From Rubrivivax albus (GTDB taxonomy: Bacteria; Pseudomonadota; Gammaproteobacteria; Burkholderiales; Burkholderiaceae_C): DNA of 64,000 nt. The stretch spans positions 496,001 to 560,000 of the forward strand of contig NZ_SACT01000002.1 in the NCBI RefSeq assembly GCF_004016515.1. Reading direction: 5' to 3'. Within the stretch, counting starts at the first letter, position 1. Each line of letters begins with the position of its first letter. The translations under genes and the position numbers were made by a program. This document shows, piece after piece, positions 1 to 64,000 of this stretch. The notes under the pieces were generated by a model. It was given only the letters and a program-made list of their open reading frames with translations, was not told the origin of the DNA and did not search any database.

Positions 1-942
1 GAGATCATGCGCTTCAACCGGCTGACCACCGCCATCGCGCAGGCCAGCCGCGAGCAGGAACTGCAGGAGCCGATCGGTGACTTCCTGGACCGGCACGGCT
101 TCGGCGCCACCTTCCGGGCCTGGTACTTCCTGCCGATGATCGGCTGCATCTGGTCCTGCCCCACCGACCAGATGCTGCGCTTCCCGGTGGCGACGATGAT
201 CCGGTTCTGCCACAACCACGGGCTCATCCAGGTCAGCGACCGGCCGCAGTGGCACACGGTGCGCGGCGGCTCCAAGCACTACGTGCAGCGGATGCTCCAG
301 CGCATCCCCGACGCTCGCCTTCGCACACCGGTGCGCGGCATCAAGCGCCTGCCGCCCGGCCAGGGCCACGCCGGGGTGATGGTGCGCACCGACACCGGCA
401 GCGAGCACTTCGACGACGTCGTGCTGGCCTGCCACAGCGACCAGGCCCTGGCCCTGCTGGACGACGCCACGCCCGGCGAACGGGCGGTGCTCGGCCGCAT
501 CCGCTACCACGGCAACCGCGCGCTGCTGCACACCGACGCGTCGGTGATGCCCAGCCGCCGCCGCGCCTGGGCGGCCTGGAACTACGAGCGTGCCGGCGAC
601 CTGCAGCAGGAGCAGGCCGCGGTCTGCCTGCACTACTGGATCAACCGGCTGCAGCCCCTGCCGTGGTCCACGCCGGTGATCGTGTCGATGAATCCGGCAC
701 GGCCGATCGACCCGGCCACCGTGCTCGGCGAATGGCACTACGACCACCCGGTGTTCGACCTCGCCGCCATCGAGGCGCAGCGCCAGCTGCCGCAGATCCA
801 GGGCCGGTCGCACGTGTGGTTCTGCGGCGCCTGGGCGCGCTACGGCTTCCACGAGGACGGCCTGTCGTCGGGCCTCGAGGTGGCCACCGCGCTGCGCGCG
901 CGCTGGGCCGAGATGCCGGCCGACACCGCGAGGGCGGCGTGA
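1..942 (+). CDS. COG2907-type FAD/NAD-binding amine oxidase-like flavoprotein, 5' end outside the window
   Basis: The reading frame is open to the left edge, and the first ATG seen (position 7) is internal. The protein lacks the N-terminal GxGxxG dinucleotide-binding fold that the family requires, so this is the C-terminal ~313 residues of a longer enzyme. The text matches predicted NAD/FAD-binding proteins related to amine oxidases: a substrate region (GGSKHYVQRM near residue 88 from that ATG) and a C-terminal FAD-contact region (WFCGAWARYGFHEDGL). In Rhodobacter and other bacteria such proteins sit beside cyclopropane-synthase-like methyltransferases and are proposed to act on fatty acyl chains. 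Its stop overlaps the GTG of the next gene (GTGA), so translation is probably coupled. The family call is firm; the substrate is inferred. Confidence 0.8.
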   Translation, partial: EIMRFNRLTTAIAQASREQELQEPIGDFLDRHGFGATFRAWYFLPMIGCIWSCPTDQMLRFPVATMIRFCHNHGLIQVSDRPQWHTVRGGSKHYVQRMLQRIPDARLRTPVRGIKRLPPGQGHAGVMVRTDTGSEHFDDVVLACHSDQALALLDDATPGERAVLGRIRYHGNRALLHTDASVMPSRRRAWAAWNYERAGDLQQEQAAVCLHYWINRLQPLPWSTPVIVSMNPARPIDPATVLGEWHYDHPVFDLAAIEAQRQLPQIQGRSHVWFCGAWARYGFHEDGLSSGLEVATALRARWAEMPADTARAA

Positions 943-1703
943 GCCTTCCGCCGCCCGCACAGCCCCTGCTGGCCACCGGCGAGGTGCGCCACACGCGGCT
1001 GCGTCCGGCGCGGCACGCCTTCGCGTACCGCAACTGGTTCGTGCTGCTGCCGATGCGCGCGCTGCGCCGGCAGCCCGCCGCGTCGCTGCCGCGCAACCGC
1101 GCCGGGCTGGTCAGCTTCCACGACGCCGACCACGGCGACGGCAGCGCCGACGCGCTGGCCTGGGCCGAAGGCCTGCTGTCCGCCGAGGGGATCGACGACG
1201 CCGACGGCGAAATCTGGCTGCAGACCTACCCCCGCGTGCTGGGTTATGCCTTCAAGCCGGTGAGCTTCTGGTACTGCCACCGCGCCGACGGCACGCTGGC
1301 GGCGGTGCTGGCCGAGGTGAACAACACCTTCGGCGAACGCCACGTCTACCTGCTGGCCGGCCCGCAGCTGGGTTTCGGCCGCGAGCAGCAGGCACGCAAG
1401 GTCTTCCACGTCTCGCCCTTCTGCCGCGTCGAAGGGCGTTACCGCTTCCGCTTCATGCGCACCGCCGACCGCATCGTCGCCCGGGTGGATCACGACGACG
1501 ACACTGGCGCCCTGCTGCAGACCAGCGTCAGCGGCCGCCTGGAACCGCTCACCGCTGCCGCCACGCGCCGCGCGCTGCTGGGCATGCCGCTGATGACGCT
1601 GGGCGTGATCGCCCGCATCCACTGGCAGGCCCTGAAGCTCTGGCGCAAGCGCGTGCCCTTCTTCACCAAGCCCGAACCGCCGCAGGCCTTCGTCTCACGT
1701 TGA
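939..1703 (+). CDS. DUF1365 domain-containing protein
   Basis: A 254-residue protein of the DUF1365 family, which has no established biochemical function. It recurs next to COG2907 flavoproteins and Cfa-like methyltransferases. The N-terminal pattern (GEVRHTRLRPARHAFAYRNWF) and the PVSFWYCHRADG segment are characteristic. The frame stays open far upstream inside the previous gene, but homology begins just after position 939, where a GTG overlaps the previous stop (GTGA). That is the same junction style used through this operon. No signal peptide or transmembrane helix is evident except a mildly hydrophobic stretch near the C-terminus (LLGMPLMTLGVIARIHW). Confidence 0.85.
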   Translation: MSLPPPAQPLLATGEVRHTRLRPARHAFAYRNWFVLLPMRALRRQPAASLPRNRAGLVSFHDADHGDGSADALAWAEGLLSAEGIDDADGEIWLQTYPRVLGYAFKPVSFWYCHRADGTLAAVLAEVNNTFGERHVYLLAGPQLGFGREQQARKVFHVSPFCRVEGRYRFRFMRTADRIVARVDHDDDTGALLQTSVSGRLEPLTAAATRRALLGMPLMTLGVIARIHWQALKLWRKRVPFFTKPEPPQAFVSR

Positions 1704-1711
1704 CCTCACCG

Positions 1712-2941
1712 ATGCACGCCAACACCACCACCGCGCCCCACACGCTGCCCGCCGGCACGCCGGCTTCGGCACGCCGCATCCTGGCCCTGCTGCAGCGCCT
1801 GCCCGTGGGCACGCTGGACCTGCAGATGCCCGATGGCACGCAGGCCCGCTTCGGCCGTGGCGCCGAGCCGCGGGCGGCGATCCGCCTGTTCGACTGGACC
1901 GCCTGCAGCATGGCGCTCAAGCGCGGCGACATCGGATTCGCCGAAGCCTTCATCGAAGGCCGCTGGACGAGCCCCGACATCGTGGCGCTGCTGAAGCTGT
2001 TCCTCGCCAACCGCGACGCGCTGGAGCAGGTGGTCTACGGCAGCTGGTGGGGCGGCCTGCTGGCGCGCGCGCGCCACCTGCTCAACCGCAACTCGCGCCG
2101 CGGCAGCCGCCGCAACATCCACGCGCACTACGACATCGGCAACCCGTTCTACCGCCTGTGGCTGGACGAGACGATGAACTACTCCAGCGCGCTGTTCGAG
2201 GGCGACACCACGCGCCCGATGGCCGACGCGCAGCGCGCCAAGGTGATGCGCGCGCTGCGCGAGGTGCAGTTGCAGCCGGGGCAGCGGGTGCTGGAGATCG
2301 GCTGCGGCTGGGGCGCGTTGGCCGAATGCGCGGCCGGCGACTTCCACGCCCGCGTGGTCGGCCTGACGCTGTCGGACGAACAGCTGGCCTTCGCCCGCGA
2401 GCGCATGCAGCGCACCGGCCTGGCCGACCGCACCGACCTGCGCCTGCAGGACTACCGTGAGGTCATGCAGGCCGAGACCGAGCCGTTCGACGCCGTGGTC
2501 TCCATCGAGATGTTCGAGGCCGTCGGCCGCGAGTACTGGGGCGACTACTTCCGCACGCTGCGCAGCGCCCTCAAGCCCGGCGGCCACGCCTGCATCCAGA
2601 GCATCACGATCCGCGACGACCTGTTCGAGCGCTACGTGCGCTCCACGGACTTCATCCAGCAGTACATCTTCCCCGGCGGCCTGCTGCCCAGCGCCGAGGC
2701 CTTCCGCGCCGAGGCGGCCAAGGCCGGCCTGGAGGTGGTCAACGAACTGGCCTTCGGCGCCGACTATGCCGAGACGCTGCGCCGCTGGCGCGCCGCCTTC
2801 CTGGCGCGCGACGGCCAGGTGCGCCAGCTGGGCTTCGACACCCGCTTCATGCGCATCTGGGAGTTCTACCTGGCGTATTGCGAAGCGGCATTCGCCACCG
2901 GCAACACCAACGTCGTGCAGTTCACGCTGCGCCGACCCTGA
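1712..2941 (+). CDS. SAM-dependent methyltransferase of the cyclopropane-fatty-acyl-phospholipid synthase family
   Basis: About 409 residues, in the Cfa/UfaM class that transfers a methylene or methyl group from S-adenosylmethionine to unsaturated acyl chains of membrane phospholipids. The SAM-binding motif LEIGCGWGALAE lies near residue 195, preceded by the family's NIHAHYDIGNPFYRLWLDETMNYSSALF segment (quoted in two parts: YDIGNPFYRLWLD and MNYSSALF). The FIQQYIFPGGLLPS segment is also typical. A TTG at 1700 would give a 4-bp overlap with the previous stop, like the other junctions. The ATG at 1712 was chosen because nothing conserved lies before it and no ribosome-binding site favours either. 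Whether it makes cyclopropane or methylated/furan acyl chains cannot be told from sequence. Confidence 0.88.
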   Translation: MHANTTTAPHTLPAGTPASARRILALLQRLPVGTLDLQMPDGTQARFGRGAEPRAAIRLFDWTACSMALKRGDIGFAEAFIEGRWTSPDIVALLKLFLANRDALEQVVYGSWWGGLLARARHLLNRNSRRGSRRNIHAHYDIGNPFYRLWLDETMNYSSALFEGDTTRPMADAQRAKVMRALREVQLQPGQRVLEIGCGWGALAECAAGDFHARVVGLTLSDEQLAFARERMQRTGLADRTDLRLQDYREVMQAETEPFDAVVSIEMFEAVGREYWGDYFRTLRSALKPGGHACIQSITIRDDLFERYVRSTDFIQQYIFPGGLLPSAEAFRAEAAKAGLEVVNELAFGADYAETLRRWRAAFLARDGQVRQLGFDTRFMRIWEFYLAYCEAAFATGNTNVVQFTLRRP

Positions 2942-2959
2942 AGCAGCCCCTTCGCCGCC

Positions 2960-3502
2960 ATGCTGCGCCGCCGCCCTCTGCTGACCGCCCTGCCCGCCGC
3001 GCTGCTCGCGTGGCCGGCGATGGCGTCGCTGCGGCCACCCGAACTCGCGCAGGCCCTGCCCGACGCGCGGCTGCAGGGGGAAGGCCGGCTGCGCTTCTTC
3101 GGCCTGCAGGTTTACGACATCCGTCTCTGGGCCCCGGCGCCGGTTGGGGCCGACGACTGGGCGCAGGCCCCGCTGGCACTGGAGCTGGCCTACGCACGCA
3201 CGCTGTACGGCCAGGCCATCGCCGAACGCTCCCTGGAAGAGATGCGCCGGCAGGGTGACATCGCCACGCCGGTGGCCGAACGCTGGCTGGCCGAGATGAC
3301 CCGGCTGTTCCCCGACGTGAAGGACGGCGACCGTCTCACCGGCGTCCACCTGCCCCAGGCGGCGGCGCGCTTCTTCTACAACGGCGCGTTCCGCGGCGAA
3401 GTGCGCGACGCCGGCTTCGCGCGCCGCTTCTTCGGCATCTGGCTCGCCCCGCAGACCTCCGAACCGTCGTTGCGCGAGCGCCTGCTGTCGGGGGGCCGAT
3501 GA
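2960..3502 (+). CDS. Chalcone isomerase-like periplasmic protein
   Basis: A 180-residue protein with an N-terminal signal peptide (arginines at 3-5, then a hydrophobic stretch to about residue 22). The mature part is of the bacterial chalcone-isomerase-like family (GEGRLRFFGLQVYDIRLW near residue 35; FFGIWL near the C-terminus). Bacterial members are non-catalytic relatives of the plant fold that binds fatty acids. The family is often found in Cfa/DUF3833 clusters. It starts 18 bp after the methyltransferase and its stop overlaps the next ATG (ATGA). A lipid- or fatty-acid-binding role in this operon is an inference. Confidence 0.8.
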   Translation: MLRRRPLLTALPAALLAWPAMASLRPPELAQALPDARLQGEGRLRFFGLQVYDIRLWAPAPVGADDWAQAPLALELAYARTLYGQAIAERSLEEMRRQGDIATPVAERWLAEMTRLFPDVKDGDRLTGVHLPQAAARFFYNGAFRGEVRDAGFARRFFGIWLAPQTSEPSLRERLLSGGR

Positions 3503-4794
3503 CGGCCGGCGTCGGCTCGGTCGCCGCCGGCTGGCGCGGCGGGTTGGGCGACGGCCTGCGCTACGGCGCACTCGGCCTGCCGCTGGCCTTCGTCGCGCTG
3601 CCGCTGTACGTGGTGCTGCCCAACCACTATGCCGAAGCCTTCGGCGTGCCGCTGGCCACGCTGGGTGCGCTGCTGCTGGCCGCCCGGCTGTTCGATGCCG
3701 TGGCCGACCCCTGGATCGGCCGCCTCGTCGACCACGGCCTCTCGGGCCCGCGCACCCGGCTGCTCGCCGGCATGGTGGTCGCCGCCGTGGCCCTGGCGCT
3801 GGGTTTCCGCGGCCTGTTCTTCCCGCCGGTCACCGACGGACCGGCGCTGCTGGCCTGGGCCGCGGCGCTGCTCGTGCTGACCTACCTGGCCTACAGCGTG
3901 CTCAGCGTGCTACACCAGGCCTGGGGGGCGCGGCTGGGCGGTGGCGAAGGCCAGCGCGCACGCATCGTCTCCTGGCGCGAAGGGCTGGCGCTGCTGGGCG
4001 TGATGGTGGCCAGCGTGCTGCCATCGCTGGCCGGGCTGGGGGTGGCGACCGCCGTCTTTGCCGTCGCGCTGGCGGCCGGCGTCGGACTGCTGACCGTGGC
4101 GCCCCGCCCGCAGGTCGACGTGCCGCAACCGCCGTTGCCGATGACACTGCCGCTGCGCACGCCGGCCTTCCGCCGCCTGCTGGCCATCTACCTGGTCAAC
4201 GGCATCGCCAGCGCGGTGCCGGCGACGCTGGTGCTGTTCTTCGTGCGCGACCGGCTGCAGCTGCCAGCCTGGGAGCCGCCCTTCCTGGCGGCCTACTTCG
4301 CCGCCGGCGCGCTGTCGATGCCGCTGTGGGTGCGCGCCGTGGCGCGCTGGGGCCTGGCGCGTTCGTGGCTGGCCGGCATGGCACTGGCCATCGCCGCCTT
4401 CGTCTGGGCGGCCACCCTGGGCGCCGGCGACGGCGCGGCCTTCCTGGCCGTGTGCGTGGCCACCGGCGTGGCCCTGGGTGCCGACCTGGCCCTGCCTGGC
4501 GCGCTGCTGGCCGGCGTGGTGCAGCGCAGCGGTCACCAGGGGCGGCTCGAAGGCGCGTACTTCGGCTGGTGGAACTTCGCCACCAAGCTCAACCTGGCGC
4601 TGGCCGCCGGCATCGCGCTGCCGCTGCTGGCGGCCTTCGGCTACACGCCCGGCAGCCGCGACGACGGCGCGCTGAATGCCCTGACCCTGGCCTATTGCGC
4701 CCTGCCCTGCGCCCTGAAGGCGCTGGCCGCGGCCCTGCTGTGGTGGCGCTGGATCCGCCACCCCGACACCGTTCCCGAGGAGATCTCCCGATGA
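3499..4794 (+). CDS. MFS transporter of the glycoside-pentoside-hexuronide (GPH) cation-symporter type
   Basis: A 431-residue integral membrane protein with about 12 hydrophobic segments. The GPH signature RLFDAVADPWIGRLVDHG lies near residues 55-72, and the second half carries a YFGWWNFATKLNLALAAG segment typical of the same family. GPH members usually move sugars with Na+ or H+. In Cfa/DUF3833 clusters such transporters may instead handle lipid-linked or hydrophobic molecules, but that is only contextual. Start ATG at 3499 overlaps the preceding stop, and its own stop overlaps the next start (ATGA), indicating co-translation. Confidence 0.85.
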   Translation: MTAGVGSVAAGWRGGLGDGLRYGALGLPLAFVALPLYVVLPNHYAEAFGVPLATLGALLLAARLFDAVADPWIGRLVDHGLSGPRTRLLAGMVVAAVALALGFRGLFFPPVTDGPALLAWAAALLVLTYLAYSVLSVLHQAWGARLGGGEGQRARIVSWREGLALLGVMVASVLPSLAGLGVATAVFAVALAAGVGLLTVAPRPQVDVPQPPLPMTLPLRTPAFRRLLAIYLVNGIASAVPATLVLFFVRDRLQLPAWEPPFLAAYFAAGALSMPLWVRAVARWGLARSWLAGMALAIAAFVWAATLGAGDGAAFLAVCVATGVALGADLALPGALLAGVVQRSGHQGRLEGAYFGWWNFATKLNLALAAGIALPLLAAFGYTPGSRDDGALNALTLAYCALPCALKALAAALLWWRWIRHPDTVPEEISR

Positions 4795-5324
4795 AAAGAC
4801 GCCTGCTGATGCTCGCCGCCGGCAGTGCCCTGCTGGCTGGCTGTGCCGGGCCGCTGCCCGCCGACTACGCCGCCGAGAAGCCGGTGCTCGACCTGCGCCG
4901 CTACTTCGACGGCGAACTGGTCGCGCATGGCATGTTCACCGACCGCAGCGGGCGCATCGTGCGTCGCTTCACCGTGGACATGACCGGCACCTGGCAGGGT
5001 GGCCAGGGCACGCTCGACGAGCGATTTACCTACAACGATGGCAGCACGGAACGCCGGGTCTGGCGGCTCACCGACCTGGGCGGCGGCCGCTGGGAGGGCC
5101 GAGCCGACGACGTGGTCGGCGTGGCCACAGGCGTGGCCGCCGGCAACACGCTGAACTGGCGCTACACGCTGGCGCTGCCGGTGGACGGCCGCGTGTGGCA
5201 CGTGCAGTTCGACGACTGGATGGTGCTGATGGACGACCGCGTGATGCTGAACAAGGCGGTGATGAGCAAGTTCGGGATCACGCTGGGCGAGGTCACGCTG
5301 TCGTTCACCCGGAAGCAGCCATGA
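4791..5324 (+). CDS. DUF3833 domain-containing lipoprotein
   Basis: A 177-residue protein with a lipoprotein signal peptide: a basic start, a hydrophobic core and a lipobox LLAGC with the acylated cysteine at residue 18. The rest matches DUF3833 (DLRRYFDGELVAHGMFTDRSG, then FDDWMVLMDDRVMLNKAVMSKFG, each shown only in part here as YFDGELVAHGMF and DDRVMLNKAVMSKFG). The family is uncharacterised and occurs with Cfa-like methyltransferases and chalcone-isomerase-like proteins. It probably sits on the periplasmic face of a membrane. ATGA overlaps on both sides show tight coupling within the operon. Confidence 0.85.
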   Translation: MKRRLLMLAAGSALLAGCAGPLPADYAAEKPVLDLRRYFDGELVAHGMFTDRSGRIVRRFTVDMTGTWQGGQGTLDERFTYNDGSTERRVWRLTDLGGGRWEGRADDVVGVATGVAAGNTLNWRYTLALPVDGRVWHVQFDDWMVLMDDRVMLNKAVMSKFGITLGEVTLSFTRKQP

Positions 5325-6088
5325 ACCCGTCACTGAAGGACTGGGCCGGCCAGGTGGTGTGGCTGGTGGGCGCGTCGACCGGCATCGGCCGCGCCACCGC
5401 GGCGCGGCTGCACGCCGCCGGTGCGCACGTGGTCGTCTCCGCCCGCAACGCGGCGGCGCTGCAGGCCTTTGCGCAGCAGCATCCCGGCAGCGAGGCGCTG
5501 CCGCTGGACGCCACCGACCGCGACGCCACGCGCGCCGCGGCCCAGGGCATCGTCGAACGCCGCGGTCGCCTCGACGTGGTGGTGTACTGCGCCGGCACCT
5601 ACCGGGCGATGCGCGCCACCGAGTTCGACCTCGACGTGGCCCTGCAGCACCAGCAGGTCAACTACGTGGGAGCGCTGCACCTGCTCGATGCCGTGCTGCC
5701 GGTGCTGCTGAAGCAGGGTCGCGGACACCTGAGCCTGGTGGGCAGCGTGGCCGGCTACCGCGGCCTGCCGCAGGCGCTGGCCTACGGGCCCACGAAGGCG
5801 GCGCTGATCAACCTGGCCGAGACCCTGTACCTCGACCTGCACCCACGTGGCATCGGGGTGTCGGTGGTCAACCCGGGCTTCGTCGAGACGCCGCTGACGG
5901 CGCAGAACGCCTTCCACATGCCGGCCCTGATCACGCCGGAGGAGGCGGCAGACGAGATCCTGCGCGGCTGGCGGCGCGGCAGCTTCGAGATCCACTTCCC
6001 GAAGCGCTTCACGCTGTGGCTGAAGGCCCTGCAGATGCTGGCCTACCGGCCCTACTTCGCGGCCGTGCGGCGGTCCACCGGGCTGTGA
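5321..6088 (+). CDS. Short-chain dehydrogenase/reductase (SDR)
   Basis: A 255-residue classical SDR. The nucleotide-binding motif GASTGIGRATA is near residue 16. A VYCAG element stands in for NNAG, the catalytic serine is in LSLVGSVAG, and YGPTK gives the catalytic Tyr (about residue 155) and Lys. The ATG at 5321 overlaps the DUF3833 stop; the frame continues upstream but without conserved sequence. It would catalyse an NAD(P)-dependent oxidation or reduction, and in this operon the substrate may be an acyl-chain or carbonyl intermediate (inference). Its stop overlaps the GTG of the next gene. Confidence 0.88.
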   Translation: MNPSLKDWAGQVVWLVGASTGIGRATAARLHAAGAHVVVSARNAAALQAFAQQHPGSEALPLDATDRDATRAAAQGIVERRGRLDVVVYCAGTYRAMRATEFDLDVALQHQQVNYVGALHLLDAVLPVLLKQGRGHLSLVGSVAGYRGLPQALAYGPTKAALINLAETLYLDLHPRGIGVSVVNPGFVETPLTAQNAFHMPALITPEEAADEILRGWRRGSFEIHFPKRFTLWLKALQMLAYRPYFAAVRRSTGL

Positions 6089-6534
6089 CGGCCGCCCTGT
6101 CCCGCCACGACAACCCGCGCGTGGCGAGCCTGGTCGACGCGTTCGAGGCCCTGGCGCCGGACACCCTGGATACGCTGTGTGCGCTGTACGCCGACGACGC
6201 GCGTTTCAAGGATCCGTTCAACGACGTGCGCGGACAGGCCGCACTGCGCGGCATCTTCGCCCACATGTTCCAGGCGCTGGACGCACCACGGTTCGAGGTC
6301 CGGGACGTGGTGGTGCAGGATGACCAGTGCTTTCTGACCTGGGACTTCCGCTTCCGCATGAAGCGGTTCGACCGCGGCGAGCAGACCATCCACGGTGGCA
6401 CGCACCTGCGCTTCGGTGCCGACGGCCGCATCGCGCTGCACCGCGACTACTGGGATGCGGCCGAGGAACTCTACGAGAAGCTGCCCGTGGTGGGCGCGCT
6501 GATGCGCTGGCTCAAGCGGCGGGCTGGCACCTGA
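6085..6534 (+). CDS. NTF2-like (SnoaL-fold) protein
   Basis: A 149-residue protein starting at a GTG that overlaps the SDR stop (GTGA). The pattern LYADDARFKDPFNDVRG, then QCFLTWDFRF and FGADGRIALHRDYWDAAEELYEKLP, is typical of NTF2-like/SnoaL proteins often annotated as nuclear transport factor 2 family. Such folds act as small cyclases, isomerases or binding proteins. It is the last gene of the eight-gene operon; the next gene is convergent 28 bp away. No specific reaction can be assigned. Confidence 0.8.
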   Translation: MTAALSRHDNPRVASLVDAFEALAPDTLDTLCALYADDARFKDPFNDVRGQAALRGIFAHMFQALDAPRFEVRDVVVQDDQCFLTWDFRFRMKRFDRGEQTIHGGTHLRFGADGRIALHRDYWDAAEELYEKLPVVGALMRWLKRRAGT

Positions 6535-6562
6535 AAGCCTGAGCACCTGCGCCAGCAGGACT

Positions 6563-7009
6563 CTACTTCTGGCCCTCGGTCAGTGTCATGACTTGGAAGT
6601 TGCCAGACTTGTCGACGAACCAGACCTCAGAGACAGTGCCGGCACCCATCTTTGCCGGTGCTGGGAAGGGTGCGGCGCGCTTGATCAACTGAACGATGAA
6701 CGGCGCCACCGCCGCCACGGCAGGCGGACGCCGAACGGACACATCAACCACATTACCCTGCTCGTCCAGCTGGGTCTCCGTCATCATCACGCTGTAGAGC
6801 AGAGGCGGCAGCATTCCCCGATAGATGCGCATCGGGTAGGCCTTGTAGATGTGGGCCGCGAAATCCTTCTTGTAGTCATCGGGTGACTCGGCCTGCGACG
6901 GCGCCGGCGCGCCCTGCGTCAGCGGCGCGGGCACGGCGGCAAACTGCGCGCTCGCCGTGCCGGCAACCAGCATCAGCGCAACGGTCAGGGTCAGCAGGAC
7001 GGTCTTCAT
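6563..7009 (-). CDS. Secreted TonB-C-terminal-like hypothetical protein
   Basis: A 148-residue protein with a clear Sec signal peptide (MKTVLLTLTVALMLVAGTASA, cut after residue 21; the string is one residue over the core MKTVLLTLTVALMLVAG). The remaining part has the layout of a TonB C-terminal domain (PMRIYRGMLPPLLYSVMM, TQLDEQGNVVDVSVRRPP, VSEVWFVDKSGNF). There is no transmembrane anchor and no proline-rich linker, so it is a free periplasmic version of the fold rather than a TonB energy transducer. It is a single gene facing the lipid operon, and its role is unknown. Confidence 0.65.
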   Translation of the reverse strand: MKTVLLTLTVALMLVAGTASAQFAAVPAPLTQGAPAPSQAESPDDYKKDFAAHIYKAYPMRIYRGMLPPLLYSVMMTETQLDEQGNVVDVSVRRPPAVAAVAPFIVQLIKRAAPFPAPAKMGAGTVSEVWFVDKSGNFQVMTLTEGQK

Positions 7010-7103
7010 CGGCAGCCTCGGTCTCCGGCAGGCTGGAATCTAGCGCAGCGCCGGGGGCGCGGCGTCCTCCCGGCGAGCGAGCTTTGCGACAAATGCAACA
7101 CCG

Positions 7104-8081
7104 TCAGCGCAGCCAGCCCTTGCGGCGGAAGTACAGGAAGGGCGCGGCCACCGAACAGACCATCAGCGCCAGTGAGAAGAAGTAACCGTAGCGCCATTCG
7201 AGCTCGGGCATGAAGCGGAAGTTCATGCCGTAGATGCTGGCGATCAGGGTCGGCGGCAGCAGGGCCACGCTGGCCACCGAGAAGATCTTGATGATCTTGT
7301 TCTGGTTGATGTTGATGAAGCCGACGGTGGCGTCCATCAGGAAGTTGATCTTGTCGAACAGGAACGCGGTGTGCGAGTCGAGCGAGTCGATGTCGCGCAT
7401 GATCTGCCGCGCCTCCTCGAACTGCTCGGCGTTGAGCATCCGGCTGCGCATCATGAAGCTCACCGCGCGCCTGGTGTCCATCACGTTGCGGCGGATGCGG
7501 CCGTTGAGGTCCTCCTCGCGGGCGATGGCCGACAGCGCCTCGCCGGCGGTGCGGTCGTCCACGTCCTGCTTGAGCACGCGGGCGCTGACCGCTTCCAGCC
7601 TGTCGTAGATGCCCTCGAGCACGTCGGCAGAGTACTCGGCGTCGGCGTCGAAGAGCTTGAGCAGCACGTCCTTCGCGTCCTCGATCAGCGCCGGGATGCG
7701 GCGCGCCCGCAGGCGCAGCAGCCGGAACACCGGCAGGTCGTCGGCGTGCAGCGAGAACAGCACGTTGTTGAACAGGATGAAGGCCACGCGCACGTTCTGC
7801 GCCAGTGCGCCGTCGGGGCTGCTGTCGCCCTCGATCAGGAAGTCGCTGCGAATGTGCAGTTCGCCGGCATCGCCCTCGTAGAAGCGGGCCGATTCCTCGA
7901 GGTCGTCGTCGTCCACGTCCGCCGGGATCGCGAGCCCGAAACGGGCCTGAATCCAGCCCTTCTCCTCGGGCGAGGCCGCCTCCAGGTCCACCCACACCGG
8001 CTGCAGGCTGGCCAGCGCCGACGGATCGTCGATCTCGTGCTGGATCAACCGGCCGTTGGCCAGCGTGAACACGTTGAACAT
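7104..8081 (-). CDS. corA: CorA-family magnesium/cobalt transporter
   Basis: About 325 residues. The C-terminal pair of transmembrane helices carries the CorA signature: IYGMNFRFMPELEW gives the GMN motif at the end of helix 1, followed by a second helix (YGYFFSLALMVCSVAAPFLY) and a basic tail. The N-terminal two thirds form the cytosolic acidic/helical domain. CorA pentamers carry Mg2+ (also Co2+, Ni2+) into the cell. The frame continues to a TTG at 8108, but the ATG at 8081 (MFNVFTLANG) fits the family start better. No strong ribosome-binding site precedes either. It stands alone, divergent from the next gene with about 97 bp between starts. Confidence 0.92.
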   Translation of the reverse strand: MFNVFTLANGRLIQHEIDDPSALASLQPVWVDLEAASPEEKGWIQARFGLAIPADVDDDDLEESARFYEGDAGELHIRSDFLIEGDSSPDGALAQNVRVAFILFNNVLFSLHADDLPVFRLLRLRARRIPALIEDAKDVLLKLFDADAEYSADVLEGIYDRLEAVSARVLKQDVDDRTAGEALSAIAREEDLNGRIRRNVMDTRRAVSFMMRSRMLNAEQFEEARQIMRDIDSLDSHTAFLFDKINFLMDATVGFININQNKIIKIFSVASVALLPPTLIASIYGMNFRFMPELEWRYGYFFSLALMVCSVAAPFLYFRRKGWLR

Positions 8082-8178
8082 GGTGAAGGAGACAGGGCTG
8101 TCCGCCAAGGCGGCGGGGAAACCCGGGGATTATCGCGCCGCGGCATGCGCCCGCGGCCCCGGTGGCAGACTGCGCGCC

Positions 8179-9471
8179 ATGGCTGCGCCATCGTCTTCGC
8201 CTTCGTCGGCGCCGAACCGCGCCTGGCGCTGGCCCTGGCTGGCCATGCCGGTCGGTGCACTGCTGCTCGCGGCCGCCACACTGTGGCTCGCCACCGAGCC
8301 TGCACCACGGGTCAGCGGCAACAGCGCCGCCACCGCCGGTGCCGGCACGCACCTGCACCACTGGCTGCGCCAGCACGACCCGCGGCGCACGCGGGATGGG
8401 CGGGTACTGTGGGTGCAGGCCACCGCCGAGGAACTGGAGTTGCTGGCCGACCAGGCCGCCCATCTGGCCGGCGGCGCGGCACGCACGCAGCTGGCCGCCG
8501 GCCGCCTGGATCTGCAGTTCAGCCTGCCGCTGCGCTGGCCCGGCGCGGCGGCGCCTTCACGCTGGCTGAACGTGGACCTGGTGCTGCGCGACGGGCGGCA
8601 GTTGCACGCACTGGTGGAGACCGCCCGCATCGGGCATCTGCATCTGCCGCGCCCACTGGCCAGCACCGCCGTGAGGCTGGCCCTGGCCTGGTGGGACCGG
8701 CCGGCGGCCGGTGCGGCACCGTGGCACACCATGCTGCAGGCGCTGCGCCTGCAACCGCAGCAGGTGCTGCTGAGCTACCGCTGGCGCGCCGACCTGCCGC
8801 AGCAGCTGGCCGCCTGGGTGATGCCGGCGGACCGGCTGGCCACGCTGCGGCCCTACCACGATGCGCTGCGCGCAGCCGTGCTGCGCTCGCGCGCGCCGCA
8901 GCCGCTGACGGCGTTGATGGCGCCGCTGTTCACGCTCGCCGCACAGCGCAGCATGGCCGGCGATGCCGCCGCCGAGAACCGCGCCGCGCTGCTGGTGCTG
9001 GCCGCCTACGCCGGCGGGCAGCCGGCGGCGCGCTGGTGGCCGCAGGCCGGCGACTGGCCGCGCGTGCCGCCGCGCGGCGCACAGTTCGGCGGCCGCGGCG
9101 ACTTCGCGCAGCACTACCTGGTCTCCGCCGCCCTGGCCGCCGAAGCCGGCGGGCCACTGGCCGATGCGCTGGGGGCGATGAAGGAGGTGGGCGACACGCG
9201 CGGCGGCAGCGGCTTCAGCTTCACCGACATCGCCGTCAACCGCGCCGGCGCACGCCTGGGCGAACTGGCGGTGCGCGACCCGCGCCGCGTGCAGACGCTG
9301 CTGGCGGCAGCGCCGCCGGACCACGACCTGCTGCCCGCCGTGGCCGACCTGCCCGAGTTCATGGGCCGCGCCGAGTTCGAGGCGCGCTTCGGCGCCGTGG
9401 GCGCGCCGGCCTACCAGGCCATGCTCGCGCGCATCGACGCGCGGCTGGACGCGCTGGACGCCTACCGCTGA
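8179..9471 (+). CDS. Uncharacterised membrane-anchored protein
   Basis: A 430-residue protein not recognised as a named family. One N-terminal transmembrane or signal-anchor segment (WLAMPVGALLLAAATLWLA, about residues 15-34) is followed by a large, alanine-rich, probably periplasmic domain. A conserved-looking patch near the C-terminus (GRGDFAQHYLVSAALAAEAG, then GGSGFSFTDIAVNRAGARLG) may be the functional core. The ATG at 8179 was chosen because the transmembrane segment begins soon after. Its 3' end overlaps the convergent DsbA-like gene by 10 bp. No function is proposed. Confidence 0.65.
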   Translation: MAAPSSSPSSAPNRAWRWPWLAMPVGALLLAAATLWLATEPAPRVSGNSAATAGAGTHLHHWLRQHDPRRTRDGRVLWVQATAEELELLADQAAHLAGGAARTQLAAGRLDLQFSLPLRWPGAAAPSRWLNVDLVLRDGRQLHALVETARIGHLHLPRPLASTAVRLALAWWDRPAAGAAPWHTMLQALRLQPQQVLLSYRWRADLPQQLAAWVMPADRLATLRPYHDALRAAVLRSRAPQPLTALMAPLFTLAAQRSMAGDAAAENRAALLVLAAYAGGQPAARWWPQAGDWPRVPPRGAQFGGRGDFAQHYLVSAALAAEAGGPLADALGAMKEVGDTRGGSGFSFTDIAVNRAGARLGELAVRDPRRVQTLLAAAPPDHDLLPAVADLPEFMGRAEFEARFGAVGAPAYQAMLARIDARLDALDAYR

Positions 9472-10160
9472 GCGCCGGCCGGCTCGGCCGCCGACTCCGC
9501 AGCGATCTGGCGCAGTGCCTGCAGATAGACCGCCGGCGGCTGCCCGCCCTGGATCAGGTGCCGACCATCGACCACCACCGAAGGCACGGCGCGGATGCCC
9601 TGCTGCTGCCAGTGGCGCTCGGCGGCGCGCACCTCGTCGGCATGGCGGCCCTCGGCCAGCACCGCCTGCGCCGCCGCACGGTCCAGGCCGGCGGCTTGCG
9701 CGGCATCGGCCAGCACGACCGGGTCGGAGGGGTTGCGGCCATCACCGTGGTAGGCCTGAAGCAGCGCGCGCTTGAGCGCCAGCTGCTGTACCGCCCCCTG
9801 CAACCCGGCCCAATGCAGCAGGCGGTGGGCGTCGAAGGTGTTCCAGGTGCGCGTGCGCGGGCCGAAGCTGAAGCCGACCGCGGCACCCCGCTCGCGGATC
9901 ATGGCCTGCGTCTGCGCGATGTCCTGCGGCGACTTGCCGTACTTCTCGCCCAGGTACTCGACGATGTCGCGGCCCTCGGGCCCCATGTCGGGGTTGAGCT
10001 CGAAGGGCTGGCAGTGCAGCTCGACGTCGAGTTCGCCATCGAGCTGGTCGAGGGCCTGCTGCAGGCCGGCCAGGCCGATGGCACACCAGGGGCAGGCGAC
10101 GTCGGAGATCAGGTCGATGCGCATGCGCCGCAGTGTAGGCGCGCCGGTGGCGGCATTCAT
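9462..10160 (-). CDS. FrnE-type DsbA-family oxidoreductase
   Basis: A 232-residue thioredoxin-fold protein of the DsbA/FrnE group. The active-site CPWC motif is at residues 23-26 (DVACPWC), and the cis-proline loop follows later (GIRAVPSVVVDGRHLIQGGQ). No signal peptide is visible, so it is probably cytoplasmic, as FrnE proteins usually are. The ATG at 10160 overlaps the stop of the peroxidase gene (ATGA), so it is translated as the last gene of a four-gene operon. An internal ATG at 10124 (MRIDLISD) is an alternative start. Disulfide reductase or isomerase activity is likely; the partner is unknown. Confidence 0.85.
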   Translation of the reverse strand: MNAATGAPTLRRMRIDLISDVACPWCAIGLAGLQQALDQLDGELDVELHCQPFELNPDMGPEGRDIVEYLGEKYGKSPQDIAQTQAMIRERGAAVGFSFGPRTRTWNTFDAHRLLHWAGLQGAVQQLALKRALLQAYHGDGRNPSDPVVLADAAQAAGLDRAAAQAVLAEGRHADEVRAAERHWQQQGIRAVPSVVVDGRHLIQGGQPPAVYLQALRQIAAESAAEPAGAQR

Positions 10161-11293
10161 GACGACAGGGTCTCCAGGAAGGCCACCAGGTCCGCCACCT
10201 CGTCGTCACGCAGTTGCAACGGCACCAGGATGCGCTCGCCGTCGGCGTGCAGCCGGTCTGGATCCAGCGTCGAGTAGTGCCGGACCACTTCGGTCAGCGT
10301 CGCGGCACTACCGGCGTGGAAGTACGGCGCGGTCTGGCGCAGGTTGCGCAGACCGGGCACGCGGAACTCGCCGAAGTGGCGGTGCTCGCTGCGCAGATGG
10401 CGGGTGGCGACACCGCTGGCGCCGCCGTCGTCGGCGAACGGGCCGAGGCGATTGAAGCGGCTGCCGCGCACCTCCTGCAGGCCCGCGTGCCGCCCAGGGT
10501 CCACGCCGCCGGGCACGAAGAACGGCACGCCGATGTCGGCGAACTCGCCGTGGCTGAAGCGTGGTCCGACATGGCACAGGTGGCAGCGACCGCGGCCCAC
10601 GAACAGGCGCAGGCCGCGCTGGGCCGGCAGCGGGTAGCGCGCGGCGGCCGCATCGTCTCCGCGGAACAGGGCATCGCGGAAGTCATCGAAGGCCGTGCGC
10701 GGCGACACGAGCCGGGCCTGGAACGCAGCCAGCGCCTTGGCGGCCGCCACCAGGCGGGCATCGCCTTCGGGCACCGCGGCGAGCGCGGGTTCGCGGGCCA
10801 GCCGGCGCTGCAGCGCGGCCTCGTCGCCGCCCATCTCCGCCGGGTCACGCAGGGCGCGCAGGCTGGCAGCCCACAACGAGTCGGCACTGCCACCCCAGCC
10901 GAACCAGCGCTGGCCCGCCACGTCCATCAGGCCCGGTGTGTTGCGCACGCCCGGGCCCTGTCCGACGGCCACCGGGCGGCCGTCCTGGAAGGCTCGTGCC
11001 GGCACATGGCAGCTGGCGCAGGACACCTGGCCGCTGGCCGACAGGCCCGGGTCGAAGAAGAGGCGGCGGCCGAGGGCCACGGCGTTGGCGTCACGCTGCC
11101 GGCGGTTGCTGGGGTCGATGGCCGCCGGCGGCGGCCAGGGCCCGTGGGCGGCGATGGCCTGGCGCTCTTCGGTGGAAAAGTCGAGCAGGCCCTCGGCGGC
11201 CTGCGCACCGCAGACCAGGCTGGCCAACGCCAGCGCGGCCACCGCACGCGCCGGGGCGACACGGCGCCACACGCGGGTCGGCGCCAACCCCAT
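10157..11293 (-). CDS. Di-haem cytochrome c peroxidase / MauG-family protein
   Basis: A 378-residue exported protein with a signal peptide ending near ...CGAQA (about residue 30). Two c-type haem sites are visible: CASCH at about residues 92-96 and CHLCH at about 237-241. The context is that of the bacterial CcpA/MauG family (LFFDPGLSASGQ before haem 1; FRVPGLRNLRQTAPYFHAG with later conserved ligands). Members reduce H2O2 in the periplasm or, like MauG and MbnH, oxidise residues of a partner protein. The start ATG overlaps the stop of the upstream FixH-like gene, and its stop overlaps the FrnE start. Haem attachment is sure from the motifs; the substrate is unknown. Confidence 0.88.
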   Translation of the reverse strand: MGLAPTRVWRRVAPARAVAALALASLVCGAQAAEGLLDFSTEERQAIAAHGPWPPPAAIDPSNRRQRDANAVALGRRLFFDPGLSASGQVSCASCHVPARAFQDGRPVAVGQGPGVRNTPGLMDVAGQRWFGWGGSADSLWAASLRALRDPAEMGGDEAALQRRLAREPALAAVPEGDARLVAAAKALAAFQARLVSPRTAFDDFRDALFRGDDAAAARYPLPAQRGLRLFVGRGRCHLCHVGPRFSHGEFADIGVPFFVPGGVDPGRHAGLQEVRGSRFNRLGPFADDGGASGVATRHLRSEHRHFGEFRVPGLRNLRQTAPYFHAGSAATLTEVVRHYSTLDPDRLHADGERILVPLQLRDDEVADLVAFLETLSS

Positions 11294-11700
11294 CACTGGA
11301 GGTCGACGCGTTGCTGCAGCACCTGGGTGCGCCCGTCCAGCCGCACCTCCAGCCGCAGCGCCCAGGTGCCGGGCATGTGCCACAGCAGGCCATCGACCCG
11401 CCAGCGGCCGCCGCCGAGCGCCTGCAGCGACGGCCGGTAGTTCATGCCGTGGCGGTGCGCCGGCATCGTGGCATCGACGGCCAGCAGTTCGGCCTGCGGC
11501 GGGCACAGCCGCACCTGCAGCGCGAAGGGCGTCGCCAGCGGTGGGGCCGCATCGGCGGGGCCATCGTCGTGCACCCGCCAGGCCAAGGCCACACCCTCCC
11601 CCGCCACCCGCCAGCCGTCGACGGCCTGCAGTGGGCAGGCACCGGCACCGGGCAGCATCAGCAGGCCGACGCTGGCGGCCAACAGCGAACGCCAGCTCAC
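11293..11700 (-). CDS. Small secreted FixH/YtkA-like protein
   Basis: A 135-residue protein with a hydrophobic signal sequence (LLAASVGLLMLPGAGA) starting at a GTG that overlaps the upstream amidohydrolase stop (GTGA). The mature part resembles FixH/YtkA-like beta-sandwich proteins: AHRHGMNYRPSL, then GRWRVDGLLWHMPGTWALRLEV. Its HRHGM cluster could bind a metal such as copper, but that is inference from composition. Two cysteines (start of the mature part and LCPP) may form a disulfide. Its place between a metal-type amidohydrolase and a MauG-type peroxidase makes it a candidate partner or substrate of the peroxidase. Confidence 0.7.
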   Translation of the reverse strand: MSWRSLLAASVGLLMLPGAGACPLQAVDGWRVAGEGVALAWRVHDDGPADAAPPLATPFALQVRLCPPQAELLAVDATMPAHRHGMNYRPSLQALGGGRWRVDGLLWHMPGTWALRLEVRLDGRTQVLQQRVDLQ

Positions 11701-12569
11701 CGCTGCAGCGCCGCCCGCATCGCGCCGAACAGGCGTTCGCCGTTGCGCCAGGCGATCTGCTCGGCCACGTCGGCGGGCAGATCGGCCAGCCAGGCGCGGC
11801 TGAACTGCGCATGCGGTACCACGTAGTGCCAGCGTTCCGGCGTGAAGGTGTCGGTGCCGACGAGGAAACGGTCGGGAAACGCCAGGAACACGGCGCGCCA
11901 CGCCGGGTCGACCTTCCCGTCACTGGCATGGTCGCTGCGGAAGGCCAGGTCGCACCACAGGTTGGGGTGGCGGCGCAGCATCTGCGCCACGCGCTCGGGC
12001 GTGTCGAAGCCAGCATGCGCCCAGAGGATGCGGGCCTGCGGGTCCTGCCGGAACTGGCGCTCGACGGCGTCGGCATCACCATGCGCATGCAGGTAGAGCC
12101 CGTGCTCGCGTGCGAGCTGCACCACGCGGCGCATCACCGGCGTGTCCGCCTGGTCGCCATAGGCATGGAACTCGCCGATGGCCACGTATCGGAAGCGGCG
12201 CAGGCGGTCTTCCAGGTAGGGGATGACCGACGGGTCGTGCATCCAGGTGCCGAGTTCACCGCGCTGCCGGTAGGGCCGCAGTGCCGGCAACACGATGTCG
12301 GGGGCCGCGGCGTACAGCTGCTGGGTGCCCTCGTCGCTGCTGCTCGACACCAGGGCCGCCTTGAGGCCGGCCTCGCGCAGCAGGGCGGCAGCACGCGCCG
12401 GCGGGAGCTGGTCCCAGGCATCGTGGCTGTAGTGCAGGTGGGCGTCGAAGAGGGGCAGCGCAGGCGGCGCCGCGAACGCCGGGGCGGCCGGCCACGCCAG
12501 CACCGCGCAGCAGAGCGAACACGCGCGCGCGGCCGCAGCACGGCTGCCGAAGATCAGGTCGAAAAGCAC
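11697..12569 (-). CDS. Secreted amidohydrolase-family (TIM-barrel) protein
   Basis: A 290-residue protein with a signal peptide (hydrophobic to about residue 34, AFAAP cleavage region) followed at once by the first metal motif HLH (residues 44 and 46, in FDAHLHYSHDAW). Further barrel-end elements are YLHAHGDADAVE, ILWAHAGFD and the late FLVGTDTF, matching amidohydrolase_2/TatD-like metal-dependent hydrolases. Periplasmic location is unusual for this fold. It is the first gene of the operon with the FixH-like protein, the di-haem peroxidase and the FrnE protein. Its promoter must lie in the 175 bp shared with divergent hpf. The substrate is unknown. Confidence 0.8.
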   Translation of the reverse strand: MLFDLIFGSRAAAARACSLCCAVLAWPAAPAFAAPPALPLFDAHLHYSHDAWDQLPPARAAALLREAGLKAALVSSSSDEGTQQLYAAAPDIVLPALRPYRQRGELGTWMHDPSVIPYLEDRLRRFRYVAIGEFHAYGDQADTPVMRRVVQLAREHGLYLHAHGDADAVERQFRQDPQARILWAHAGFDTPERVAQMLRRHPNLWCDLAFRSDHASDGKVDPAWRAVFLAFPDRFLVGTDTFTPERWHYVVPHAQFSRAWLADLPADVAEQIAWRNGERLFGAMRAALQR

Positions 12570-12744
12570 GGCGAAGCACCCCCGGAGAACGTGCTGTCGA
12601 CCTTACTGCCAATCTGTGCATCCTGCCGCGAAGGGCGGGATTTCACAAGCTTGTCACGGGGGTCCTTCGGGCGCACACTGGGTCTGTCGGGTAGCTTGAC
12701 AGATGGCCCGACACGAGACCCCAATGACCTGAAAGGAAGCCCTG

Positions 12745-13086
12745 ATGAACCTGACGATCAGCGGACATCATCTCGAAGTGACGCCGGCTCTGCGAGAGTA
12801 TGTGCTCACCAAGCTAGATCGGGTGACGCGCCACTTCGACCAGGTGGTCGACGTGACCGTGCTGCTGACCGTGGAGAAGCTGAAGGAGAAGGAACGCCGA
12901 CAGAAGGCCGAGGTGACCCTGCACGTCAAAGGGCGGGACATCTTCGTCGAACAGTCCCACGAGGATCTGTACGCCGCCATCGACCAGCTGATGGACAAGC
13001 TCGACCGCCAGGTCGTCCGCCACAAGGACCGCCTGCAGGACCACCACCACACCTCGCCCAAGCGGCTGGGCGCGGAACTGTCCTGA
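12745..13086 (+). CDS. hpf: Ribosome hibernation promoting factor (short HPF/RaiA family)
   Basis: A 113-residue protein starting [20 protein letters not shown], the standard N-terminus of proteobacterial HPF. HPF binds the 30S subunit at the tRNA/mRNA path and drives 70S dimerisation in slow growth. It has the short form without the C-terminal dimerisation domain. A good ribosome-binding site (AAAGGAAG) lies 6-13 bases before the ATG. A TTGACA box at 12696-12701 is a possible -35 element. In related genomes rpoN lies just upstream; here the upstream gene is an unrelated divergent one. A terminator follows. Confidence 0.95.
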
Positions 13087-13109
13087 GCGCCGATCTCCCT
13101 TTTCTGCGT

Positions 13110-13133
13110 GCGGCCTTCGGGCCGCTTTCGTTT
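13110..13133 (+). terminator. Rho-independent terminator after hpf
   Basis: A 6-bp GC stem GCGGCC-TTCG-GGCCGC with a stable TTCG loop is followed by TTTCGTTT. It lies 24 bases after the hpf stop and before the promoter of ptsN, so hpf and ptsN are probably separate transcripts. Confidence 0.7.
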
Positions 13134-13221
13134 GCCGGAAACTGTTGTCCCTGTGCCGCGCCGCCGTTGACTTCCACCGACATCGGTGGTGCAGTGCACA
13201 CAAACGCCAGACCGCGATTCC

Positions 13222-13227
13222 TATAAT
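13222..13227 (+). promoter_or_regulatory. Probable -10 element of the ptsN promoter
   Basis: A perfect TATAAT stands out in GC-rich DNA 51 bases before the ptsN ATG, after the hpf terminator. No good -35 box is found 16-18 bases upstream (the region reads CACAAA), so an activator or an extended contact may be needed. Confidence 0.45.
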
Positions 13228-13277
13228 TCCCTCTCACTTGTAACGAGATCCGCGGTGGCGCACGCATCACCGACCCC

Positions 13278-13748
13278 ATGAACCGTCTTGCCGCCATCCT
13301 GCCGGAAGGCAACGTGCTGGTGAACGTGGAGGCGAGCAGCAAGAAGCGTGTCTTCGAGCATGCCGGCCTGCTGTTCGAGAACCTGCACGCCATCGCCCGC
13401 AGCACTGTCACCGACAACCTGTTCGCCCGCGAACGCCTGGGCTCGACGGGCCTGGGGCACGGCGTGGCCATTCCGCATGGGCGCATCAAGGGGCTGAAGA
13501 ACCCGCTGGCGGCCGTGCTGCGCGTGCAGCAGCCCATCCCGTTCGACGCGCCCGACGACGAGCCGGTGCTGCTGCTGATCTTCCTGCTCGTGCCCGAGGC
13601 GGCGACCCAGCGCCACCTGGAAATCCTGTCGGAAATCGCCGAGATGCTGTCCGACCGTGACCTGCGCGAGCGCCTGAAGACCGAGCCCGACGCGGCCGGC
13701 GTTCACAAGCTCATCCAGGACTGGGAACCGCTGAAGTCGGTGGCCTGA
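13278..13748 (+). CDS. ptsN: PTS IIA-like nitrogen-regulatory protein PtsN (EIIA-Ntr)
   Basis: A 156-residue protein of the EIIA-Ntr family. The phospho-accepting histidine is residue 67 in GVAIPHGR, and the [23 protein letters not shown] segment (shown here as [13 protein letters not shown]) is typical. It is the end point of the PTS-Ntr phosphorelay (PtsP-PtsO-PtsN) that links nitrogen and carbon state to potassium transport and sigma-54 related functions. It is followed after 31 bp by hprK, the usual betaproteobacterial arrangement; HprK acts on the HPr-like partner of the same relay. Confidence 0.95.
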
Positions 13749-13779
13749 TGTCCACCGGCGGCAACCGGCCGTCCGCGCC

Positions 13780-14739
13780 ATGAAACCCACCTCGATGAGC
13801 GCCGAGGCGCTCTTCGAACAGCACCGCGCGGCACTGCGCTGGGAATGGGTGGCCGGCCATGCGCAGCCCGACCGCCGCTTCGACGAAGCCGCGGTGCGAG
13901 ACGCGCGCTCCGCGGCCGACCTCGTCGGCTACCTGAACTACATCCACCCCTACCGGGTGCAGATCGTCGGCGAGCGCGAGGTGGCCTACCTGAAGGCCTC
14001 GTCGCCCGAGGACCAGGAACGGCGGATCTCGCGCATCGTCACGCTGGAGCCGCCGGTGATCATCGTCGCCGACGGCGAGGTGCCACCCGACCGCCTGGTG
14101 GCCATCTGCGACCGCGCCGAGATCCCTTTGTTCGTCACCGCGGAGTCGGCGGGCCACACGATCGACGTCGTGCGCGGCTGGCTGGCGCGGCTGTTCGCCG
14201 ACCGAACCACGCGGCACGGCGTGTTCATGGACATCCTGGGCCTGGGCGTGCTGCTCACCGGCGAATCGGGCCTGGGCAAGAGCGAGCTCGGGCTGGAGCT
14301 GATCAGCCGCGGCCATGGCCTGGTGGCCGACGATGCGGTGGACATCTACCGCATCAGCCAGACGGCGCTGGAGGGGCGCTGCCCCGAACTGCTGCTGAAC
14401 CTGCTGGAGGTGCGCGGCATCGGCCTGCTGGACATCAAGGCCATCTTCGGCGAGACCGCCGTGCGGCGGAAGATGCGCGTGCAGCTGATCGTGCACCTGG
14501 TGCGCAAGGAGACGATGGAGCGCGAGTTCGAGCGCCTGCCCTACGAGCCGCTGTACGAGGAGGTGCTGGGCATCCCGGTGCGCAAGGTGGTGATCGCGGT
14601 GGATGCCGGTCGCAACCTCGCGGTGCTGGTGGAAGCCGCCGTGCGCAACACCGTGCTGCAGCTGCGCGGCATCGACACCTACCAGGAGTTCGTGGCACGC
14701 CACCAGCGTGCCATGGAGAAGGGCGAGCCGCTGGGCTGA
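13780..14739 (+). CDS. hprK: HPr kinase/phosphorylase
   Basis: A 319-residue protein with the HprK layout: an N-terminal domain (to about residue 130), a conserved His in [10 protein letters not shown] (about 146), the Walker A motif GESGLGKS at about 161-168, and the capping signature [15 protein letters not shown] with the C-terminal [20 protein letters not shown] region. It phosphorylates and dephosphorylates the regulatory serine of HPr-type proteins. It follows ptsN at 31 bp. A palindromic repeat begins three bases after its stop. Confidence 0.95.
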
Positions 14740-14741
14740 GG

Positions 14742-14789
14742 CTGGACTGAAGACAGTCCCTGCGGACTGTCTTCAGCCTGCCGAAGCGG
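14742..14789. repeat. Palindromic intergenic repeat, copy 1 (REP-like)
   Basis: A 48-base unit containing a perfect 13-bp inverted repeat (14747-14759 with 14764-14776) around a CTGC loop, then a CCTGCCGAAGCGG tail. It starts three bases after the hprK stop and is repeated exactly at 14817. It lies between convergent hprK and fur, so it may also end transcription in both directions, although no T-run follows. Confidence 0.85.
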
Positions 14790-14816
14790 TCGAGCTCTGC
14801 GAGGCCGGGGGAGGAC

Positions 14817-14864
14817 CTGGACTGAAGACAGTCCCTGCGGACTGTCTTCAGCCTGCCGAAGCGG
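14817..14864. repeat. Palindromic intergenic repeat, copy 2 (REP-like)
   Basis: Identical over 48 bases to the copy at 14742, with a start-to-start spacing of 75 bp. The hairpin arms are 14822-14834 and 14839-14851. The downstream text CCCGGCATGCA is shared with the related element at 22187 but not with copy 1, so the full unit is longer than 48 bases. It lies 51 bases from the 3' end of fur. Confidence 0.85.
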
Positions 14865-14914
14865 CCCGGCATGCACAGCCGGGCCGTGGGCGGCGAGAGC
14901 GGCCTACTGGCAGC

Positions 14915-15346
14915 CTACTTCGCACCCCGGTGCTCGCAGTCGGTCTTCGTGCAGTTGGCGTACAGCGCCAGCGAATGCTCCTGCAACTGGAAGCCGCGCG
15001 ACTCGGCTACCGCACGCTGTCGGGCCTCGATCTCGGGGTCGAAGAACTCCTCGACCCGGCCGCAGTTCAGGCACACGAGATGGTCGTGGTGCTGGCCCTC
15101 GTTGAGCTCGAACACCGCCTTGCCCGACTCGAAGTTGCTGCGCGACAGCAGCCCGGCCTGCTCGAACTGCATCAGCACGCGGTACACGGTGGCCAGGCCG
15201 ATGTCGGAACCGTCGGCCAGCAGCGCCTTGAACACGTCCTCGGCCGTCATGTGGCGGCGCTCGGACTGCTGGAAGACCTCCAGGATCTTGATGCGGGGCA
15301 GCGTGGCCTTCAGGCCGCTGCTCTTGAGTTCTTCGACGTGCGTCAT
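14915..15346 (-). CDS. fur: Ferric uptake regulator Fur
   Basis: About 143 residues. The N-terminal winged helix ([34 protein letters not shown] recognition region) and the metal site [11 protein letters not shown] are standard for Fur. A second cysteine pair near the C-terminus ([11 protein letters not shown]) may complete a structural zinc site. It represses iron-uptake genes with Fe2+. A TTG at 15352 lies in frame two codons upstream, but the ATG at 15346 ([13 protein letters not shown]) is the family start. It is divergent from bamE with 98 bp between starts, the common betaproteobacterial order. Confidence 0.96.
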
Positions 15347-15384
15347 GGCCAATCTCGCGGGCAGCCCGGCGGGCAGGGGCCCGC

Positions 15385-15402
15385 TAGAATCAGCCGATCA
15401 TA
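15385..15402. promoter_or_regulatory. Probable overlapping divergent -10 elements for bamE and fur
   Basis: TAGAAT at 15385-15390 reads towards bamE, and TATGAT (complement of 15397-15402) reads towards fur. They are the only AT-rich hexamers in the 98-bp gap. No clear -35 boxes were found. Close spacing would make the two promoters compete. Confidence 0.35.
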
Positions 15403-15444
15403 GCCAGCCCGCCAGCGCAAACCTCCGTTGCGCGCGGGGAATCC

Positions 15445-15960
15445 ATGATCCGACTCCTGTTGTCCACGGCCGCAGCCGCCCTCCTGGCGGGCTGCGCGTC
15501 GCAGTTGCAGACCAGCCAGACCCTGTTCGGCCTGGTCACGCCCTACCGCATGGAGCTGGTGCAGGGCAACGTCATCACGCAGGAACTGCTGGCCCGCGTG
15601 CGGCCCGGCCTGAACCGGCGCCAGGTGCGCGACCTGCTGGGCACGCCGCTGCTGACCGACGTCTTCCACGGCAACCGCTGGGACTACGTCTTCGTCATCG
15701 AACGCCAGGGCCAGCAGGCCCAGCGGCGCAACGTCGTGCTGCGCTTCGATGGCGACGTGCTGGCCAGCATCGACGCCGGCGAACTGCCCACCGAGCAGCA
15801 GTTCGTCTCGTCGATCACACGCGAGGCGAAGTACCCCGACCGCAAGCTCGAGCTCACAGAGGAAGAGCGCGCCGCCTTGCCCAAGCCGCCGGCGCGTGCC
15901 GCGTCGGCAGCCGAGCCCAGCGGCCCCGTGCGGCCCTACCCGCCGCTGGAAGGCGAGTGA
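15445..15960 (+). CDS. bamE: Outer-membrane assembly lipoprotein BamE (SmpA/OmlA)
   Basis: A 171-residue lipoprotein with lipobox LLAGC (acylated Cys17). The BamE core follows ([19 protein letters not shown], then [20 protein letters not shown] and [10 protein letters not shown]). BamE is a small part of the Bam complex that folds outer-membrane beta-barrels. The C-terminal ~45 residues are a proline/alanine-rich extension. It lies 20 bp before dapB on the same strand and may share its transcript. Confidence 0.94.
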
Positions 15961-15979
15961 ACCCGGTCCGGAACACACG

Positions 15980-16777
15980 ATGAAGTTCTGCATCGCCGGC
16001 GCGTCCGGCCGCATGGGCCGCATGCTGATCGACGCCGTGCTGTCCAGCGCCGGCGACGAACTCAGCGGCGCCCTCGACCACGCCGCCAGCCCGGCGCTGG
16101 GCGAGGACGCCGCGGCCTTACTCGGACACCCCTGCGGCGTGGCCATCACCGCCGACCTCGCCCAGGGCCTGGCCGGCGCCGACGTGCTGATCGACTTCAC
16201 GCGTCCCGAAGGCACGCTGGCCCACCTGGCCGCCTGCCGCGCCGCCGGCGTGCGCATGGTCATCGGCACCACCGGGTTCGACGATGCCGGCAAGGCCGCG
16301 ATCGCCGACGCGGCGCGCGAGATCCCCATCGTCTTCGCCGCCAACATGAGCGTGGGCGTCAACGTCACGCTCCGGCTGCTGGAGATGGCGGCCAAGGCGC
16401 TGGCCACCGGCTACGACGTCGAGATCGTCGAGGCCCACCACAAGCACAAGGTGGACGCGCCCAGCGGCACCGCGCTGGCGATGGGCGAGGCCATCGCGGC
16501 GGCGCAGGGCAAGGCGCTGAAGGACTGTGCCGTGTACGCCCGCGAAGGCCACACCGGCGAACGCGAGCCCGGCACCATCGGCTTTGCCACCATCCGCGGC
16601 GGCGACGTCATCGGCGACCACCAGGTGATGTTCCTCGGCACCGGTGAACGCATCGAGATCGCGCACCGCAGCAACAGTCGCCAGGGCTACGCGCAGGGCA
16701 GCCTGCGCGCGGCGCACTTCCTCGCCAACCGCGCGCCCGGCCTGTACGACATGGCCGACGTGCTCGGCCTGCGCTGA
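15980..16777 (+). CDS. dapB: 4-hydroxy-tetrahydrodipicolinate reductase
   Basis: A 265-residue enzyme of lysine and meso-diaminopimelate synthesis that reduces hydroxy-tetrahydrodipicolinate with NAD(P)H. The nucleotide motif [10 protein letters not shown] is near residue 7. VIGTTGFDD and the substrate-binding [16 protein letters not shown] (catalytic His and Lys) are present, as is the C-terminal [11 protein letters not shown]. The ATG at 15980 gives the standard length; the frame is open upstream inside bamE without homology. Confidence 0.97.
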
Positions 16778-16791
16778 GCGGCAACGCGCGC

Positions 16792-17469
16792 ATGTCGGGC
16801 TGGCAAGCCTTCTGGGCCTCGACCGACGCCGTCGGCGCCTTCGTGGCCGTGCTGCTGCTGGGCATGTCGGTCAGCGCCTGGGTCGTGATCCTCTGGAAGG
16901 GCTGGGTGCTGCGCCGCGCCGCGCGGGACATCCGCCAGGCCATGCCGGCCTTCTGGGCCGGGTCCAACCTGGCCGACGGCCGCAAGCGCCTGTCGGCCAT
17001 GGACCGTGAACGCGTGCTGCTGCCGTTGTTCGACGCCGCCGTGGCCGCACCGGCCCGTGGCTCGCTCGAAGCCAACGGCGCCCGCGAGGACCAGCTCACC
17101 CGCCGCCTGCGCGATGCGCTGCACCGCGGCCTGGCGCACCTTCAGTTCGGCCAGGTGCTGCTGGCCTCTGTGGGCAGCACGGCGCCCTTCGTTGGCCTGT
17201 TCGGCACCGTCTGGGGCGTCTACCACGCGCTGGCCGGCATCGCCGGTGCCGGCGCGATCGGCATCGACCAGGTCTCCGGCCCCATCGGCGAGGCCCTGAT
17301 CATGACCGCCGCCGGCATCGCCGTGGCGGTGCCGGCGGTGCTGGCCTACAACCTGTTCGGCCAGTGGATCGCCGCCAGCGAGGCCGAGCTCGAGGGCTTC
17401 GCCCACGACCTGCGGCAGATGGTGCTGCAGTACCGGCCTGCCGCCGCCGAACCCGCGGAGCGCGCCTGA
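16792..17469 (+). CDS. exbB: MotA/TolQ/ExbB proton-channel family protein
   Basis: A 225-residue inner-membrane protein with three hydrophobic segments (about 15-35, 115-140 and 160-185). The family signature is GSTAPFVGLFGTVWGVYHAL. With the ExbD-like partner it would form a proton-driven motor for TonB or Tol. It overlaps the next gene by one base (TGATG). Position between dapB and leuS is typical of Burkholderiales. TonB itself is not in the window, so the ExbB rather than TolQ assignment rests on size and neighbourhood. Confidence 0.85.
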   Translation: MSGWQAFWASTDAVGAFVAVLLLGMSVSAWVVILWKGWVLRRAARDIRQAMPAFWAGSNLADGRKRLSAMDRERVLLPLFDAAVAAPARGSLEANGAREDQLTRRLRDALHRGLAHLQFGQVLLASVGSTAPFVGLFGTVWGVYHALAGIAGAGAIGIDQVSGPIGEALIMTAAGIAVAVPAVLAYNLFGQWIAASEAELEGFAHDLRQMVLQYRPAAAEPAERA

Positions 17470-17906
17470 TGGCCTTTGGCCGCCTGGAGCGCGCAGCCGC
17501 CTCGCGGCCGATGAGCGACATCAACATGACGCCGCTGATCGACGTGATGCTGGTGCTGCTGGTGATCTTCATCGTCACCGCGCCGCTGATCGGCCAGAGC
17601 CTGAAGCTCGACCTGCCGACGACGGCCGCCGGCACGCCCAACGAGACCCCGGCCTTCGTGGCGCTGGCGCTCGACGCCCAGGGCCAGCTGTTCCTGGCCG
17701 GCAACCCGGCCACGCCCGAGGCCGTGGCCGACGCGGTGCGCGAGGCCGCCCGCCGCGACCCGGAGACCGAGGTCCAGCTGCGCGCCGACCAGGCCGTGCC
17801 CTACGGCCGCGTGGCCGAGCTCATCGGCCTGGTGCAGCAGGCCGGGCTGAACCGCATCGGCTTCGTCACCGAGGTGCCCGCGGCCGCTGCCGCACCGCCG
17901 AAATAG
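17469..17906 (+). CDS. exbD: ExbD/TolR-family biopolymer transport protein
   Basis: A 145-residue protein with one N-terminal transmembrane helix ([16 protein letters not shown], about residues 27-42) preceded by the family motif [17 protein letters not shown]. The conserved aspartate in PLIDVML is the proton-carrying residue. The periplasmic domain follows ([23 protein letters not shown] region, read here as [17 protein letters not shown]). The ATG at 17469 shares one base with the stop of the ExbB gene. It forms the second part of the energising complex. Confidence 0.88.
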
Positions 17907-17931
17907 CGGGCCCGCTCCCTACAATCCGGGC

Positions 17932-20577
<2,646 letters not shown>

Positions 20578-20581
20578 CGGC

Positions 20582-21073
20582 ATGCGCCGTCGCCATGTGC
20601 TGACGACCCTGGCCGCCACGGCGGCATCGGCTCTGGCGGGCTGTGGCTTCCGCCTGGCCGCGCCGCCGAGCTACCCGTTCCGCAGCATCGCGCTGGTCGG
20701 TTTTGCGCCTGGCTCGCCGCTGGCCGCCGACCTGCGGCGCGCCCTCGCCGGCCGTGTCGAGGTCAAGGAGGTGCCGGCCGAGGCCGAGGTGGTGCTGCAG
20801 GCGCTGGTGGACCGGCGCGAACGCAGCGCCGCGGCCACCACCGCCGCCGGCCAGGTGCGCGAGCTGCAGCTGCGCCTGCTGGCCACCGTGCGCGCCGACA
20901 CGCCCGCCGGCCGGGCGCTGATGCCGCCGGTGGCGCTGCGCCTGGTGCGCGAACTCAGCACCACCGAGGCCGCGACGCTGGCCAAGACCGCCGAGGAGGC
21001 GGAAATCTTCCGCGAGATGCAGGACGACGTGGTGGCCCAGCTGCTGCGTCGCCTGGCCGCGCTGCCGGTGTAG
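20582..21073 (+). CDS. lptE: LPS-assembly lipoprotein LptE
   Basis: A 163-residue lipoprotein with lipobox ALAGC (acylated Cys21) followed by GFRLAAPPSYPFRSIALVG, the usual LptE opening. LptE plugs the LptD barrel in the outer membrane and helps insert LPS; lptD is also in this window. It starts 4 bp after the leuS stop and lies 10 bp before holA, so the three are probably co-transcribed. Confidence 0.92.
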   Translation: MRRRHVLTTLAATAASALAGCGFRLAAPPSYPFRSIALVGFAPGSPLAADLRRALAGRVEVKEVPAEAEVVLQALVDRRERSAAATTAAGQVRELQLRLLATVRADTPAGRALMPPVALRLVRELSTTEAATLAKTAEEAEIFREMQDDVVAQLLRRLAALPV

Positions 21074-21083
21074 GCTCGGCCGC

Positions 21084-22184
21084 ATGCAGATCCGACCGGA
21101 CCAGCTGGCCGCGCACCTGCAGCGCGGCCTGCGCCCGCTCTACACCGTGCATGGCGACGAGCCGCTGCTGGCGCAGGAAGCCTGCGACGCCATCCGCGCC
21201 GCCGCGCGCGCCGCCGGCTACGCCGAGCGCAAGGTCTTCGCCGTGGGCGGTGCGCACTTCGACTGGGCGGGCGTGCTCGGCGCCGCGCAGTCGATGAGCC
21301 TGTTCGCCGACCGCCAGCTCATCGAGATCCGCATCCCCGGCGGCAAGCCCGGCAAGGAAGGCTCCGAGGCGCTGCAGCGCTACTGCGAACAGCTCGGCGA
21401 CGACGTGCTGACCATCGTGCAGCTGCCGCGCCTGGACGGTCAGCAGCTCAAGAGCGCGTGGTTCGCCGCGCTGGACCGTTCCGGCGCCACCCTGCGCGTG
21501 GAGCCGGTGGAGCGCCGCGCCCTGCCGGCGTGGATCGCGCAGCGGCTCTCGGCGCAGGGCCAGCGCGTGGCCGACGGCGAGGCGGGACAGCAGGCGCTGG
21601 CCTTCTTCGCCGACCGCGTCGAGGGCAACCTGCTGGCGGCGCACCAGGAGCTGCAGAAGCTGGCCCTGCTGTACCCCGAAGGCGAACTCAGCTTCGACCA
21701 GATCGAGGCCGCGGTGCTGGACGTGGCGCGCTACGACGTCTGGCGCTTCACCGAGGCCGTGCTGCAGGGTCAGACGGCACGCGCGCTGCGCATGCTCGAC
21801 GGCCTGCGCGCCGAAGGCGAGGCGGCGGTGCTGGTGCACTGGACGCTGGCGGCCGACCTGCAGGCGCTCAAGCGCGCGCGCGACGCGCTCGACACCGGCC
21901 GGCCGCTGCCGATGGCGCTGCAGGAGGCGCGCGTGTGGGGCGCCCGCCAGCGCCTGTTCGAGCGCGTGCTGCCCGGCCTGCCGGCGCACACGCTGGCCCA
22001 CCTGGTGGAGGCCGCCAGCATTTGCGACGGCCTGGTCAAGGGCCTGCGCCACCCCGACTGGCCCAACGAGCCCTGGGACGCATTGCGCCAGCTGGTGCTG
22101 ATGGCGCTGCAGGCCGTGATGGCCACCCGCACCGCCACGCCGCGGGGCCAGGCGGTCACGCGGCTGGTGCTGCACGCTGGCTGA
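21084..22184 (+). CDS. holA: DNA polymerase III subunit delta
   Basis: A 366-residue protein with the HolA N-terminus (LYTVHGDEPLLAQEACDAIR), then QSMSLFADRQLIEIRIP and the central VEGNLLAAHQELQKLALLYP typical of the delta subunit. It opens the beta clamp as part of the clamp loader. It follows lptE. A palindromic repeat lies directly after its stop. Confidence 0.95.
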   Translation: MQIRPDQLAAHLQRGLRPLYTVHGDEPLLAQEACDAIRAAARAAGYAERKVFAVGGAHFDWAGVLGAAQSMSLFADRQLIEIRIPGGKPGKEGSEALQRYCEQLGDDVLTIVQLPRLDGQQLKSAWFAALDRSGATLRVEPVERRALPAWIAQRLSAQGQRVADGEAGQQALAFFADRVEGNLLAAHQELQKLALLYPEGELSFDQIEAAVLDVARYDVWRFTEAVLQGQTARALRMLDGLRAEGEAAVLVHWTLAADLQALKRARDALDTGRPLPMALQEARVWGARQRLFERVLPGLPAHTLAHLVEAASICDGLVKGLRHPDWPNEPWDALRQLVLMALQAVMATRTATPRGQAVTRLVLHAG

Positions 22185-22186
22185 GC

Positions 22187-22247
22187 CTGGACCTGAAACC
22201 GTCCCTGCGGACGGTTTCACGCCTGGCGAAGCAGCCCGGCATGCAGG
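22187..22247. repeat. Palindromic intergenic repeat, diverged copy 3
   Basis: An element related to those at 14742 and 14817. It has the same CTGG opening, the same GTCC-CTGC-GGAC hairpin top, and the same tail GCCTGGCGAAGC...CCCGGCATGCA. The lower stem differs: arms 22194-22204 and 22209-22219 form a perfect 11-bp stem TGAAACCGTCC with its complement. Both arms changed together. It lies three bases after the holA stop, between convergent genes. Confidence 0.8.
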
Positions 22248-22283
22248 CCCGGTCCGTGGCGGAGCCGGCAGAACCAACAGCCT

Positions 22284-23183
22284 TCAGTAGCCGCGGGTGC
22301 GGTCCACCAGATGGGCCAGCGGCCGCCCGTCGGCCAGGGCCTGCAGGTTGGCCGCCACCACAGCTGCCGCGCTGCGCGGGTCGGTGGCCGCGGCCACGTG
22401 CGGCAGCACGGTCACGCGCTCGTGGGTCCAGAAGGCGTGGTCGGACGGCAGCGGCTCCTGTGCGAAGACGTCCAGCACCGCATGCCGCAGAGGGCCACGC
22501 TCCAGAGCGGCCAGCAGGTCGGCCTCGACGACATGCCCCCCGCGCGCCAGGTTCACCAGCGCCGCCCCCGCCGGCAGACGTGCCAGGAAGCGGGCATCGA
22601 TCAGGCCGCGCGTGGCCGGCGTCAACGGCAGCAGGTTGATGACGACATCGGCCTGCGGCAGCGCGCTGTCGAGGTCGTCATCGCGCGCCCAGAAGGCCAC
22701 CTGGTAACCGGCATCGGCCAGTCGCCGGCCCACGGTGCGACCGAGTTCGCCGCGGCCGAGCACCAGCACGCGCACCTCATCGGCACGCCGCTGCGGGTGC
22801 GGCAGCCACTGCCGCTGGCGCTGCTGACGGGCATAGGCCACGAAGTCCCGGTGCAGGGACAACACGGCCCAGTGAGCGGTCTCTGCCATGGCCACGCTCA
22901 TCATCGGGTCGACCATGCGCGCCAGCGGCACCTGGGCCGGCAGCGTCGGGTCGGTCACCAGCCGCTCCACCCCCGCCCACAGCGACTGCACCAGTGCCAG
23001 GTTCGGCAGCCCCTGCAGCGCGCCGGGTGGCGGGTTGGCCACCACCGCGGCACGCACCTGTTCTGGCGCGGCCCGGGCCCCGGCTTCGTCGAGCCAGTGG
23101 CCCTGGGGCCACGCCGCAGCCAGCGCCGATCGCCAGAGTTCACGTTCGCCGGTGTCGAATCGGCCACAGAGCAGGATGTCCAT
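22284..23183 (-). CDS. ghrA: Glyoxylate/hydroxypyruvate reductase-like D-2-hydroxyacid dehydrogenase
   Basis: About 299 residues. The NAD(P)-binding motif VLVLGRGELGRTVGRRLADAG (shown as LGRGELGRTVGRRLADAG) and the catalytic pattern LVNLARGGHVVEADLL ... LDVFAQEPLPSDHAFW ... LPHVAAATDP (catalytic His) are those of the GhrA subfamily. It would reduce glyoxylate or hydroxypyruvate to glycolate or glycerate. An in-frame start at 23219 exists, but the ATG at 23183 (MDILLCGRFD) fits the family. Divergent from the binding-protein gene, whose start is only 34 bp away. Confidence 0.85.
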   Translation of the reverse strand: MDILLCGRFDTGERELWRSALAAAWPQGHWLDEAGARAAPEQVRAAVVANPPPGALQGLPNLALVQSLWAGVERLVTDPTLPAQVPLARMVDPMMSVAMAETAHWAVLSLHRDFVAYARQQRQRQWLPHPQRRADEVRVLVLGRGELGRTVGRRLADAGYQVAFWARDDDLDSALPQADVVINLLPLTPATRGLIDARFLARLPAGAALVNLARGGHVVEADLLAALERGPLRHAVLDVFAQEPLPSDHAFWTHERVTVLPHVAAATDPRSAAAVVAANLQALADGRPLAHLVDRTRGY

Positions 23184-23217
23184 GGACGGCGAGGCTAGCG
23201 CAGACCAGAATCCAGGC

Positions 23218-23922
23218 ATGCGCTGCCTGTTGCTGTACCTGACGCTGGCTGCGGGGTCGATGGCGCATGCCGCCCCCGCGCTGACCCTGCACTACCAGGA
23301 ACGCCCGCCCTATTCCGCCACCAGGACCGATGGACAGGTGAGCGGCCTGGTGGCCGAGCCCGCCGCCCGCGCACTGCAGGCCGCCGGCATCGTGTTCGCG
23401 TGGGCGCGCACGCCCAACCAACGGCAACTCGCGCTGATCCAGGGCGAGGCCACGGGCCTGCACTGCGGCGTGGGCTGGTTCCGCAACGCCGATCGCGAGG
23501 CCCTGGGCCGCTTCAGTGCATCGCTCTACCGTGACAGCCCGCTGGCGGCCCTGATGCGCGACAGCGCCTGGCGCGAGCCGTCGGCCAACGCCACCACGCT
23601 GCTGGCCACGCCCGGGCTGCGCCTGCTGGTGAAGGACGGCTATTCCTACGGTCCGCGCCTCGACGCGCTGATCGCCGCGGCGGCGCATCCGCCGCTGCGC
23701 ACCAGCGTGGACCCCGTCCAGATGGCGCGCATGCTGGCCTCCGACCGCGCCGACTGGATGCCCGTGGCACCCGAGGAAGCCGCGATGCTGATGGCACCCG
23801 GCCTGCGCCTGATCCCGCTGGCAGATGAGCCGCAGGGCCAGACCCGGCACCTCTACTGCAACCGCGCCGTCCCGGCGGAGTGGATGGCGCGCATCGACCG
23901 CGCCATCGCCAGCATCCGCTGA
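23218..23922 (+). CDS. Periplasmic substrate-binding-like protein, coupled to a c-di-GMP enzyme
   Basis: A 234-residue exported protein (signal peptide to about residue 19, GSMAHAAP) with the layout of SBP_bac_3 periplasmic binding proteins (LHYQERPPYSATRTDGQVSGL near the start, given here as YQERPPYSATRTDGQVSG). No ABC transporter gene is beside it. Instead its stop shares one base with the ATG of the GGDEF-EAL protein (TGATG). This suggests that it senses a small molecule and passes the signal to that membrane protein rather than feeding a transporter (inference). Confidence 0.75.
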   Translation: MRCLLLYLTLAAGSMAHAAPALTLHYQERPPYSATRTDGQVSGLVAEPAARALQAAGIVFAWARTPNQRQLALIQGEATGLHCGVGWFRNADREALGRFSASLYRDSPLAALMRDSAWREPSANATTLLATPGLRLLVKDGYSYGPRLDALIAAAAHPPLRTSVDPVQMARMLASDRADWMPVAPEEAAMLMAPGLRLIPLADEPQGQTRHLYCNRAVPAEWMARIDRAIASIR

Positions 23923-25919
23923 TGCACAGCCCCTGGCTGTCGCTGCGCCGCGCGGTGTTGGCGGCCATCGTCGCCGGTGTGGTGTTGCCTGCGGCCCTGG
24001 TCATCGTCATCGGCGACTACAACGCACGCCAGTCCCAGCAGCCGGTGGTCGACCGTACACGCAGTGCTGTCGTCGCGCTCGCGACAGCGGCGCTCACCGA
24101 GCCCGCATGGACCCTCAGCACGCCTGGCTTGCAGGCGGCGATCGAGGGCATCCTGCGCGAACCGTCGGTCTGTGGGGTGCAGGTGCTGGACCTGCAACCC
24201 ACGGTCGATGCACCCGACCTCCGGCGCGACCATTGCCCCACATCGCCACCCGCGGTGGTGCGCGAGGCGGCCGTGCGCTACGAAGGCCAGACCGTCGCCC
24301 GCGTGCGCGTGCACTTCGACGACCGCGAACTCGACCGCCTGCTGCTCGAGCGCCGGCTGAGCACCCTATGGCTGGTTGCGCTGCAGGTGCTCGCCGGCGG
24401 CGTCGTGATCGCGGGGCTGATGTCGTCGCGCCTCGTGCGGCCCATCGAGGCGCTGAAGCGGCAGGCGGACAGCCTCACCCACCGGCGATCCGATCCAGCG
24501 CCCGAATGGACGGACGACGATGAACTGGGGCAGCTCGGTCGGCACCTGACCAGCGTGCACACGCAGGTGTGGCAGCTCATCGACGAGCTCGAACACAAGA
24601 ACGAGGCGCTGCGCCAGATGGCGATGCACGACGCGCTCACCGGCCTGCCGAACCGCACGCTGCTGCGCGAGCTGTTCACGGTGGCGGCGGCCCAGGCGCG
24701 GCGCGACGGCAGTCGACTGGTGCTGATGTTTGTCGACCTCGACCACTTCAAGGCCGTCAACGACACCCACGGTCACGCGGCAGGCGACGCGCTGCTGCAG
24801 ACCGTGGCCACGCGCCTGCGGCAGTGCCTGCGCGAGTCCGACGTGGTCTGCCGCATGGCCGGCGACGAATTCCTGGTGCTGATGCCTGACTGCGACGATG
24901 CTGCCGCCGACCACGCGGCCACCCGCGTCATCGACCGGCTGCGGCAGCCGCAGCCGCTGCACGGCGTGGCCGAGGCCCTGCGCATCGGCAGCAGCATCGG
25001 CATCGCCCGCTTCCCCGACGACGCCGAAGACTTCGACGCCCTGGTGCATGCCGCCGACGTGGCCATGTACCGCAGCAAGCAGCTCGGCCGCGGCCGACAC
25101 GGCTTCTATCACGTCGACATGGACACCGAACTGCGGGTCCGCCGGACCCTCGAGCGGGAACTCGCCGACGCGATCGATGCAGGGCAGCTGCGCCTGCACT
25201 ACCAGCCCGTGGTCGACCCGCACGACGGCCACATCGTCGGTGCCGAGGCCCTCGTCCGCTGGGCCCACCCGGAGCGCGGCCTGCTCGGCGCCGACCGCTT
25301 CATCGACGTGGCTGAGGGCTGCGGGCTGGTGGTGCCACTGGGCAGCTGGGTGCTGGAGACGGCCTGCGCGCAGCTGGCGGCCTGGCATGCCGCAGGTGCC
25401 GAGGGCCTGCAACTGGCCATCAACGTCTCCGCACTTCAGCTGCGCGACGAGGGCTTCCCGGCGCGGGTGGCGGCGGCGGTGCGCCGCCACGGCCTGCCCC
25501 GTCATGCCCTGGAACTGGAGCTGACCGAGGTCACCCTGCTGGCCGACGGCGACGCCACGCATCGCGCCGTGGCGGCGCTGCGGGCCGCTGGCGTGCGCCT
25601 GGCGGTGGACGATTTCGGCTGCGGCTACTCGTCGCTGGCGACGCTGAAGATGCTGCAGCCCGACCGCATGAAGATCGACCGCAGCTTCGTCCGCGATCTG
25701 CCCCACAGCGCGGGCGATGGTGCGCTGGTGCAGGCGATGTTCGGCATGGCCCGCGCGCTCGACGTCGAGGTGGTGGCCGAAGGCGTCGAGACCGAGGCGC
25801 ATCGAGTCTGGCTGCTGGGCTGCGGGCCGCACCTGCAGCAAGGCTGGCTGTGGGCGCGCGCCCTGCCGGCGGACGAATTCGCGGCCCTGCTGCTGACGTT
25901 GGCGCTGCCCGTCAGCTGA
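23922..25919 (+). CDS. Membrane-bound GGDEF-EAL protein (c-di-GMP turnover)
   Basis: A 665-residue protein. A signal anchor (about residues 7-29) and a second transmembrane helix (about 146-170) bracket a ~115-residue periplasmic sensor, followed by a HAMP-like linker. The diguanylate cyclase domain has AGDEF at 313-317 and an intact inhibitory site RESD just before it. The phosphodiesterase domain has EAL at 442-444 in EALVRW, the asparagine in INVSALQL, ELTEVTLL, DDFGCGYSSL, KIDRSFV and AEGVETE. The catalytic residues of both domains look present, so both synthesis and breakdown of c-di-GMP are possible. Coupled by TGATG overlap to the binding protein before it. Its 3' end overlaps convergent pncC by 8 bp. 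Confidence 0.92.
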   Translation: MHSPWLSLRRAVLAAIVAGVVLPAALVIVIGDYNARQSQQPVVDRTRSAVVALATAALTEPAWTLSTPGLQAAIEGILREPSVCGVQVLDLQPTVDAPDLRRDHCPTSPPAVVREAAVRYEGQTVARVRVHFDDRELDRLLLERRLSTLWLVALQVLAGGVVIAGLMSSRLVRPIEALKRQADSLTHRRSDPAPEWTDDDELGQLGRHLTSVHTQVWQLIDELEHKNEALRQMAMHDALTGLPNRTLLRELFTVAAAQARRDGSRLVLMFVDLDHFKAVNDTHGHAAGDALLQTVATRLRQCLRESDVVCRMAGDEFLVLMPDCDDAAADHAATRVIDRLRQPQPLHGVAEALRIGSSIGIARFPDDAEDFDALVHAADVAMYRSKQLGRGRHGFYHVDMDTELRVRRTLERELADAIDAGQLRLHYQPVVDPHDGHIVGAEALVRWAHPERGLLGADRFIDVAEGCGLVVPLGSWVLETACAQLAAWHAAGAEGLQLAINVSALQLRDEGFPARVAAAVRRHGLPRHALELELTEVTLLADGDATHRAVAALRAAGVRLAVDDFGCGYSSLATLKMLQPDRMKIDRSFVRDLPHSAGDGALVQAMFGMARALDVEVVAEGVETEAHRVWLLGCGPHLQQGWLWARALPADEFAALLLTLALPVS

Positions 25920-26406
25920 CGGGCCAGGCGCGTTGCAGCAGGCGCGCCAGCGCGGCGGCCACCGTCTGTGCGCGCACGGCGTCGCGGTCGCCATCGAGCT
26001 GCAGGCGCTCGGCCATGGTGCTGCCCCCGCCTGCCACGGCCAGCCACACCGTGCCCACCGGCTTGCCGGGCACCGCACCGCCGGGGCCGGCAATGCCGGT
26101 CACCGCCACCGCCAGTTGCACCGGCGCGTGGTTCAACGCACCCTCGGCCATCGCGCGCGCCACCGGTTCACTGACCGCGCCGTGCGCGGCGATCAGCGCT
26201 GCATCCACACCCAGCATCGTGGTCTTGGCCGCGTTGCTGTAGGTGACGAAGGCGCGCTCGAACCAATCGCTCGAACCGGCCACCGCCGTGCACGCCGCGG
26301 CGATGGCGCCGCCGGTGCAGCTCTCGGCCGAGGCCAGCATCCAGCCGCGCGCGCGCAACGCTTCGCCGAGCGCACGCACGCCGGGCTCGAACCGCATCAG
26401 TTCCAT
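25912..26406 (-). CDS. pncC: Nicotinamide-nucleotide amidohydrolase PncC (CinA C-terminal domain)
   Basis: A 164-residue stand-alone CinA C-terminal domain. Motifs are SAESCTGG near the N-terminus, TYSNAAKTTMLGV and VTGIAGPGGAVPGKPVGTVW. The enzyme converts NMN to nicotinate mononucleotide in pyridine nucleotide recycling. The ATG at 26406 lies within the end of pgpA (10-bp overlap). The frame is open much further upstream, but that is antisense-like shadow of pgpA. Third gene of thiL-pgpA-pncC, a common betaproteobacterial order. Confidence 0.92.
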   Translation of the reverse strand: MELMRFEPGVRALGEALRARGWMLASAESCTGGAIAAACTAVAGSSDWFERAFVTYSNAAKTTMLGVDAALIAAHGAVSEPVARAMAEGALNHAPVQLAVAVTGIAGPGGAVPGKPVGTVWLAVAGGGSTMAERLQLDGDRDAVRAQTVAAALARLLQRAWPVS

Positions 26407-26912
26407 GCCACTGTCCACATGGCCAGCAGCAGCAGCGTGCACGACGCGGCCACCAGATCGTCGAACAGGATGCCGAACCCCTCGCGCCAGCCGATGGCGG
26501 TGCCGGGGCGCAGCTTGTAGCGTGCATCGGCCCAGCCCACCGGCGGCGGCTTGGCGGCGTCGAAAAAGCGGAACAGCGCGAACGCCGCCAGCTGGCCGAC
26601 GAAGCCTGCCGGCGTCCAGATCCACAGCACCAGCCAGAAGGCCAGGATCTCGTCCCAGACGATGGCGCCAGGGTCGCCCACGCCCAGGTGCTGCGCGGTG
26701 CGCGTGCATGCCCACCAGCCGACGGCGAAACCCGCCACCAGCAACAGCGCCCAGCCGCGGTCGTCGAGCCAGCGGTCCAGCACCAGGAATGCCACCCAGG
26801 CCCACAGCGTGCCCACGGTGCCGGCCGCCTTGGGCGCCAGGCCGCTGCCGAACCCCAGCGCGATCCACCGAGCCGGATGGCGCAGCATGAAGCCGGCAGT
26901 GGCGCGGGTCAC
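26397..26912 (-). CDS. pgpA: Phosphatidylglycerophosphatase A
   Basis: A 171-residue membrane protein with several hydrophobic helices. The signature GFGSGLAPKAAGTVGTL (near residues 20-36) and the acidic IVWDEILAFW motif are conserved in PgpA. It removes phosphate from phosphatidylglycerophosphate to form phosphatidylglycerol. The start overlaps the thiL stop (ATGA). Confidence 0.93.
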   Translation of the reverse strand: MTRATAGFMLRHPARWIALGFGSGLAPKAAGTVGTLWAWVAFLVLDRWLDDRGWALLLVAGFAVGWWACTRTAQHLGVGDPGAIVWDEILAFWLVLWIWTPAGFVGQLAAFALFRFFDAAKPPPVGWADARYKLRPGTAIGWREGFGILFDDLVAASCTLLLLAMWTVAWN

Positions 26913-27904
26913 GGCACGGTCGCCGTGGTCTCGGCGGCGAAGTGGTCGAAGCCGCGCAGCGGCGCGCCAACGGCCTGGCCTTGCGCATCGCGCAGACGCA
27001 GGCCCGGCTCGGCGTCGATGCGGCCAATGGCCGTCACCGGCACACCGGCCGTCGCGGCGGCGGCCATCACCGCGGCATCACTGGCGGCGGGCGCGGTGAA
27101 CAGCAGTTCGTAGTCGTCGCCCCCATGCAGCAGGCACGTGCGCCGCCACGGGATGTCCAGGGCGGCGACGGCATCGCTGCAGGGCAGTGTCGCCTCGTCG
27201 AGGGTGGCGCCCACGTGAGAGGCCTTCAGCACATGGCCCAGGTCGCCGAGCAGCCCGTCGCTCAGGTCGACAGCGCTGCTGGCCACGCCGCGCAGGGCAA
27301 CGCCCAGGGCCACCCGCGGCTGTGGCATCTCCATGGCGCGACGTGTGTCGGCAAAGACGTCGCCGGACACCGTGAGCGTGCCGCGGAACACCTCCAGCGC
27401 CAGCCGTGCATCGCCGAGCCGGCCGCTGACCCAGACGCGATCGCCGGCACGGGCACCGCTGCGCCGCAGCGCCTGGCCGGCGGGCACCTCGCCCATCACC
27501 GTAACGCACACGTTCAGCGGCCCGGCGGTGGTGTCGCCACCGACCAGCGCGATGCCGTGCGCATCGGCGAGCGCGAACAGGCCGCGTGCGAAGGGTGCCA
27601 GAAAGGCCTCGTCGGCCCGCGGCATCGACAGCGCCAGCGTGAAGGCCAACGGTTGCGCGCCGCAGGCGGCGAGATCCGAAAGGTTCACCGCCAGCGCCTT
27701 GTGGGCGAGCATCTCCGGCGCCACCGTGGACAGGAAATGGCGCCCTTCGACCAGCATGTCGCAAGACACGGCGAGCTGCATGCCGGGCCGCGGCGCCAGC
27801 AGCGCGCAGTCGTCGCCGATGCCGAGCACCACACCTGATGGCGCGTTCGCCGCCGCCGCGCCGTTGCGGCGAAAGAAGCGATCGATGAGCTCGAATTCCC
27901 CCAT
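26909..27904 (-). CDS. thiL: Thiamine-monophosphate kinase
   Basis: A 331-residue enzyme of the ThiL/PurM fold. MGEFELIDRFF is the standard start; LGIGDDCALL carries the metal and ATP ligands; LAVNLSDLAACGAQPLAF and LVGGDTTAG follow. It phosphorylates thiamine monophosphate to the active diphosphate. The ATG at 27904 was chosen over an upstream in-frame start because the family begins with MGEFELI. First gene of the three-gene operon, with about 90 bp to the divergent histone gene. Confidence 0.95.
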   Translation of the reverse strand: MGEFELIDRFFRRNGAAAANAPSGVVLGIGDDCALLAPRPGMQLAVSCDMLVEGRHFLSTVAPEMLAHKALAVNLSDLAACGAQPLAFTLALSMPRADEAFLAPFARGLFALADAHGIALVGGDTTAGPLNVCVTVMGEVPAGQALRRSGARAGDRVWVSGRLGDARLALEVFRGTLTVSGDVFADTRRAMEMPQPRVALGVALRGVASSAVDLSDGLLGDLGHVLKASHVGATLDEATLPCSDAVAALDIPWRRTCLLHGGDDYELLFTAPAASDAAVMAAAATAGVPVTAIGRIDAEPGLRLRDAQGQAVGAPLRGFDHFAAETTATVP

Positions 27905-27994
27905 GCCGCGGATTATCGTCAGCGCGCGGGCGGGCCACCGCCACAGCGGCGCACGCGACATCGCGGGGTAAAGTCGGGTTCCCTACAACACGCA

Positions 27995-28504
27995 ATGGAC
28001 ACACGTATGGCAACTCGCAAACCCGCCAATCCTCAACTCGCCAAGGCCGTGGACGATCTCGGCAGCGCTGCGCAGCACGTGCGCCAGGCCTTGCAGGGCA
28101 AGATCGACGACCTGCGTGGTGCCGCGTCGAGCGAACTCGACAAGGTCAAGGCCGCCGCGCGTGGCAAGACCGACAAGGTGCAGGGCAAGGTGGAGACGGC
28201 GCTCAAGCGCGCGGAATCCCGCCTGCACAACATGATCGCCAAGGCGCAGAAGGCGCTGGACAAGGCGGTGCAGCAGGCGGAGAAGCGCGCCGGTGGCGCC
28301 AAGAAGGCCGCCGCACCGAAGCCGGCGGCGAAGAAGGCAGCACCGGCCAAGAAGGCTGCAGTCAAGAAGGCCGCGCCGGCGAAGAAGGCCGCCGCGAAGA
28401 AGGCCCCGGCGAAGAAGGCTGTCGCCAAGAAGGCCCCCGCCAAGAAGGCACCCGTGAAGAACGCCGCAGCGAAGAAGGCCCCGGCGAAGAAGGCGGCCAA
28501 GTAA
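27995..28504 (+). CDS. Histone H1-like DNA-binding protein with PAKKA repeats
   Basis: A 169-residue very basic protein. Residues about 5-100 form an amphipathic, coiled-coil-like helical region. The last ~65 residues are repeats of AAKKAP/PAKKA type, like the lysine-alanine tails of bacterial H1-like proteins (Bordetella BpH1, Pseudomonas AlgP). It probably coats or compacts DNA. A second ATG at 28007 (MATRKPANPQ) is an alternative start. The tail's DNA is made of near-repeated 9- to 18-base units and will vary in length between strains. Confidence 0.85.
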   Translation: MDTRMATRKPANPQLAKAVDDLGSAAQHVRQALQGKIDDLRGAASSELDKVKAAARGKTDKVQGKVETALKRAESRLHNMIAKAQKALDKAVQQAEKRAGGAKKAAAPKPAAKKAAPAKKAAVKKAAPAKKAAAKKAPAKKAVAKKAPAKKAPVKNAAAKKAPAKKAAK

Positions 28505-28514
28505 GCCGCTGTGG

Positions 28515-30866
28515 TCAGCCTGCCGTTGTCGCCAGCCAGCGGTCGACGGTGGCCAGCAACGTGGGCAGGTCCAGGGGTTTGGTGAGGTAGTCGGCAAACC
28601 CTGCGGCCTGCGCCCGTTGTGCGTCGGCGGGCATGGCGTTCGCACTGACCGCCAGCACCGGCACCGCGCGCAGCGCAGGATCGGCGTGCATCTGGGCCAG
28701 CGCCTCGTAGCCGCTGGCACCGGGCAACTGGATGTCCATCAGCACCAGGTCGGGTCGCTGTCGCCGCGCCTGTGCCAGGCCTTCGGCGGCCGTGGCGGCG
28801 AGCGCGAGTTCGACATGCGGCCGGTGGGACAGCATGCCCTGCATCACCAGTTGGTTGACCGGGTTGTCCTCGACATAGAGCACGTGCCGGCGATCGCTGA
28901 CCGCGGCGCCCGATGCCGATGCCGCCGCTGCGGATGGCATCTGCGCCACGCCGTCGGCCCTTGGCAACTCGATCCAGAACGTGCTGCCCGCGCCAGGCGC
29001 GCTGCGCACGCCGATGCGGCCACCCATGGCCTCCATGAGCATGCGGCTGAGTGCCAGGCCGATGCCGGTGCCCTCGATGGCGTCACGGTCGGCATCCAGG
29101 CGCTCGAACGGCTGGAAGAGGCGCTGCTGCCGCGCCTCGTCGAGCCCGGGCCCGGTGTCGACGATGTCGATATGCACGCGCTCGGCATTGACGCGGCACA
29201 CGAGGCGCACGTCGCCGCCGGCACGGTTGTACTTGATGGCGTTGGCCAGCAGGTTCAGCAGCACCTGGCGCAGACGCGTCAGGTCCGCCAGCACCGTGCC
29301 TGCCGACCCCTCGCGCGGCAGCAGTCGCACGGGTCGCTGGGTCGCCACGGGCGCCACCATGTTCAGGCACTCGTCGGCAAGGGCGTCGGCATCGACCTGT
29401 GCCACGTGCATCGGCAGCGCGCCGGTTTCCACGCGCGCAAGGTCCAGCACATCGTTGATCAAGGCCAGCAGGTGCTCGCCCCCGCGGAGGATCTGTTGCA
29501 GCCGCTGACGCTGTGTCGGTTCGAGTGGCCGTGCCGGGTCGCTCTGCATCAGCTGGCCGAAACCGAGGATGGCGTTCAGGGGCGTTCGCAATTCATGCGA
29601 CATGCGCGACAGGAACGCCGACTTCGCGCGGTTGGCCCGCTCGGCCTCGTCGCGGGCCGCCACCAGCGCGGCCGACGCCTGCACCTCGGCCGTGACGTCG
29701 GTGTAGGTGCGCACCTGGCCACCGTCACGGCCCAGGTGCGAGCGGACCTCGAGCACGCGCCCGTCCGGTCGCCTGCGCCGGTACAGCACGGGCTCTTCAC
29801 CCGCCGAAAGCCTGTCGGCTATGTGCCGGCGCACGGCATCGCGGTCGGCGTCGTCCTCGATGAGATCCATCTCCTGGCCGAACGCGCCATGCGCCAGCTG
29901 CCAGCGGCCGATCTCGATCAGCGAGGGATGGGTCTGCAGCAGTTCGACCGGCAGCTCGAGAAGCTCGACAGCGCGCTGGTTCCAGCTGCGAAGCCGCAGG
30001 TCGGCATCGAAGCCCATCACGCCCTGCGACAGGCTGTCGAGCGTCAGCGCCAGCACACGCGACTGTTCCGCAGCCAGCGCCATCGCATCGCGCGCGGCAG
30101 CCGAGGCCTGGCGCTCGGCGGTCACGTCGGAGAACAGGCCGATGGCGCCGATCTTGCGGCCCTGCGCGTCGTGGATCGGGGTGGCGTTGTTGACGCAGGT
30201 GACCCGCCCGCCATCGTCCCGCGTGAGCGTGATCTCGTAGGTGTTGGCGCGGCCTTCATTGCGGCGCGCGACCTGGGCACGGAAGATGGCCTCGTTCTCG
30301 GCGTCGACGAACTCCCAGATCGTGCGGCCGAGCAGTTCGTCGTGCGACAGGCCCAGCATGCGGCACATCGCGGGGTTGGCATCGGTGGTGCGGTGCGCGT
30401 TGTCGATGAACCAGAAGCCTTCCTCGGTCTTGGCCAGCAGCACCTCGAGGGTCTGCCGGTTCTCGAACAGCGCCGCCTCCGAGACCAGGCGCTCGGTGAC
30501 GTCCACGCACACCATCAGGAAGCCACCATCGGGCAGCGGCGTGCGACGCGTCTCGATCATGCGGCCATCGGGGCGCGCGCGCTGCACGATCTGATGCTCG
30601 GGCTGCGACAGGCGCTCCAGCCGCCAGGCGACCTCGTGCTCGACCTCGCCCGGGCCGTAGTGCCCGGCCTCGGCCATGTGGCGCAGCCAGCCCTGCACCG
30701 GCGTGCCCGGCGCCAGAAGCGCGGCAGGCAGGCCGAGCACCTCGGCCACGCGCGGGTTGGCCGAACGCAGCGTCAGGCCGGCGTCGAACACGCAGACGCC
30801 GTCGCCCACGTGGTCGAAGACCTGTTCGCGCCCCTGCGCCGGGTCGTCCGGTGGTGTCGTCGTCAT
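28515..30866 (-). CDS. Hybrid sensor histidine kinase with multiple PAS domains and a receiver
   Basis: A 783-residue soluble kinase with no transmembrane segment. Three PAS-type domains (about residues 15-130, 130-250 and 265-395) are followed by HisKA with the phospho-histidine near residue 422 (MSHELRTPLNAILGFGQL), a HATPase domain (NAIKYNRAGGDVRL; DTGPGLDEARQQRLFQPFER; GTGIGLALSRML) and a C-terminal receiver with the phospho-aspartate near 710 (LVLMDIQLPG) and PLDLPTLL after the conserved Lys. It senses a cytoplasmic cue of unknown type. The ATG at 30866 was chosen at the start of the first PAS; the longer open frame upstream lies antisense to yciH. No dedicated output regulator is adjacent. 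Confidence 0.88.
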   Translation of the reverse strand: MTTTPPDDPAQGREQVFDHVGDGVCVFDAGLTLRSANPRVAEVLGLPAALLAPGTPVQGWLRHMAEAGHYGPGEVEHEVAWRLERLSQPEHQIVQRARPDGRMIETRRTPLPDGGFLMVCVDVTERLVSEAALFENRQTLEVLLAKTEEGFWFIDNAHRTTDANPAMCRMLGLSHDELLGRTIWEFVDAENEAIFRAQVARRNEGRANTYEITLTRDDGGRVTCVNNATPIHDAQGRKIGAIGLFSDVTAERQASAAARDAMALAAEQSRVLALTLDSLSQGVMGFDADLRLRSWNQRAVELLELPVELLQTHPSLIEIGRWQLAHGAFGQEMDLIEDDADRDAVRRHIADRLSAGEEPVLYRRRRPDGRVLEVRSHLGRDGGQVRTYTDVTAEVQASAALVAARDEAERANRAKSAFLSRMSHELRTPLNAILGFGQLMQSDPARPLEPTQRQRLQQILRGGEHLLALINDVLDLARVETGALPMHVAQVDADALADECLNMVAPVATQRPVRLLPREGSAGTVLADLTRLRQVLLNLLANAIKYNRAGGDVRLVCRVNAERVHIDIVDTGPGLDEARQQRLFQPFERLDADRDAIEGTGIGLALSRMLMEAMGGRIGVRSAPGAGSTFWIELPRADGVAQMPSAAAASASGAAVSDRRHVLYVEDNPVNQLVMQGMLSHRPHVELALAATAAEGLAQARRQRPDLVLMDIQLPGASGYEALAQMHADPALRAVPVLAVSANAMPADAQRAQAAGFADYLTKPLDLPTLLATVDRWLATTAG

Positions 30867-30977
30867 CGCAGGCGGGTGGATCGGAACAGGCTCGACGATG
30901 TCTGGATTCTGACGCGTTGGCCATCCAGGCTTGCTAGCATTTTGGATGTCCTTCGCATTTCTCGCCAGGTTTTCCCG

Positions 30978-31340
30978 ATGCGCTCCTCCAACTCCGGCGG
31001 CCTCGTGTATTCGACCGACACCGGCCGCACCTGCCCGGCCTGCCGCCAGGCGCTGACGGCCTGCCGCTGCGCCACCGAGGCACGCCAGGCCGTTCTGGGT
31101 GACGGCCGGGTGCGGGTGTCCCGCGAGAAGGCCGGGCGCGGCGGCAAAACCGTCACGGTGGTGCGGGGTCTGGCACTGAACGCCGACGACCTGGCGGCGC
31201 TTGGAAAACGCCTGCGCAGCGCCTGCGGCACCGGCGGCACGGTGCGCGACGGCACGCTGGAACTGCAGGGTGACCACGCCGAGCGTGTGACGGTGTGGCT
31301 GCAGGCCGAGGGCTTCGACGCGAAGCGCTCCGGCGGCTGA
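30978..31340 (+). CDS. yciH: SUI1/eIF1-family translation factor YciH
   Basis: A 120-residue protein. It starts with SGGLVYSTDTGR, as YciH does, and the C-terminal SUI1 domain (GKTVTVVRGLALNADDLAALG, then GGTVRDGTLELQGD) is clear. YciH affects start-codon fidelity and acts in stress. An insert CPACRQALTACRC (residues about 19-31) gives four cysteines in a zinc-knuckle-like pattern that is absent from the E. coli protein. It stands alone, divergent from the hybrid kinase. Confidence 0.9.
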   Translation: MRSSNSGGLVYSTDTGRTCPACRQALTACRCATEARQAVLGDGRVRVSREKAGRGGKTVTVVRGLALNADDLAALGKRLRSACGTGGTVRDGTLELQGDHAERVTVWLQAEGFDAKRSGG

Positions 31341-31353
31341 GCCGCTGGTCAGC

Positions 31354-34155
31354 CTATGCCGTCGGCTGCAAGGCAGCGCGGAAGCCACCTTCAGCCGGCG
31401 CCGTGCCACCGGCGCGCAGCCGCACCGCGCAGTACTTGAGCTCCGGGATGCGCGCCACCGGGTCCAGCGCCGGGTTGGTGAGCCGGTTCACCGCCGCCTC
31501 GTACCAGCAGAAGGCCACGAACACGGTGCCCGTGGGCATGCCCTCGTCGGCGCGCGCGTAGAGGCTGACCTCGCCACGGCGGGACTGCAGCGTCAGCAGC
31601 CCGCCGGGCAAGAGGCCGTGGCGTGCCAGCTCCGCCGGGTGCAGCAATGCCACCGGCTCCGGCTCCAGCGCGTCGAGCACCGCAGCGCGGCGCGTCATGC
31701 TGCCGGTGTGCCAGTGTTCCAGCTGGCGGCCGGTGATCAGCACCAGCGGGTAGGCGTCGTCGGGCTGCTCGTCGGGCGGCAGCACGTCGGCCGGCACGAA
31801 GCGGCCGCGGCCGTCGGCGGTGGGGAAGCGGTCGACGAAGACGATGGGGTGGCCGGGTTCGTCCTCGCGGGCCACCGGGTAGGTGACGCCGCCCTCACGG
31901 TCCAGCCGCGCCCAGCTGGCGCCAACGATGCTGGGCATCAGCGTGCGCATCTCGTCGAACACCGCCGCCGCGGCAGCCTCGCAGTCCAGCGGCGTGGCGC
32001 CATACGACGACCAGTCGAGGTCGAACCAGCGCGCCAGCTCGACGATGCACCACAGGTCCTGCCGCGCCTGCCCTGGGAGCGACAGCGCGCGCCGGCCGCG
32101 CTGCACCAGGCGGTCGGTGTTGGTGAACGTGCCATCCTTCTCGGCGAAGGCGCTGGCCGGCAGCACCACGTCGGCCAGCGCCGCGGTCTCGGTGAGGAAG
32201 ATGTCCTGCACCACCAGCATCTCCAGCCGTGCCAGCGCGTGGCGGGCGTGCTGGGCGTCGGGGTCGGACATCGCCGGGTTCTCGCCCATGATGAACATGC
32301 CGCGGATCTCTTCGCGGTCAATGGCCGCCAGGATCTCCACCACCGTCAGCCCGGGCTGCGCGTCGAGCCGCTCGACCGGCATGCCCCAGGCCTGCGCCAC
32401 CTGCGCCCGCGCTGCCGCGTCGTCCACGCGGTGGTAGTCGGGGAACATCATCGGGATCAGCCCGGCATCGGACGCGCCCTGCACGTTGTTCTGCCCGCGC
32501 AGCGGGTGCAGCCCGGTGCCGGGGCGGCCGATCTGGCCCGTCATCAGCGCCAGCGAGATCAGGCAGCGCGCGTTGTCGGTGCCGTGCACGTGCTGCGAGA
32601 CGCCCATGCCCCACAGGATCATCGCCGCCGGGCTGATGGCGTACAGCCGTGCCACCGTGCGCACCGTCTCCGCGTCGATGCCGGTGACCGGCGCCATGGC
32701 CTCGGGCGAGAAGGCGCGCACCTTGGCGGCCAGTGCCTCGTAGCCGCTGGTGCGGTCGGCGATGAAGGGGGCGTTGACCAGGCCCTCGTCGACGATGACA
32801 TGCATCATCGCGTTGAGCAGGGCCACGTCGCTGCCCGGGCGGAAAGCCAGGTGGTGGGTGGCGTGGCGCGCGAGTTCGCTGCGCCGCGGGTCGATGATCA
32901 CCAGCTTGGCGCCTCGCCGCGCGGCGTTCTTGATCCACGTGGCCGCCACCGGGTGGTTGACCACCGGGTTGGCGCCGATGACGACGATGACGTCGGCCTG
33001 CGCCACGTCGGTCACCGGGTTGCTGACGGCGCCGGAGCCGATGCCTTCCAGCAGCGCCGCCACGCTGCTGGCATGGCACAGCCGCGTGCAGTGGTCGACG
33101 TTGTTGCTGCCGAAGCCGGCGCGCACCAGCTTCTGGAACAGGTAGGCCTCCTCGTTGCTGCCCTTGGCCGAGCCGAAGCCGGCCAGCGCGCGCGGGCCGC
33201 GCGCATCGCGCAGCCGGCGCAGCGTGCCGCCGGCGCGGGCCATCGCCTCTTCCCACGTGGCTTCGCGGAACCACTGGCGGGCCACGGCCGGGTCGGTGGA
33301 CGCGTCGGCGTCCTTGGGTGCATCGTCGCGGCGGATCAGGGGCACCGTCAGCCGCTGCGGGTGGCGCGGGTAGTCGAAGCCGTAGCGGCCCTTGACGCAC
33401 AGCCGGCCGCGGTTGGCCGGGCCATCGCGGCCCTCCACGGCCACGATGCGGTCGTCCCTGACCTGCCAGGTCAGCGCACAGCCCACGCCGCAGAACGGGC
33501 AAACGGAGTCCACACGCTTGTCCGGCACCTCGGCCGCCGCCCCGTTGGCCGGCGCCAGCGCGCCGGTGGGGCAGGCCTGCACGCATTCGCCGCAGGCCAC
33601 GCAGGTGGACGCGCCCATGGCGTCGCCGAGGTCGAACGTGATCTGCGCCTGCTCGCCGCGGAAGGCCAGGCCGATGACGTCGTTGGCCTGCACGTCGCGG
33701 CAGGCGCGCACGCAGCGCGTGCACTGGATGCAGGCGTCCAGGTTCACCGCGATGGCCGGGTGCGAGCGGTCCGCGTCGATGGACACACGGGCTGGATAGC
33801 GCGGCGTGCCCACGCCCAGCGCATCGCACCAACGCGCCACCTCGTCGTCCACCTTCAACGGCGTGGGCGGCAGGTCGCTCTTCAGCAGTTCCAGCACCCC
33901 GCGCTGCGCGCGCCGGGCACGCTCGCTGGCGCTGTGCACCACCATGCCGTCGCGTGGCACGCGGCAGCACGACGCCGCCAGCGTGCGTTCACCATCGACC
34001 TCCACCACGCAGGCGCGGCAGTTGCCGGCCGCACCCTGCGCGTCGCTGAAGCACAGGTGCGGGATGGCAATGCCCTCGCGGAGGGCGACGTCGAGCAGGG
34101 TCTCGCCGGTCTCGGCGGCGACGGCGCGGCCATCGAGCGTGAAGGCAATGCTCAT
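31354..34155 (-). CDS. fdsA: NAD-dependent formate dehydrogenase, molybdenum catalytic subunit
   Basis: A 933-residue protein of the FdsA/FdhA type. It has an N-terminal [2Fe-2S] domain with C35, C46, C49 and C63, then NuoG-like cysteines, two [4Fe-4S] motifs (CIQCTRCVRAC; CVACGECVQAC), another cluster at CPFCGVGC, then the molybdopterin-guanine-dinucleotide domains. The Mo ligand is a cysteine (DHCTRLCHASS), not selenocysteine. It oxidises formate to CO2 and passes electrons to the flavin subunit encoded just upstream. The genes lie 76 bp apart. No fdsC or fdsD follows: the next gene downstream is convergent yciH. Confidence 0.94.
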   Translation of the reverse strand: MSIAFTLDGRAVAAETGETLLDVALREGIAIPHLCFSDAQGAAGNCRACVVEVDGERTLAASCCRVPRDGMVVHSASERARRAQRGVLELLKSDLPPTPLKVDDEVARWCDALGVGTPRYPARVSIDADRSHPAIAVNLDACIQCTRCVRACRDVQANDVIGLAFRGEQAQITFDLGDAMGASTCVACGECVQACPTGALAPANGAAAEVPDKRVDSVCPFCGVGCALTWQVRDDRIVAVEGRDGPANRGRLCVKGRYGFDYPRHPQRLTVPLIRRDDAPKDADASTDPAVARQWFREATWEEAMARAGGTLRRLRDARGPRALAGFGSAKGSNEEAYLFQKLVRAGFGSNNVDHCTRLCHASSVAALLEGIGSGAVSNPVTDVAQADVIVVIGANPVVNHPVAATWIKNAARRGAKLVIIDPRRSELARHATHHLAFRPGSDVALLNAMMHVIVDEGLVNAPFIADRTSGYEALAAKVRAFSPEAMAPVTGIDAETVRTVARLYAISPAAMILWGMGVSQHVHGTDNARCLISLALMTGQIGRPGTGLHPLRGQNNVQGASDAGLIPMMFPDYHRVDDAAARAQVAQAWGMPVERLDAQPGLTVVEILAAIDREEIRGMFIMGENPAMSDPDAQHARHALARLEMLVVQDIFLTETAALADVVLPASAFAEKDGTFTNTDRLVQRGRRALSLPGQARQDLWCIVELARWFDLDWSSYGATPLDCEAAAAAVFDEMRTLMPSIVGASWARLDREGGVTYPVAREDEPGHPIVFVDRFPTADGRGRFVPADVLPPDEQPDDAYPLVLITGRQLEHWHTGSMTRRAAVLDALEPEPVALLHPAELARHGLLPGGLLTLQSRRGEVSLYARADEGMPTGTVFVAFCWYEAAVNRLTNPALDPVARIPELKYCAVRLRAGGTAPAEGGFRAALQPTA

Positions 34156-34188
34156 GTCAGCACCGCCCGGCCGTCCGAAGGTGCTGAC
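34156..34188 (-). repeat. Inverted repeat in the fdsA-fdsGB gap
   Basis: GTCAGCACC (34156-34164) and its perfect complement GGTGCTGAC (34180-34188) form a 9-bp stem with a 15-base loop directly before the fdsA start. On the mRNA this hairpin would lie beside the fdsA ribosome-binding region and could slow or protect it. Confidence 0.55.
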
Positions 34189-34191
34189 GCG

Positions 34192-34225
34192 CCCCTCGGG
34201 GGCCGCGAGCGAAGCGAGCTGGGGG
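34192..34225. repeat. GC-rich imperfect palindrome of a type common in Burkholderiales
   Basis: CCCCTCGGGGG...AGCTGGGGG with inner GCGAGCGAAGCGAGC forms an imperfect hairpin. Elements with CCCCCAGCTCGCTTCGCTCG text recur between genes in many Comamonadaceae-related genomes. Here it separates fdsGB from fdsA, suggesting partial termination or mRNA end protection. Confidence 0.5.
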
Positions 34226-34231
34226 TCGTCG

Positions 34232-35932
34232 TCATGCCAGTTCGTCCGGAAAGTGCTGCAACACGCTGTCGAAGGCGTTCGGCGCCGCCTGGCCCAGGCC
34301 GCAGATCGATGCGTCGCGCATCACCTGGCCCAGTTCCGCCAGCAGCGGTGCATCCCAGCGCGGGCCCTGCATCAGCGCCAGCGCCTTGGCGGTGCCCGCG
34401 CGGCAGGGCGTGCACTGGCCGCAGCTCTCGTCGCGGAAGAAGCGCATCGCGTTGCGCGCCACGTCCACCGCACGGTCATGCTGCGACAGCACGATCACCG
34501 CCGCCGAACCGATGAAGGCACCGTGCGGCTGCAAGGTGTCGAAGTCCAGCGGCAGGTCGGCCAGCCGCGCCGGCAGGATGCCGCCGCTGGCGCCGCCAGG
34601 CAGGTAGCCGTACAGCGTGTGGCCGGGGGGCATGCCACCGGCGAACTGGTCCACCAGTTCGCGCAGCGTGATGCCGGCCGGTGCCAGGTGCACGCCCGGC
34701 TTGTTGACGCGGCCGCTGACGGAGAAGCGCCGCAGGCCCTGGCGGCCGTGGCGCCCCTGCGCGGCAAAGACCTCGGGCCCCTGCTCCACCAGTTCACGCA
34801 CCCAGTACAGCGTCTCGCCGTTGTGCGCCAGCGTGGGCCGGCCGAACAGGCCGACCTCGGCGACGAAGGGCGGCCGCAGCCGCGGCAGGCCGCGCTTGCC
34901 TTCGATGGACTCGATCATCGCCGACTCCTCGCCGCAGACGTAGGCACCGGCGCCGCGCCGCAGGTCCAGCGTCGGCAGCGGGTGCGGCGCCCAGGCGCGC
35001 AGTGCGTCGAGTTCCGCGGCCAGCATCGTGCGCAGGCCCGGGTACTCGTCGCGCAGGTAGAGCCACGCCGCTTCGATGCCGACCACGTGGGCGGCAATCA
35101 GCAGGCCCTCAAGCATGCGGTGCGGGTCCTGCTCGAGGATCCAGCGGTCCTTGAAGGTGCCGGGTTCGCCCTCGTCCAGGTTCACGGCGAGATGCCGCGG
35201 CGCCGGCATGTCGCGCACGATGCGCCACTTGCGACCGCTGGGAAAGCCGGCGCCGCCCAGGCCGCGCAGGCCGGCGGTGTCGAGCACGTCGATCACCGAC
35301 TCGGCACTGCGTCGGCCTTCGACGAGGTCGCGCCACAGCATGTAGCCGCCGCTGGCCCGGTAGGCATCGAAGCCCACGGCCGGCGTCACCCGCTCCTCAC
35401 GACGGCCCGACTGCACCGCGGCCTGCACCGCATCGACATCCGCGTGCGGCACCGGGTGCCGGTGCACCAGGGCCGCCGGCGCCGTGTCGCAGCGGCCGAT
35501 GCAGGGCGCGGCGACCACACGCACGTCCGCGCCCAGCACCGCCGGCAGCCGCGCCAGCAGGTCCCGTGCGCCAGCCATCTCGCAGGCGATGCCATCGCAC
35601 ACGCGCACGGTGAGCGCAGGCGCGGCGGGCAGGCGGCCATCGGCATCCTCGCGCACCACCTCGAAGTGGTGATAGAAGCTCGCCACCTCGAAGACCTCGG
35701 CCATCGACAGCTTCATCCACGCCGCCAGCGCCACCAGGTGCGGCGCCGGCAGGCGGCCGCAGCGGTCGTTGACCACGTGCAGCGCCTCGATCAGGCGGTC
35801 GCGCGGCCACGGGGTCTCGCCCAGCCACGCCACGATGTCGGCCCGCGCCGCCGGGTCGACCTGCCGGCCCTTGGGCTGGCGCCGCCGGCGCTGCTGGGCC
35901 GAGGAAGCGTCAAAAAAGGTAATGGGCTGCAT
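34232..35932 (-). CDS. fdsB: Formate dehydrogenase flavin/NADH subunit, fused FdsG-FdsB (NuoE-NuoF)
   Basis: A 566-residue fusion. Residues about 30-175 are NuoE/FdsG-like with the [2Fe-2S] ligands in CDGIACEMAG and CIGRCD. From about 195 the NuoF/FdsB part follows: GLRGLGGAGFPSGRKW and NLDEGEPGTFKDRW for FMN/NADH binding, GAGAYVCGEESAMIESIEGK, and the [4Fe-4S] motif ESCGQCTPCRAG with a later cysteine (DASICGLGQ). It takes electrons from FdsA to NAD+. In Cupriavidus and Rhodobacter these are separate genes fdsG and fdsB. The start codon is just downstream of a good promoter. Confidence 0.92.
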   Translation of the reverse strand: MQPITFFDASSAQQRRRRQPKGRQVDPAARADIVAWLGETPWPRDRLIEALHVVNDRCGRLPAPHLVALAAWMKLSMAEVFEVASFYHHFEVVREDADGRLPAAPALTVRVCDGIACEMAGARDLLARLPAVLGADVRVVAAPCIGRCDTAPAALVHRHPVPHADVDAVQAAVQSGRREERVTPAVGFDAYRASGGYMLWRDLVEGRRSAESVIDVLDTAGLRGLGGAGFPSGRKWRIVRDMPAPRHLAVNLDEGEPGTFKDRWILEQDPHRMLEGLLIAAHVVGIEAAWLYLRDEYPGLRTMLAAELDALRAWAPHPLPTLDLRRGAGAYVCGEESAMIESIEGKRGLPRLRPPFVAEVGLFGRPTLAHNGETLYWVRELVEQGPEVFAAQGRHGRQGLRRFSVSGRVNKPGVHLAPAGITLRELVDQFAGGMPPGHTLYGYLPGGASGGILPARLADLPLDFDTLQPHGAFIGSAAVIVLSQHDRAVDVARNAMRFFRDESCGQCTPCRAGTAKALALMQGPRWDAPLLAELGQVMRDASICGLGQAAPNAFDSVLQHFPDELA

Positions 35933-35954
35933 GCTGCGACCGGATGTTGCCGCA

Positions 35955-35983
35955 AATATGCACTATGTTGCGTGTATTGTCAC
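35955..35983 (-). promoter_or_regulatory. Sigma-70-type promoter for the fds operon
   Basis: Reading on the minus strand, GTGACA (35983-35978) and CATATT (35960-35955) are spaced by exactly 17 bases. Transcription would start near 35948, about 16 bases before the fdsGB ATG. The region is an AT-rich island and also holds repeated TGTTGC and TTGC-C-GCAA elements that could be regulator sites. Confidence 0.5.
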
Positions 35984-35988
35984 GCACT

Positions 35989-36876
35989 TCACCGCACTTC
36001 GGCCCGCACCACCAGCGCCAGGCCCGCCAGCACGGCCACCAGCCCGGCCACGGCCATCCCGCCCGGCCGCTCCCCCACCACCACGACCGCCAGCACGAAG
36101 GCCGTGACCGGCTCGAACAGCGCCAGCGACACGCCGGTGGCGCCGCTGATGTGGCGCAGACCGTGGCTGAACAGCAGGTAGGCCACGCCGGTGCTGGCCA
36201 CGCCCAGCCAGGCCACGACCAGCAGGTCGCGCGTGCCGATGGCCGGCACCCCGGCCATCGCGGCGGCGGCGGGCAGCGCCAGCAGCGCCGCCAGCGTGAA
36301 CACGGCGCCGGTGACGCGGCCCGGGTCGGCGCGCGCCACCAGGCCATGGTTGAGCAGCGCGAAGGCGGCGTACGACAGCCCCGCAGCCAGGCAGGCCAGC
36401 ACGCCGCCCACCGACACCGAGGCCGTGCGTGCGCCTTCACCCACCAGCAGCACGCCGCCGGCCACCGCCAGCACCGTGCCCCCCCACCAGACGCCCACCG
36501 GCGGCCGCCGCGTGAAGACCGCCTGCAACAACCCGCCCCACAGCGGGCTGCTGCCGATGGCCAGCGCCGTGCCCACGGCCACGCCCAGCGCGCGCACGCC
36601 GGCGAAGAAGGCGAGGTTGTAGGCCGCCATGCAGGCCGCAGCGGCCACGACGAGCGGCCACGGCAGCCGCGCAGTGGGCGGCTCGGCCGCGCCGCGCCGC
36701 GCATGCGCGATCGCCAGCCAGGCGCCGAAGAACAGCCCCGCCACGGCCAGCCGCAGCGCCCCCACCCACACGGAAGCAAGCTGCGGTGGCGCCAGGCTCT
36801 GCGCGGTACCGGTGGTGCCCCACAGCGCCGCGGCAGCGAGCACGAGCGCGACTCCGCGCAGCGGCGACACCGTCAT
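35989..36876 (-). CDS. DMT-superfamily (EamA) transporter
   Basis: A 295-residue protein with ten predicted hydrophobic helices in two EamA repeats (WGTTGTAQSL in the first; GLSYAAFALLNHGLV opening the second). Such proteins usually export amino acids or metabolites. An in-frame start exists at 36930, but MTVSPLRGVALVLAAAALWG at 36876 gives the normal length. It lies 28 bp after the CoA-transferase B gene on the same strand and may be co-transcribed. The substrate is unknown. Confidence 0.85.
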   Translation of the reverse strand: MTVSPLRGVALVLAAAALWGTTGTAQSLAPPQLASVWVGALRLAVAGLFFGAWLAIAHARRGAAEPPTARLPWPLVVAAAACMAAYNLAFFAGVRALGVAVGTALAIGSSPLWGGLLQAVFTRRPPVGVWWGGTVLAVAGGVLLVGEGARTASVSVGGVLACLAAGLSYAAFALLNHGLVARADPGRVTGAVFTLAALLALPAAAAMAGVPAIGTRDLLVVAWLGVASTGVAYLLFSHGLRHISGATGVSLALFEPVTAFVLAVVVVGERPGGMAVAGLVAVLAGLALVVRAEVR

Positions 36877-36904
36877 CGTGATCGTGCGGGTCTCGCGCGC
36901 GTGA

Positions 36905-37558
36905 TCAGGCGGGCGCCAGCGGCACGGCACTGAGCGCCTGCAGCGCCTCCAGCGTCATGCCGTCGCACAGCGCCAGCACCTGCACCTGCCCGCCCTGCAG
37001 CGCCAGCACCGCCAGTTCGGTGTAGACGCGGCTGACGCAGCCCAGGCCCGTGACCGGGTAGCTGAGCGCCGGCACCAGCTTGGGTTCGCCGGCCTTGGTC
37101 CGCCAGTCCATCATCACCCAGGTCTGGCGCGCGCCGATGGCCAGGTCCATCGCACCGCCGACGGCAGGAATCGCATCCGGTGCACCTGTGTGCCAGTTGG
37201 CGAGGTCGCCGTTGGCCGCCACCTGGAAGGCGCCGAGCACGCAGACGTCCAGGTGGCCGCCGCGCATCATGGCGAAGCTGTCGGCATGGTGGAAGAAGCA
37301 GCCGCCGGGCTTCAGCGTCACCGGCTGCTTGCCGGCGTTGATCAGGTCGTAGTCCTCCTGCCCTGGTGGCGGCGCCGGGCCCATGCCGAGCACGCCGTTC
37401 TCGCTGTGCAGCAGGATCTCCCTGCCCGGCGGCAGGTGGTTGGCCACCGCCGTGGGCGCGCCGATGCCGAGGTTGACGACGGCACCGTCGGGCAGGTCGG
37501 CGGCCACGCGCTGCGCGATCTGCGCGCGGCTCCACGGGGTGTGTGCGGGGGTGCTCAT
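36905..37558 (-). CDS. 3-oxoacid CoA-transferase subunit B
   Basis: A 217-residue beta subunit of the type I CoA-transferase family. The catalytic glutamate is in SENGVLGMGP, and GAPTAVANHLPPG and GGHLDVCVLGAFQVAANGD are typical. It works with the A subunit encoded 2 bp upstream. The pair moves CoA from succinyl-CoA to acetoacetate (ScoAB) or 3-oxoadipate (PcaIJ); sequence alone does not separate these. Confidence 0.9.
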   Translation of the reverse strand: MSTPAHTPWSRAQIAQRVAADLPDGAVVNLGIGAPTAVANHLPPGREILLHSENGVLGMGPAPPPGQEDYDLINAGKQPVTLKPGGCFFHHADSFAMMRGGHLDVCVLGAFQVAANGDLANWHTGAPDAIPAVGGAMDLAIGARQTWVMMDWRTKAGEPKLVPALSYPVTGLGCVSRVYTELAVLALQGGQVQVLALCDGMTLEALQALSAVPLAPA

Positions 37559-37560
37559 CG

Positions 37561-38262
37561 TCAGGCCGACTTCGCGAAGCCGCCGGCGCCCGTGGCGCGG
37601 CGCGGCACCGGCACCACGCGCTGCACGAAGATCCCCGGCGTGACCACGCCCTCCGGGTCCAGCGCGCCGGGCTCGACCAGCTCGTGCACCGTGGCCACGG
37701 TGCACCGGGCGGCCATGGCCATGATGGGCCCGAAGTTGCGCGCCGTCATGCGGTAGGTCAGGTTGCCGAAACGGTCGCCGCGCTCGGCCTTGATCAGCGC
37801 CACGTCGGCGTGCAGCGGCGTCTCGAAGACCTGCCAGCGGCCGTCGAGGAAACGCGTCTCCTTGCCCTCGGCCAGCGCGGTGCCGTAGCCGGTGGGCGTG
37901 AAGAAGCCGCCGATGCCGGCGCCGGCGGCGCGGATGCGCTCGGCCAGGTTGCCCTGCGGCACCAGCTCGAGTTCGATGCGGCCCTCGCGGTAGGCGCGGT
38001 CGAAGTGCCAGGAGTCCACCTGGCGCGGGAAGCTGCAGACGATCTTGCGCACGCGGCCGGCGCCGATCAGCGCCGCCAGCCCGCCGTCGCCGTTGCCGGC
38101 GTTGTTGTTGACCACGGTGAGGTCGCGTGCGCCCTGGTCGATCAGCGCCTCGACCAGTTCGTCGGGCAGGCCCGCGGTGCCGAAGCCGCCGATCATCACC
38201 GTGGCACCGTCGCGCACGTCGGCCAGCGCCTCGGCCGGGGTGGAAACGATCTTGTCGATCAT
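37561..38262 (-). CDS. 3-oxoacid CoA-transferase subunit A
   Basis: A 233-residue alpha subunit of the same transferase. MIGGFGTAGLP, VVNNNAGNGDGGLAALI, then GGFFTPTGYGTALAEGKE are the family motifs. Two bases separate its stop from the B-subunit start. It is divergent from the DsbA-fold isomerase gene, with 53 bp between starts. There are no beta-ketoadipate pathway genes nearby to point to PcaI. Confidence 0.9.
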   Translation of the reverse strand: MIDKIVSTPAEALADVRDGATVMIGGFGTAGLPDELVEALIDQGARDLTVVNNNAGNGDGGLAALIGAGRVRKIVCSFPRQVDSWHFDRAYREGRIELELVPQGNLAERIRAAGAGIGGFFTPTGYGTALAEGKETRFLDGRWQVFETPLHADVALIKAERGDRFGNLTYRMTARNFGPIMAMAARCTVATVHELVEPGALDPEGVVTPGIFVQRVVPVPRRATGAGGFAKSA

Positions 38263-38315
38263 GGGCGGACAGGATAGCGTGCGGCGCTCCTCATCCGCGC
38301 CACCCCGCCCTGTCC

Positions 38316-38912
38316 ATGCACGTCGACTACTACTTCACCCCGGTGTCTCCCTGGACCCACCTGGGCCACGCGCGCTTCGCGCAGCTGCTGCAGCAGCATG
38401 GCGCCACGGTCGGCGTGCGGCCGGTGGACTACGGCCGCATCTTCCCGGTCTCCGGCGGCCTGCCGCTGCCCAAGCGGGCGCCGCAGCGCCAGGCCTACCG
38501 GCTGGTGGAACTGCGCCGCTTCGCCGACCACCTGGGCGTGCCTCTGAACGTGCAGCCGAAGCACTTCCCGGTGGACGCCGGCACGGCATCTCGGCTGATC
38601 ATCGCCACCGCGCAGACGCAGGGCAACGCCGCCGCGCTGGACCTGGCCGGGCGTTGCGGTCGGGCGGTGTGGGAACAGGAACGCGACCTCGCCGCTGCCG
38701 ACACGCTGCAGGCGCTGCTGGCCGAGGCGGGCCTGCCAGCCACGCTGATGGAGACTGCGGCCACACCCGCTGCGGCGGAGGCCTTCGATGGCTTCACGCA
38801 GCAGGCCATCGACGCCGGTGTCTTCGGCGCGCCCAGCTACGTGATCGACGGCGAGATCTTCTGGGGCCAGGACCGGCTGGACTTCGTCGCGCGGCGTCTG
38901 GCGGGCGGCTAG
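38316..38912 (+). CDS. 2-hydroxychromene-2-carboxylate isomerase-like DsbA-fold protein
   Basis: A 198-residue protein of the HCCA isomerase/GST-kappa group. It starts MHVDYYFTPVSPWTHLGH, with the serine of SPW in the place of the active thiol, and ends GVFGAPSYVIDGEIFWGQDRL. In the naphthalene pathway this family uses glutathione to isomerise 2-hydroxychromene-2-carboxylate; stand-alone members may be general glutathione-dependent isomerases. No aromatic-degradation genes are next to it. Confidence 0.85.
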   Translation: MHVDYYFTPVSPWTHLGHARFAQLLQQHGATVGVRPVDYGRIFPVSGGLPLPKRAPQRQAYRLVELRRFADHLGVPLNVQPKHFPVDAGTASRLIIATAQTQGNAAALDLAGRCGRAVWEQERDLAAADTLQALLAEAGLPATLMETAATPAAAEAFDGFTQQAIDAGVFGAPSYVIDGEIFWGQDRLDFVARRLAGG

Positions 38913-38931
38913 AAGGGTAGAGCCAGCCTGA

Positions 38932-39573
38932 TCAGGCCTGCCGCAGCAGGTTGGCCAGTTCCACGGCCGACTTCACGCCCATCTTGTCGAACACGCGCGC
39001 CCGGTGCACTTCCACCGTGCGCACGCTGATGCCCAGGGCGTCGGCGATCAGCTTGTTGGGCCGGCCCTCGATGACCAGCCGCATCACGTCGCGCTCGCGC
39101 TCGGTGAGTTCGCCCAGCAGGCGCTGCACCGCGTCGACCTGCCGGCGCGCCGCGAGCGTGTCGGCACTGGTCTGCAGCGCGTGTTCGACACGGTCGACCA
39201 GGGTGTTGTTGGAGAAGGGCTTCTCCACGAAGTCGAAGGCGCCGCGCTTGACCGCCGACACCGCCGTGGGCACGTCGCCGTGGCCTGTGAGGAAGATGAC
39301 CGGCAGTGCCGCCAGCAGGCCGCGCTCGATCAGCCGCTCGAACAGGACCAGGCCACTCGTGCCGGGCATGCGCACGTCCAGCACCAGGCAGGACGGGGCC
39401 GACGGGAACGGCTCGGGCTGGTCGGCGACGTGGGCCTCGAAGGCCTCGGCGCTGGCGAAACCTTCGGACAGCAGGCGGCGCGAGCGCAGCAGCCAGGCCA
39501 GGGCGTCGCGCACCACGTCCTCGTCGTCAACGAGGTAGACCACCGGGATGCCGAGCGCAGGGTCGAGGGTCAT
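38932..39573 (-). CDS. FixJ/DctR-type two-component response regulator
   Basis: A 213-residue regulator. The receiver has acidic residues D16-D17, the phospho-acceptor D66 (LVLDVRMPG) and the conserved Lys in FVEKPF. A LuxR-type helix-turn-helix follows (LTERERDVMRLVIEGRPNKL, then IADALGISVRTVEVHRARV). The ATG overlaps the stop of the partner kinase (ATGA). Its likely targets include the C4-dicarboxylate genes and perhaps maeB, divergent from the kinase (inference). Confidence 0.9.
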   Translation of the reverse strand: MTLDPALGIPVVYLVDDEDVVRDALAWLLRSRRLLSEGFASAEAFEAHVADQPEPFPSAPSCLVLDVRMPGTSGLVLFERLIERGLLAALPVIFLTGHGDVPTAVSAVKRGAFDFVEKPFSNNTLVDRVEHALQTSADTLAARRQVDAVQRLLGELTERERDVMRLVIEGRPNKLIADALGISVRTVEVHRARVFDKMGVKSAVELANLLRQA

Positions 39574-41609
39574 GGTGTGGCGGTGGTCGAGCTGTCCACG
39601 GGACGAGGCACCGAGGATGCCACGCGCGGCGCCGGCAGCGTGAAGCGGAACAGCGTGCCGCCGCCCTCGGGTGCGGCGGGCCCGAAGTCCAGCGCGCCGC
39701 CGTGCTGCTCGATCACCGTGCGGCAGAGGCTCAGGCCCAGGCCCATGCCCTCGCGGCGCGTGGTGAAGAAGGGGGTGAACAGGCGGGCGGCCACGTCCGG
39801 CGGGATGCCCGGGCCGGCGTCGGCCACGCTGAACGTTACCCACCGCGGGTGCGTCTGCTGCACGCCGATGCGCAGCACGCGGTCGGCCACGGGCGTCGCG
39901 CCGTCCATGGCCTGGATGCCATTGCGCGTGAGGTTGAGCAGCACCTGCTCGACCATCGTGCGGTCGCAGCTCACGCGCGGGGCCGGGGTGGGCACGTCGA
40001 GCTCGATCCGGGTGCCGCTCTTGCGGGCCTGCAGCCGCACCAGGGGCAGCACGGCGTCGAGCAGCTGGTCGACGCCGATGGCCTCGTGCATCTGCTCGCG
40101 GCGGCGCACGAAGTCGTGCACGCTCTTGATCACGCGGCCGGCGCGCTCGGCCTGCTCGGCGATGCGGCCCAGGGCCTGCCGGAGCATGGCGTGGGTGTCG
40201 CCGTCGGGCGCGTCGAGCAGGTTCAATGAACCGCTGGCGTAGCTGGCGATGGCCGCGAGCGGCTGGTTCAGTTCGTGGCTGAGCAGCGAGGCCATCTCGC
40301 CCACCGTGGCCAGGCGCGCGGTGGCCTGCAGCCGTTCCTGCTGCTGGCGCGAGAGCTCTTCGACGCTGCGCTGCGCCGACAGGTCGAGCACCGCGCTCAT
40401 CCAGCCCGCCTGTGCGCCGCTGCCGTCGACCAGCGGCGCCTCGTAGATCATGACCGGGAAGCGCTCGCCGTTCTTGCGCATGAACTCGGTCTCGAAGCCC
40501 TCGCGTGCGGCGGCGTTGATCGCGGCGGCCTCCGGCCCCAGCCGCGTGGCCTGGCGGCGGCGGTAGTCGTCGCGGTGCTCGGGCGGCCAGTAGGGCGGCT
40601 CGTCGGCCGCCAGCAGCTCGTCGGCGCTGAGGCCGACCATCGTGCAGAAGGCGGGGTTGACGTAGGTGATGCGGCCCTGCAGATCGCGCGCGCGCAGGCC
40701 GGTGACCAGCGAGTCCTCCATCGCCTTGCGGAAGGCCAACGCTTCGGCCAGCGCGCGTTCGGCCAGGGCGCGGCGACGCACGTCGTAGGCCAGCAGCGCC
40801 ACCAGCGCGAACAGGCCCAGCGACAGGCCCAGCACCAGGGCCGTGGACAGGTTGGGGATCAGCCGCGGCGCGCCGGTGGCGCTGTCCACGCGCAGCTGCA
40901 GCGTGGTGCCGGGCAGGTCCACCAGGCGCTCGGCGCGGAAGACGCCGGCACCGCGCGGCAGGCCACTGCGCACCAGCCGCGTGCCGTCGCCTTCGACGAA
41001 GCTCAGCTCATGGCCGCGCGCCTGCGCCGTGGTGGTGGCGGACTCCAGCACGGCACCCAGCGCCAGGGCGCCGACCACGTAGCCCTGCACCTGCCCCACG
41101 GCCGCCACCGGCACGCACAGGTCGATCAGCTCCTGGCCCAGCCCCCCCGGCAGCGGCACGAAGTAGCTGCGCGAGAACGCCGGCACCAGCGACCGCCGCG
41201 CGGCGGCGCAGGCCAGTTCGGTTTCGACATCGCTCTCCTCGCGGCGGATGCTGAGGAACGGCGGCGCCTGGAACGGGGAGTCCACCGCCGCCGCCACCTG
41301 GTCGGCCGCGTCCCGACGTTCCAGGCGCACCAGCGTGCGGTGGCGCCGCAGCAGCGTGGTGGCGGCGGCAGACCAGGCATCGGCCGGCTCGGCGGCCAGG
41401 GCCTGCAGCTGCTGCTGCAGTGCCAGCAGTTCCCGCCGCGTCTCGCCGGCCACCTCGGCCGCAACGACCTCCGTGGCTTCCTGCGTGCGCGTGGCCTCGT
41501 AGTTCAGCGTCAGCGCCACCAGCAGGCTCTGCGCCACCACCAGCCCGGTCAGCAGCGCCGACCACAGCAGCATGCGCCGCCGGCGCGTCCAGCGGGGCGG
41601 CGGGGTCAT
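39570..41609 (-). CDS. DctS/DctB-like membrane sensor histidine kinase
   Basis: About 679 residues. A first transmembrane helix (about 14-36) and a second (about 270-292) enclose a ~230-residue periplasmic sensor. A PAS domain follows (ITYVNPAFCTMVGLSADELL), then HisKA with histidine near 445 (LLSHELNQPLAAIASYASG) and HATPase (NLTRNGIQAMDG; DAGPGIPPDVAARLFTPFFT; GMGLGLSLCRTVI). The LSHELNQPL text is typical of DctB/FixL-like kinases. The in-frame GTG at 41633 is less likely than the ATG at 41609. Overlaps the regulator gene; divergent from maeB. Confidence 0.9.
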   Translation of the reverse strand: MTPPPRWTRRRRMLLWSALLTGLVVAQSLLVALTLNYEATRTQEATEVVAAEVAGETRRELLALQQQLQALAAEPADAWSAAATTLLRRHRTLVRLERRDAADQVAAAVDSPFQAPPFLSIRREESDVETELACAAARRSLVPAFSRSYFVPLPGGLGQELIDLCVPVAAVGQVQGYVVGALALGAVLESATTTAQARGHELSFVEGDGTRLVRSGLPRGAGVFRAERLVDLPGTTLQLRVDSATGAPRLIPNLSTALVLGLSLGLFALVALLAYDVRRRALAERALAEALAFRKAMEDSLVTGLRARDLQGRITYVNPAFCTMVGLSADELLAADEPPYWPPEHRDDYRRRQATRLGPEAAAINAAAREGFETEFMRKNGERFPVMIYEAPLVDGSGAQAGWMSAVLDLSAQRSVEELSRQQQERLQATARLATVGEMASLLSHELNQPLAAIASYASGSLNLLDAPDGDTHAMLRQALGRIAEQAERAGRVIKSVHDFVRRREQMHEAIGVDQLLDAVLPLVRLQARKSGTRIELDVPTPAPRVSCDRTMVEQVLLNLTRNGIQAMDGATPVADRVLRIGVQQTHPRWVTFSVADAGPGIPPDVAARLFTPFFTTRREGMGLGLSLCRTVIEQHGGALDFGPAAPEGGGTLFRFTLPAPRVASSVPRPVDSSTTATP

Positions 41610-41836
41610 GGCGGCGTAGGGCGCGGGGGTCACGGACGGCGGCAGGGGCGGATTCGGGCGCTGGCCGGCACAGGCGGACGACGGACTTGGCCAGCGTCGC
41701 CGAGAATAGGACGCCTCGGGTCAGGAGTGCTACGCAGTTTCGCGCATGGGTGGCGCATGGCGGTCGGCGCACACTGCAGGCCCCCCGGAGCCGCGGCCGA
41801 CCCGCGGACTGCCCCAGGACGAGACAGGAAGAGCGA

Positions 41837-44155
41837 ATGTCCGAAGCCGATGACAAGCGTGCGGCGCTGCGCCGCGCCGCCCTCGAATACCACGAGTTCC
41901 CCGTGCCGGGAAAGGTGGCCATCCACGCCACCAAGCCGATGTCCAACCAGCGCGACCTGTCGCTGGCCTATTCGCCCGGCGTGGCCGCGGCCTGCGAGGA
42001 GATCGTGGCGGATCCGGCCAACGCCTTCCGCTACACCAGCCGCGGCAACCTCGTGGCGGTGGTGACCAATGGCACCGCGGTGCTGGGTCTGGGCGACATC
42101 GGCCCGCTGGCGTCCAAGCCGGTGATGGAAGGCAAGGGCGTGCTGTTCAAGAAGTTCGCCGGCATCGACGTCTTCGACCTCGAGATCCAGGAGAAGGACC
42201 TGGACAAGCTGGTGGACATCATCGCCGCGCTGGAGCCCACCTTCGGCGGCGTGAACCTGGAAGACATCAAGGCGCCGGACTGCTTCTACGTCGAGCGCAA
42301 GCTGCGCGAGCGCATGAAGATCCCGGTCTTCCACGACGACCAGCACGGCACGGCCATCGTCGTCGGCGCGGCGCTGCTCAACGCGCTGAAGGTCTCGGGC
42401 AAGAAGATCGAGCAGATCAAGCTCGTCACCAGCGGCGCCGGCGCCGCGGCGCTGGCCTGCCTGGGTCTGCTGGTCAAGCTGGGCGTGCCACGCCAGAACA
42501 TCTGGGTGACGGACCTCGCGGGCGTGGTCTACAGCGGCCGCACCGAGCTGATGGACGAGGACAAGGCGCAGTTCGCGCAGGACACGGCGGCGCGCACGCT
42601 GGGCGAGGTCATCGAAGGCGCGGACGTGTTCCTGGGCCTGTCGGCCGGTGGCGTGCTCAAGCCGGCGATGGTGGCGGCGATGGCCGACCACCCCATCATC
42701 TTCGCATTGGCCAACCCGACGCCGGAGATCCTGCCGGAGGAGGCCAAGGCCGTGCGACCCGACGTGATCATGGCCACCGGGCGCACCGACTACCCGAACC
42801 AGGTCAACAACGTCCTGTGTTTCCCGTACATCTTCCGTGGTGCGCTGGATTGCGGTGCGACCACGGTGACCGACGAGATGGAGATCGCCGCGGTGCGCGC
42901 CATCGCCGAGCTGGCGCAGGCCGAGCAGAGCGACGTGGTGGCCGCCGCCTACGCCGGCCAAAGCCTGGCCTTCGGGCCGGAGTACCTGATCCCCAAGCCC
43001 TTCGACCCGCGGCTGATCGGCAAGATCGCGCCGGCGGTGGCGCAGGCCGCGGCCGAATCCGGCGTGGCGCTGCGCCCGATCGCCGACATGGTGGCCTACC
43101 GCGAGAAGCTGCAGTCCTTCGCCTACGCGTCGGGCCAGCTGATGCGACCGATCTTCATCGCGGCGAAGAACGCCACGAAGAAGCGCGTGGCCTACGCCGA
43201 GGGCGAGGAGGAGCGCGTGCTGCGCGCGGTGCAGATCGTCGTCGACGAGAACCTGGCGCGCCCCACGCTGATCGGCCGGCCCGCGGTGATCGCGCAGCGC
43301 ATCGAGCGCTTCGGCCTGCGCCTGCGCGAGGGCCTGGACTACGACGTCGTCAACGTCGACCAGGACCACCGCTACCGCGACTTCTGGCAGACCTACCACC
43401 ACATGACCGAGCGAAAGGGCGTGACCCAGCAGCTCGCGAAGATCGAGATGCGGCGGCGCCTGACGCTGATCGGGGCCATGCTGCTGAAGAAGGGCGAGGT
43501 CGACGGCATGCTCTGCGGCACCTGGGGCACCACGGCCAACCACCTGCAGTACATCGACCAGGTCATCGGCCAGCGTGCCGGCGGCAGTCCGAGCACGCCG
43601 CAGGACGTGCGCGTCTACGCCAGCATGAACGGCCTGCTGCTGCCCGGGCGGCAGGTGTTCCTGGTCGACACCCACGTCAACGTCGACCCGACGGCCGAGG
43701 AACTGTGCGAGATCACGGTGATGGCCGCCGAGGAGATGCGGCGCTTCGGCCTGCAGCCCAAGGCGGCGCTGCTGTCGGCGTCGAACTACGGCAACCTGGA
43801 GATCCCCAGCGCGGCCAAGATGCGGCGCACGCTGGCCCTGCTGCGCGAGCAGGCCCCGTGGCTGGAAGTGGACGGCGAGATGCATGGCGACATCGCACTC
43901 GACGCCGCCGGCCGGCAGGCGCTGATGCCCGGCAGTGCGCTCACCGGCGAGGCCAACCTGCTGGTGTTCCCGAACATCGACGCGGCCAACATCGCCTACA
44001 ACCTGCTGAAGACGGCTGCAGGTGGCGGCATCGCCATCGGCCCGGTGCTGCTGGGTGCAGACCAGCCGGTGCACATCCTGACCGCGTCGGCCACCGTGCG
44101 CCGTATCGTCAACATGACGGCACTGACCGTGGCGGACGCCAACGCACAGCGTTGA
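41837..44155 (+). CDS. maeB: NADP-dependent malic enzyme with C-terminal phosphotransacetylase-like domain
   Basis: A 772-residue MaeB-type enzyme. Residues 1-430 hold the malic enzyme part: [53 protein letters not shown] (metal and substrate ligands) and [16 protein letters not shown] (nucleotide binding). Residues about 430-772 are a phosphotransacetylase-like regulatory domain ([34 protein letters not shown]). It decarboxylates malate to pyruvate, producing NADPH. The 227 bp before it separate it from the divergent two-component pair, which may control it. Confidence 0.95.
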
Positions 44156-44162
44156 TTTTCGT

Positions 44163-44209
44163 TACGTGAGCACGTACTTCTTTGCCTGGAATCGCCCCGG
44201 AATGGGGCG
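44163..44209 (+). terminator. Tandem hairpins after maeB, likely terminator
   Basis: TACGTG-AG-CACGTA (44163-44176) followed by CTTCTTT, then CGCCCC-GGAAT-GGGGCG (44193-44209) followed by a short CTTTT at 44221. Both lie in the 115 bp between maeB and the ribonuclease gene, on the same strand, so they probably separate the two transcripts. Confidence 0.5.
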
Positions 44210-44270
44210 GGCGACTTGAGCTTTTAGGGGGTTTCCGGTACCATTCCGGACTGGTTTTCAGGGTATTCCC

Positions 44271-44753
44271 GTGTCTCCTGAGGTTCCGGTCCGGATGTCG
44301 GTCGGCGCGTCGAAACAGCCCGCCCAGGTCGCCCGCAAGTCAGTGCTTGCTTCGTGGTTGACCAAGGGCGTTGTGGCTGGTGTGGCATTGGCAGGTGCAG
44401 TCCTGGCGGTTTCCGCCACGGCACCCGTCGTCGCCAGAGAAGCGCTGCTGAAGGACGGCGAAGCGGTGGTGGCGTTGGCCACGTTGCCGCCGCAGGCTCG
44501 TCAGACGCATGCGCGCATCCTGGCTGGCGGCCCGTTTCCGTACCCGCACAAGGACGGATCCGTGTTCGTCAACCGTGAGCGCCTGCTGCCGTTGCACCCC
44601 AGGGGCTACTACAGGGAATACACCGTGAAGACGCCCGGGGTGAGTCACCGTGGCGCCCGTCGCATTGTCTGCGGCGGGCAGCGGCCGACCCTCCCCGACA
44701 CCTGTTACTACACCGCCGACCACTACGCGAGCTTCAGCCGCATCGTGCAGTGA
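44271..44753 (+). CDS. Secreted guanyl-specific ribonuclease, RNase Sa/barnase type
   Basis: A 160-residue protein. A membrane or signal segment (about residues 32-55) precedes an RNase Sa-like domain: LPPQARQTHARILAGGPFPY, then NRERLLP, YYREYTV, RRIVCGG and TADHYASF. The catalytic set of RNase Sa maps to E116, R127, R131 and H151; C134 and C145 could form a disulfide. The domain would cleave RNA after guanine. It is followed at 50 bp by a barstar-family gene, its likely inhibitor. The start is either the GTG at 44271 or the ATG at 44295; the latter has an AGG 11 bases upstream. Confidence 0.85.
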   Translation: MSPEVPVRMSVGASKQPAQVARKSVLASWLTKGVVAGVALAGAVLAVSATAPVVAREALLKDGEAVVALATLPPQARQTHARILAGGPFPYPHKDGSVFVNRERLLPLHPRGYYREYTVKTPGVSHRGARRIVCGGQRPTLPDTCYYTADHYASFSRIVQ

Positions 44754-44803
44754 GCAGCGGCCCACCGGTTCCGAGCATTTCTGACCATCGAAGGATCGCG
44801 ACC

Positions 44804-45379
44804 ATGATCTTGCAGACCGTGCGTCCGAACATCGTGCAGGCCATCCGCGCCTACCACGTGGACGACCTGATGCGGGCCGCCGAGCAGGCGGGGCAGCACT
44901 TCCTGTACGTCAACCTGGCCGACATGCAGTCCAAGCAGGACGTGCTCGAAGGCATTGCCACGGCCTTCATGTTCCCGGCCCATTTCGGCAAGAACCTGGA
45001 CGCGCTCTACGACTGCCTGACCGACCTCGTGCACAAGGCCGGCCCGCAGCCGGGCTTCGTCGTCGTGCTCGAGCAGCTGCCCGACAGCCCGCGCTTCGAC
45101 CGCGAGGCCCGCGAGCAGTTGCTGGACGCCTTCCGCGACGCGGCCGACTTCTGGGCCGACCGCCGCATCCCGTTCCGCTGCTTCTACTCGTTCGCGGTCA
45201 GTCGCGGCCAGGACAGCGGCGCCTGGGACGGCAAGGGCGGCGAGGCTGCGCCCATCGCCGCCCCGGCCAAGCCGGCGGCCAAGGTGGCCAGCAAGAACGG
45301 CGTGAACCCGAACTTCGGCATGAACATGCCGATGATGAGCAGCGCCTTCGACACCGCGATGTGGCTCAACGCCGCCTGA
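44804..45379 (+). CDS. Barstar-family ribonuclease inhibitor with C-terminal extension
   Basis: A 191-residue cytoplasmic protein. Residues about 20-120 are the barstar fold (LYVNLADMQSKQDVLEGIAT, then FPAHFGKNLDALYDCLTDL). The acidic helix DALYDCLTDL corresponds to the part of barstar that plugs the RNase active site. The last ~65 residues are a proline/alanine/lysine and asparagine/methionine-rich tail not needed for barstar. A good ribosome-binding site (GAAGGA) precedes the ATG. The pair with the ribonuclease resembles barnase-barstar; it protects the producer from its own enzyme. Confidence 0.88.
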   Translation: MILQTVRPNIVQAIRAYHVDDLMRAAEQAGQHFLYVNLADMQSKQDVLEGIATAFMFPAHFGKNLDALYDCLTDLVHKAGPQPGFVVVLEQLPDSPRFDREAREQLLDAFRDAADFWADRRIPFRCFYSFAVSRGQDSGAWDGKGGEAAPIAAPAKPAAKVASKNGVNPNFGMNMPMMSSAFDTAMWLNAA

Positions 45380-45406
45380 CGGTCGTCGGGTCCTCCTGAT
45401 CATCCC

Positions 45407-45426
45407 AGGGGCCCCGCGGGGCCCCT
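45407..45426. terminator. Bidirectional hairpin between barstar and rsmA
   Basis: A perfect 9-bp inverted repeat (AGGGGCCCC, GC centre, GGGGCCCCT) lies 28 bp after the barstar stop and 3 bp before the convergent rsmA end. The centre is too short for full pairing, so the real loop is larger. It probably stops transcripts from both sides. Confidence 0.5.
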
Positions 45427-45428
45427 TG

Positions 45429-46247
45429 TCACGTCGGAGGGGTGTCGGAATCCTTGCCTGCGGGGCCCAGCTCGGCGGCCAGGGTCGTGTATGCCGCCAC
45501 CGGCACCTCCTCCGCCCGCCGCTGCAGGTCGAAGTGTCCGGTGTAGCCGCGCGCCTCGAGCCAGCGCCCGAGGCTGTGACGCAGCAGCTTGCGACGCTGC
45601 GAGAAGGCCGACTGCACCAGCGCCTCCAGCACCGCCGGGTCCACGGCCGCCGGCTGCGGCCACGGCAGCATGCGCACGATGGCGGAGTCGACCCGCGGCG
45701 GTGGGTCGAAGGCCTCGGGCGGCACGTCGAGCACGCTCTCCATGTGGTAGCGCCACTGGAGCATCACCGACAGGCGGCCGTAGTCCTTGCCGCCGGGCGT
45801 GGCCACCATGCGGTCCACCACCTCCTTCTGCAGCATGAAGTGCTGGTCGGCCACGCGGCCAGCCCAGGGCAGCAGGTGGAACAGGATGGGGCTGGAGATG
45901 TTGTAGGGCAGGTTGCCCACCACGCGCAGCGGCTTCGGCGCCGCGGCATCGGCCAGGGCGCCGAAGTCCACCGTCAGCACGTCGGCCTCCACCACCTGCA
46001 GCCCGGCCCGCGCCCGCAAGCGCGCGGCCAGGTCGCGGTCCAGTTCGATGACGGTGAGGGCACCGCAGCGTTCGAGCAGCGGCTGCGTCAGCGCCATCAG
46101 GCCCGGGCCGATCTCGACCAGCGCCTGCCCAGGCCGCGGGTCGATCTCGCGCACGATGGCGCCGATGATGGCGCTGTCGGTCAGGAAGTGCTGGCCGAAG
46201 CGCTTGCGCGCGACATGGCCCGCCTGGGGCGTGCCGTGGCGGCTCAC
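45429..46247 (-). CDS. rsmA: 16S rRNA dimethyladenosine transferase (RsmA/KsgA)
   Basis: A 272-residue methyltransferase. [12 protein letters not shown] is the family opening. The SAM motif is [17 protein letters not shown], and [15 protein letters not shown] is the adenine-binding motif IV. It dimethylates two adenines of helix 45 in 16S rRNA in late 30S assembly. Its start overlaps the stop of surA (ATGA-type), giving the known lptD-surA-rsmA order. Confidence 0.96.
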
Positions 46248-47590
46248 CGGCGGGCCGTGGCGAGGTCCGGCTCGCGGACCTCGACGTAGGCGCGGGCCCG
46301 CAGTTCGTCCACCCAGTCCTGGTAGGCCTGCTGAAACTTGCGCTCGCGCAGGATGTTGCGCACCTGCTCGCGCCGCTCGGCCGGTGCCATGGCGGCGCGG
46401 CGACGCTCCAGCACCTGGATCAGGTGCACACCGAAGCGCGACGCCACCGGCTCGGAGATCTCGCCCGGCGCCAGGCGGCTGGCCGGCTCGTCGAACTCCG
46501 GCACCATCACGCCCGGGCCGTACCAGCCCAGGTCACCGCCGGCCGCGGCGGAACCGTCCTCCGAGACCTCGCGCGCCACGTCCTCGAAGCGGCGTTCGCC
46601 GCCTTCGATCTGGCGCTTGAGGTCGCGGAGCCGGCGCGCGGCCTGTTCGGGCGACGCCTGTGGCGAGGTGCGCAGCAGGATGTGCCGAGCACGGGTCTCG
46701 ACCACCGCATCGTCGGCCGCCTGCGCCTGCCGATCGACGAGCTTGAGCACGTGGAAGCCGGCGCCGCTGCGCACCAATGCCGCCGCCACCTGGCCCACCT
46801 CGAGGCCACGCACCGCGTCGACGAAGAGATCCGGCAGGCGTTCTGGCGGGCGCAGGCCGAGCTCGCCGCCACGCTCGCGACTGGCATCGTCGGACAGCTC
46901 GCGCGCCACGGCGGCGAAGTCCTCGCCCGCGCGCACCCGCGACAGCGCCTGCTCGGCGCGCAGCCGACGCTCGGCCAGTGCCGTGCCATCGGCACCGTCG
47001 GGCACCGCCACCAGGATCTGCGCGATGTTGACCTCGGCGTTGGCACGTGACGCCTCTCGTTCGGCCGCAAGCTCGCGGTCGACCTCCTCCTCGCTGACGA
47101 CGATGCGGCCGATGACCTCCTGCTCGCGTGTGCGCTCCACCGCGATCTGGTCGCGCAGCTGGGCGCGAAAGCGCGTCATGTCCAGGCCCTCGATCTGCAG
47201 CCGCTCGCGCAGTTGCGCCACCGTCATCTGGTTCTGCGCCGCCACGCTGCCCACGGCGCGGTCGATCTCGGCCTCGTCGATGCGCCAGCCCAGGTCGCGC
47301 GCGTGCGTGACGATGACGCGCTCCTCGATCAGGCTCTCCAGCGCCTGCGCAAGCAGCGCGTCGGCGGGCGGCACCGGCTGCCCGGCGCGCAGGGCGCCCT
47401 GGCGGATCAGCGCCTGCCGGCGGCCGAGTTCCACGGCGGTCACGAGCTCCTGGTTGACCACGGCCACGATGTGGTCGCCGGGCGTGGCCACCACGCGCGG
47501 CTCGGCCACGCGCTGTGCCGCGGCCGGTGCCAGCGTGCTGAGGGCGGCGCAGGCGGCCAGGGCCTGGCGGAGAAGGGAATGTCGGGTCAT
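46244..47590 (-). CDS. surA: Periplasmic chaperone / peptidyl-prolyl isomerase SurA
   Basis: A 448-residue exported protein with a signal peptide (to about residue 25, PAAAQ). The SurA N-terminal domain ([19 protein letters not shown]) and two parvulin domains follow, the first starting at [13 protein letters not shown] and the second at [14 protein letters not shown]. SurA escorts unfolded outer-membrane proteins, LptD among them, to the Bam complex. Overlaps lptD upstream and rsmA downstream by 4 bp. Confidence 0.94.
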
Positions 47591-49902
47591 GGTGTCGGGG
47601 CCGCGCCGGCGGGCGCATCGTCGGCTTCACGCAGCAGGCGGTAGCCGGGGATATTGTCCTTCAGGACCTGCAGCGGGCTCGGTCCGAGTCGCGACAGGCC
47701 CACGAGTTCCAGTTGCAACATCAGCCGAGTGGTGGCGGCCGACACGCCGGTGGACTGGCGCTCGGCCACCATGCGCAGGATCCAGCAGCCGGCGTCGTAC
47801 TCGGCGCCGACCAGCGAATCGGTGATCCGGCTGTCCTTCAGGCTGTAGTTGATGCGGCCCACGCCGTACCACGTGCCGCTGCAGCTGCTGCGCGGGCGGC
47901 CGCCGGCAGCCGGCGCGTTCAGCGGCCACTGCCATCCGAGCTCGAACTGTTCGCTGACCCCGCGCGCCAGGCGGTAGCGGCCGCTGACCGTGCGGTACGG
48001 CCCGGCCAGGTAGCTGGCCCCGAGGATGGAGCGCTGCAGGCGGCCGATGTCCGGGCTGTACTGCATCGACGCGTCCAGCGTCCAGCGCGGCAGCAGCGTC
48101 GTCGACCCGAACAGCAGGATGTCCGACAGGCGCTGGTCCTGCACCGGGCCGTCGACGTCGCCGTCGGCCTGCGGCGCCACGCGCTGGTCGGCGAAGCGGA
48201 AGCGCTGCACGATGCCCACGCGCAGCAGCTCGGCGCCGTCGCCCGGGTCGATCAGGCGGCTGGTGACACCGGCGGTGAGCTCGTTGGCGTCGGAGACGCG
48301 GTCGATGCCGGAAAAGGCGTTCGTGGTGTAGATCGAACTGAGGTTGAAGTCCTTGCCGTAGGCATCGAAGTTGGGCAGGTGGTCCTGCCGCTTGTAGGGC
48401 GTGCGCACGTACAGCAGACGCGGCTCCAGCGTCTGGCGCAGCGACGTGCGGCCGAACCAGCCTTCGGCGTCGCGCTCCAGCCGCAGGCCGGCGTCGAAGG
48501 AAAAGGTGCCGATCAGGCGACCGGCCTCGCGGCGGCCGTCGGCCATCGGCTCGTCGGTGCGGTAGCGGGCCGCATTCAGCGCCAGCCGCGGCACCAGGCT
48601 CACGCCGCCGGCCCGCCATGGCCACGCCACCTGGCCCAGCGCGTGCCAGCGCCAGGCCTCGGGGCGCAGGCCGCCGCTGTCGTCGTCGGGGCGCTCGAAG
48701 CGGTTGAGTTCGAGCTCGCCGCTGACCTCCAGCGGCCCCAGCCAGCCGCCACGGCCGCGCCCGGACAGGCCCAGGCGCGGCGCACGGGCGTAGGGCGCGA
48801 CGATGGGCGCCTCGGCGTCCTGCAGCACCTGCCAGTGCTGCACCTGCGCGTAGGCGTTCAGCGCCAGCGGGCCCAGGGTCATCGGCCGGTCCAGCCGGGC
48901 CGACGCGTCCAGCAGGCGTGGCGTGAGCAGGCGGCCGAAACGCGGGAAGTCCTTCCACCAGTCGTCGTCGGACACGCGCACGCCGTCCACGCGCAGCGTG
49001 CCCAGCGCGCCCAGCGCGTGCTGGTGGCGCAGCGCCAGCAGGCCGCGCGCGCGGCCGGCCACGCGGTCGTCGGGCAGCCATTGGGTGTCGACCTGGCCCT
49101 GATGCTCTGGCGCCAGCCAGCGCAGCTGCGTGTCCAGGCCCACGCCGCGGCGCGTGAGCACGCGTGGCGTCAGCGTCAGGTCGCGGTCGGGCGCGAGGTT
49201 CCAGTACCAGGGCACGGCCAGCTCCAGGCCGCTGCGGCTGTCCAGGCCGACCGTCGGTGGCAGCCAGCCGGTCTTGCGCGCCCCGGTGACCGGGAAGCTC
49301 AGCCGCGGCAGGGCCAGGATGGACACGCCCTGGAAACGCAGCCGCGCGCCCTCGGCGCGGCCTTCGTTGGCGTCGAAGTCCATGGTCACGGACCGTGCCT
49401 GCAGTTGCCAGTCGGGCTCGCTGCCGTCCTCGGGCCGCGGGCAGCTGGTGTAGCGCGCGTCGGCCGCCGTCAGCTGCGTGCGGCTGGCGAAGTCGATGCG
49501 CGAGGCCTCGCCGCGCGTGCCCAGCGGCGGGAAGTCGAACTGCGGCGCCACGAACCAGCCGCTGAAGTCGCGCACGGTCAGTTCGGCGGCATCACCGCGG
49601 AAGATGGCTCCCTCGCGCTCGAGACGCACACCGCCGCTGGCGGCGGCGCGGTCGGTCGGCGGGCGGTAGCTCAGCCGGTCGGCGCGGATCAGCAGGCCGC
49701 CCTGGCGCAGGCGCACGTCGCCTTCGGCCACGGTCTCGCGGTCGGTGGTGACGGTGAGCCGCTCGGCGCTGAGTTCGATCGGCAGCGCAGCGGCAGGCCT
49801 GGTCAGCGCGGGCTCGGCCGCCCGAGCCGTCGGCAGGCCGATCACGGAAGCCGTCAAGGCCAGCCAGGCGAGCCGACGCAGGGCAAGGCGGGGAACCAAC
49901 AT
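47587..49902 (-). CDS. lptD: LPS-assembly protein LptD
   Basis: A 771-residue outer-membrane barrel. Signal peptide to about residue 28 (PTARAAEP). The N-terminal jellyroll region contains VTTDRETVAEGDVRLRQGGLLI; the barrel part contains PRLLYVRTPYKRQDHLPNFD and the C-terminal LELVGLSRLG. Cysteines C154 and later CSGTWYG and CWILRM could supply the interdomain disulfides. With LptE it inserts LPS into the outer leaflet. Its ATG is only 18 bp from the divergent amgK ATG, so the promoters must overlap coding sequence. Confidence 0.93.
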   Translation of the reverse strand: MLVPRLALRRLAWLALTASVIGLPTARAAEPALTRPAAALPIELSAERLTVTTDRETVAEGDVRLRQGGLLIRADRLSYRPPTDRAAASGGVRLEREGAIFRGDAAELTVRDFSGWFVAPQFDFPPLGTRGEASRIDFASRTQLTAADARYTSCPRPEDGSEPDWQLQARSVTMDFDANEGRAEGARLRFQGVSILALPRLSFPVTGARKTGWLPPTVGLDSRSGLELAVPWYWNLAPDRDLTLTPRVLTRRGVGLDTQLRWLAPEHQGQVDTQWLPDDRVAGRARGLLALRHQHALGALGTLRVDGVRVSDDDWWKDFPRFGRLLTPRLLDASARLDRPMTLGPLALNAYAQVQHWQVLQDAEAPIVAPYARAPRLGLSGRGRGGWLGPLEVSGELELNRFERPDDDSGGLRPEAWRWHALGQVAWPWRAGGVSLVPRLALNAARYRTDEPMADGRREAGRLIGTFSFDAGLRLERDAEGWFGRTSLRQTLEPRLLYVRTPYKRQDHLPNFDAYGKDFNLSSIYTTNAFSGIDRVSDANELTAGVTSRLIDPGDGAELLRVGIVQRFRFADQRVAPQADGDVDGPVQDQRLSDILLFGSTTLLPRWTLDASMQYSPDIGRLQRSILGASYLAGPYRTVSGRYRLARGVSEQFELGWQWPLNAPAAGGRPRSSCSGTWYGVGRINYSLKDSRITDSLVGAEYDAGCWILRMVAERQSTGVSAATTRLMLQLELVGLSRLGPSPLQVLKDNIPGYRLLREADDAPAGAAPTP

Positions 49903-49920
49903 TCGTAGAATGAATTATCC

Positions 49921-51009
49921 ATGCCCCCTGCCGCCGAACCCGCCGCCGCCGACCCCGCGCCCGCCACCCCGATCACGTGGGCCGACCCGGCGCGTGAAGC
50001 GGCCTTCGAGGCTTGGTTCGCCGGCGTGACGCCGGCCCACGGCCTGCGGCGCGAGACACTGGCATCGGCGTCGGCCGACGCCAGCTTCCGCCGCTACTTC
50101 CGCGTGGCTGGCAGCGAGGGTTCCTGCATCGTGATGGATGCGCCGCCGCCGCAGGAGGACGTGCGACCCTTCGTGCGCATGGCCCGCCGCATCGCCCAGG
50201 CCGGCCTGAACGCGCCGCCGGTGCTGGCCGCCGACGAGGCACAGGGCTTCCTGCTGCTGGGCGACCTTGGCAGCGAGCTCTACCTGAACCGCCTGCAGCA
50301 GTGCGACGCGGCCGAGGCCGACCACCTGATGCGCCAGGCGCTGCAGGCCCTGGTGCACTTTCAGCAGCACGTGGCGGCTGACGACCTGCCGCCCTACGAC
50401 GAGGCCCTGCTCGCCCGCGAACTGGCCCTCTTTCCCGACTGGTGCGTGCAGCGCGAATTCGGCATCACCTGGTCCGACAAGGAGCGCGCGGCCTGGGACC
50501 GCATCTGCCGCGTGCTGATGGACAGCGCGCTGGCCCAGCCGCAGGTGGCGGTGCACCGCGACTGGATGCCGCGCAACCTGATGCTGGCCGACCCCAACCC
50601 CGGCATCCTCGATTTCCAGGACGCGGTGCGCGGCCCGGTGACCTACGACGTGGCCTCGATGCTGCGCGACGCCTTCCTCTCCTGGGAGGAGGAACGCGAG
50701 ATCGACTGGGCCGTGCGCTGGTGGGAACAGGCGCGGCGTGCCGGCGTGCCGCTGGGCGAGGCGATGGCGCACGACTTCGGCGAGTTCTGGCGCGCGCTGG
50801 AATGGATGGGCCTGCAGCGCCACCTGAAGGTGCTGGGCATCTTCTGCCGGCTGAAACACCGTGACGGCAAGCCGGCCTATGCCGCCGACCTGCCGCGCTT
50901 CTTCGCCTATGCCACCAAGGTGGCCAACCGCTACGCGCCATTGCGCCCGCTGCTGCCGCTGCTGGCGCCGATGAGCGGCCAGCGCGTCGGCGAAGGCTTC
51001 ACCTTCTAG
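49921..51009 (+). CDS. amgK: AmgK-like sugar kinase (anomeric MurNAc/GlcNAc kinase)
   Basis: A 362-residue aminoglycoside-phosphotransferase-fold kinase. The Brenner motif HRDWMPRNLML starts near residue 212, and the metal motif LDFQDAVRGPVTYD near 230. AmgK phosphorylates N-acetylmuramate or N-acetylglucosamine at the anomeric position in the cell-wall recycling bypass that gives intrinsic fosfomycin resistance. Usually murU follows; here an ABC exporter comes 8 bp later. It lies divergent from lptD, a typical position. Confidence 0.85.
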   Translation: MPPAAEPAAADPAPATPITWADPAREAAFEAWFAGVTPAHGLRRETLASASADASFRRYFRVAGSEGSCIVMDAPPPQEDVRPFVRMARRIAQAGLNAPPVLAADEAQGFLLLGDLGSELYLNRLQQCDAAEADHLMRQALQALVHFQQHVAADDLPPYDEALLARELALFPDWCVQREFGITWSDKERAAWDRICRVLMDSALAQPQVAVHRDWMPRNLMLADPNPGILDFQDAVRGPVTYDVASMLRDAFLSWEEEREIDWAVRWWEQARRAGVPLGEAMAHDFGEFWRALEWMGLQRHLKVLGIFCRLKHRDGKPAYAADLPRFFAYATKVANRYAPLRPLLPLLAPMSGQRVGEGFTF

Positions 51010-51017
51010 GCGCCGCC

Positions 51018-52850
51018 ATGCCCTCCCTGTCCTGGGCGCGCCTGCGCCCCACCGCCGTTCCCGCCAGCGCGCCGCCCACCGGGCTCTGGGCCTTCTACTG
51101 GCATTTCATCCGCCAGTCGCGCGGGCTGTACGCCGCGCTGTTCGTCACCGGCCTGGGCGTGGCGCTGATCGATACCGTGATCCCGCTGTTCATCGGCCGC
51201 CTGGTGCGGCTGATGGAATCGGCCGACCGCGCTGCCGCCGTGCAGGGCGCGCTGCCCATGCTGCTGGGCATGGCCGCGCTGGTGCTGTTGGGCCGGCCGC
51301 TGGCGCTGCTGGCCGACAGCGTGGTGCGCAACATCATCGTCGTGCCCGGGGTGACCAGCCTGATCCGCTGGCAGAGCCACTGGCACGTGGTGCGGCAGAG
51401 CTGGCCCTTCTTCCAGAACGACTTCGCCGGCCGCATCGCCAACCGCGTGATGCAGACCAGCAACGCGGTGCGCGAGAGCGTGGTCTCCAGCATCCGCGGC
51501 GTCTGGTACATCGTGGCCTACGGCATCACCGCACTGGTGCTGATGGCCTCCAGCGACTGGCGTCTGGCCCTGCCCACGCTGCTGTGGTTCGCCGGCTACG
51601 TGGTCTTCCTGCGTCACTTCGTGCCCAAGGTGCGCGACCTGTCCAAGACCAGCAGCGAACTGCGCAGCAAGGTCATGGGCCGGGTGGTGGACAGCTACAC
51701 CAACATCCTCACCGTCAAGCTGTTCGCCCGCGCGCGCGACGAGGACGCCTACGTGCGCGACGTGATCGACGAGCACACCGGCGCCATCCGCGCCCACATG
51801 GCGCTGATCACGCGCTTCATGACCACGCTGTCGGTGCTCAACGCGCTGCTGCTGGTGGGCACCGGTGCCATCGGCGTGTGGCTCTGGGCCGCCGGCACCA
51901 TCGACGCCGGCACCGTGGCCACCGCGCTGCCGCTGGCCTGGACGATCGCCAACGTCGCCGGCTGGGTGAGCTGGGAAGTCACCAGCGTGTTCGAGAACAT
52001 CGGCGTGGTGCAGGAGGGCATGGAGACGATCGCCGTGCCGCACACGATGGTGGACGCGCCCGACGCCCGCGAGCTCCAGGTCCCGGAAGGCGGCATCCGC
52101 TTCGAGCACCTGACCTACACCTACGGCCGCAGCGACGGCAAGCGGGTTCTGGACGACTTCGACCTCGCCATCCGCCCCGGCGAGCGCGTGGGCCTGGTGG
52201 GCCGCTCCGGCGCCGGCAAGAGCACGCTGGTGAACCTGCTGCTGCGCTTCCACGAGGTGGAGCAGGGCGCGATCCGCATCGACGGCCAGGACATCCGCGG
52301 CGTCACGCAGGAAAGCCTGCGCGCGGCCATCGGCATGGTCACGCAGGACACCTCGCTGCTGCACCGCTCGATCGCCGAGAACATCCGTTATGGCCGGCCC
52401 GGCGCGACGCTGGACGACATCGTCGCTGCGGCGAAGAAGGCGCAGGCGCACGAGTTCATCCTCGGCCTGCAGGACTGGCAGGGTCGCACCGGCTACGACG
52501 CCCACGTGGGCGAGCGCGGCGTCAAGCTCAGCGGCGGCCAGCGCCAGCGCATTAGCATTGCGCGCGTGGTGCTCAAGGACGCGCCGATCCTGGTGCTCGA
52601 CGAGGCCACCAGCGCGCTGGACAGCGAGGTCGAGCTCGCGATCCAGGAGCAGCTGCTGGGCCTGATGGAGGGCAAGACCGTGATCGCCATCGCCCACCGG
52701 CTGTCGACCATCGCGCGCATGGACCGGCTGGTCGTGCTGGAGGCCGGGCGCATCGTCGAGACCGGCACGCACGCAGAACTGCTGGCCCTGAAGGGCCACT
52801 ATGCGGCGCTGTGGGCGCACCAGAGCGGCGGCTTCCTGGGCGAGGCATGA
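51018..52850 (+). CDS. ABC exporter, fused permease and ATP-binding domains
   Basis: A 610-residue half-transporter. The N-terminal ~340 residues form six helices with the TMD of type IV exporters. The ATPase has Walker A GRSGAGKST (about residue 395), the signature LSGGQRQRISIAR and Walker B ILVLDEATSALD with the H-loop in AIAHRLSTIA. The architecture is that of MsbA/Rv1819c-like exporters; the substrate is unknown. It lies 8 bp after amgK, so an envelope role is suggested by context only. Confidence 0.9.
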   Translation: MPSLSWARLRPTAVPASAPPTGLWAFYWHFIRQSRGLYAALFVTGLGVALIDTVIPLFIGRLVRLMESADRAAAVQGALPMLLGMAALVLLGRPLALLADSVVRNIIVVPGVTSLIRWQSHWHVVRQSWPFFQNDFAGRIANRVMQTSNAVRESVVSSIRGVWYIVAYGITALVLMASSDWRLALPTLLWFAGYVVFLRHFVPKVRDLSKTSSELRSKVMGRVVDSYTNILTVKLFARARDEDAYVRDVIDEHTGAIRAHMALITRFMTTLSVLNALLLVGTGAIGVWLWAAGTIDAGTVATALPLAWTIANVAGWVSWEVTSVFENIGVVQEGMETIAVPHTMVDAPDARELQVPEGGIRFEHLTYTYGRSDGKRVLDDFDLAIRPGERVGLVGRSGAGKSTLVNLLLRFHEVEQGAIRIDGQDIRGVTQESLRAAIGMVTQDTSLLHRSIAENIRYGRPGATLDDIVAAAKKAQAHEFILGLQDWQGRTGYDAHVGERGVKLSGGQRQRISIARVVLKDAPILVLDEATSALDSEVELAIQEQLLGLMEGKTVIAIAHRLSTIARMDRLVVLEAGRIVETGTHAELLALKGHYAALWAHQSGGFLGEA

Positions 52851-52854
52851 AAAG

Positions 52855-52910
52855 GCCCGCCACGGTGGCGGGCTGGGCGACAGCGCCTGCCGAGCCTCGA
52901 CCCGGCAGGC
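52855..52910 (-). terminator. Two hairpins between the ABC exporter and the PEP-CTERM gene
   Basis: A 9-bp inverted repeat (52855-52863 with 52865-52873) is followed on the minus strand by CCTTTTCAT, a fair rho-independent terminator for the PEP-CTERM gene. It overlaps the end region of the convergent exporter. A second 8-bp stem (52885-52892 with 52903-52910) lies between it and the PEP-CTERM stop. Confidence 0.65.
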
Positions 52911-52920
52911 GGTGCGGCTG

Positions 52921-53556
52921 TCAGGCCGCGCGGCGGCGCGCTGCCGCGCCCACGGCCAGCAGGCCCAGGGCCATCAGGCCGTAGGTGCCGGGTTCCGGCA
53001 CCGGCGCGATGCCGAAGGTGAGCGTGCCGCTGTCCCAGACGCCGTCCGCGCCGCCGGTGATGTCGTTGTACGACTCCCAGAACTCCAGGCGCAGCAGGCC
53101 ATCGGCGCCGACGGCGAACTCCAGGCCATAGTCGCCCAGCAACAGCGTGCCGCCGCTGTCGAAGCTCTGCGTGCCCGAGCTGTTCACACCGGTGGCGACG
53201 GTCAGGCTGAAGCCGTCGGTGATGGCCGAGTCGGTGAAGTCGATGCGCATCTCCGACAGCCAGCTGGGGCTGGTGGCCGTCAGCGTCACGTCCCATGCTG
53301 CCGAGACGATGGTTGCACCCGCGCCGACGGCCAGGCTGTAGACCTCGTTGAGGGCATTGCCGAAGCCTTCGTTGCTGCTGATGCCGGAGACGTCGAACAC
53401 GACCTCCGTGGCACTGATGCTCACGGGCGCAAGCACCGTGGTGCCCACGCTCGTGAACGGCGACGACGCCGTCGCCGGTTTCTGCGCCGCAAAGGCAGGC
53501 GCAGAGAACGCCAGCGCTGCTGCCAGCGCCAGCACATTGATCCTCTTTTTCGTCAT
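52921..53556 (-). CDS. PEP-CTERM sorting-domain protein
   Basis: A 211-residue exported protein with a signal peptide (KRINVLALAAALAFSAPAFA, residues 4-23) and a C-terminal sorting signal: VPEPGTYGLMALGLLAVG, then RRRAA. The VPEP motif, hydrophobic helix and arginine cluster are recognised by exosortase (EpsH/XrtA), which cuts and anchors the protein, often with exopolysaccharide. The middle is a beta-rich domain with no known function. Its start is preceded by GGAGGG. It has a sigma-54-type promoter (see 53624) and a long 5' hairpin. The exosortase is not in the window. Confidence 0.9.
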   Translation of the reverse strand: MTKKRINVLALAAALAFSAPAFAAQKPATASSPFTSVGTTVLAPVSISATEVVFDVSGISSNEGFGNALNEVYSLAVGAGATIVSAAWDVTLTATSPSWLSEMRIDFTDSAITDGFSLTVATGVNSSGTQSFDSGGTLLLGDYGLEFAVGADGLLRLEFWESYNDITGGADGVWDSGTLTFGIAPVPEPGTYGLMALGLLAVGAAARRRAA

Positions 53557-53589
53557 TCGGGGTATCCCTCCAAGGCTGTTGTAGACGCA

Positions 53590-53610
53590 GGGCGCACCAC
53601 TGGTGCGCCC
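53590..53610 (-). promoter_or_regulatory. Perfect palindrome at the 5' end of the PEP-CTERM transcript
   Basis: GGGCGCACCA-C-TGGTGCGCCC forms a perfect 10-bp inverted repeat. If transcription starts as predicted from the sigma-54 element (about 53613), this lies at about +4 to +24, so the mRNA begins with a strong hairpin that could stabilise it or serve as an operator. Confidence 0.5.
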
Positions 53611-53623
53611 CACGCAAGTCGAT

Positions 53624-53640
53624 AGCGAGCGCCGTGCCAA
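53624..53640 (-). promoter_or_regulatory. Sigma-54 (RpoN) promoter for the PEP-CTERM gene
   Basis: On the minus strand the text TTGGCACGGCGCTCGCT matches the sigma-54 consensus YTGGCACGRNNNTTGCW at all fixed positions except one (C for T in the -12 box). GG and GC are spaced by 10 bases as required. Sigma-54 control of PEP-CTERM genes through PrsK/PrsR is known in exosortase-bearing proteobacteria. Confidence 0.7.
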
Positions 53641-53674
53641 GGCAAGGCTGAAAACCCCGCTGCCAACCGGACAA

Positions 53675-53690
53675 CCCCGCGTCGGCGGGG
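53675..53690 (-). terminator. Possible terminator after the single-domain fasciclin gene
   Basis: CCCCGC-GTCG-GCGGGG gives a 6-bp GC stem; on the minus strand it is followed by TTGTCC. It lies in the 225-bp gap between the fasciclin gene and the PEP-CTERM gene on the same strand. The T-run is weak. Confidence 0.35.
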
Positions 53691-53781
53691 GGAGGGAAAC
53701 CCTGGCACGGTCACCGGCCGCCAGACCGGCCGCAACCAGGGCCGTGCGGCGCACACGGCCTGCCCGGGTTGCGGCCTGCGC

Positions 53782-54231
53782 TCAGGGCAGCACGACGCTG
53801 TCGATGACGTGGATCACGCCGTTGCTGGCCACGATGTCGGTCTTCACGACGTTGGCCGCGTCGACCTTCACGCCGCCGGTGGTGGACACCGTCAGCGTGC
53901 TGCCCTGCACCGTCTTGACCTCGCCAGCCTTGACGTCGGCGGCCATCACCTTGCCCGGCACCACGTGGTAGGTCAGCACCGCGGTGAGCTTGGCCTTGTC
54001 GGCCAGCAGCGCGTCGAGCTGGGCCTTCGGGATCTTGGCAAAGGCCTCGTCGGTGGGCGCGAACACGGTGAACGGGCCCGGGCCCTTGAGCGTGTCGATC
54101 AGGCCGGCGGCCTGCAGCGCGGTGGCCAGCGTCTTGAAGCTGCCGGCGGCCACGGCGGTGTCGACGATGTCCTTGGCCTGCGCGGCCAGGCCGAACGCGG
54201 CAACGGCCGCAGCGATCACGAACTTCTTCAT
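53782..54231 (-). CDS. Single-domain fasciclin (FAS1) protein
   Basis: A 149-residue exported protein: signal peptide [19 protein letters not shown] (residues 1-19) then one FAS1 domain ([62 protein letters not shown]). FAS1 domains mediate adhesion and matrix binding. It lies 52 bp after the multi-domain fasciclin gene and has its own AGGAG site, so the two are probably an operon. Confidence 0.92.
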
Positions 54232-54283
54232 GGCTTCACTCCTGAGGGGGTTGAGGAAACGAACGGGGAACGGAAAGCAGCGA

Positions 54284-55627
54284 TCAGGCCGCCGGCAGGA
54301 TCACGCGGTCGATCACGTGGATCACGCCGTTGCTGGCCAGCACGTCCGTGGCCACGATGCTGGCCATGCGGTCGCGACCGTCGGTGATCGCAAGGTCCGC
54401 ATCGACGCTGAACGTGCCACCCTGCAGGGTGGTGATGTCGGCGCCGATGGGCACACCCGAGGCGAGCACGCGGCCGTCGACGACGTGGTAGGTCAGCACC
54501 GCGGTCAGCAGCGCCGTGTCGGCCAGCAGCGCGTCCTTGGTGATGCCGAGTTCGGTCAGCAGGGCGGCGAAGGCGTCATCGGTCGGCGCAAAGACCGTCA
54601 GCGGGCCGGGCGCCGACAGGGCGTCGACGAGGCCGGCGGCCACGACCGCCTCGACCAGGATGCTGAACTGCGGCGTCGCAATGGCCGTCTGCACGATGTC
54701 CTTGTCGGCCGGCAGCAGCACCTTGTCGATCACGTGGATGACGCCGTTGCTGGCGAGAACGTCGGTGACGACGATGTTGGACACGCGGTTGCGGCCGTCG
54801 CTGATCGCCAGCCCGCCCGCCATGGCGGTGGGCTTGAAGATGCCGCCTTCCAGCGTCGTCACCGCCTCGCCGGCCGGCACGCCCGAGGCCAGCACTCGTC
54901 CAGGCACGACGTGGTAGGTCAGCACGGCGGTCAGCAGCGCCGTGTCGGCCAGCAACGCATCCTTGGTGATGCCGAGTTCGGCCAGCAAGGCGGCGAAAGC
55001 GTCGTCGGTCGGCGCGAAGACCGTCAGCGGGCCGGGCGCCGACAGGGCGTCGACGAGGCCGGCGGCCACGACCGCCTCGACCAGGATGCTGAACTGCGGT
55101 GTCGCAATGGCCGTCTGCACGATGTCCTTGTCGGCCGGCAGCAGCACGCGGTCGATCTTGTGGATGACGCCGTTGCTGCAGCGGATGTCGGCGGCGATCA
55201 CGTTGGCGGTGCGGTTGCGCCCGTCGACCAGGCCCAGCCCGCCGCCCACGGCCACCGGCTTGACGATGCCGCCCTGCAGCGTCGTCACCGCCTGGCCCAC
55301 CGGCACGCCGGCCGAGCGCACCTCGGCGCCCAGCACGTGCGTGGTCAGCACCGCGGTCAGCAGCGCGGTGTCGCCGAAGACCGCGTCCTTGGTGGTACCC
55401 AGCTCCGTCAGCAGCGCCACGAAGGCGGCGTTGGTGGGTGCGAACAGCGTGAACGGGCCACTGCCGCGCAGCGTGCCCTCCAGGCCGGCGGCGCGCACGG
55501 CCTCCAGCAGCAGCGAGAGATCGGCATCGACCTCCAGCGCCTCGATCAGGTTCGGGTCGCTGTCGCCGCCGCAGGCGGTCAAGAGCACGGCGGCGCTGGT
55601 GGCCAGCAGCAGGTGTCGGCGTTGCAT
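54284..55627 (-). CDS. Three-domain fasciclin (FAS1) lipoprotein
   Basis: A 447-residue protein with a lipobox LLTAC (acylated Cys19) followed by GGDSD, and three FAS1 domains of ~140 residues (about 30-165, 170-305 and 312-447). Each ends in a SNGVIH..D.VLLP text. Domains 2 and 3 are almost identical, also at DNA level (see the repeat entries). It is anchored in a membrane and may bind the matrix. The ATG at 55627 follows an AGGAG site. It leads the operon with the single-domain protein. Confidence 0.92.
54485..54754 (-). repeat. Internal DNA repeat A of the fasciclin lipoprotein gene
   Basis: About 270 bp coding for parts of FAS1 domains 2 and 3. It matches 54911-55180 (offset 426 bp, 142 codons) with only scattered single-base changes, including runs of more than 80 identical bases (for example after 54591). 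This indicates recent tandem duplication or gene conversion. Confidence 0.85.
54911..55180 (-). repeat. Internal DNA repeat B of the fasciclin lipoprotein gene
   Basis: The partner of the repeat at 54485, in frame with it at an offset of exactly 142 codons. Domain 1, further upstream in the protein, is clearly more diverged, so the copy event concerns the later domains only. Confidence 0.85.
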
Positions 55628-55717
55628 CGGGTGGTTCTCCTGGCGTTCGGGGGTTGCACACCGGCAGCACGACGCCACCGGAACCACACCAGTTTGAACC
55701 GTTTGGTATTCCAGATG

Positions 55718-55729
55718 AACTGTACGGTT
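55718..55729. promoter_or_regulatory. Near-palindromic operator candidate upstream of the fasciclin operon
   Basis: AACTGTACGGTT (AACYGTACRGTT, a 10/12 palindrome centred on GTAC) lies about 90 bp before the fasciclin start in an AT-rich island. Related AACCG words occur to both sides (55697 and near 55744 on the complement). Candidate regulator site; no protein can be named. Confidence 0.3.
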
Positions 55730-55766
55730 TTTTGAGGAACCTGTCGGTTGCACTCAGAAACGACGA

Positions 55767-55784
55767 CGGGGCCCGAAGGCCCCG
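55767..55784 (-). terminator. Terminator after the M20 peptidase gene
   Basis: On the minus strand CGGGGCC-TTCG-GGCCCCG forms a 7-bp stem with a TTCG loop, followed by TCGTCGTTTC. It lies 23 bp after the peptidase stop and upstream of the fasciclin promoter region. Confidence 0.6.
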
Positions 55785-55806
55785 CCATCGTCCGTGCGGC
55801 ACCCGG

Positions 55807-57282
55807 TCAGGGGCAGGCCGCGATCACCTGCGCCACCGCAGCGGTGAGCTTCTTGGCATAGGGCACGTGCAGGAACTCGTTGGGCCCGTGCGCGTTGCTC
55901 TTCGGGCCCAGCACGCCGCAGACCATCATCTGCGCCGCCGGGAAGCCCTGCTGCAGCATGCTCATCAGCGGGATCGTGCCGCCCTGGCCGATGTAGCCGC
56001 AGGGCGCGCCGAAGTGCGCGGTCGACGCGGCGTTGAGCGCGTCCTCCAGCCAGGTGGACAGCTCCGGCGCGTTCCAGCCGGTGGCGCCCAGCGCGCCGGC
56101 GCGGCCGTCGGGGTGGAAGGTGACCTTGGCGTTGTAGGGCGCGTTGTCCTCCAGCAGCGCCTTCAGACGCACGCTGGCCTCGTGGCCGTCCACCAGCGGC
56201 GGCAGGCGCAGGCTGAGCTTGAAGGCGGTGTGCGGGCGCAGCACGTTGCCTGCGTTCTTCAGCTCCGGGAAGCCGTCGACGCCTGTGACGCTGAGCGTGG
56301 GCCGCCAGGTGCGGCGCAGCAGGCCTTCCACCGGGTCCGTGGTGGTCGGCAGCACCGGGCCGCCGTCGGCACCGCAGGCCCAGGGCATGCGCTTCCAGAC
56401 CTCGTCGCCCAGGACGGCGGCGGTGGCCTGGGCCTGCTCGATGCGCGAACCCGGGATCTCGCAGTGGAAGAACCCGGGCAGCAGGTTCCCGGTCTCGGCA
56501 TCCTCCAGCCGGTCGAGCACCTGGCGCATCACGCGGAAGCTGCTGGGCACCAGGCCGCTGGCGTCGCCGCTGTGGATGCCTTCGGTCAGCACCTCCACCT
56601 TCAGCACGCCGCTGACCATGCCGCGCAGGCTGGTGGTGAGCCACAGCTGGTCGTAGTTGCCGGCGCCGCTGTCGAGGCAGACCACCAAGCCCACGTTGCC
56701 CAGGCGCGGGCGCAGCACGTCCAGGTAGGCCGGCAGATCGTAGGAGCCGCTTTCCTCGCAGGTCTCGATCAGGCCCACGCAGCGCGGATGCGGCAGGCCC
56801 TGGGCCTGCAGCGCCTCGATGGCGCTGATGGCGGCGTAGACCGCGTAACCGTCGTCGGCGCCGCCCCGGCCGTAGAGCAGGCCGTCCTCGTACTTGGGCG
56901 TCCAGGGGCCGAGGTCGCGACGCCAGCCGGTGAACTCGGGCTGCTTGTCCAGGTGGCCGTACAGCAGCACGGTGTCCGAGGCATCCGCCTTCGTGGCCGG
57001 CACCTCGAAGAAGATCACCGGCGTGCGGCCTTCCAGGCGGATGACCTCCAGCCGCAGCCCCGGCACACGGCGCGACTCCACCCACAGCGCGGCGTCGCGC
57101 ACCACGCGCTCGATCAAGCCGTGGGCCGACCAGTCGGCATCGAACATCGGGCTCTTGGCCGGCACGGCCACGTAGTCGGTCAGCGCCGGCAGGATGCGTT
57201 CGTCCCAGGCGGCGTCGGCAAAGCGGCCGAGCGCGCTGGCCTCGTCGGGTTGCAGCGGCAGGTTCGGGTCACGGGCGTTCAT
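55807..57282 (-). CDS. M20-family metallopeptidase (dipeptidase/carboxypeptidase)
   Basis: A 491-residue cytoplasmic enzyme. The M20 metal-site order is present: GHLDKQPEF (first His with catalytic Asp), GRGGADDGY, CEESGS (catalytic Glu and metal Glu) and a late His in GQGGTIPL-adjacent text. A dimerisation domain lies between about 215 and 370. It hydrolyses peptides or acyl-amino acids. The ATG at 57282 has a perfect AAGGAGAG eight bases upstream, deciding the start over an in-frame codon at 57306. Confidence 0.9.
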   Translation of the reverse strand: MNARDPNLPLQPDEASALGRFADAAWDERILPALTDYVAVPAKSPMFDADWSAHGLIERVVRDAALWVESRRVPGLRLEVIRLEGRTPVIFFEVPATKADASDTVLLYGHLDKQPEFTGWRRDLGPWTPKYEDGLLYGRGGADDGYAVYAAISAIEALQAQGLPHPRCVGLIETCEESGSYDLPAYLDVLRPRLGNVGLVVCLDSGAGNYDQLWLTTSLRGMVSGVLKVEVLTEGIHSGDASGLVPSSFRVMRQVLDRLEDAETGNLLPGFFHCEIPGSRIEQAQATAAVLGDEVWKRMPWACGADGGPVLPTTTDPVEGLLRRTWRPTLSVTGVDGFPELKNAGNVLRPHTAFKLSLRLPPLVDGHEASVRLKALLEDNAPYNAKVTFHPDGRAGALGATGWNAPELSTWLEDALNAASTAHFGAPCGYIGQGGTIPLMSMLQQGFPAAQMMVCGVLGPKSNAHGPNEFLHVPYAKKLTAAVAQVIAACP

Positions 57283-57327
57283 CGGGCTCTCCTTCGACAG
57301 GCACACACTGTGGCACAGCGTGCACGA

Positions 57328-58221
57328 TCATGCGGGCGCGGCCGGCCGGGTGCCGGGCAGCGTGGGGCCGCTGATGCCAGCCAGCCAGGCGGTCAGGTGC
57401 CCGAGCACCTCGGTGCGCTCGGGTTCGTTGAAGATCTCGTGCGCCAGGCCCTCGAAGCATCGCGCCTGCACCAAGGGCTTCGGCGCCGCAGCGGCGAAGG
57501 CCGCGGAACCCGCGGGCGCCACGCAGCGGTCGGCGCCAGCCCACATCAGCAGCGTGGGCACACGCCAGCGCAGTGCGGCATCGCGCACGGTCTCGCCCTC
57601 GCTGACGATGAAGCGGGCCAGGCGGGCGGTGATGCGGTCGTGCACCTGCGGGTCGGCCACGTAGTCGCGCACCGTCTGCGGGTCACGCGACACCCAGTCG
57701 GGCTTCAGGCCGTTGGGCATGGGCCGGTCGGGCAGCAGGTGTTCGCCCAGCCACAGCTGCGCGCGCTGCGCCGCGCCCAGGCCGGTGTCCAGCGCCGGCG
57801 ACGACAGCACCAGCGCATCGACCGGCCTTGACCACGCGGCCGGTGACGCGGCCAGCGCCTCGGCCACGAAGCGTGCCGCCACCAGACCGCCCATGCTGTG
57901 GCCCAGCAGCACGAAGGGCCCGCCGAACGGCCCTTCGCCGGCGCGCAGGTGGTCGATGACGGCCGCGAGGTCGGCACACAGGCTGTCGTGCTGCGGGATG
58001 CCACCTCGCACGCCGTCGCTGTCGCCGTGGCCCCGGTGGTCGTAGCCGACGCTGGCCCAGCCGGCCCGCGCCAGCGCCTGCGCCACGTGGGCGTAGCGCC
58101 CGCCATGTTCGCCGAGGCCGTGCACGATGAGGACACGGCCGTGGGGCCGGGCCGGTGCCGGCCAGGTGCGCAGGCGCAGCTGCGTCCCGTCGGCCAGCGC
58201 GAGTCGATCCAGGCTTTCCAT
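57328..58221 (-). CDS. Alpha/beta hydrolase, monoacylglycerol lipase/lysophospholipase type
   Basis: A 297-residue serine hydrolase (Hydrolase_4). VHGLGEHGGRYAHVAQALA is the oxyanion region, the nucleophile serine is in GHSMGG, the acid in GADRCVAP and the histidine in GLAHEIFNEPER. No signal peptide is present. It probably hydrolyses monoacylglycerols or lysophospholipids. It lies 45 bp upstream of the peptidase gene on the same strand and is divergent from the crotonase gene (37 bp between starts). Confidence 0.88.
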   Translation of the reverse strand: MESLDRLALADGTQLRLRTWPAPARPHGRVLIVHGLGEHGGRYAHVAQALARAGWASVGYDHRGHGDSDGVRGGIPQHDSLCADLAAVIDHLRAGEGPFGGPFVLLGHSMGGLVAARFVAEALAASPAAWSRPVDALVLSSPALDTGLGAAQRAQLWLGEHLLPDRPMPNGLKPDWVSRDPQTVRDYVADPQVHDRITARLARFIVSEGETVRDAALRWRVPTLLMWAGADRCVAPAGSAAFAAAAPKPLVQARCFEGLAHEIFNEPERTEVLGHLTAWLAGISGPTLPGTRPAAPA

Positions 58222-58258
58222 GGGCGGGATTGGAGCATGCCGCCGCTATGCTGGCGCC

Positions 58259-59092
58259 ATGGACAGCCCCGATTTCCGCATCGACACGCCGGCCCCCGGC
58301 ATCGCCCACCTGCAGCTCTGCCGGCCCGAGCGGCTGAACGCGCTGACGCCGGCCTTCTTCCGCAGCCTGCGCGCCGCGGTGCAGGCGCTGGACGACGCCG
58401 GCGAGACCCGCGTGCTCGTCATCTCGTCCACCGGCCGCCACTTCAGCGCCGGCATGGCGCTGGAGACCTTCGACGGCGGCCTGCCGATGCTCGACACCGG
58501 CTCGGCGCGCAAGCGCCTGGCGTTCCAGGACGGCCTGCGCCGCCTGATGCAGACGGTGGACGTGCTCGAGACGGCGCGCTTCCCGGTGATCTGCGCCGTG
58601 CAGGGCGGCTGCGTCGGCGGCGCGCTCGACCTGGCCACGGCCTGCGACATCCGCGTGGCCAGCAGCGATGCCTTCTTCACCGTGCAGGAGATCCACATCG
58701 GCATGGCGGCCGACATGGGCGTGCTGCAGCGGCTGCCGAAGATCGTGCCGCCGGCCATGGCGCGCCAGATGGCCTACACCGGCGAGCGCGTGGGTGCCGA
58801 CCGTGCACTGGCCATGGGTCTGGTGAACGCCGTGCTGCCCGATGCGGACGCGCTGCTGGCGCACGCGCTGGATCTGGCACGGCAGGTCGCCGAGAAGTCG
58901 CCGCTGGCGATCGCCGGCAGCAAGCGCGCCCTGAACTACGCGGTGGACCACCCCACGCACGAGGCGCTGCAGCAGATGACGCTGCTGCAGAGCGCCATCT
59001 TCGACCTCGACGAGATGCACCGCGCGATCGCGGCGTGGAAGGCGAAGACGGCGGCCGACTTCGACCCGATCGGGACCATTCCGCCGGTCTGA
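58259..59092 (+). CDS. Crotonase-family protein, probably delta(3,5)-delta(2,4)-dienoyl-CoA isomerase
   Basis: A 277-residue crotonase. The oxyanion region is GGCVGGALDLATACDIRVAS, and the acid segment reads DAFFTVQEIHIGMAADMGVLQRLPKI. In mammalian ECH1 the catalytic acids are Asp and Glu in VDLISACDIR, KEVDVGLAADVG; here the LDLATACDIR and QEIHIGMAADMG texts keep the same Asp, Glu and Asp. Ordinary hydratases have Glu at the first place. It would serve breakdown of polyunsaturated acyl-CoA. It stands alone; a thiolase or dehydrogenase is not beside it. Confidence 0.8.
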   Translation: MDSPDFRIDTPAPGIAHLQLCRPERLNALTPAFFRSLRAAVQALDDAGETRVLVISSTGRHFSAGMALETFDGGLPMLDTGSARKRLAFQDGLRRLMQTVDVLETARFPVICAVQGGCVGGALDLATACDIRVASSDAFFTVQEIHIGMAADMGVLQRLPKIVPPAMARQMAYTGERVGADRALAMGLVNAVLPDADALLAHALDLARQVAEKSPLAIAGSKRALNYAVDHPTHEALQQMTLLQSAIFDLDEMHRAIAAWKAKTAADFDPIGTIPPV

Positions 59093-59095
59093 GCG

Positions 59096-59839
59096 TCAGC
59101 ACGCCAGCGCGGCGCGCGCGCTTTCGACCTCGCTCACCAGGCTGAGGTCATGGCTTCGTCGGGCCTCGTGCATGGCCGCCTCGAAGTGCACCTCGGCACG
59201 GTCGGCACGACCGCACGCGCGCTCGAGCAGGCCCCAGACCAGGCAGACCCGGCCGGCATCGCGCACGTTGCCGGTGCGCCTGGCCATGGCCTGCGCATGG
59301 CCCAGCAGTTCTCGCGCCTGATCCACCTCACCCAGCAGCAGCCGCGCCTGCGCCAGCCGGGTCAGCGCGGTGCACTCGAGCGCGCGATCCTCCGTCCGCA
59401 CGGCCGCGGCAAAGCACAGCTCGAGATGCCGGACAGCGGTCGGCACATCCCCGGCCAGGAGTTCGGTCAGCCCCGTCCGGCGTGAGCGTAGGCGATGGCC
59501 CGCACGTTGCCGGCCGATTGAACCAGGCACAGCGCACCCTCGCCGCAGGCACGCGCCTCCGCCCAGGGCGCGCATGGCCGTCACGCACTCGTGAAGACGC
59601 GGCAGTTCAGCCTCGGGCTCGACAGCCATGACCTGGTTGCACACCGTCAGCCGCAGGGCGGCCCAGGCTTTGCCCCGGTCGTCTGCACGCGTCTGCGCGA
59701 CAGCAAGCGCCTGCAAGGCCATGCCGCGCGCCTGCCGCGTGTCGTCGTGACGCAGGCGCCAGGCATTGACGATCAACGGCTCGATGTCGGCATGCGCGGC
59801 GAATCGACCCTGGTCGGTCACCAGACCCTGTCGCGTCAT
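59096..59839 (-). CDS. TPR-like hypothetical protein with a locally frame-shifted middle
   Basis: About 247 residues, rich in alanine/leucine helices typical of tetratricopeptide-like proteins (ALTRLAQARLLLGEVDQA; RTGNVRDAGRVCLVWGLLE). It resembles the sensor half of TPR-GGDEF proteins but has no output domain. Between about 59470 and 59560 the frame encodes a glycine/arginine/cysteine-rich stretch with poor codon bias, while the neighbouring frame there gives a helical sequence (GEGALCLVQSAGNVRAIAYA). This suggests two compensating frameshifts. Starts at 59839 or 59872 are possible. No function can be assigned. Confidence 0.55.
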   Translation of the reverse strand: MTRQGLVTDQGRFAAHADIEPLIVNAWRLRHDDTRQARGMALQALAVAQTRADDRGKAWAALRLTVCNQVMAVEPEAELPRLHECVTAMRALGGGACLRRGCAVPGSIGRQRAGHRLRSRRTGLTELLAGDVPTAVRHLELCFAAAVRTEDRALECTALTRLAQARLLLGEVDQARELLGHAQAMARRTGNVRDAGRVCLVWGLLERACGRADRAEVHFEAAMHEARRSHDLSLVSEVESARAALAC

Positions 59840-60001
59840 GTCGTGTTGTGCTGGGCCATGCGCTTTCGGCATACATCGGGTTCGACCCGATGCCTGGGGC
59901 GCGACGGTCGCAGACATTCCTGGCCCGTGGCTTGCTACCTTCCGGGGACGCACCGGATCGGTGCCACCACGCTGATCACTCATCACAGGAGCCAAGATCT
60001 C

Positions 60002-61042
60002 ATGACCCGTTTTGCCACCCGTGCCGTGATGGCCGCCGCGTTCGTCGCCGTCGGCTTCGGCGCCTCGACACCCGCCTTCGCCGGCAAGGACCTGGACGCC
60101 ATCAAGTCCCGCGGCACGCTGGTGTGCGGCGTCAACACCGGCCTGGCGGGCTTCTCGGCCGCCGACAGCCAGGGCAAGTGGACCGGCCTGGACGTGGACT
60201 ACTGCCGCGCGCTGGCCGCCGCCGTCCTCGGTGACCCCAACAAGGTGCGCCATGCCCCGCTGACGGCGCAGCAGCGCTTCACGGCCCTGCAGTCGGGCGA
60301 GATCGACGTGCTGTCGCGCAACACCACCTGGACGCTGACGCGCGACGCCTCGCTGGGCATGCACTTCGTCGGCGTGACCTTCTACGACGGCCAGGGCTTC
60401 ATGGTGCCCAAGAGCCTGAACGTCAAGAGCGCCAAGCAGCTCAAGGGCGCGCAGGTCTGCGTGCAGTCGGGCACCACCACCGAGCTGAACCTCACCGACT
60501 ACTCGCGCGCCAACAACCTGCAGCTCAAGCCCATCGTGTTCGAGAAGCAGGAGGCCGCCACCGGCGCTTACTTCAGCGGCCGCTGCCAGGTCTTCACCAC
60601 CGACGCCTCGGGTCTGGCCTCGGTACGCAGCAAGGAAGCCAAGAACCCGGCCGACCACGTGATCCTGCCGGAGCTCATCAGCAAGGAGCCGCTGGGCCCG
60701 TCGATCCGTCGCGGTGACGACGAGTTCTTCGCCATCGCCAAGTGGACGCTCAATGCGCTGCTGGAAGCGGAGGAGTACGGCATCACCGCCGCCAACGCCG
60801 ACAAGATGCGCGCCGAGAGCAAGAACCCCGGCGTGATGCGCCTGCTGGGCGCCGGCACCGAGGACACCGGCAAGGTGCTGGGCCTGGACAAGGAATGGGC
60901 GCTGCGTGCCATCAAGGCCGTGGGCAACTACGGCGAGATCTTCGAGCGCAACGTCGGCGAGAACACGCCGATCGGCCTGCCCCGGGGAACCAACAACCTG
61001 TGGACCAACGGCGGCCTGATGTACGCGCCGCCCGTGCGCTGA
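60002..61042 (+). CDS. aapJ: General L-amino acid ABC transporter, periplasmic binding protein
   Basis: A 346-residue exported protein with a signal peptide (to about residue 27, PAFAG). The AapJ pattern follows: LDAIKSRGTLVCGVNTGLAGF, LDVDYCRALAAAVLGD, then FYDGQGFMVPKS and CVQSGTTTELNL. AapJ catches a wide range of amino acids for the AapQMP transporter. A strong AGGAG site lies 8 bases before the ATG. A GCACCG-GAT-CGGTGC palindrome (59950-59964) upstream may be an operator. Confidence 0.95.
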   Translation: MTRFATRAVMAAAFVAVGFGASTPAFAGKDLDAIKSRGTLVCGVNTGLAGFSAADSQGKWTGLDVDYCRALAAAVLGDPNKVRHAPLTAQQRFTALQSGEIDVLSRNTTWTLTRDASLGMHFVGVTFYDGQGFMVPKSLNVKSAKQLKGAQVCVQSGTTTELNLTDYSRANNLQLKPIVFEKQEAATGAYFSGRCQVFTTDASGLASVRSKEAKNPADHVILPELISKEPLGPSIRRGDDEFFAIAKWTLNALLEAEEYGITAANADKMRAESKNPGVMRLLGAGTEDTGKVLGLDKEWALRAIKAVGNYGEIFERNVGENTPIGLPRGTNNLWTNGGLMYAPPVR

Positions 61043-61057
61043 CCTTCGGCTGAGCCC

Positions 61058-61074
61058 GCCAGGGCTTTCCTGGC
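61058..61074 (+). promoter_or_regulatory. Intercistronic hairpin between aapJ and aapQ
   Basis: GCCAGG-GCTTT-CCTGGC forms a 6-bp stem with a five-base loop, 16 bases after the aapJ stop. No T-run follows, so it more likely protects the aapJ mRNA end or causes partial termination, giving more binding protein than permease. Confidence 0.4.
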
Positions 61075-61128
61075 CGGCGTGGCACCCGCGTGCCCGCCGG
61101 CCTGCCTCTGACCTTCCGAAAGCGCCGC

Positions 61129-62310
61129 TTGAGCACCCGAGAGCCACCGCGCAAGAAGACCGTCTGGTCGCTGCGCAGCCGAGCCGTGCGCGGCTGGCTG
61201 TACCAGGCCCTGGCGCTGGCCGCCGTGGCCGCCGTCGTCGCCTTCCTGGCCCACAACACGCAGGTCAACATGCGTGAACGGGGCATCCAGAGCGGCTTCG
61301 ACTTCCTGAGCCAGTCCGCCGGCTTCGACATCGGCGAGACCATGGTCGCCTACGACCCCAGCGAGACCTACGGCAAGGCGCTGTGGGTTGGCGTGCTCAA
61401 CACGCTGCGCGTGGCGGTGATCGGCATCGTGCTGACCACGCTTGTCGGCGTGCTGATGGGCATCGGCCGCTTCAGCCACAACGCGCTGGTGCGCGGCGTG
61501 TGCTACGCCTACGTCGAGACCTTCCGCAACGTGCCCATCCTGCTGCAGTTGCTGATGTGGTACCTGTTCTTCGTCGAGGTGCTGCCGCCGCCGCAGGAGG
61601 CCTGGAACGCGGGCAACCTGTTCTACCTGAGCAAGGGCGGTTTTGCGTTCCCGTCGCCGGTGTGGGCGCCGGGGCATGCGTGGATGGCGCTCGGCGCGCT
61701 GGTCGGCCTCGTCGCCGGCGTCGGCTACCGGCGCTGGGCGCAGCGCGAATTCGAACGCACCGGGCAGGACCGCAACCGCTGGGCGCTGCCGCTGGCCGCG
61801 GTGGTGCTGGGTGCCGGCCTCGGCTGGGCCGCCGGCGGCGCGCCGCGCGAGTGGTCCGTCCCCGAACAGCTGGCCTTCATGGTCGACGGCGGCATCAGCG
61901 CCACGCCGGAGTTCCTGGCCGTGCTGATCGGCCTGACGCTCTACACCGGTGCCTTCGTCGCCGAGGTGGTGCGCGGCGGCATCCAGTCGGTTAGCCACGG
62001 GCAGACCGAAGCCGCCAGCGCACTCGGCCTGAGCCCACGCCAGCGCATGCGACTGGTGGTGCTGCCGCAGGCCATGCGCGTGATCATCCCGCCGCTGACC
62101 AACCAGTACCTGAACCTGACCAAGAACTCGTCGCTGGCGGTGGCCATCGGCTACCCCGACGTGGTCTCCATCGCCAACACCACGCTCAACCAGAGCGGCC
62201 GCGCGGTGGAGTGCATCGCCATCATCATGCTCGTGTACCTGACCACGTCGCTGAGCACCTCGGCGCTGATGAACTGGTACAACAAGCGCGTGGCCATCCA
62301 GGAAAGGTAA
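61129..62310 (+). CDS. aapQ: General L-amino acid ABC transporter, permease AapQ
   Basis: About 393 residues. Hydrophobic helices at about 22-42, 85-115 and in the C-terminal half carry the EAA-loop (GGIQSVSHGQTEAASALGLS). VETFRNVPILLQLLMWYLFF and TNQYLNLTKNSSLAVAIGYPD are characteristic AapQ motifs. The frame is open from a GTG at 61090, but the TTG at 61129 gives the usual AapQ-like start (STREPPRKKTVWSLRSRAVRG). No strong ribosome-binding site supports either. It couples to AapM and AapP. Confidence 0.92.
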   Translation: MSTREPPRKKTVWSLRSRAVRGWLYQALALAAVAAVVAFLAHNTQVNMRERGIQSGFDFLSQSAGFDIGETMVAYDPSETYGKALWVGVLNTLRVAVIGIVLTTLVGVLMGIGRFSHNALVRGVCYAYVETFRNVPILLQLLMWYLFFVEVLPPPQEAWNAGNLFYLSKGGFAFPSPVWAPGHAWMALGALVGLVAGVGYRRWAQREFERTGQDRNRWALPLAAVVLGAGLGWAAGGAPREWSVPEQLAFMVDGGISATPEFLAVLIGLTLYTGAFVAEVVRGGIQSVSHGQTEAASALGLSPRQRMRLVVLPQAMRVIIPPLTNQYLNLTKNSSLAVAIGYPDVVSIANTTLNQSGRAVECIAIIMLVYLTTSLSTSALMNWYNKRVAIQER

Positions 62311-62314
62311 GCCG

Positions 62315-63418
62315 GTGGCCGATACTTTCACCCCCATCGCCCCTCGCCCGGCCCCGGTCGACACCGAGGGCTTCGTCCCCTGGGTCAAGCGCAACCTCTT
62401 CGGCGACTGGAAAAGCGCACTCACCACGATCGTGCTGCTGGGCGTGGCGCTCTACCTGCTGCCGCAGGCCGCGAATTGGGCCGTCGTGCAGGCCGTGTTC
62501 GGTGCCGACGCCAACGCCTGTCAGGCCGCACGCGGCAGCGGCGCCTGCTGGGGCGTCGTCACCGAGAAATGGCGGCTCATCGTCTTCGGCCGCTACCCCT
62601 TCGAGCAGCAGTGGCGCCCGGAACTGGCCACCGCGCTGATGGTCGGCGCACTGGTCGTCAGCTGCATCCGCTGGTTCTGGAAGCCCTGGCTGGCGGCGCT
62701 GTGGGTCGGCGTGCTGGCCGTGTTCTTCGTGCTGATGGGCGGTGGCGTGCTCGGCCTGGAGCCGGTGCGCACGGACCTCTGGGGTGGCCTGCCGCTGACG
62801 GTGATGCTGGCCACGCTGTCGATCTTCCTGGCCTTCCCGCTCAGCGTGCTGGTGGCGCTGGGCCGGCGCAGCAACCTGCCCGCGATCCGCACCGTGTGCG
62901 TGGTCTACATCGAACTGATCCGCGGCGTGCCGCTGATCAGCGTGCTGTTCATGGCCAGCTTCATGTTCCCGTTGTTCATGCCGCAGGGCACGACGATCGA
63001 CGTGCTCGTGCGCGTGCTGGTGGGCATCACGCTGTTCGCCGCGGCCTACATGGCCGAGATCGTGCGCGGCGGCCTGCAGGCCATCCCCAAGGGGCAGTTG
63101 GAAGCCGCCGACACGCTGGGCCTGACCTACTGGCAGACGCAGCGCAAGATCGTGCTGCCGCAGGCGCTGGCGATGACGGTGCCGAGCATGATGAACAACT
63201 TCATCAGCATCTTCAAGGACACCTCGCTGGTCACCATCGTCAGCCTGTACGAGCTCACCGGTGCCCTGGGTCTGGCGCTGAACTCCGACGTCGACTGGCG
63301 GCCGTTCAAGCTCGAGGCCTACTTCTTCATCACCGCGATCTACTTCACCTTCTGCTTCGCGATGTCCCGCTACAGCCTGTGGGTCGAAAAGCAGGTCGCC
63401 GTGAGCCGCGTGCGCTGA
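62315..63418 (+). CDS. aapM: General L-amino acid ABC transporter, permease AapM
   Basis: A 367-residue permease starting at GTG with GGAAAGG upstream. It contains KRNLFGDWKSALTTIVLLG near the start, the family LIRGVPLISVLFMASFMFPL, and the EAA loop VRGGLQAIPKGQLEAADTLG. The C-terminal NFISIFKDTSLVTIVSLYEL is typical. It follows aapQ by 4 bp. Confidence 0.94.
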   Translation: MADTFTPIAPRPAPVDTEGFVPWVKRNLFGDWKSALTTIVLLGVALYLLPQAANWAVVQAVFGADANACQAARGSGACWGVVTEKWRLIVFGRYPFEQQWRPELATALMVGALVVSCIRWFWKPWLAALWVGVLAVFFVLMGGGVLGLEPVRTDLWGGLPLTVMLATLSIFLAFPLSVLVALGRRSNLPAIRTVCVVYIELIRGVPLISVLFMASFMFPLFMPQGTTIDVLVRVLVGITLFAAAYMAEIVRGGLQAIPKGQLEAADTLGLTYWQTQRKIVLPQALAMTVPSMMNNFISIFKDTSLVTIVSLYELTGALGLALNSDVDWRPFKLEAYFFITAIYFTFCFAMSRYSLWVEKQVAVSRVR

Positions 63419-63429
63419 CCGGAATACCC

Positions 63430-64000
<571 letters not shown>

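Follow-up and report, generated by a model that had tools for sequence, protein, structure and literature searches.

A putative light-controlled furan fatty acid operon with possible lipid-handling accessory genes in Rubrivivax albus

Introduction

What is made by a run of eight genes found at one end of a 64,000-nucleotide stretch of the Rubrivivax albus genome (contig NZ_SACT01000002.1, positions 496,001 to 560,000; hereafter the window), and what would switch it on? Judged from gene content, this operon probably combines a furan fatty acid core with a light-type regulator. While this synthetic core is already known, the genes that accompany it and the regulator that adjoins it raise further questions, which we address here step by step.

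Results

The eight open reading frames of the families named by the first-pass annotation are all present, each with Pfam or profile support, as one run on the + strand (ORF list and Pfam profiles). Gene 1 is only partly contained in the window: it starts with an ATG at window position -380 (L007:11620; window = L007 - 12000), and its stop ends at 942. Four-nucleotide overlaps join five of the junctions (GTGA at 1/2 and 7/8; ATGA at 4/5, 5/6 and 6/7), and genes 3 and 4 are separated by an 18-nt gap. The annotation had counted overlaps at five or six of the seven junctions; five stand, while the sixth, at 2/3, requires gene 3 to begin at TTG 1700, the spacing being otherwise 8 nt. The exact eight-gene order recurs in 45/81 loci, a set made up of the window's locus and its 80 best relatives, in which 35 loci span less than 18 kb. 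Because gene order is conserved, we regard the overlapping arrangement as more than chance, a judgement based on this conservation rather than on a computed chance level.

By sequence, genes 1-3 are ufaD, ufaO and ufaM, whose pathway to methylated furan fatty acids is known, in agreement with the earlier proposal of an acyl-chain-modifying operon of this kind. The available text of PMC7380195 establishes the activities of UfaM, UfaD and UfaO for R. sphaeroides and R. palustris homologues. Full-length gene 1 (1..942 inside the window) is an FAD amine-oxidase-type protein (PF01593, 4e-16) and the homologue of ufaD, predicted to be an FAD-dependent desaturase of 11Me-18:1 acyl chains. Gene 2 (939..1703; PF07103, 4e-81) is the ufaO homologue and putative furan-forming oxygenase; its DUF1365 domain had been listed as an unassigned step, a label that can be dropped since UfaO, which forms the furan, contains DUF1365 (Lemke 2020, PMC7380195). 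Gene 3 (1712..2941, alternative start TTG 1700; PF02353, 4e-84) is the ufaM homologue, predicted to be a SAM-dependent acyl methylase. All three genes stand together at the window locus, and among order-level loci UfaD is found in 64/64, UfaO in 64/64 and UfaM in 63/64. In a tree, gene 3 falls in a clade of 44 UfaMs (support 99/97), assigned as such by ufa linkage rather than by experiment. Outside this clade lie the two anchors, one named Cfa (E. coli) and the genome's own second CMAS on a long branch, which do not group together. Clustering of gene 3 with classical Cfa, named beforehand as evidence that would speak against the furan reading, did not occur.

The accessory genes begin with gene 4 (2960..3502; PF16036, 2e-9), whose N-terminus is signal-peptide-like by reading of the sequence, suggesting an exported protein. 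Its AlphaFold2 model (pLDDT 95.9) has the chalcone-isomerase/fatty-acid-binding FAP fold, with a VIA Z of 17.1 to CHI (rmsd 2.3, 155 aligned; first unrelated entry Z 4.1) and of 14.9 to AtFAP1 and AtFAP3. Gene 5 (3499..4794; PF13347, 1e-48) is a GPH/MFS_2 carrier whose best solved relative by sequence is MFSD2A (6.7e-16 with profile A6; MelB 4e-11). It keeps the cation-site Asp pair, and the galactoside-binding Asp19/Asp124 of MelB align to an invariant Ala and a near-invariant Ser (residue roles from the available text of PMC8329300). Gene 6 (4791..5324; PF12915, 1e-68) encodes a DUF3833 protein with a lipobox, LAGC, by reading of the sequence. It is modelled (pLDDT 95.5) as a ten-strand barrel of calycin/nitrobindin-like type, with a designed barrel as top structural match (Z 15.6) and with nitrobindin (2a13, Z 13.6, rmsd 2.9, 135 aligned) and FABP3 (5b27, Z 9.8, rmsd 3.0, 114 aligned) among the further matches. 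For this lipoprotein family, the literature found gives no function in the portions available. Gene 7 (5321..6088; PF00106, 3e-41) encodes a short-chain dehydrogenase/reductase (SDR) and gene 8 (6085..6534; PF12680, 2e-21) a SnoaL/NTF2-like protein whose profile matches ketosteroid isomerase (2e-5); the two are neighbours in most order-level loci.

The accessory genes are found repeatedly alongside furan fatty acid synthesis. DUF3833 occurs in 138/397 genomes of the phylum, of which 132 also have DUF1365 (raw counts, kinship ignored) and the remaining 6 hold weak matches throughout; the two accompany each other even where their genes are unlinked. Outside the order, linkage is looser, with CHI in 9, GPH in 19, DUF3833 in 23, NTF2-like in 29 and SDR in 41 of 60 chosen loci. 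By gene order, the GPH, DUF3833 and SDR genes appear to correspond to RSP1089, RSP1088 and RSP1087. Because single deletions of these three left the fatty acid profile unchanged, as the available part of PMC7380195 reports, their counterparts here are unlikely to be synthetic steps, which also makes the former placing of DUF3833 and SDR among the modification steps unlikely. From profiles and models we infer that the accessory genes may serve lipid handling rather than additional steps of synthesis.

The annotation had proposed looking upstream for an ECF sigma/ChrR or a photolyase/LitR gene. A regulator of light type is there, but the ECF sigma factor and ChrR that mark RpoE/ChrR (ECF11) control are not beside the operon; instead, the adjoining divergent gene (L007:10177-11118, - strand, outside the window) encodes a LitR/CarH-type MerR protein. 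It carries a MerR domain, a four-helix B12-binding_2 domain and Wx9EH, as class I LitR/CarH proteins do, and a lower-ligand-type His, with a PF02310 score just under its cut-off. Against the published ExHx2Gx41SxV/Tx22-27GG motif (available text of PMC8156234, which also defines Wx9EH), it reads ExHx2A, x43, SxT, x25, GG; several near relatives have GEPHGLG. Wx9EH is kept in 72/82 LitRs, this one among them. A PF01923 adenosyltransferase was found, and one of the PF02572 (BtuR) type was not. Among 204 loci, 82 have a LitR-type regulator, 30 ChrR, 25 ECF and 16 TetR, and LitR is absent wherever ChrR, ECF or TetR occurs.

Regions between LitR and ufaD can contain a dyad, TTTGTC-N3-GACAAA, which we infer from motifs and comparative evidence to be a putative LitR operator. 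At up to one mismatch it occurs in 32/60 such regions, where shuffling gives a mean of 0.05, and in 0/113 ufa loci without LitR; as the dyad was discovered in the same 60 regions, the LitR-less set is the only independent control. It is missing from 28/60 LitR regions at one mismatch and from 18/60 at two, a threshold at which it also appears in 7/113 LitR-less loci. The window's locus has a copy with one mismatch, TTTGTC-N3-GACAGA, at L007:11136-11150 (outside the window), at a distance of about 470 bp from ufaD. Counted over the whole genome, sites within one mismatch are not enriched over those of a reversed control pattern (82 vs 77), and a consensus scan near the window's dyad gave no sigma-70 promoter.

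Discussion

We propose that the operon, switched on by light, would convert acyl chains of pre-existing phospholipids into methylated furan fatty acids. Following homology, gene order and the tree, UfaM would methylate a cis-vaccenoyl chain with SAM, UfaD would add a second double bond, and UfaO would bring in O2-derived oxygen and close the furan ring. In the dark, the AdoCbl-bound LitR/CarH-type repressor may sit on the dyad at the promoter, and light would release it. Genes 4-6 could form an envelope module, consisting of an MFSD2-like inner-membrane carrier, an exported CHI/FAP-fold protein and a calycin-barrel lipoprotein; that they bind or move the modified lipids, or oxidation products thereof, is the function we favour for them, although we put it at slightly below an even chance. 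For the SDR and NTF2-like proteins, processing of such products is the role we favour, though we consider it doubtful. The full picture for Burkholderiales-type bacteria, in which furan lipid synthesis has its own envelope-crossing lipid path (carrier, CHI-fold, DUF3833) and direct B12-photoreceptor control through the dyad, is put forward tentatively, as less likely than not.

Gene 3 could instead be of Cfa type, making cyclopropane or 10-methyl chains that genes 1-2 modify without forming furans. It does belong to PF02353 and match NCBIfam Cfa models, and cyclic fatty acids also appear in E. coli overexpressing Halomonas ufaM (available text of PMC12089945). However, its scores fall far below the cut-offs of those models (e.g. 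274 vs 600 and 236 vs 400 bits), it lies away from both E. coli Cfa and the other CMAS in the tree, and UfaD, UfaO and UfaM travel together, so that we consider this highly improbable. Nor do we give much weight to the idea that UfaD and UfaO are mainly a singlet-oxygen signalling pair, with furan fatty acid synthesis secondary, on the model of RSP1090/1091, which promote ChrR proteolysis in R. sphaeroides. In the available text of PMC3818230, 1O2 resistance is complete only with both RSP1090 and RSP1091, and RSP1090 is required for proteolysis of ChrR. Yet clustering found neither ChrR nor ECF at the window locus or the other 63 order-level loci (ChrR 0/64, a lower bound). Of the genome's two PF12973 matches, one strong and one weak, the strong one lies between SDR-like and amine-oxidase-like ORFs, with no sigma factor among the ORFs of the 3.3 kb read by eye there; a signalling role as the main one is thus very unlikely.

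For the accessory genes, a salvage or disposal role deserves attention, though we hold it to be somewhat doubtful: the carrier would import lysophospholipids with oxidised or furan chains, and SDR and NTF2-like proteins would reduce the ring-opened enediones presumed to form from such chains. The solved protein closest to gene 5 in sequence, MFSD2A, is a symporter that imports lysophosphatidylcholine, and gene 8 is ketosteroid-isomerase-related and adjacent to the SDR gene in most order-level loci. Gene 5 might also be an ordinary sugar symporter, with genes 4-8 as hitchhiking general stress genes. Its GPH family membership, the annotation of RSP1089 as a sugar/cation symporter (PMC7074977, in the text available) and the position of MelB close behind MFSD2A among solved relatives (4e-11 vs 7e-16) favour this, but DUF3833 follows DUF1365 even when unlinked, and the Asp19/Asp124 replacements count against it in part: because conservation of the galactoside residues does not extend beyond MelB orthologues, they exclude melibiose-type sugars alone. 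We regard this reading as unlikely.

The rarity of DUF3833 without the furan fatty acid pathway (6/138 genomes) makes this family and its CHI-fold neighbour testable as furan-lipid binders; if true, DUF3833 would gain a function tied to furan lipids. Lysolipid transport would gain a tractable bacterial model in an MFSD2A-like carrier encoded within a lipid operon. Depending on the locus, the pathway has as its neighbour ECF/ChrR, a class II LitR that relies on a LOV protein (published) or a LitR of B12 type accompanied by a candidate operator, and this variety suggests that it has been rewired to light stress more than once.

Several known systems resemble parts of this locus. In R. palustris, the same genes for synthesis are numbered in succession as RPA2569-2571 (ufaM, ufaO and ufaD); that organism differs in also making dimethyl furan via a separate FufM, and the available text describes no accessory genes there. 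The R. sphaeroides RSP1091-1087 operon (ufaD, ufaO, GPH, hypothetical, SDR) shares the ufaD and ufaO cores with the window, and its GPH, DUF3833 and SDR genes are equated with ours through the order in loci L164 and L165, where ECF and ChrR lie alongside. In contrast to the window, it adjoins rpoE-chrR and is under RpoE/ChrR control, has ufaM elsewhere in the genome, and lacks the CHI-like and NTF2-like genes. Gene 5 resembles the lysophosphatidylcholine symporter MFSD2A as its closest solved relative, with the cation-site residues kept, although it is distant and bacterial. In Pseudomonas, PplR/PmlR (class II LitR) are linked to a light-inducible ufaM cluster with an SDR and an FAD oxidoreductase (available text of PMC9758184), and the window likewise has a LitR-family regulator near an SDR, an FAD oxidoreductase and UfaM. 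As described there, class II LitR acts together with a LOV protein and is regarded as not binding B12, whereas the LitR beside our operon retains Wx9EH and a four-helix B12-binding_2 domain, with PF02310 just short of its cut-off. In these features it is like CarH of Thermus and Myxococcus, which has MerR and B12-binding domains and Wx9EH. In the accounts available, however, the CarH operator is an 11-bp direct repeat and the described targets are carotenoid genes, while the LitR studied here has a dyad as candidate operator and adjoins a furan fatty acid operon.

Operon layout and the furan fatty acid core

The operon occupies + strand positions -380 to 6534 and encodes, as identified gene by gene with Pfam, UfaD, UfaO, UfaM, a chalcone-isomerase-like (CHI-like) protein, a GPH/MFS_2 transporter, a DUF3833 lipoprotein, an SDR and a SnoaL/NTF2-like protein. 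The window start falls inside gene 1, which occupies -380 to 942 when read with L007, the same-contig DNA that includes the upstream region (window coordinates are L007 coordinates minus 12000). Four-nucleotide overlaps join five junctions (GTGA at 1/2 and 7/8; ATGA at 4/5, 5/6 and 6/7), and an 18-nt gap separates genes 3 and 4. The overlaps at five or six of seven junctions reported by the first-pass annotation are thus borne out, junction 2/3 being the sixth only on condition that gene 3 starts at TTG 1700. Among named relatives, Rubrivivax and Caldimonas come nearest. On the - strand, an ORF of 148 aa (6563-7009), whose N-terminus resembles a signal sequence, converges on the operon end.

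As reported by Lemke et al. 2020, UfaM is the methylase, UfaD (RSP1091) the desaturase and the DUF1365-containing UfaO (RSP1090) the furan-forming enzyme; the substrates are phospholipid chains and the oxygen source is O2 (PMC7380195). These activities, together with the DUF1365 domain of UfaO, identify genes 1-3 as ufaD-ufaO-ufaM homologues. The DUF1365 protein, previously listed as an unassigned step, therefore corresponds to the furan maker. The ufa cluster as a kind is already known.

The alternative that gene 3 is a classical Cfa, whose clustering with such enzymes had been named as a possible refutation, is disfavoured by a maximum-likelihood tree of 54 rows, built from 44 hand-picked loci that gave 43 ufaM rows and 8 second-copy rows. 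Gene 3 lies within one clade of 44 UfaMs (support 99/97), assigned by ufa linkage and none of them an experimentally tested UfaM, and this clade excludes both anchors, E. coli Cfa and the host genome's own second strong CMAS (at C33), which do not group together, the latter being a long branch. Moreover, gene 3 scores far under the cut-offs of the NCBIfam Cfa models. PF02353 has five further matches in the host genome, all at 26.8 bits or less. A second, distinct CMAS-like gene lies beside the ufa genes in eight of the 44 tree loci (L045, L047, L052, L110, L114, L117, L119 and L140); these copies form one clade (100/100) and could be candidates for FufM, the dimethyl-furan methylase.

A LitR-type regulator and a candidate operator

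The divergent upstream neighbour of the operon is a LitR-type gene of the MerR kind (L007:10177-11118), whose product carries both B12-binding domains by Pfam, PF02310 falling slightly short of its cut-off. The upstream DNA had been proposed as the place to look for a stress regulator: a LitR-type gene is there and no ECF/ChrR gene was found, so ECF/ChrR control of this operon is rejected. Over 204 loci, LitR-type genes occur at 82 (>60 bits), ChrR at at least 30, ECF at at least 25 and TetR at at least 16, and LitR was found at none of the ChrR, ECF or TetR loci; the last three counts, like that for photolyase, were obtained by BLAST clustering and represent minimum values. By the same lower-bound clustering, ChrR was found at none of the 64 order-level loci. 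The TetR-type genes near the operon, such as L080:11162-11770, stand without LitR.

In CarH, a Wx9EH motif caps AdoCbl (PMC8156234). The motif is present in 72 of the 82 LitRs, including that of the window (WLRGQMQVFEEH), and the ten LitRs without it all come from the hand-chosen phylum-level set; judged by this motif, they may be class II LitRs, which are described as B12-independent (PMC9758184). The second B12 motif of the window LitR deviates (ExHx2A, x43). The host genome has a PF01923 adenosyltransferase, so that AdoCbl can plausibly be made; no PF02572 adenosyltransferase was found in it.

Enrichment of 7-mers led to a putative LitR operator, the dyad TTTGTC-N3-GACAAA, in the same 60 divergent LitR-ufaD regions in which it was then counted. 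Of these regions, 32 carry it with no more than one mismatch (18 perfect; shuffled mean 0.05) and 42 at two mismatches (shuffled mean 1.75). The 3-nt spacer is the best, with 32 loci as against three or fewer for each of eight other spacers. Among 113 ufa loci that lack LitR, the dyad occurs in none at one mismatch and in seven at two (LitR versus LitR-less loci, Fisher 1e-18 with kinship ignored). The window copy, TTTGTC-N3-GACAGA, lies at -864 to -850 (L007:11136-11150) and has one mismatch. The 5.3 Mb assembly holds no second zero-mismatch match to TTTGTC-N3-GACA, with about 1.6 expected from base composition, and one-mismatch matches number 82 genome-wide versus 77 for a reversed control pattern; the genome scan thus adds only position, and the weight of the dyad lies in its location at this locus and its absence from LitR-less loci. 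A two-mismatch copy is present at 28863-28877 (0.30 expected by chance).

By eye, promoter-like hexamers facing the ufa operon come after the dyad in many loci, and some loci have a second dyad about 63 bp further on, just before a start codon; a promoter/terminator scan of the window's litR-ufaD intergenic region returned no sigma-70 promoter or terminator. The PplR1 box, which Sumi in 2020 reportedly gave as TRTACA-N12-TGTAYA, was dropped as a candidate: L007 has four matches at three mismatches versus 1.39 expected, and no match lies within the litR-ufaD intergenic region. No published LitR report with the dyad half-sites was found by title among the matches listed, and prior publication is possible.

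Some relatives have a glutathione peroxidase or FolE2 gene between litR and ufaD (L066:7179-7730, L203:6562-7167, L058:6770-7576 and related loci). Each of these two families accounts for 11 loci in the 42 dyad-bearing regions, three members having been checked by Pfam, and their presence would fit a role in oxidative or light stress. Neither gene is present in the window.

Conservation and co-occurrence of the gene set

Of 150 genomes from the order, 64 carry DUF1365. With profiles from the window proteins (>60 bits) and mechanically called ORFs, the 64 order-level loci match UfaD in 64, UfaO in 64, UfaM in 63, SDR in 50, DUF3833 in 44, GPH in 42, NTF2-like in 41, CHI-like in 40 and LitR in 39, the SDR count taking in some SDRs outside the operon (47 at >250 bits). 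The exact eight-gene order is kept in 45 of 81 loci, a non-random sample of the window's locus and its best 80 relatives; the 46 of these that reach at least 18 kb have SDR in 45, GPH in 43, DUF3833 in 42, CHI in 41, NTF2-like in 41 and LitR in 20. The full operon is thus common in this order and not peculiar to this genome. Outside the order the gene set is looser: 60 hand-chosen phylum-level loci hold UfaD in 60, UfaO in 60, UfaM in 54, SDR in 41, NTF2-like in 29, DUF3833 in 23, GPH in 19, LitR in 13 and CHI in 9. Other genes seen near the ufa genes among the 204 loci are one with weak AurF and FA_desaturase_2 matches (54 loci, mostly on the opposite strand, e.g. L059:13847-14758), DUF2878 (15), a Blc-type lipocalin (15) and a membrane fatty acid desaturase (10).

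Across 397 genomes of the phylum, 187 have DUF1365, 138 have DUF3833 and 132 have both (Fisher p ~1e-51, kinship ignored); the six with DUF3833 only have weak matches (best 1.3e-28). Among the matches listed, DUF1365 could be placed in 150 of 187 genomes and DUF3833 in 134 of 138. Where both were placed among these matches (100 genomes), the genes lie within 12 kb in 59, further apart on the same contig in 19 and on different contigs, where distance is indeterminate, in 22. Linkage alone does not account for the association, because in 41 of these 100 genomes the two genes are not seen within 12 kb of each other.

In at least 53 of the 134 placed genomes, all 53 with DUF1365, DUF3833 has a CHI-like gene within 3 kb on its own strand, and in at least 40 this gene is directly upstream by less than 300 bp; part of the rows of DUF3833-less genomes and two distant rows of genome G344 were left out of this comparison. 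DUF1365 is not seen within 12 kb of the pair in at least 17 genomes (10 with all on one contig), a count of 21 minus G003, G491, G260 and G340, whose DUF1365 place falls outside the matches listed; in G003, the order-level search found DUF1365 linked. Of 20 unlinked DUF3833 loci fetched, four have a CHI neighbour by profile and none has ufa genes, and the low CHI count argues against a strict CHI-DUF3833 pair. Among reported Erwinia amylovora amplicons, one spans a CFAS and a DUF3833 gene.

Predicted folds and relatives of the accessory proteins

Two alignments went into the structure models, one with 64 of the 65 relatives found and the other with 66 of the 69, partial ones being dropped. The model of mature DUF3833 (65 sequences; pLDDT 95.5) is a ten-strand barrel that matches a designed barrel (Z 15.6), BFA1 (15.3), DUF3598 (14.8), nitrobindin (13.6) and FABP-type proteins (9.8). 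Such barrels bind many hydrophobic ligands, and the fold therefore names no ligand; the CpeS, nitrophorin, spirocyclase and designed-barrel matches are, on this predicted model, a shared barrel only and not a shared function. A sequence search of solved structures with DUF3833 gave nine rows (best E 0.15). A regular expression finds a lipobox cysteine in DUF3833 at 125 of the 152 loci; L164 and L165 encode copies without it. The CHI-like model (pLDDT 95.9) matches chalcone isomerases (Z 17.1) and AtFAP1/AtFAP3 (Z 14.9), the next unrelated match being at 4.1; the CHI profile had no match in the solved-structure sequence search, and no literature on chalcone-isomerase-like periplasmic proteins was found. 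The gene 8 profile matches ketosteroid isomerase at 2e-5.

The best solved relatives of gene 5 are MFSD2A entries (6.7e-16), followed by MelB (4.2e-11), in which Asp19 and Asp124 are described as galactoside-binding and roles are given for the cation-site Asp pair and Lys377 (PMC8329300). The gene 5 family keeps the cation-site pair (33/34 and 34/34) and the Lys377 equivalent (33/34); Asp19 is replaced by Ala in 34/34 and Asp124 by Ser in 33/34, replacements that disfavour a galactoside symporter. The profile used here, A6, is a thinned sequence set, as is A7, and hhalign of A6 against the window protein indicates self-identity only.

Proposed mechanism and comparison with R. sphaeroides

Methylation, desaturation and furan closure are established for homologues elsewhere. 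In darkness, LitR with AdoCbl would repress at the dyad, and light would release it; the furan chains could then shield the membrane from singlet oxygen. We hypothesize, from folds, gene pairing and co-occurrence, that genes 4-6 handle furan lipids or the products of their breakdown, or move them from one membrane to the other, and that the SDR and NTF2-like proteins act on oxidised products.

Judged by title or abstract start, none of the papers listed dealt with ufa genes under the control of a B12-type LitR, and other literature may exist. The operon appears as a variant that combines B12-type LitR wiring and a candidate operator with a CHI/MFSD2-like/DUF3833 module, a combination for which we found no prior description. 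Loci L164 and L165 have the order UfaD-UfaO-GPH-DUF3833-SDR beside ECF and ChrR, which is the layout of R. sphaeroides RSP1091-1087 as annotated in PMC7074977. This shared gene order suggests that genes 5, 6 and 7 are counterparts of RSP1089, RSP1088 and RSP1087. Single deletions of these three are reported to leave the fatty acid profile unchanged (PMC7380195), which limits the roles that can be proposed for genes 4-8; full singlet-oxygen resistance requires ufaD and ufaO (PMC3818230). RSP1089-1087 are described as restricted to Rhodobacteraceae (PMC3818230); here, the GPH, DUF3833 and SDR families stand beside ufaD-ufaO also in the order to which the window belongs and in further orders of its class and phylum.
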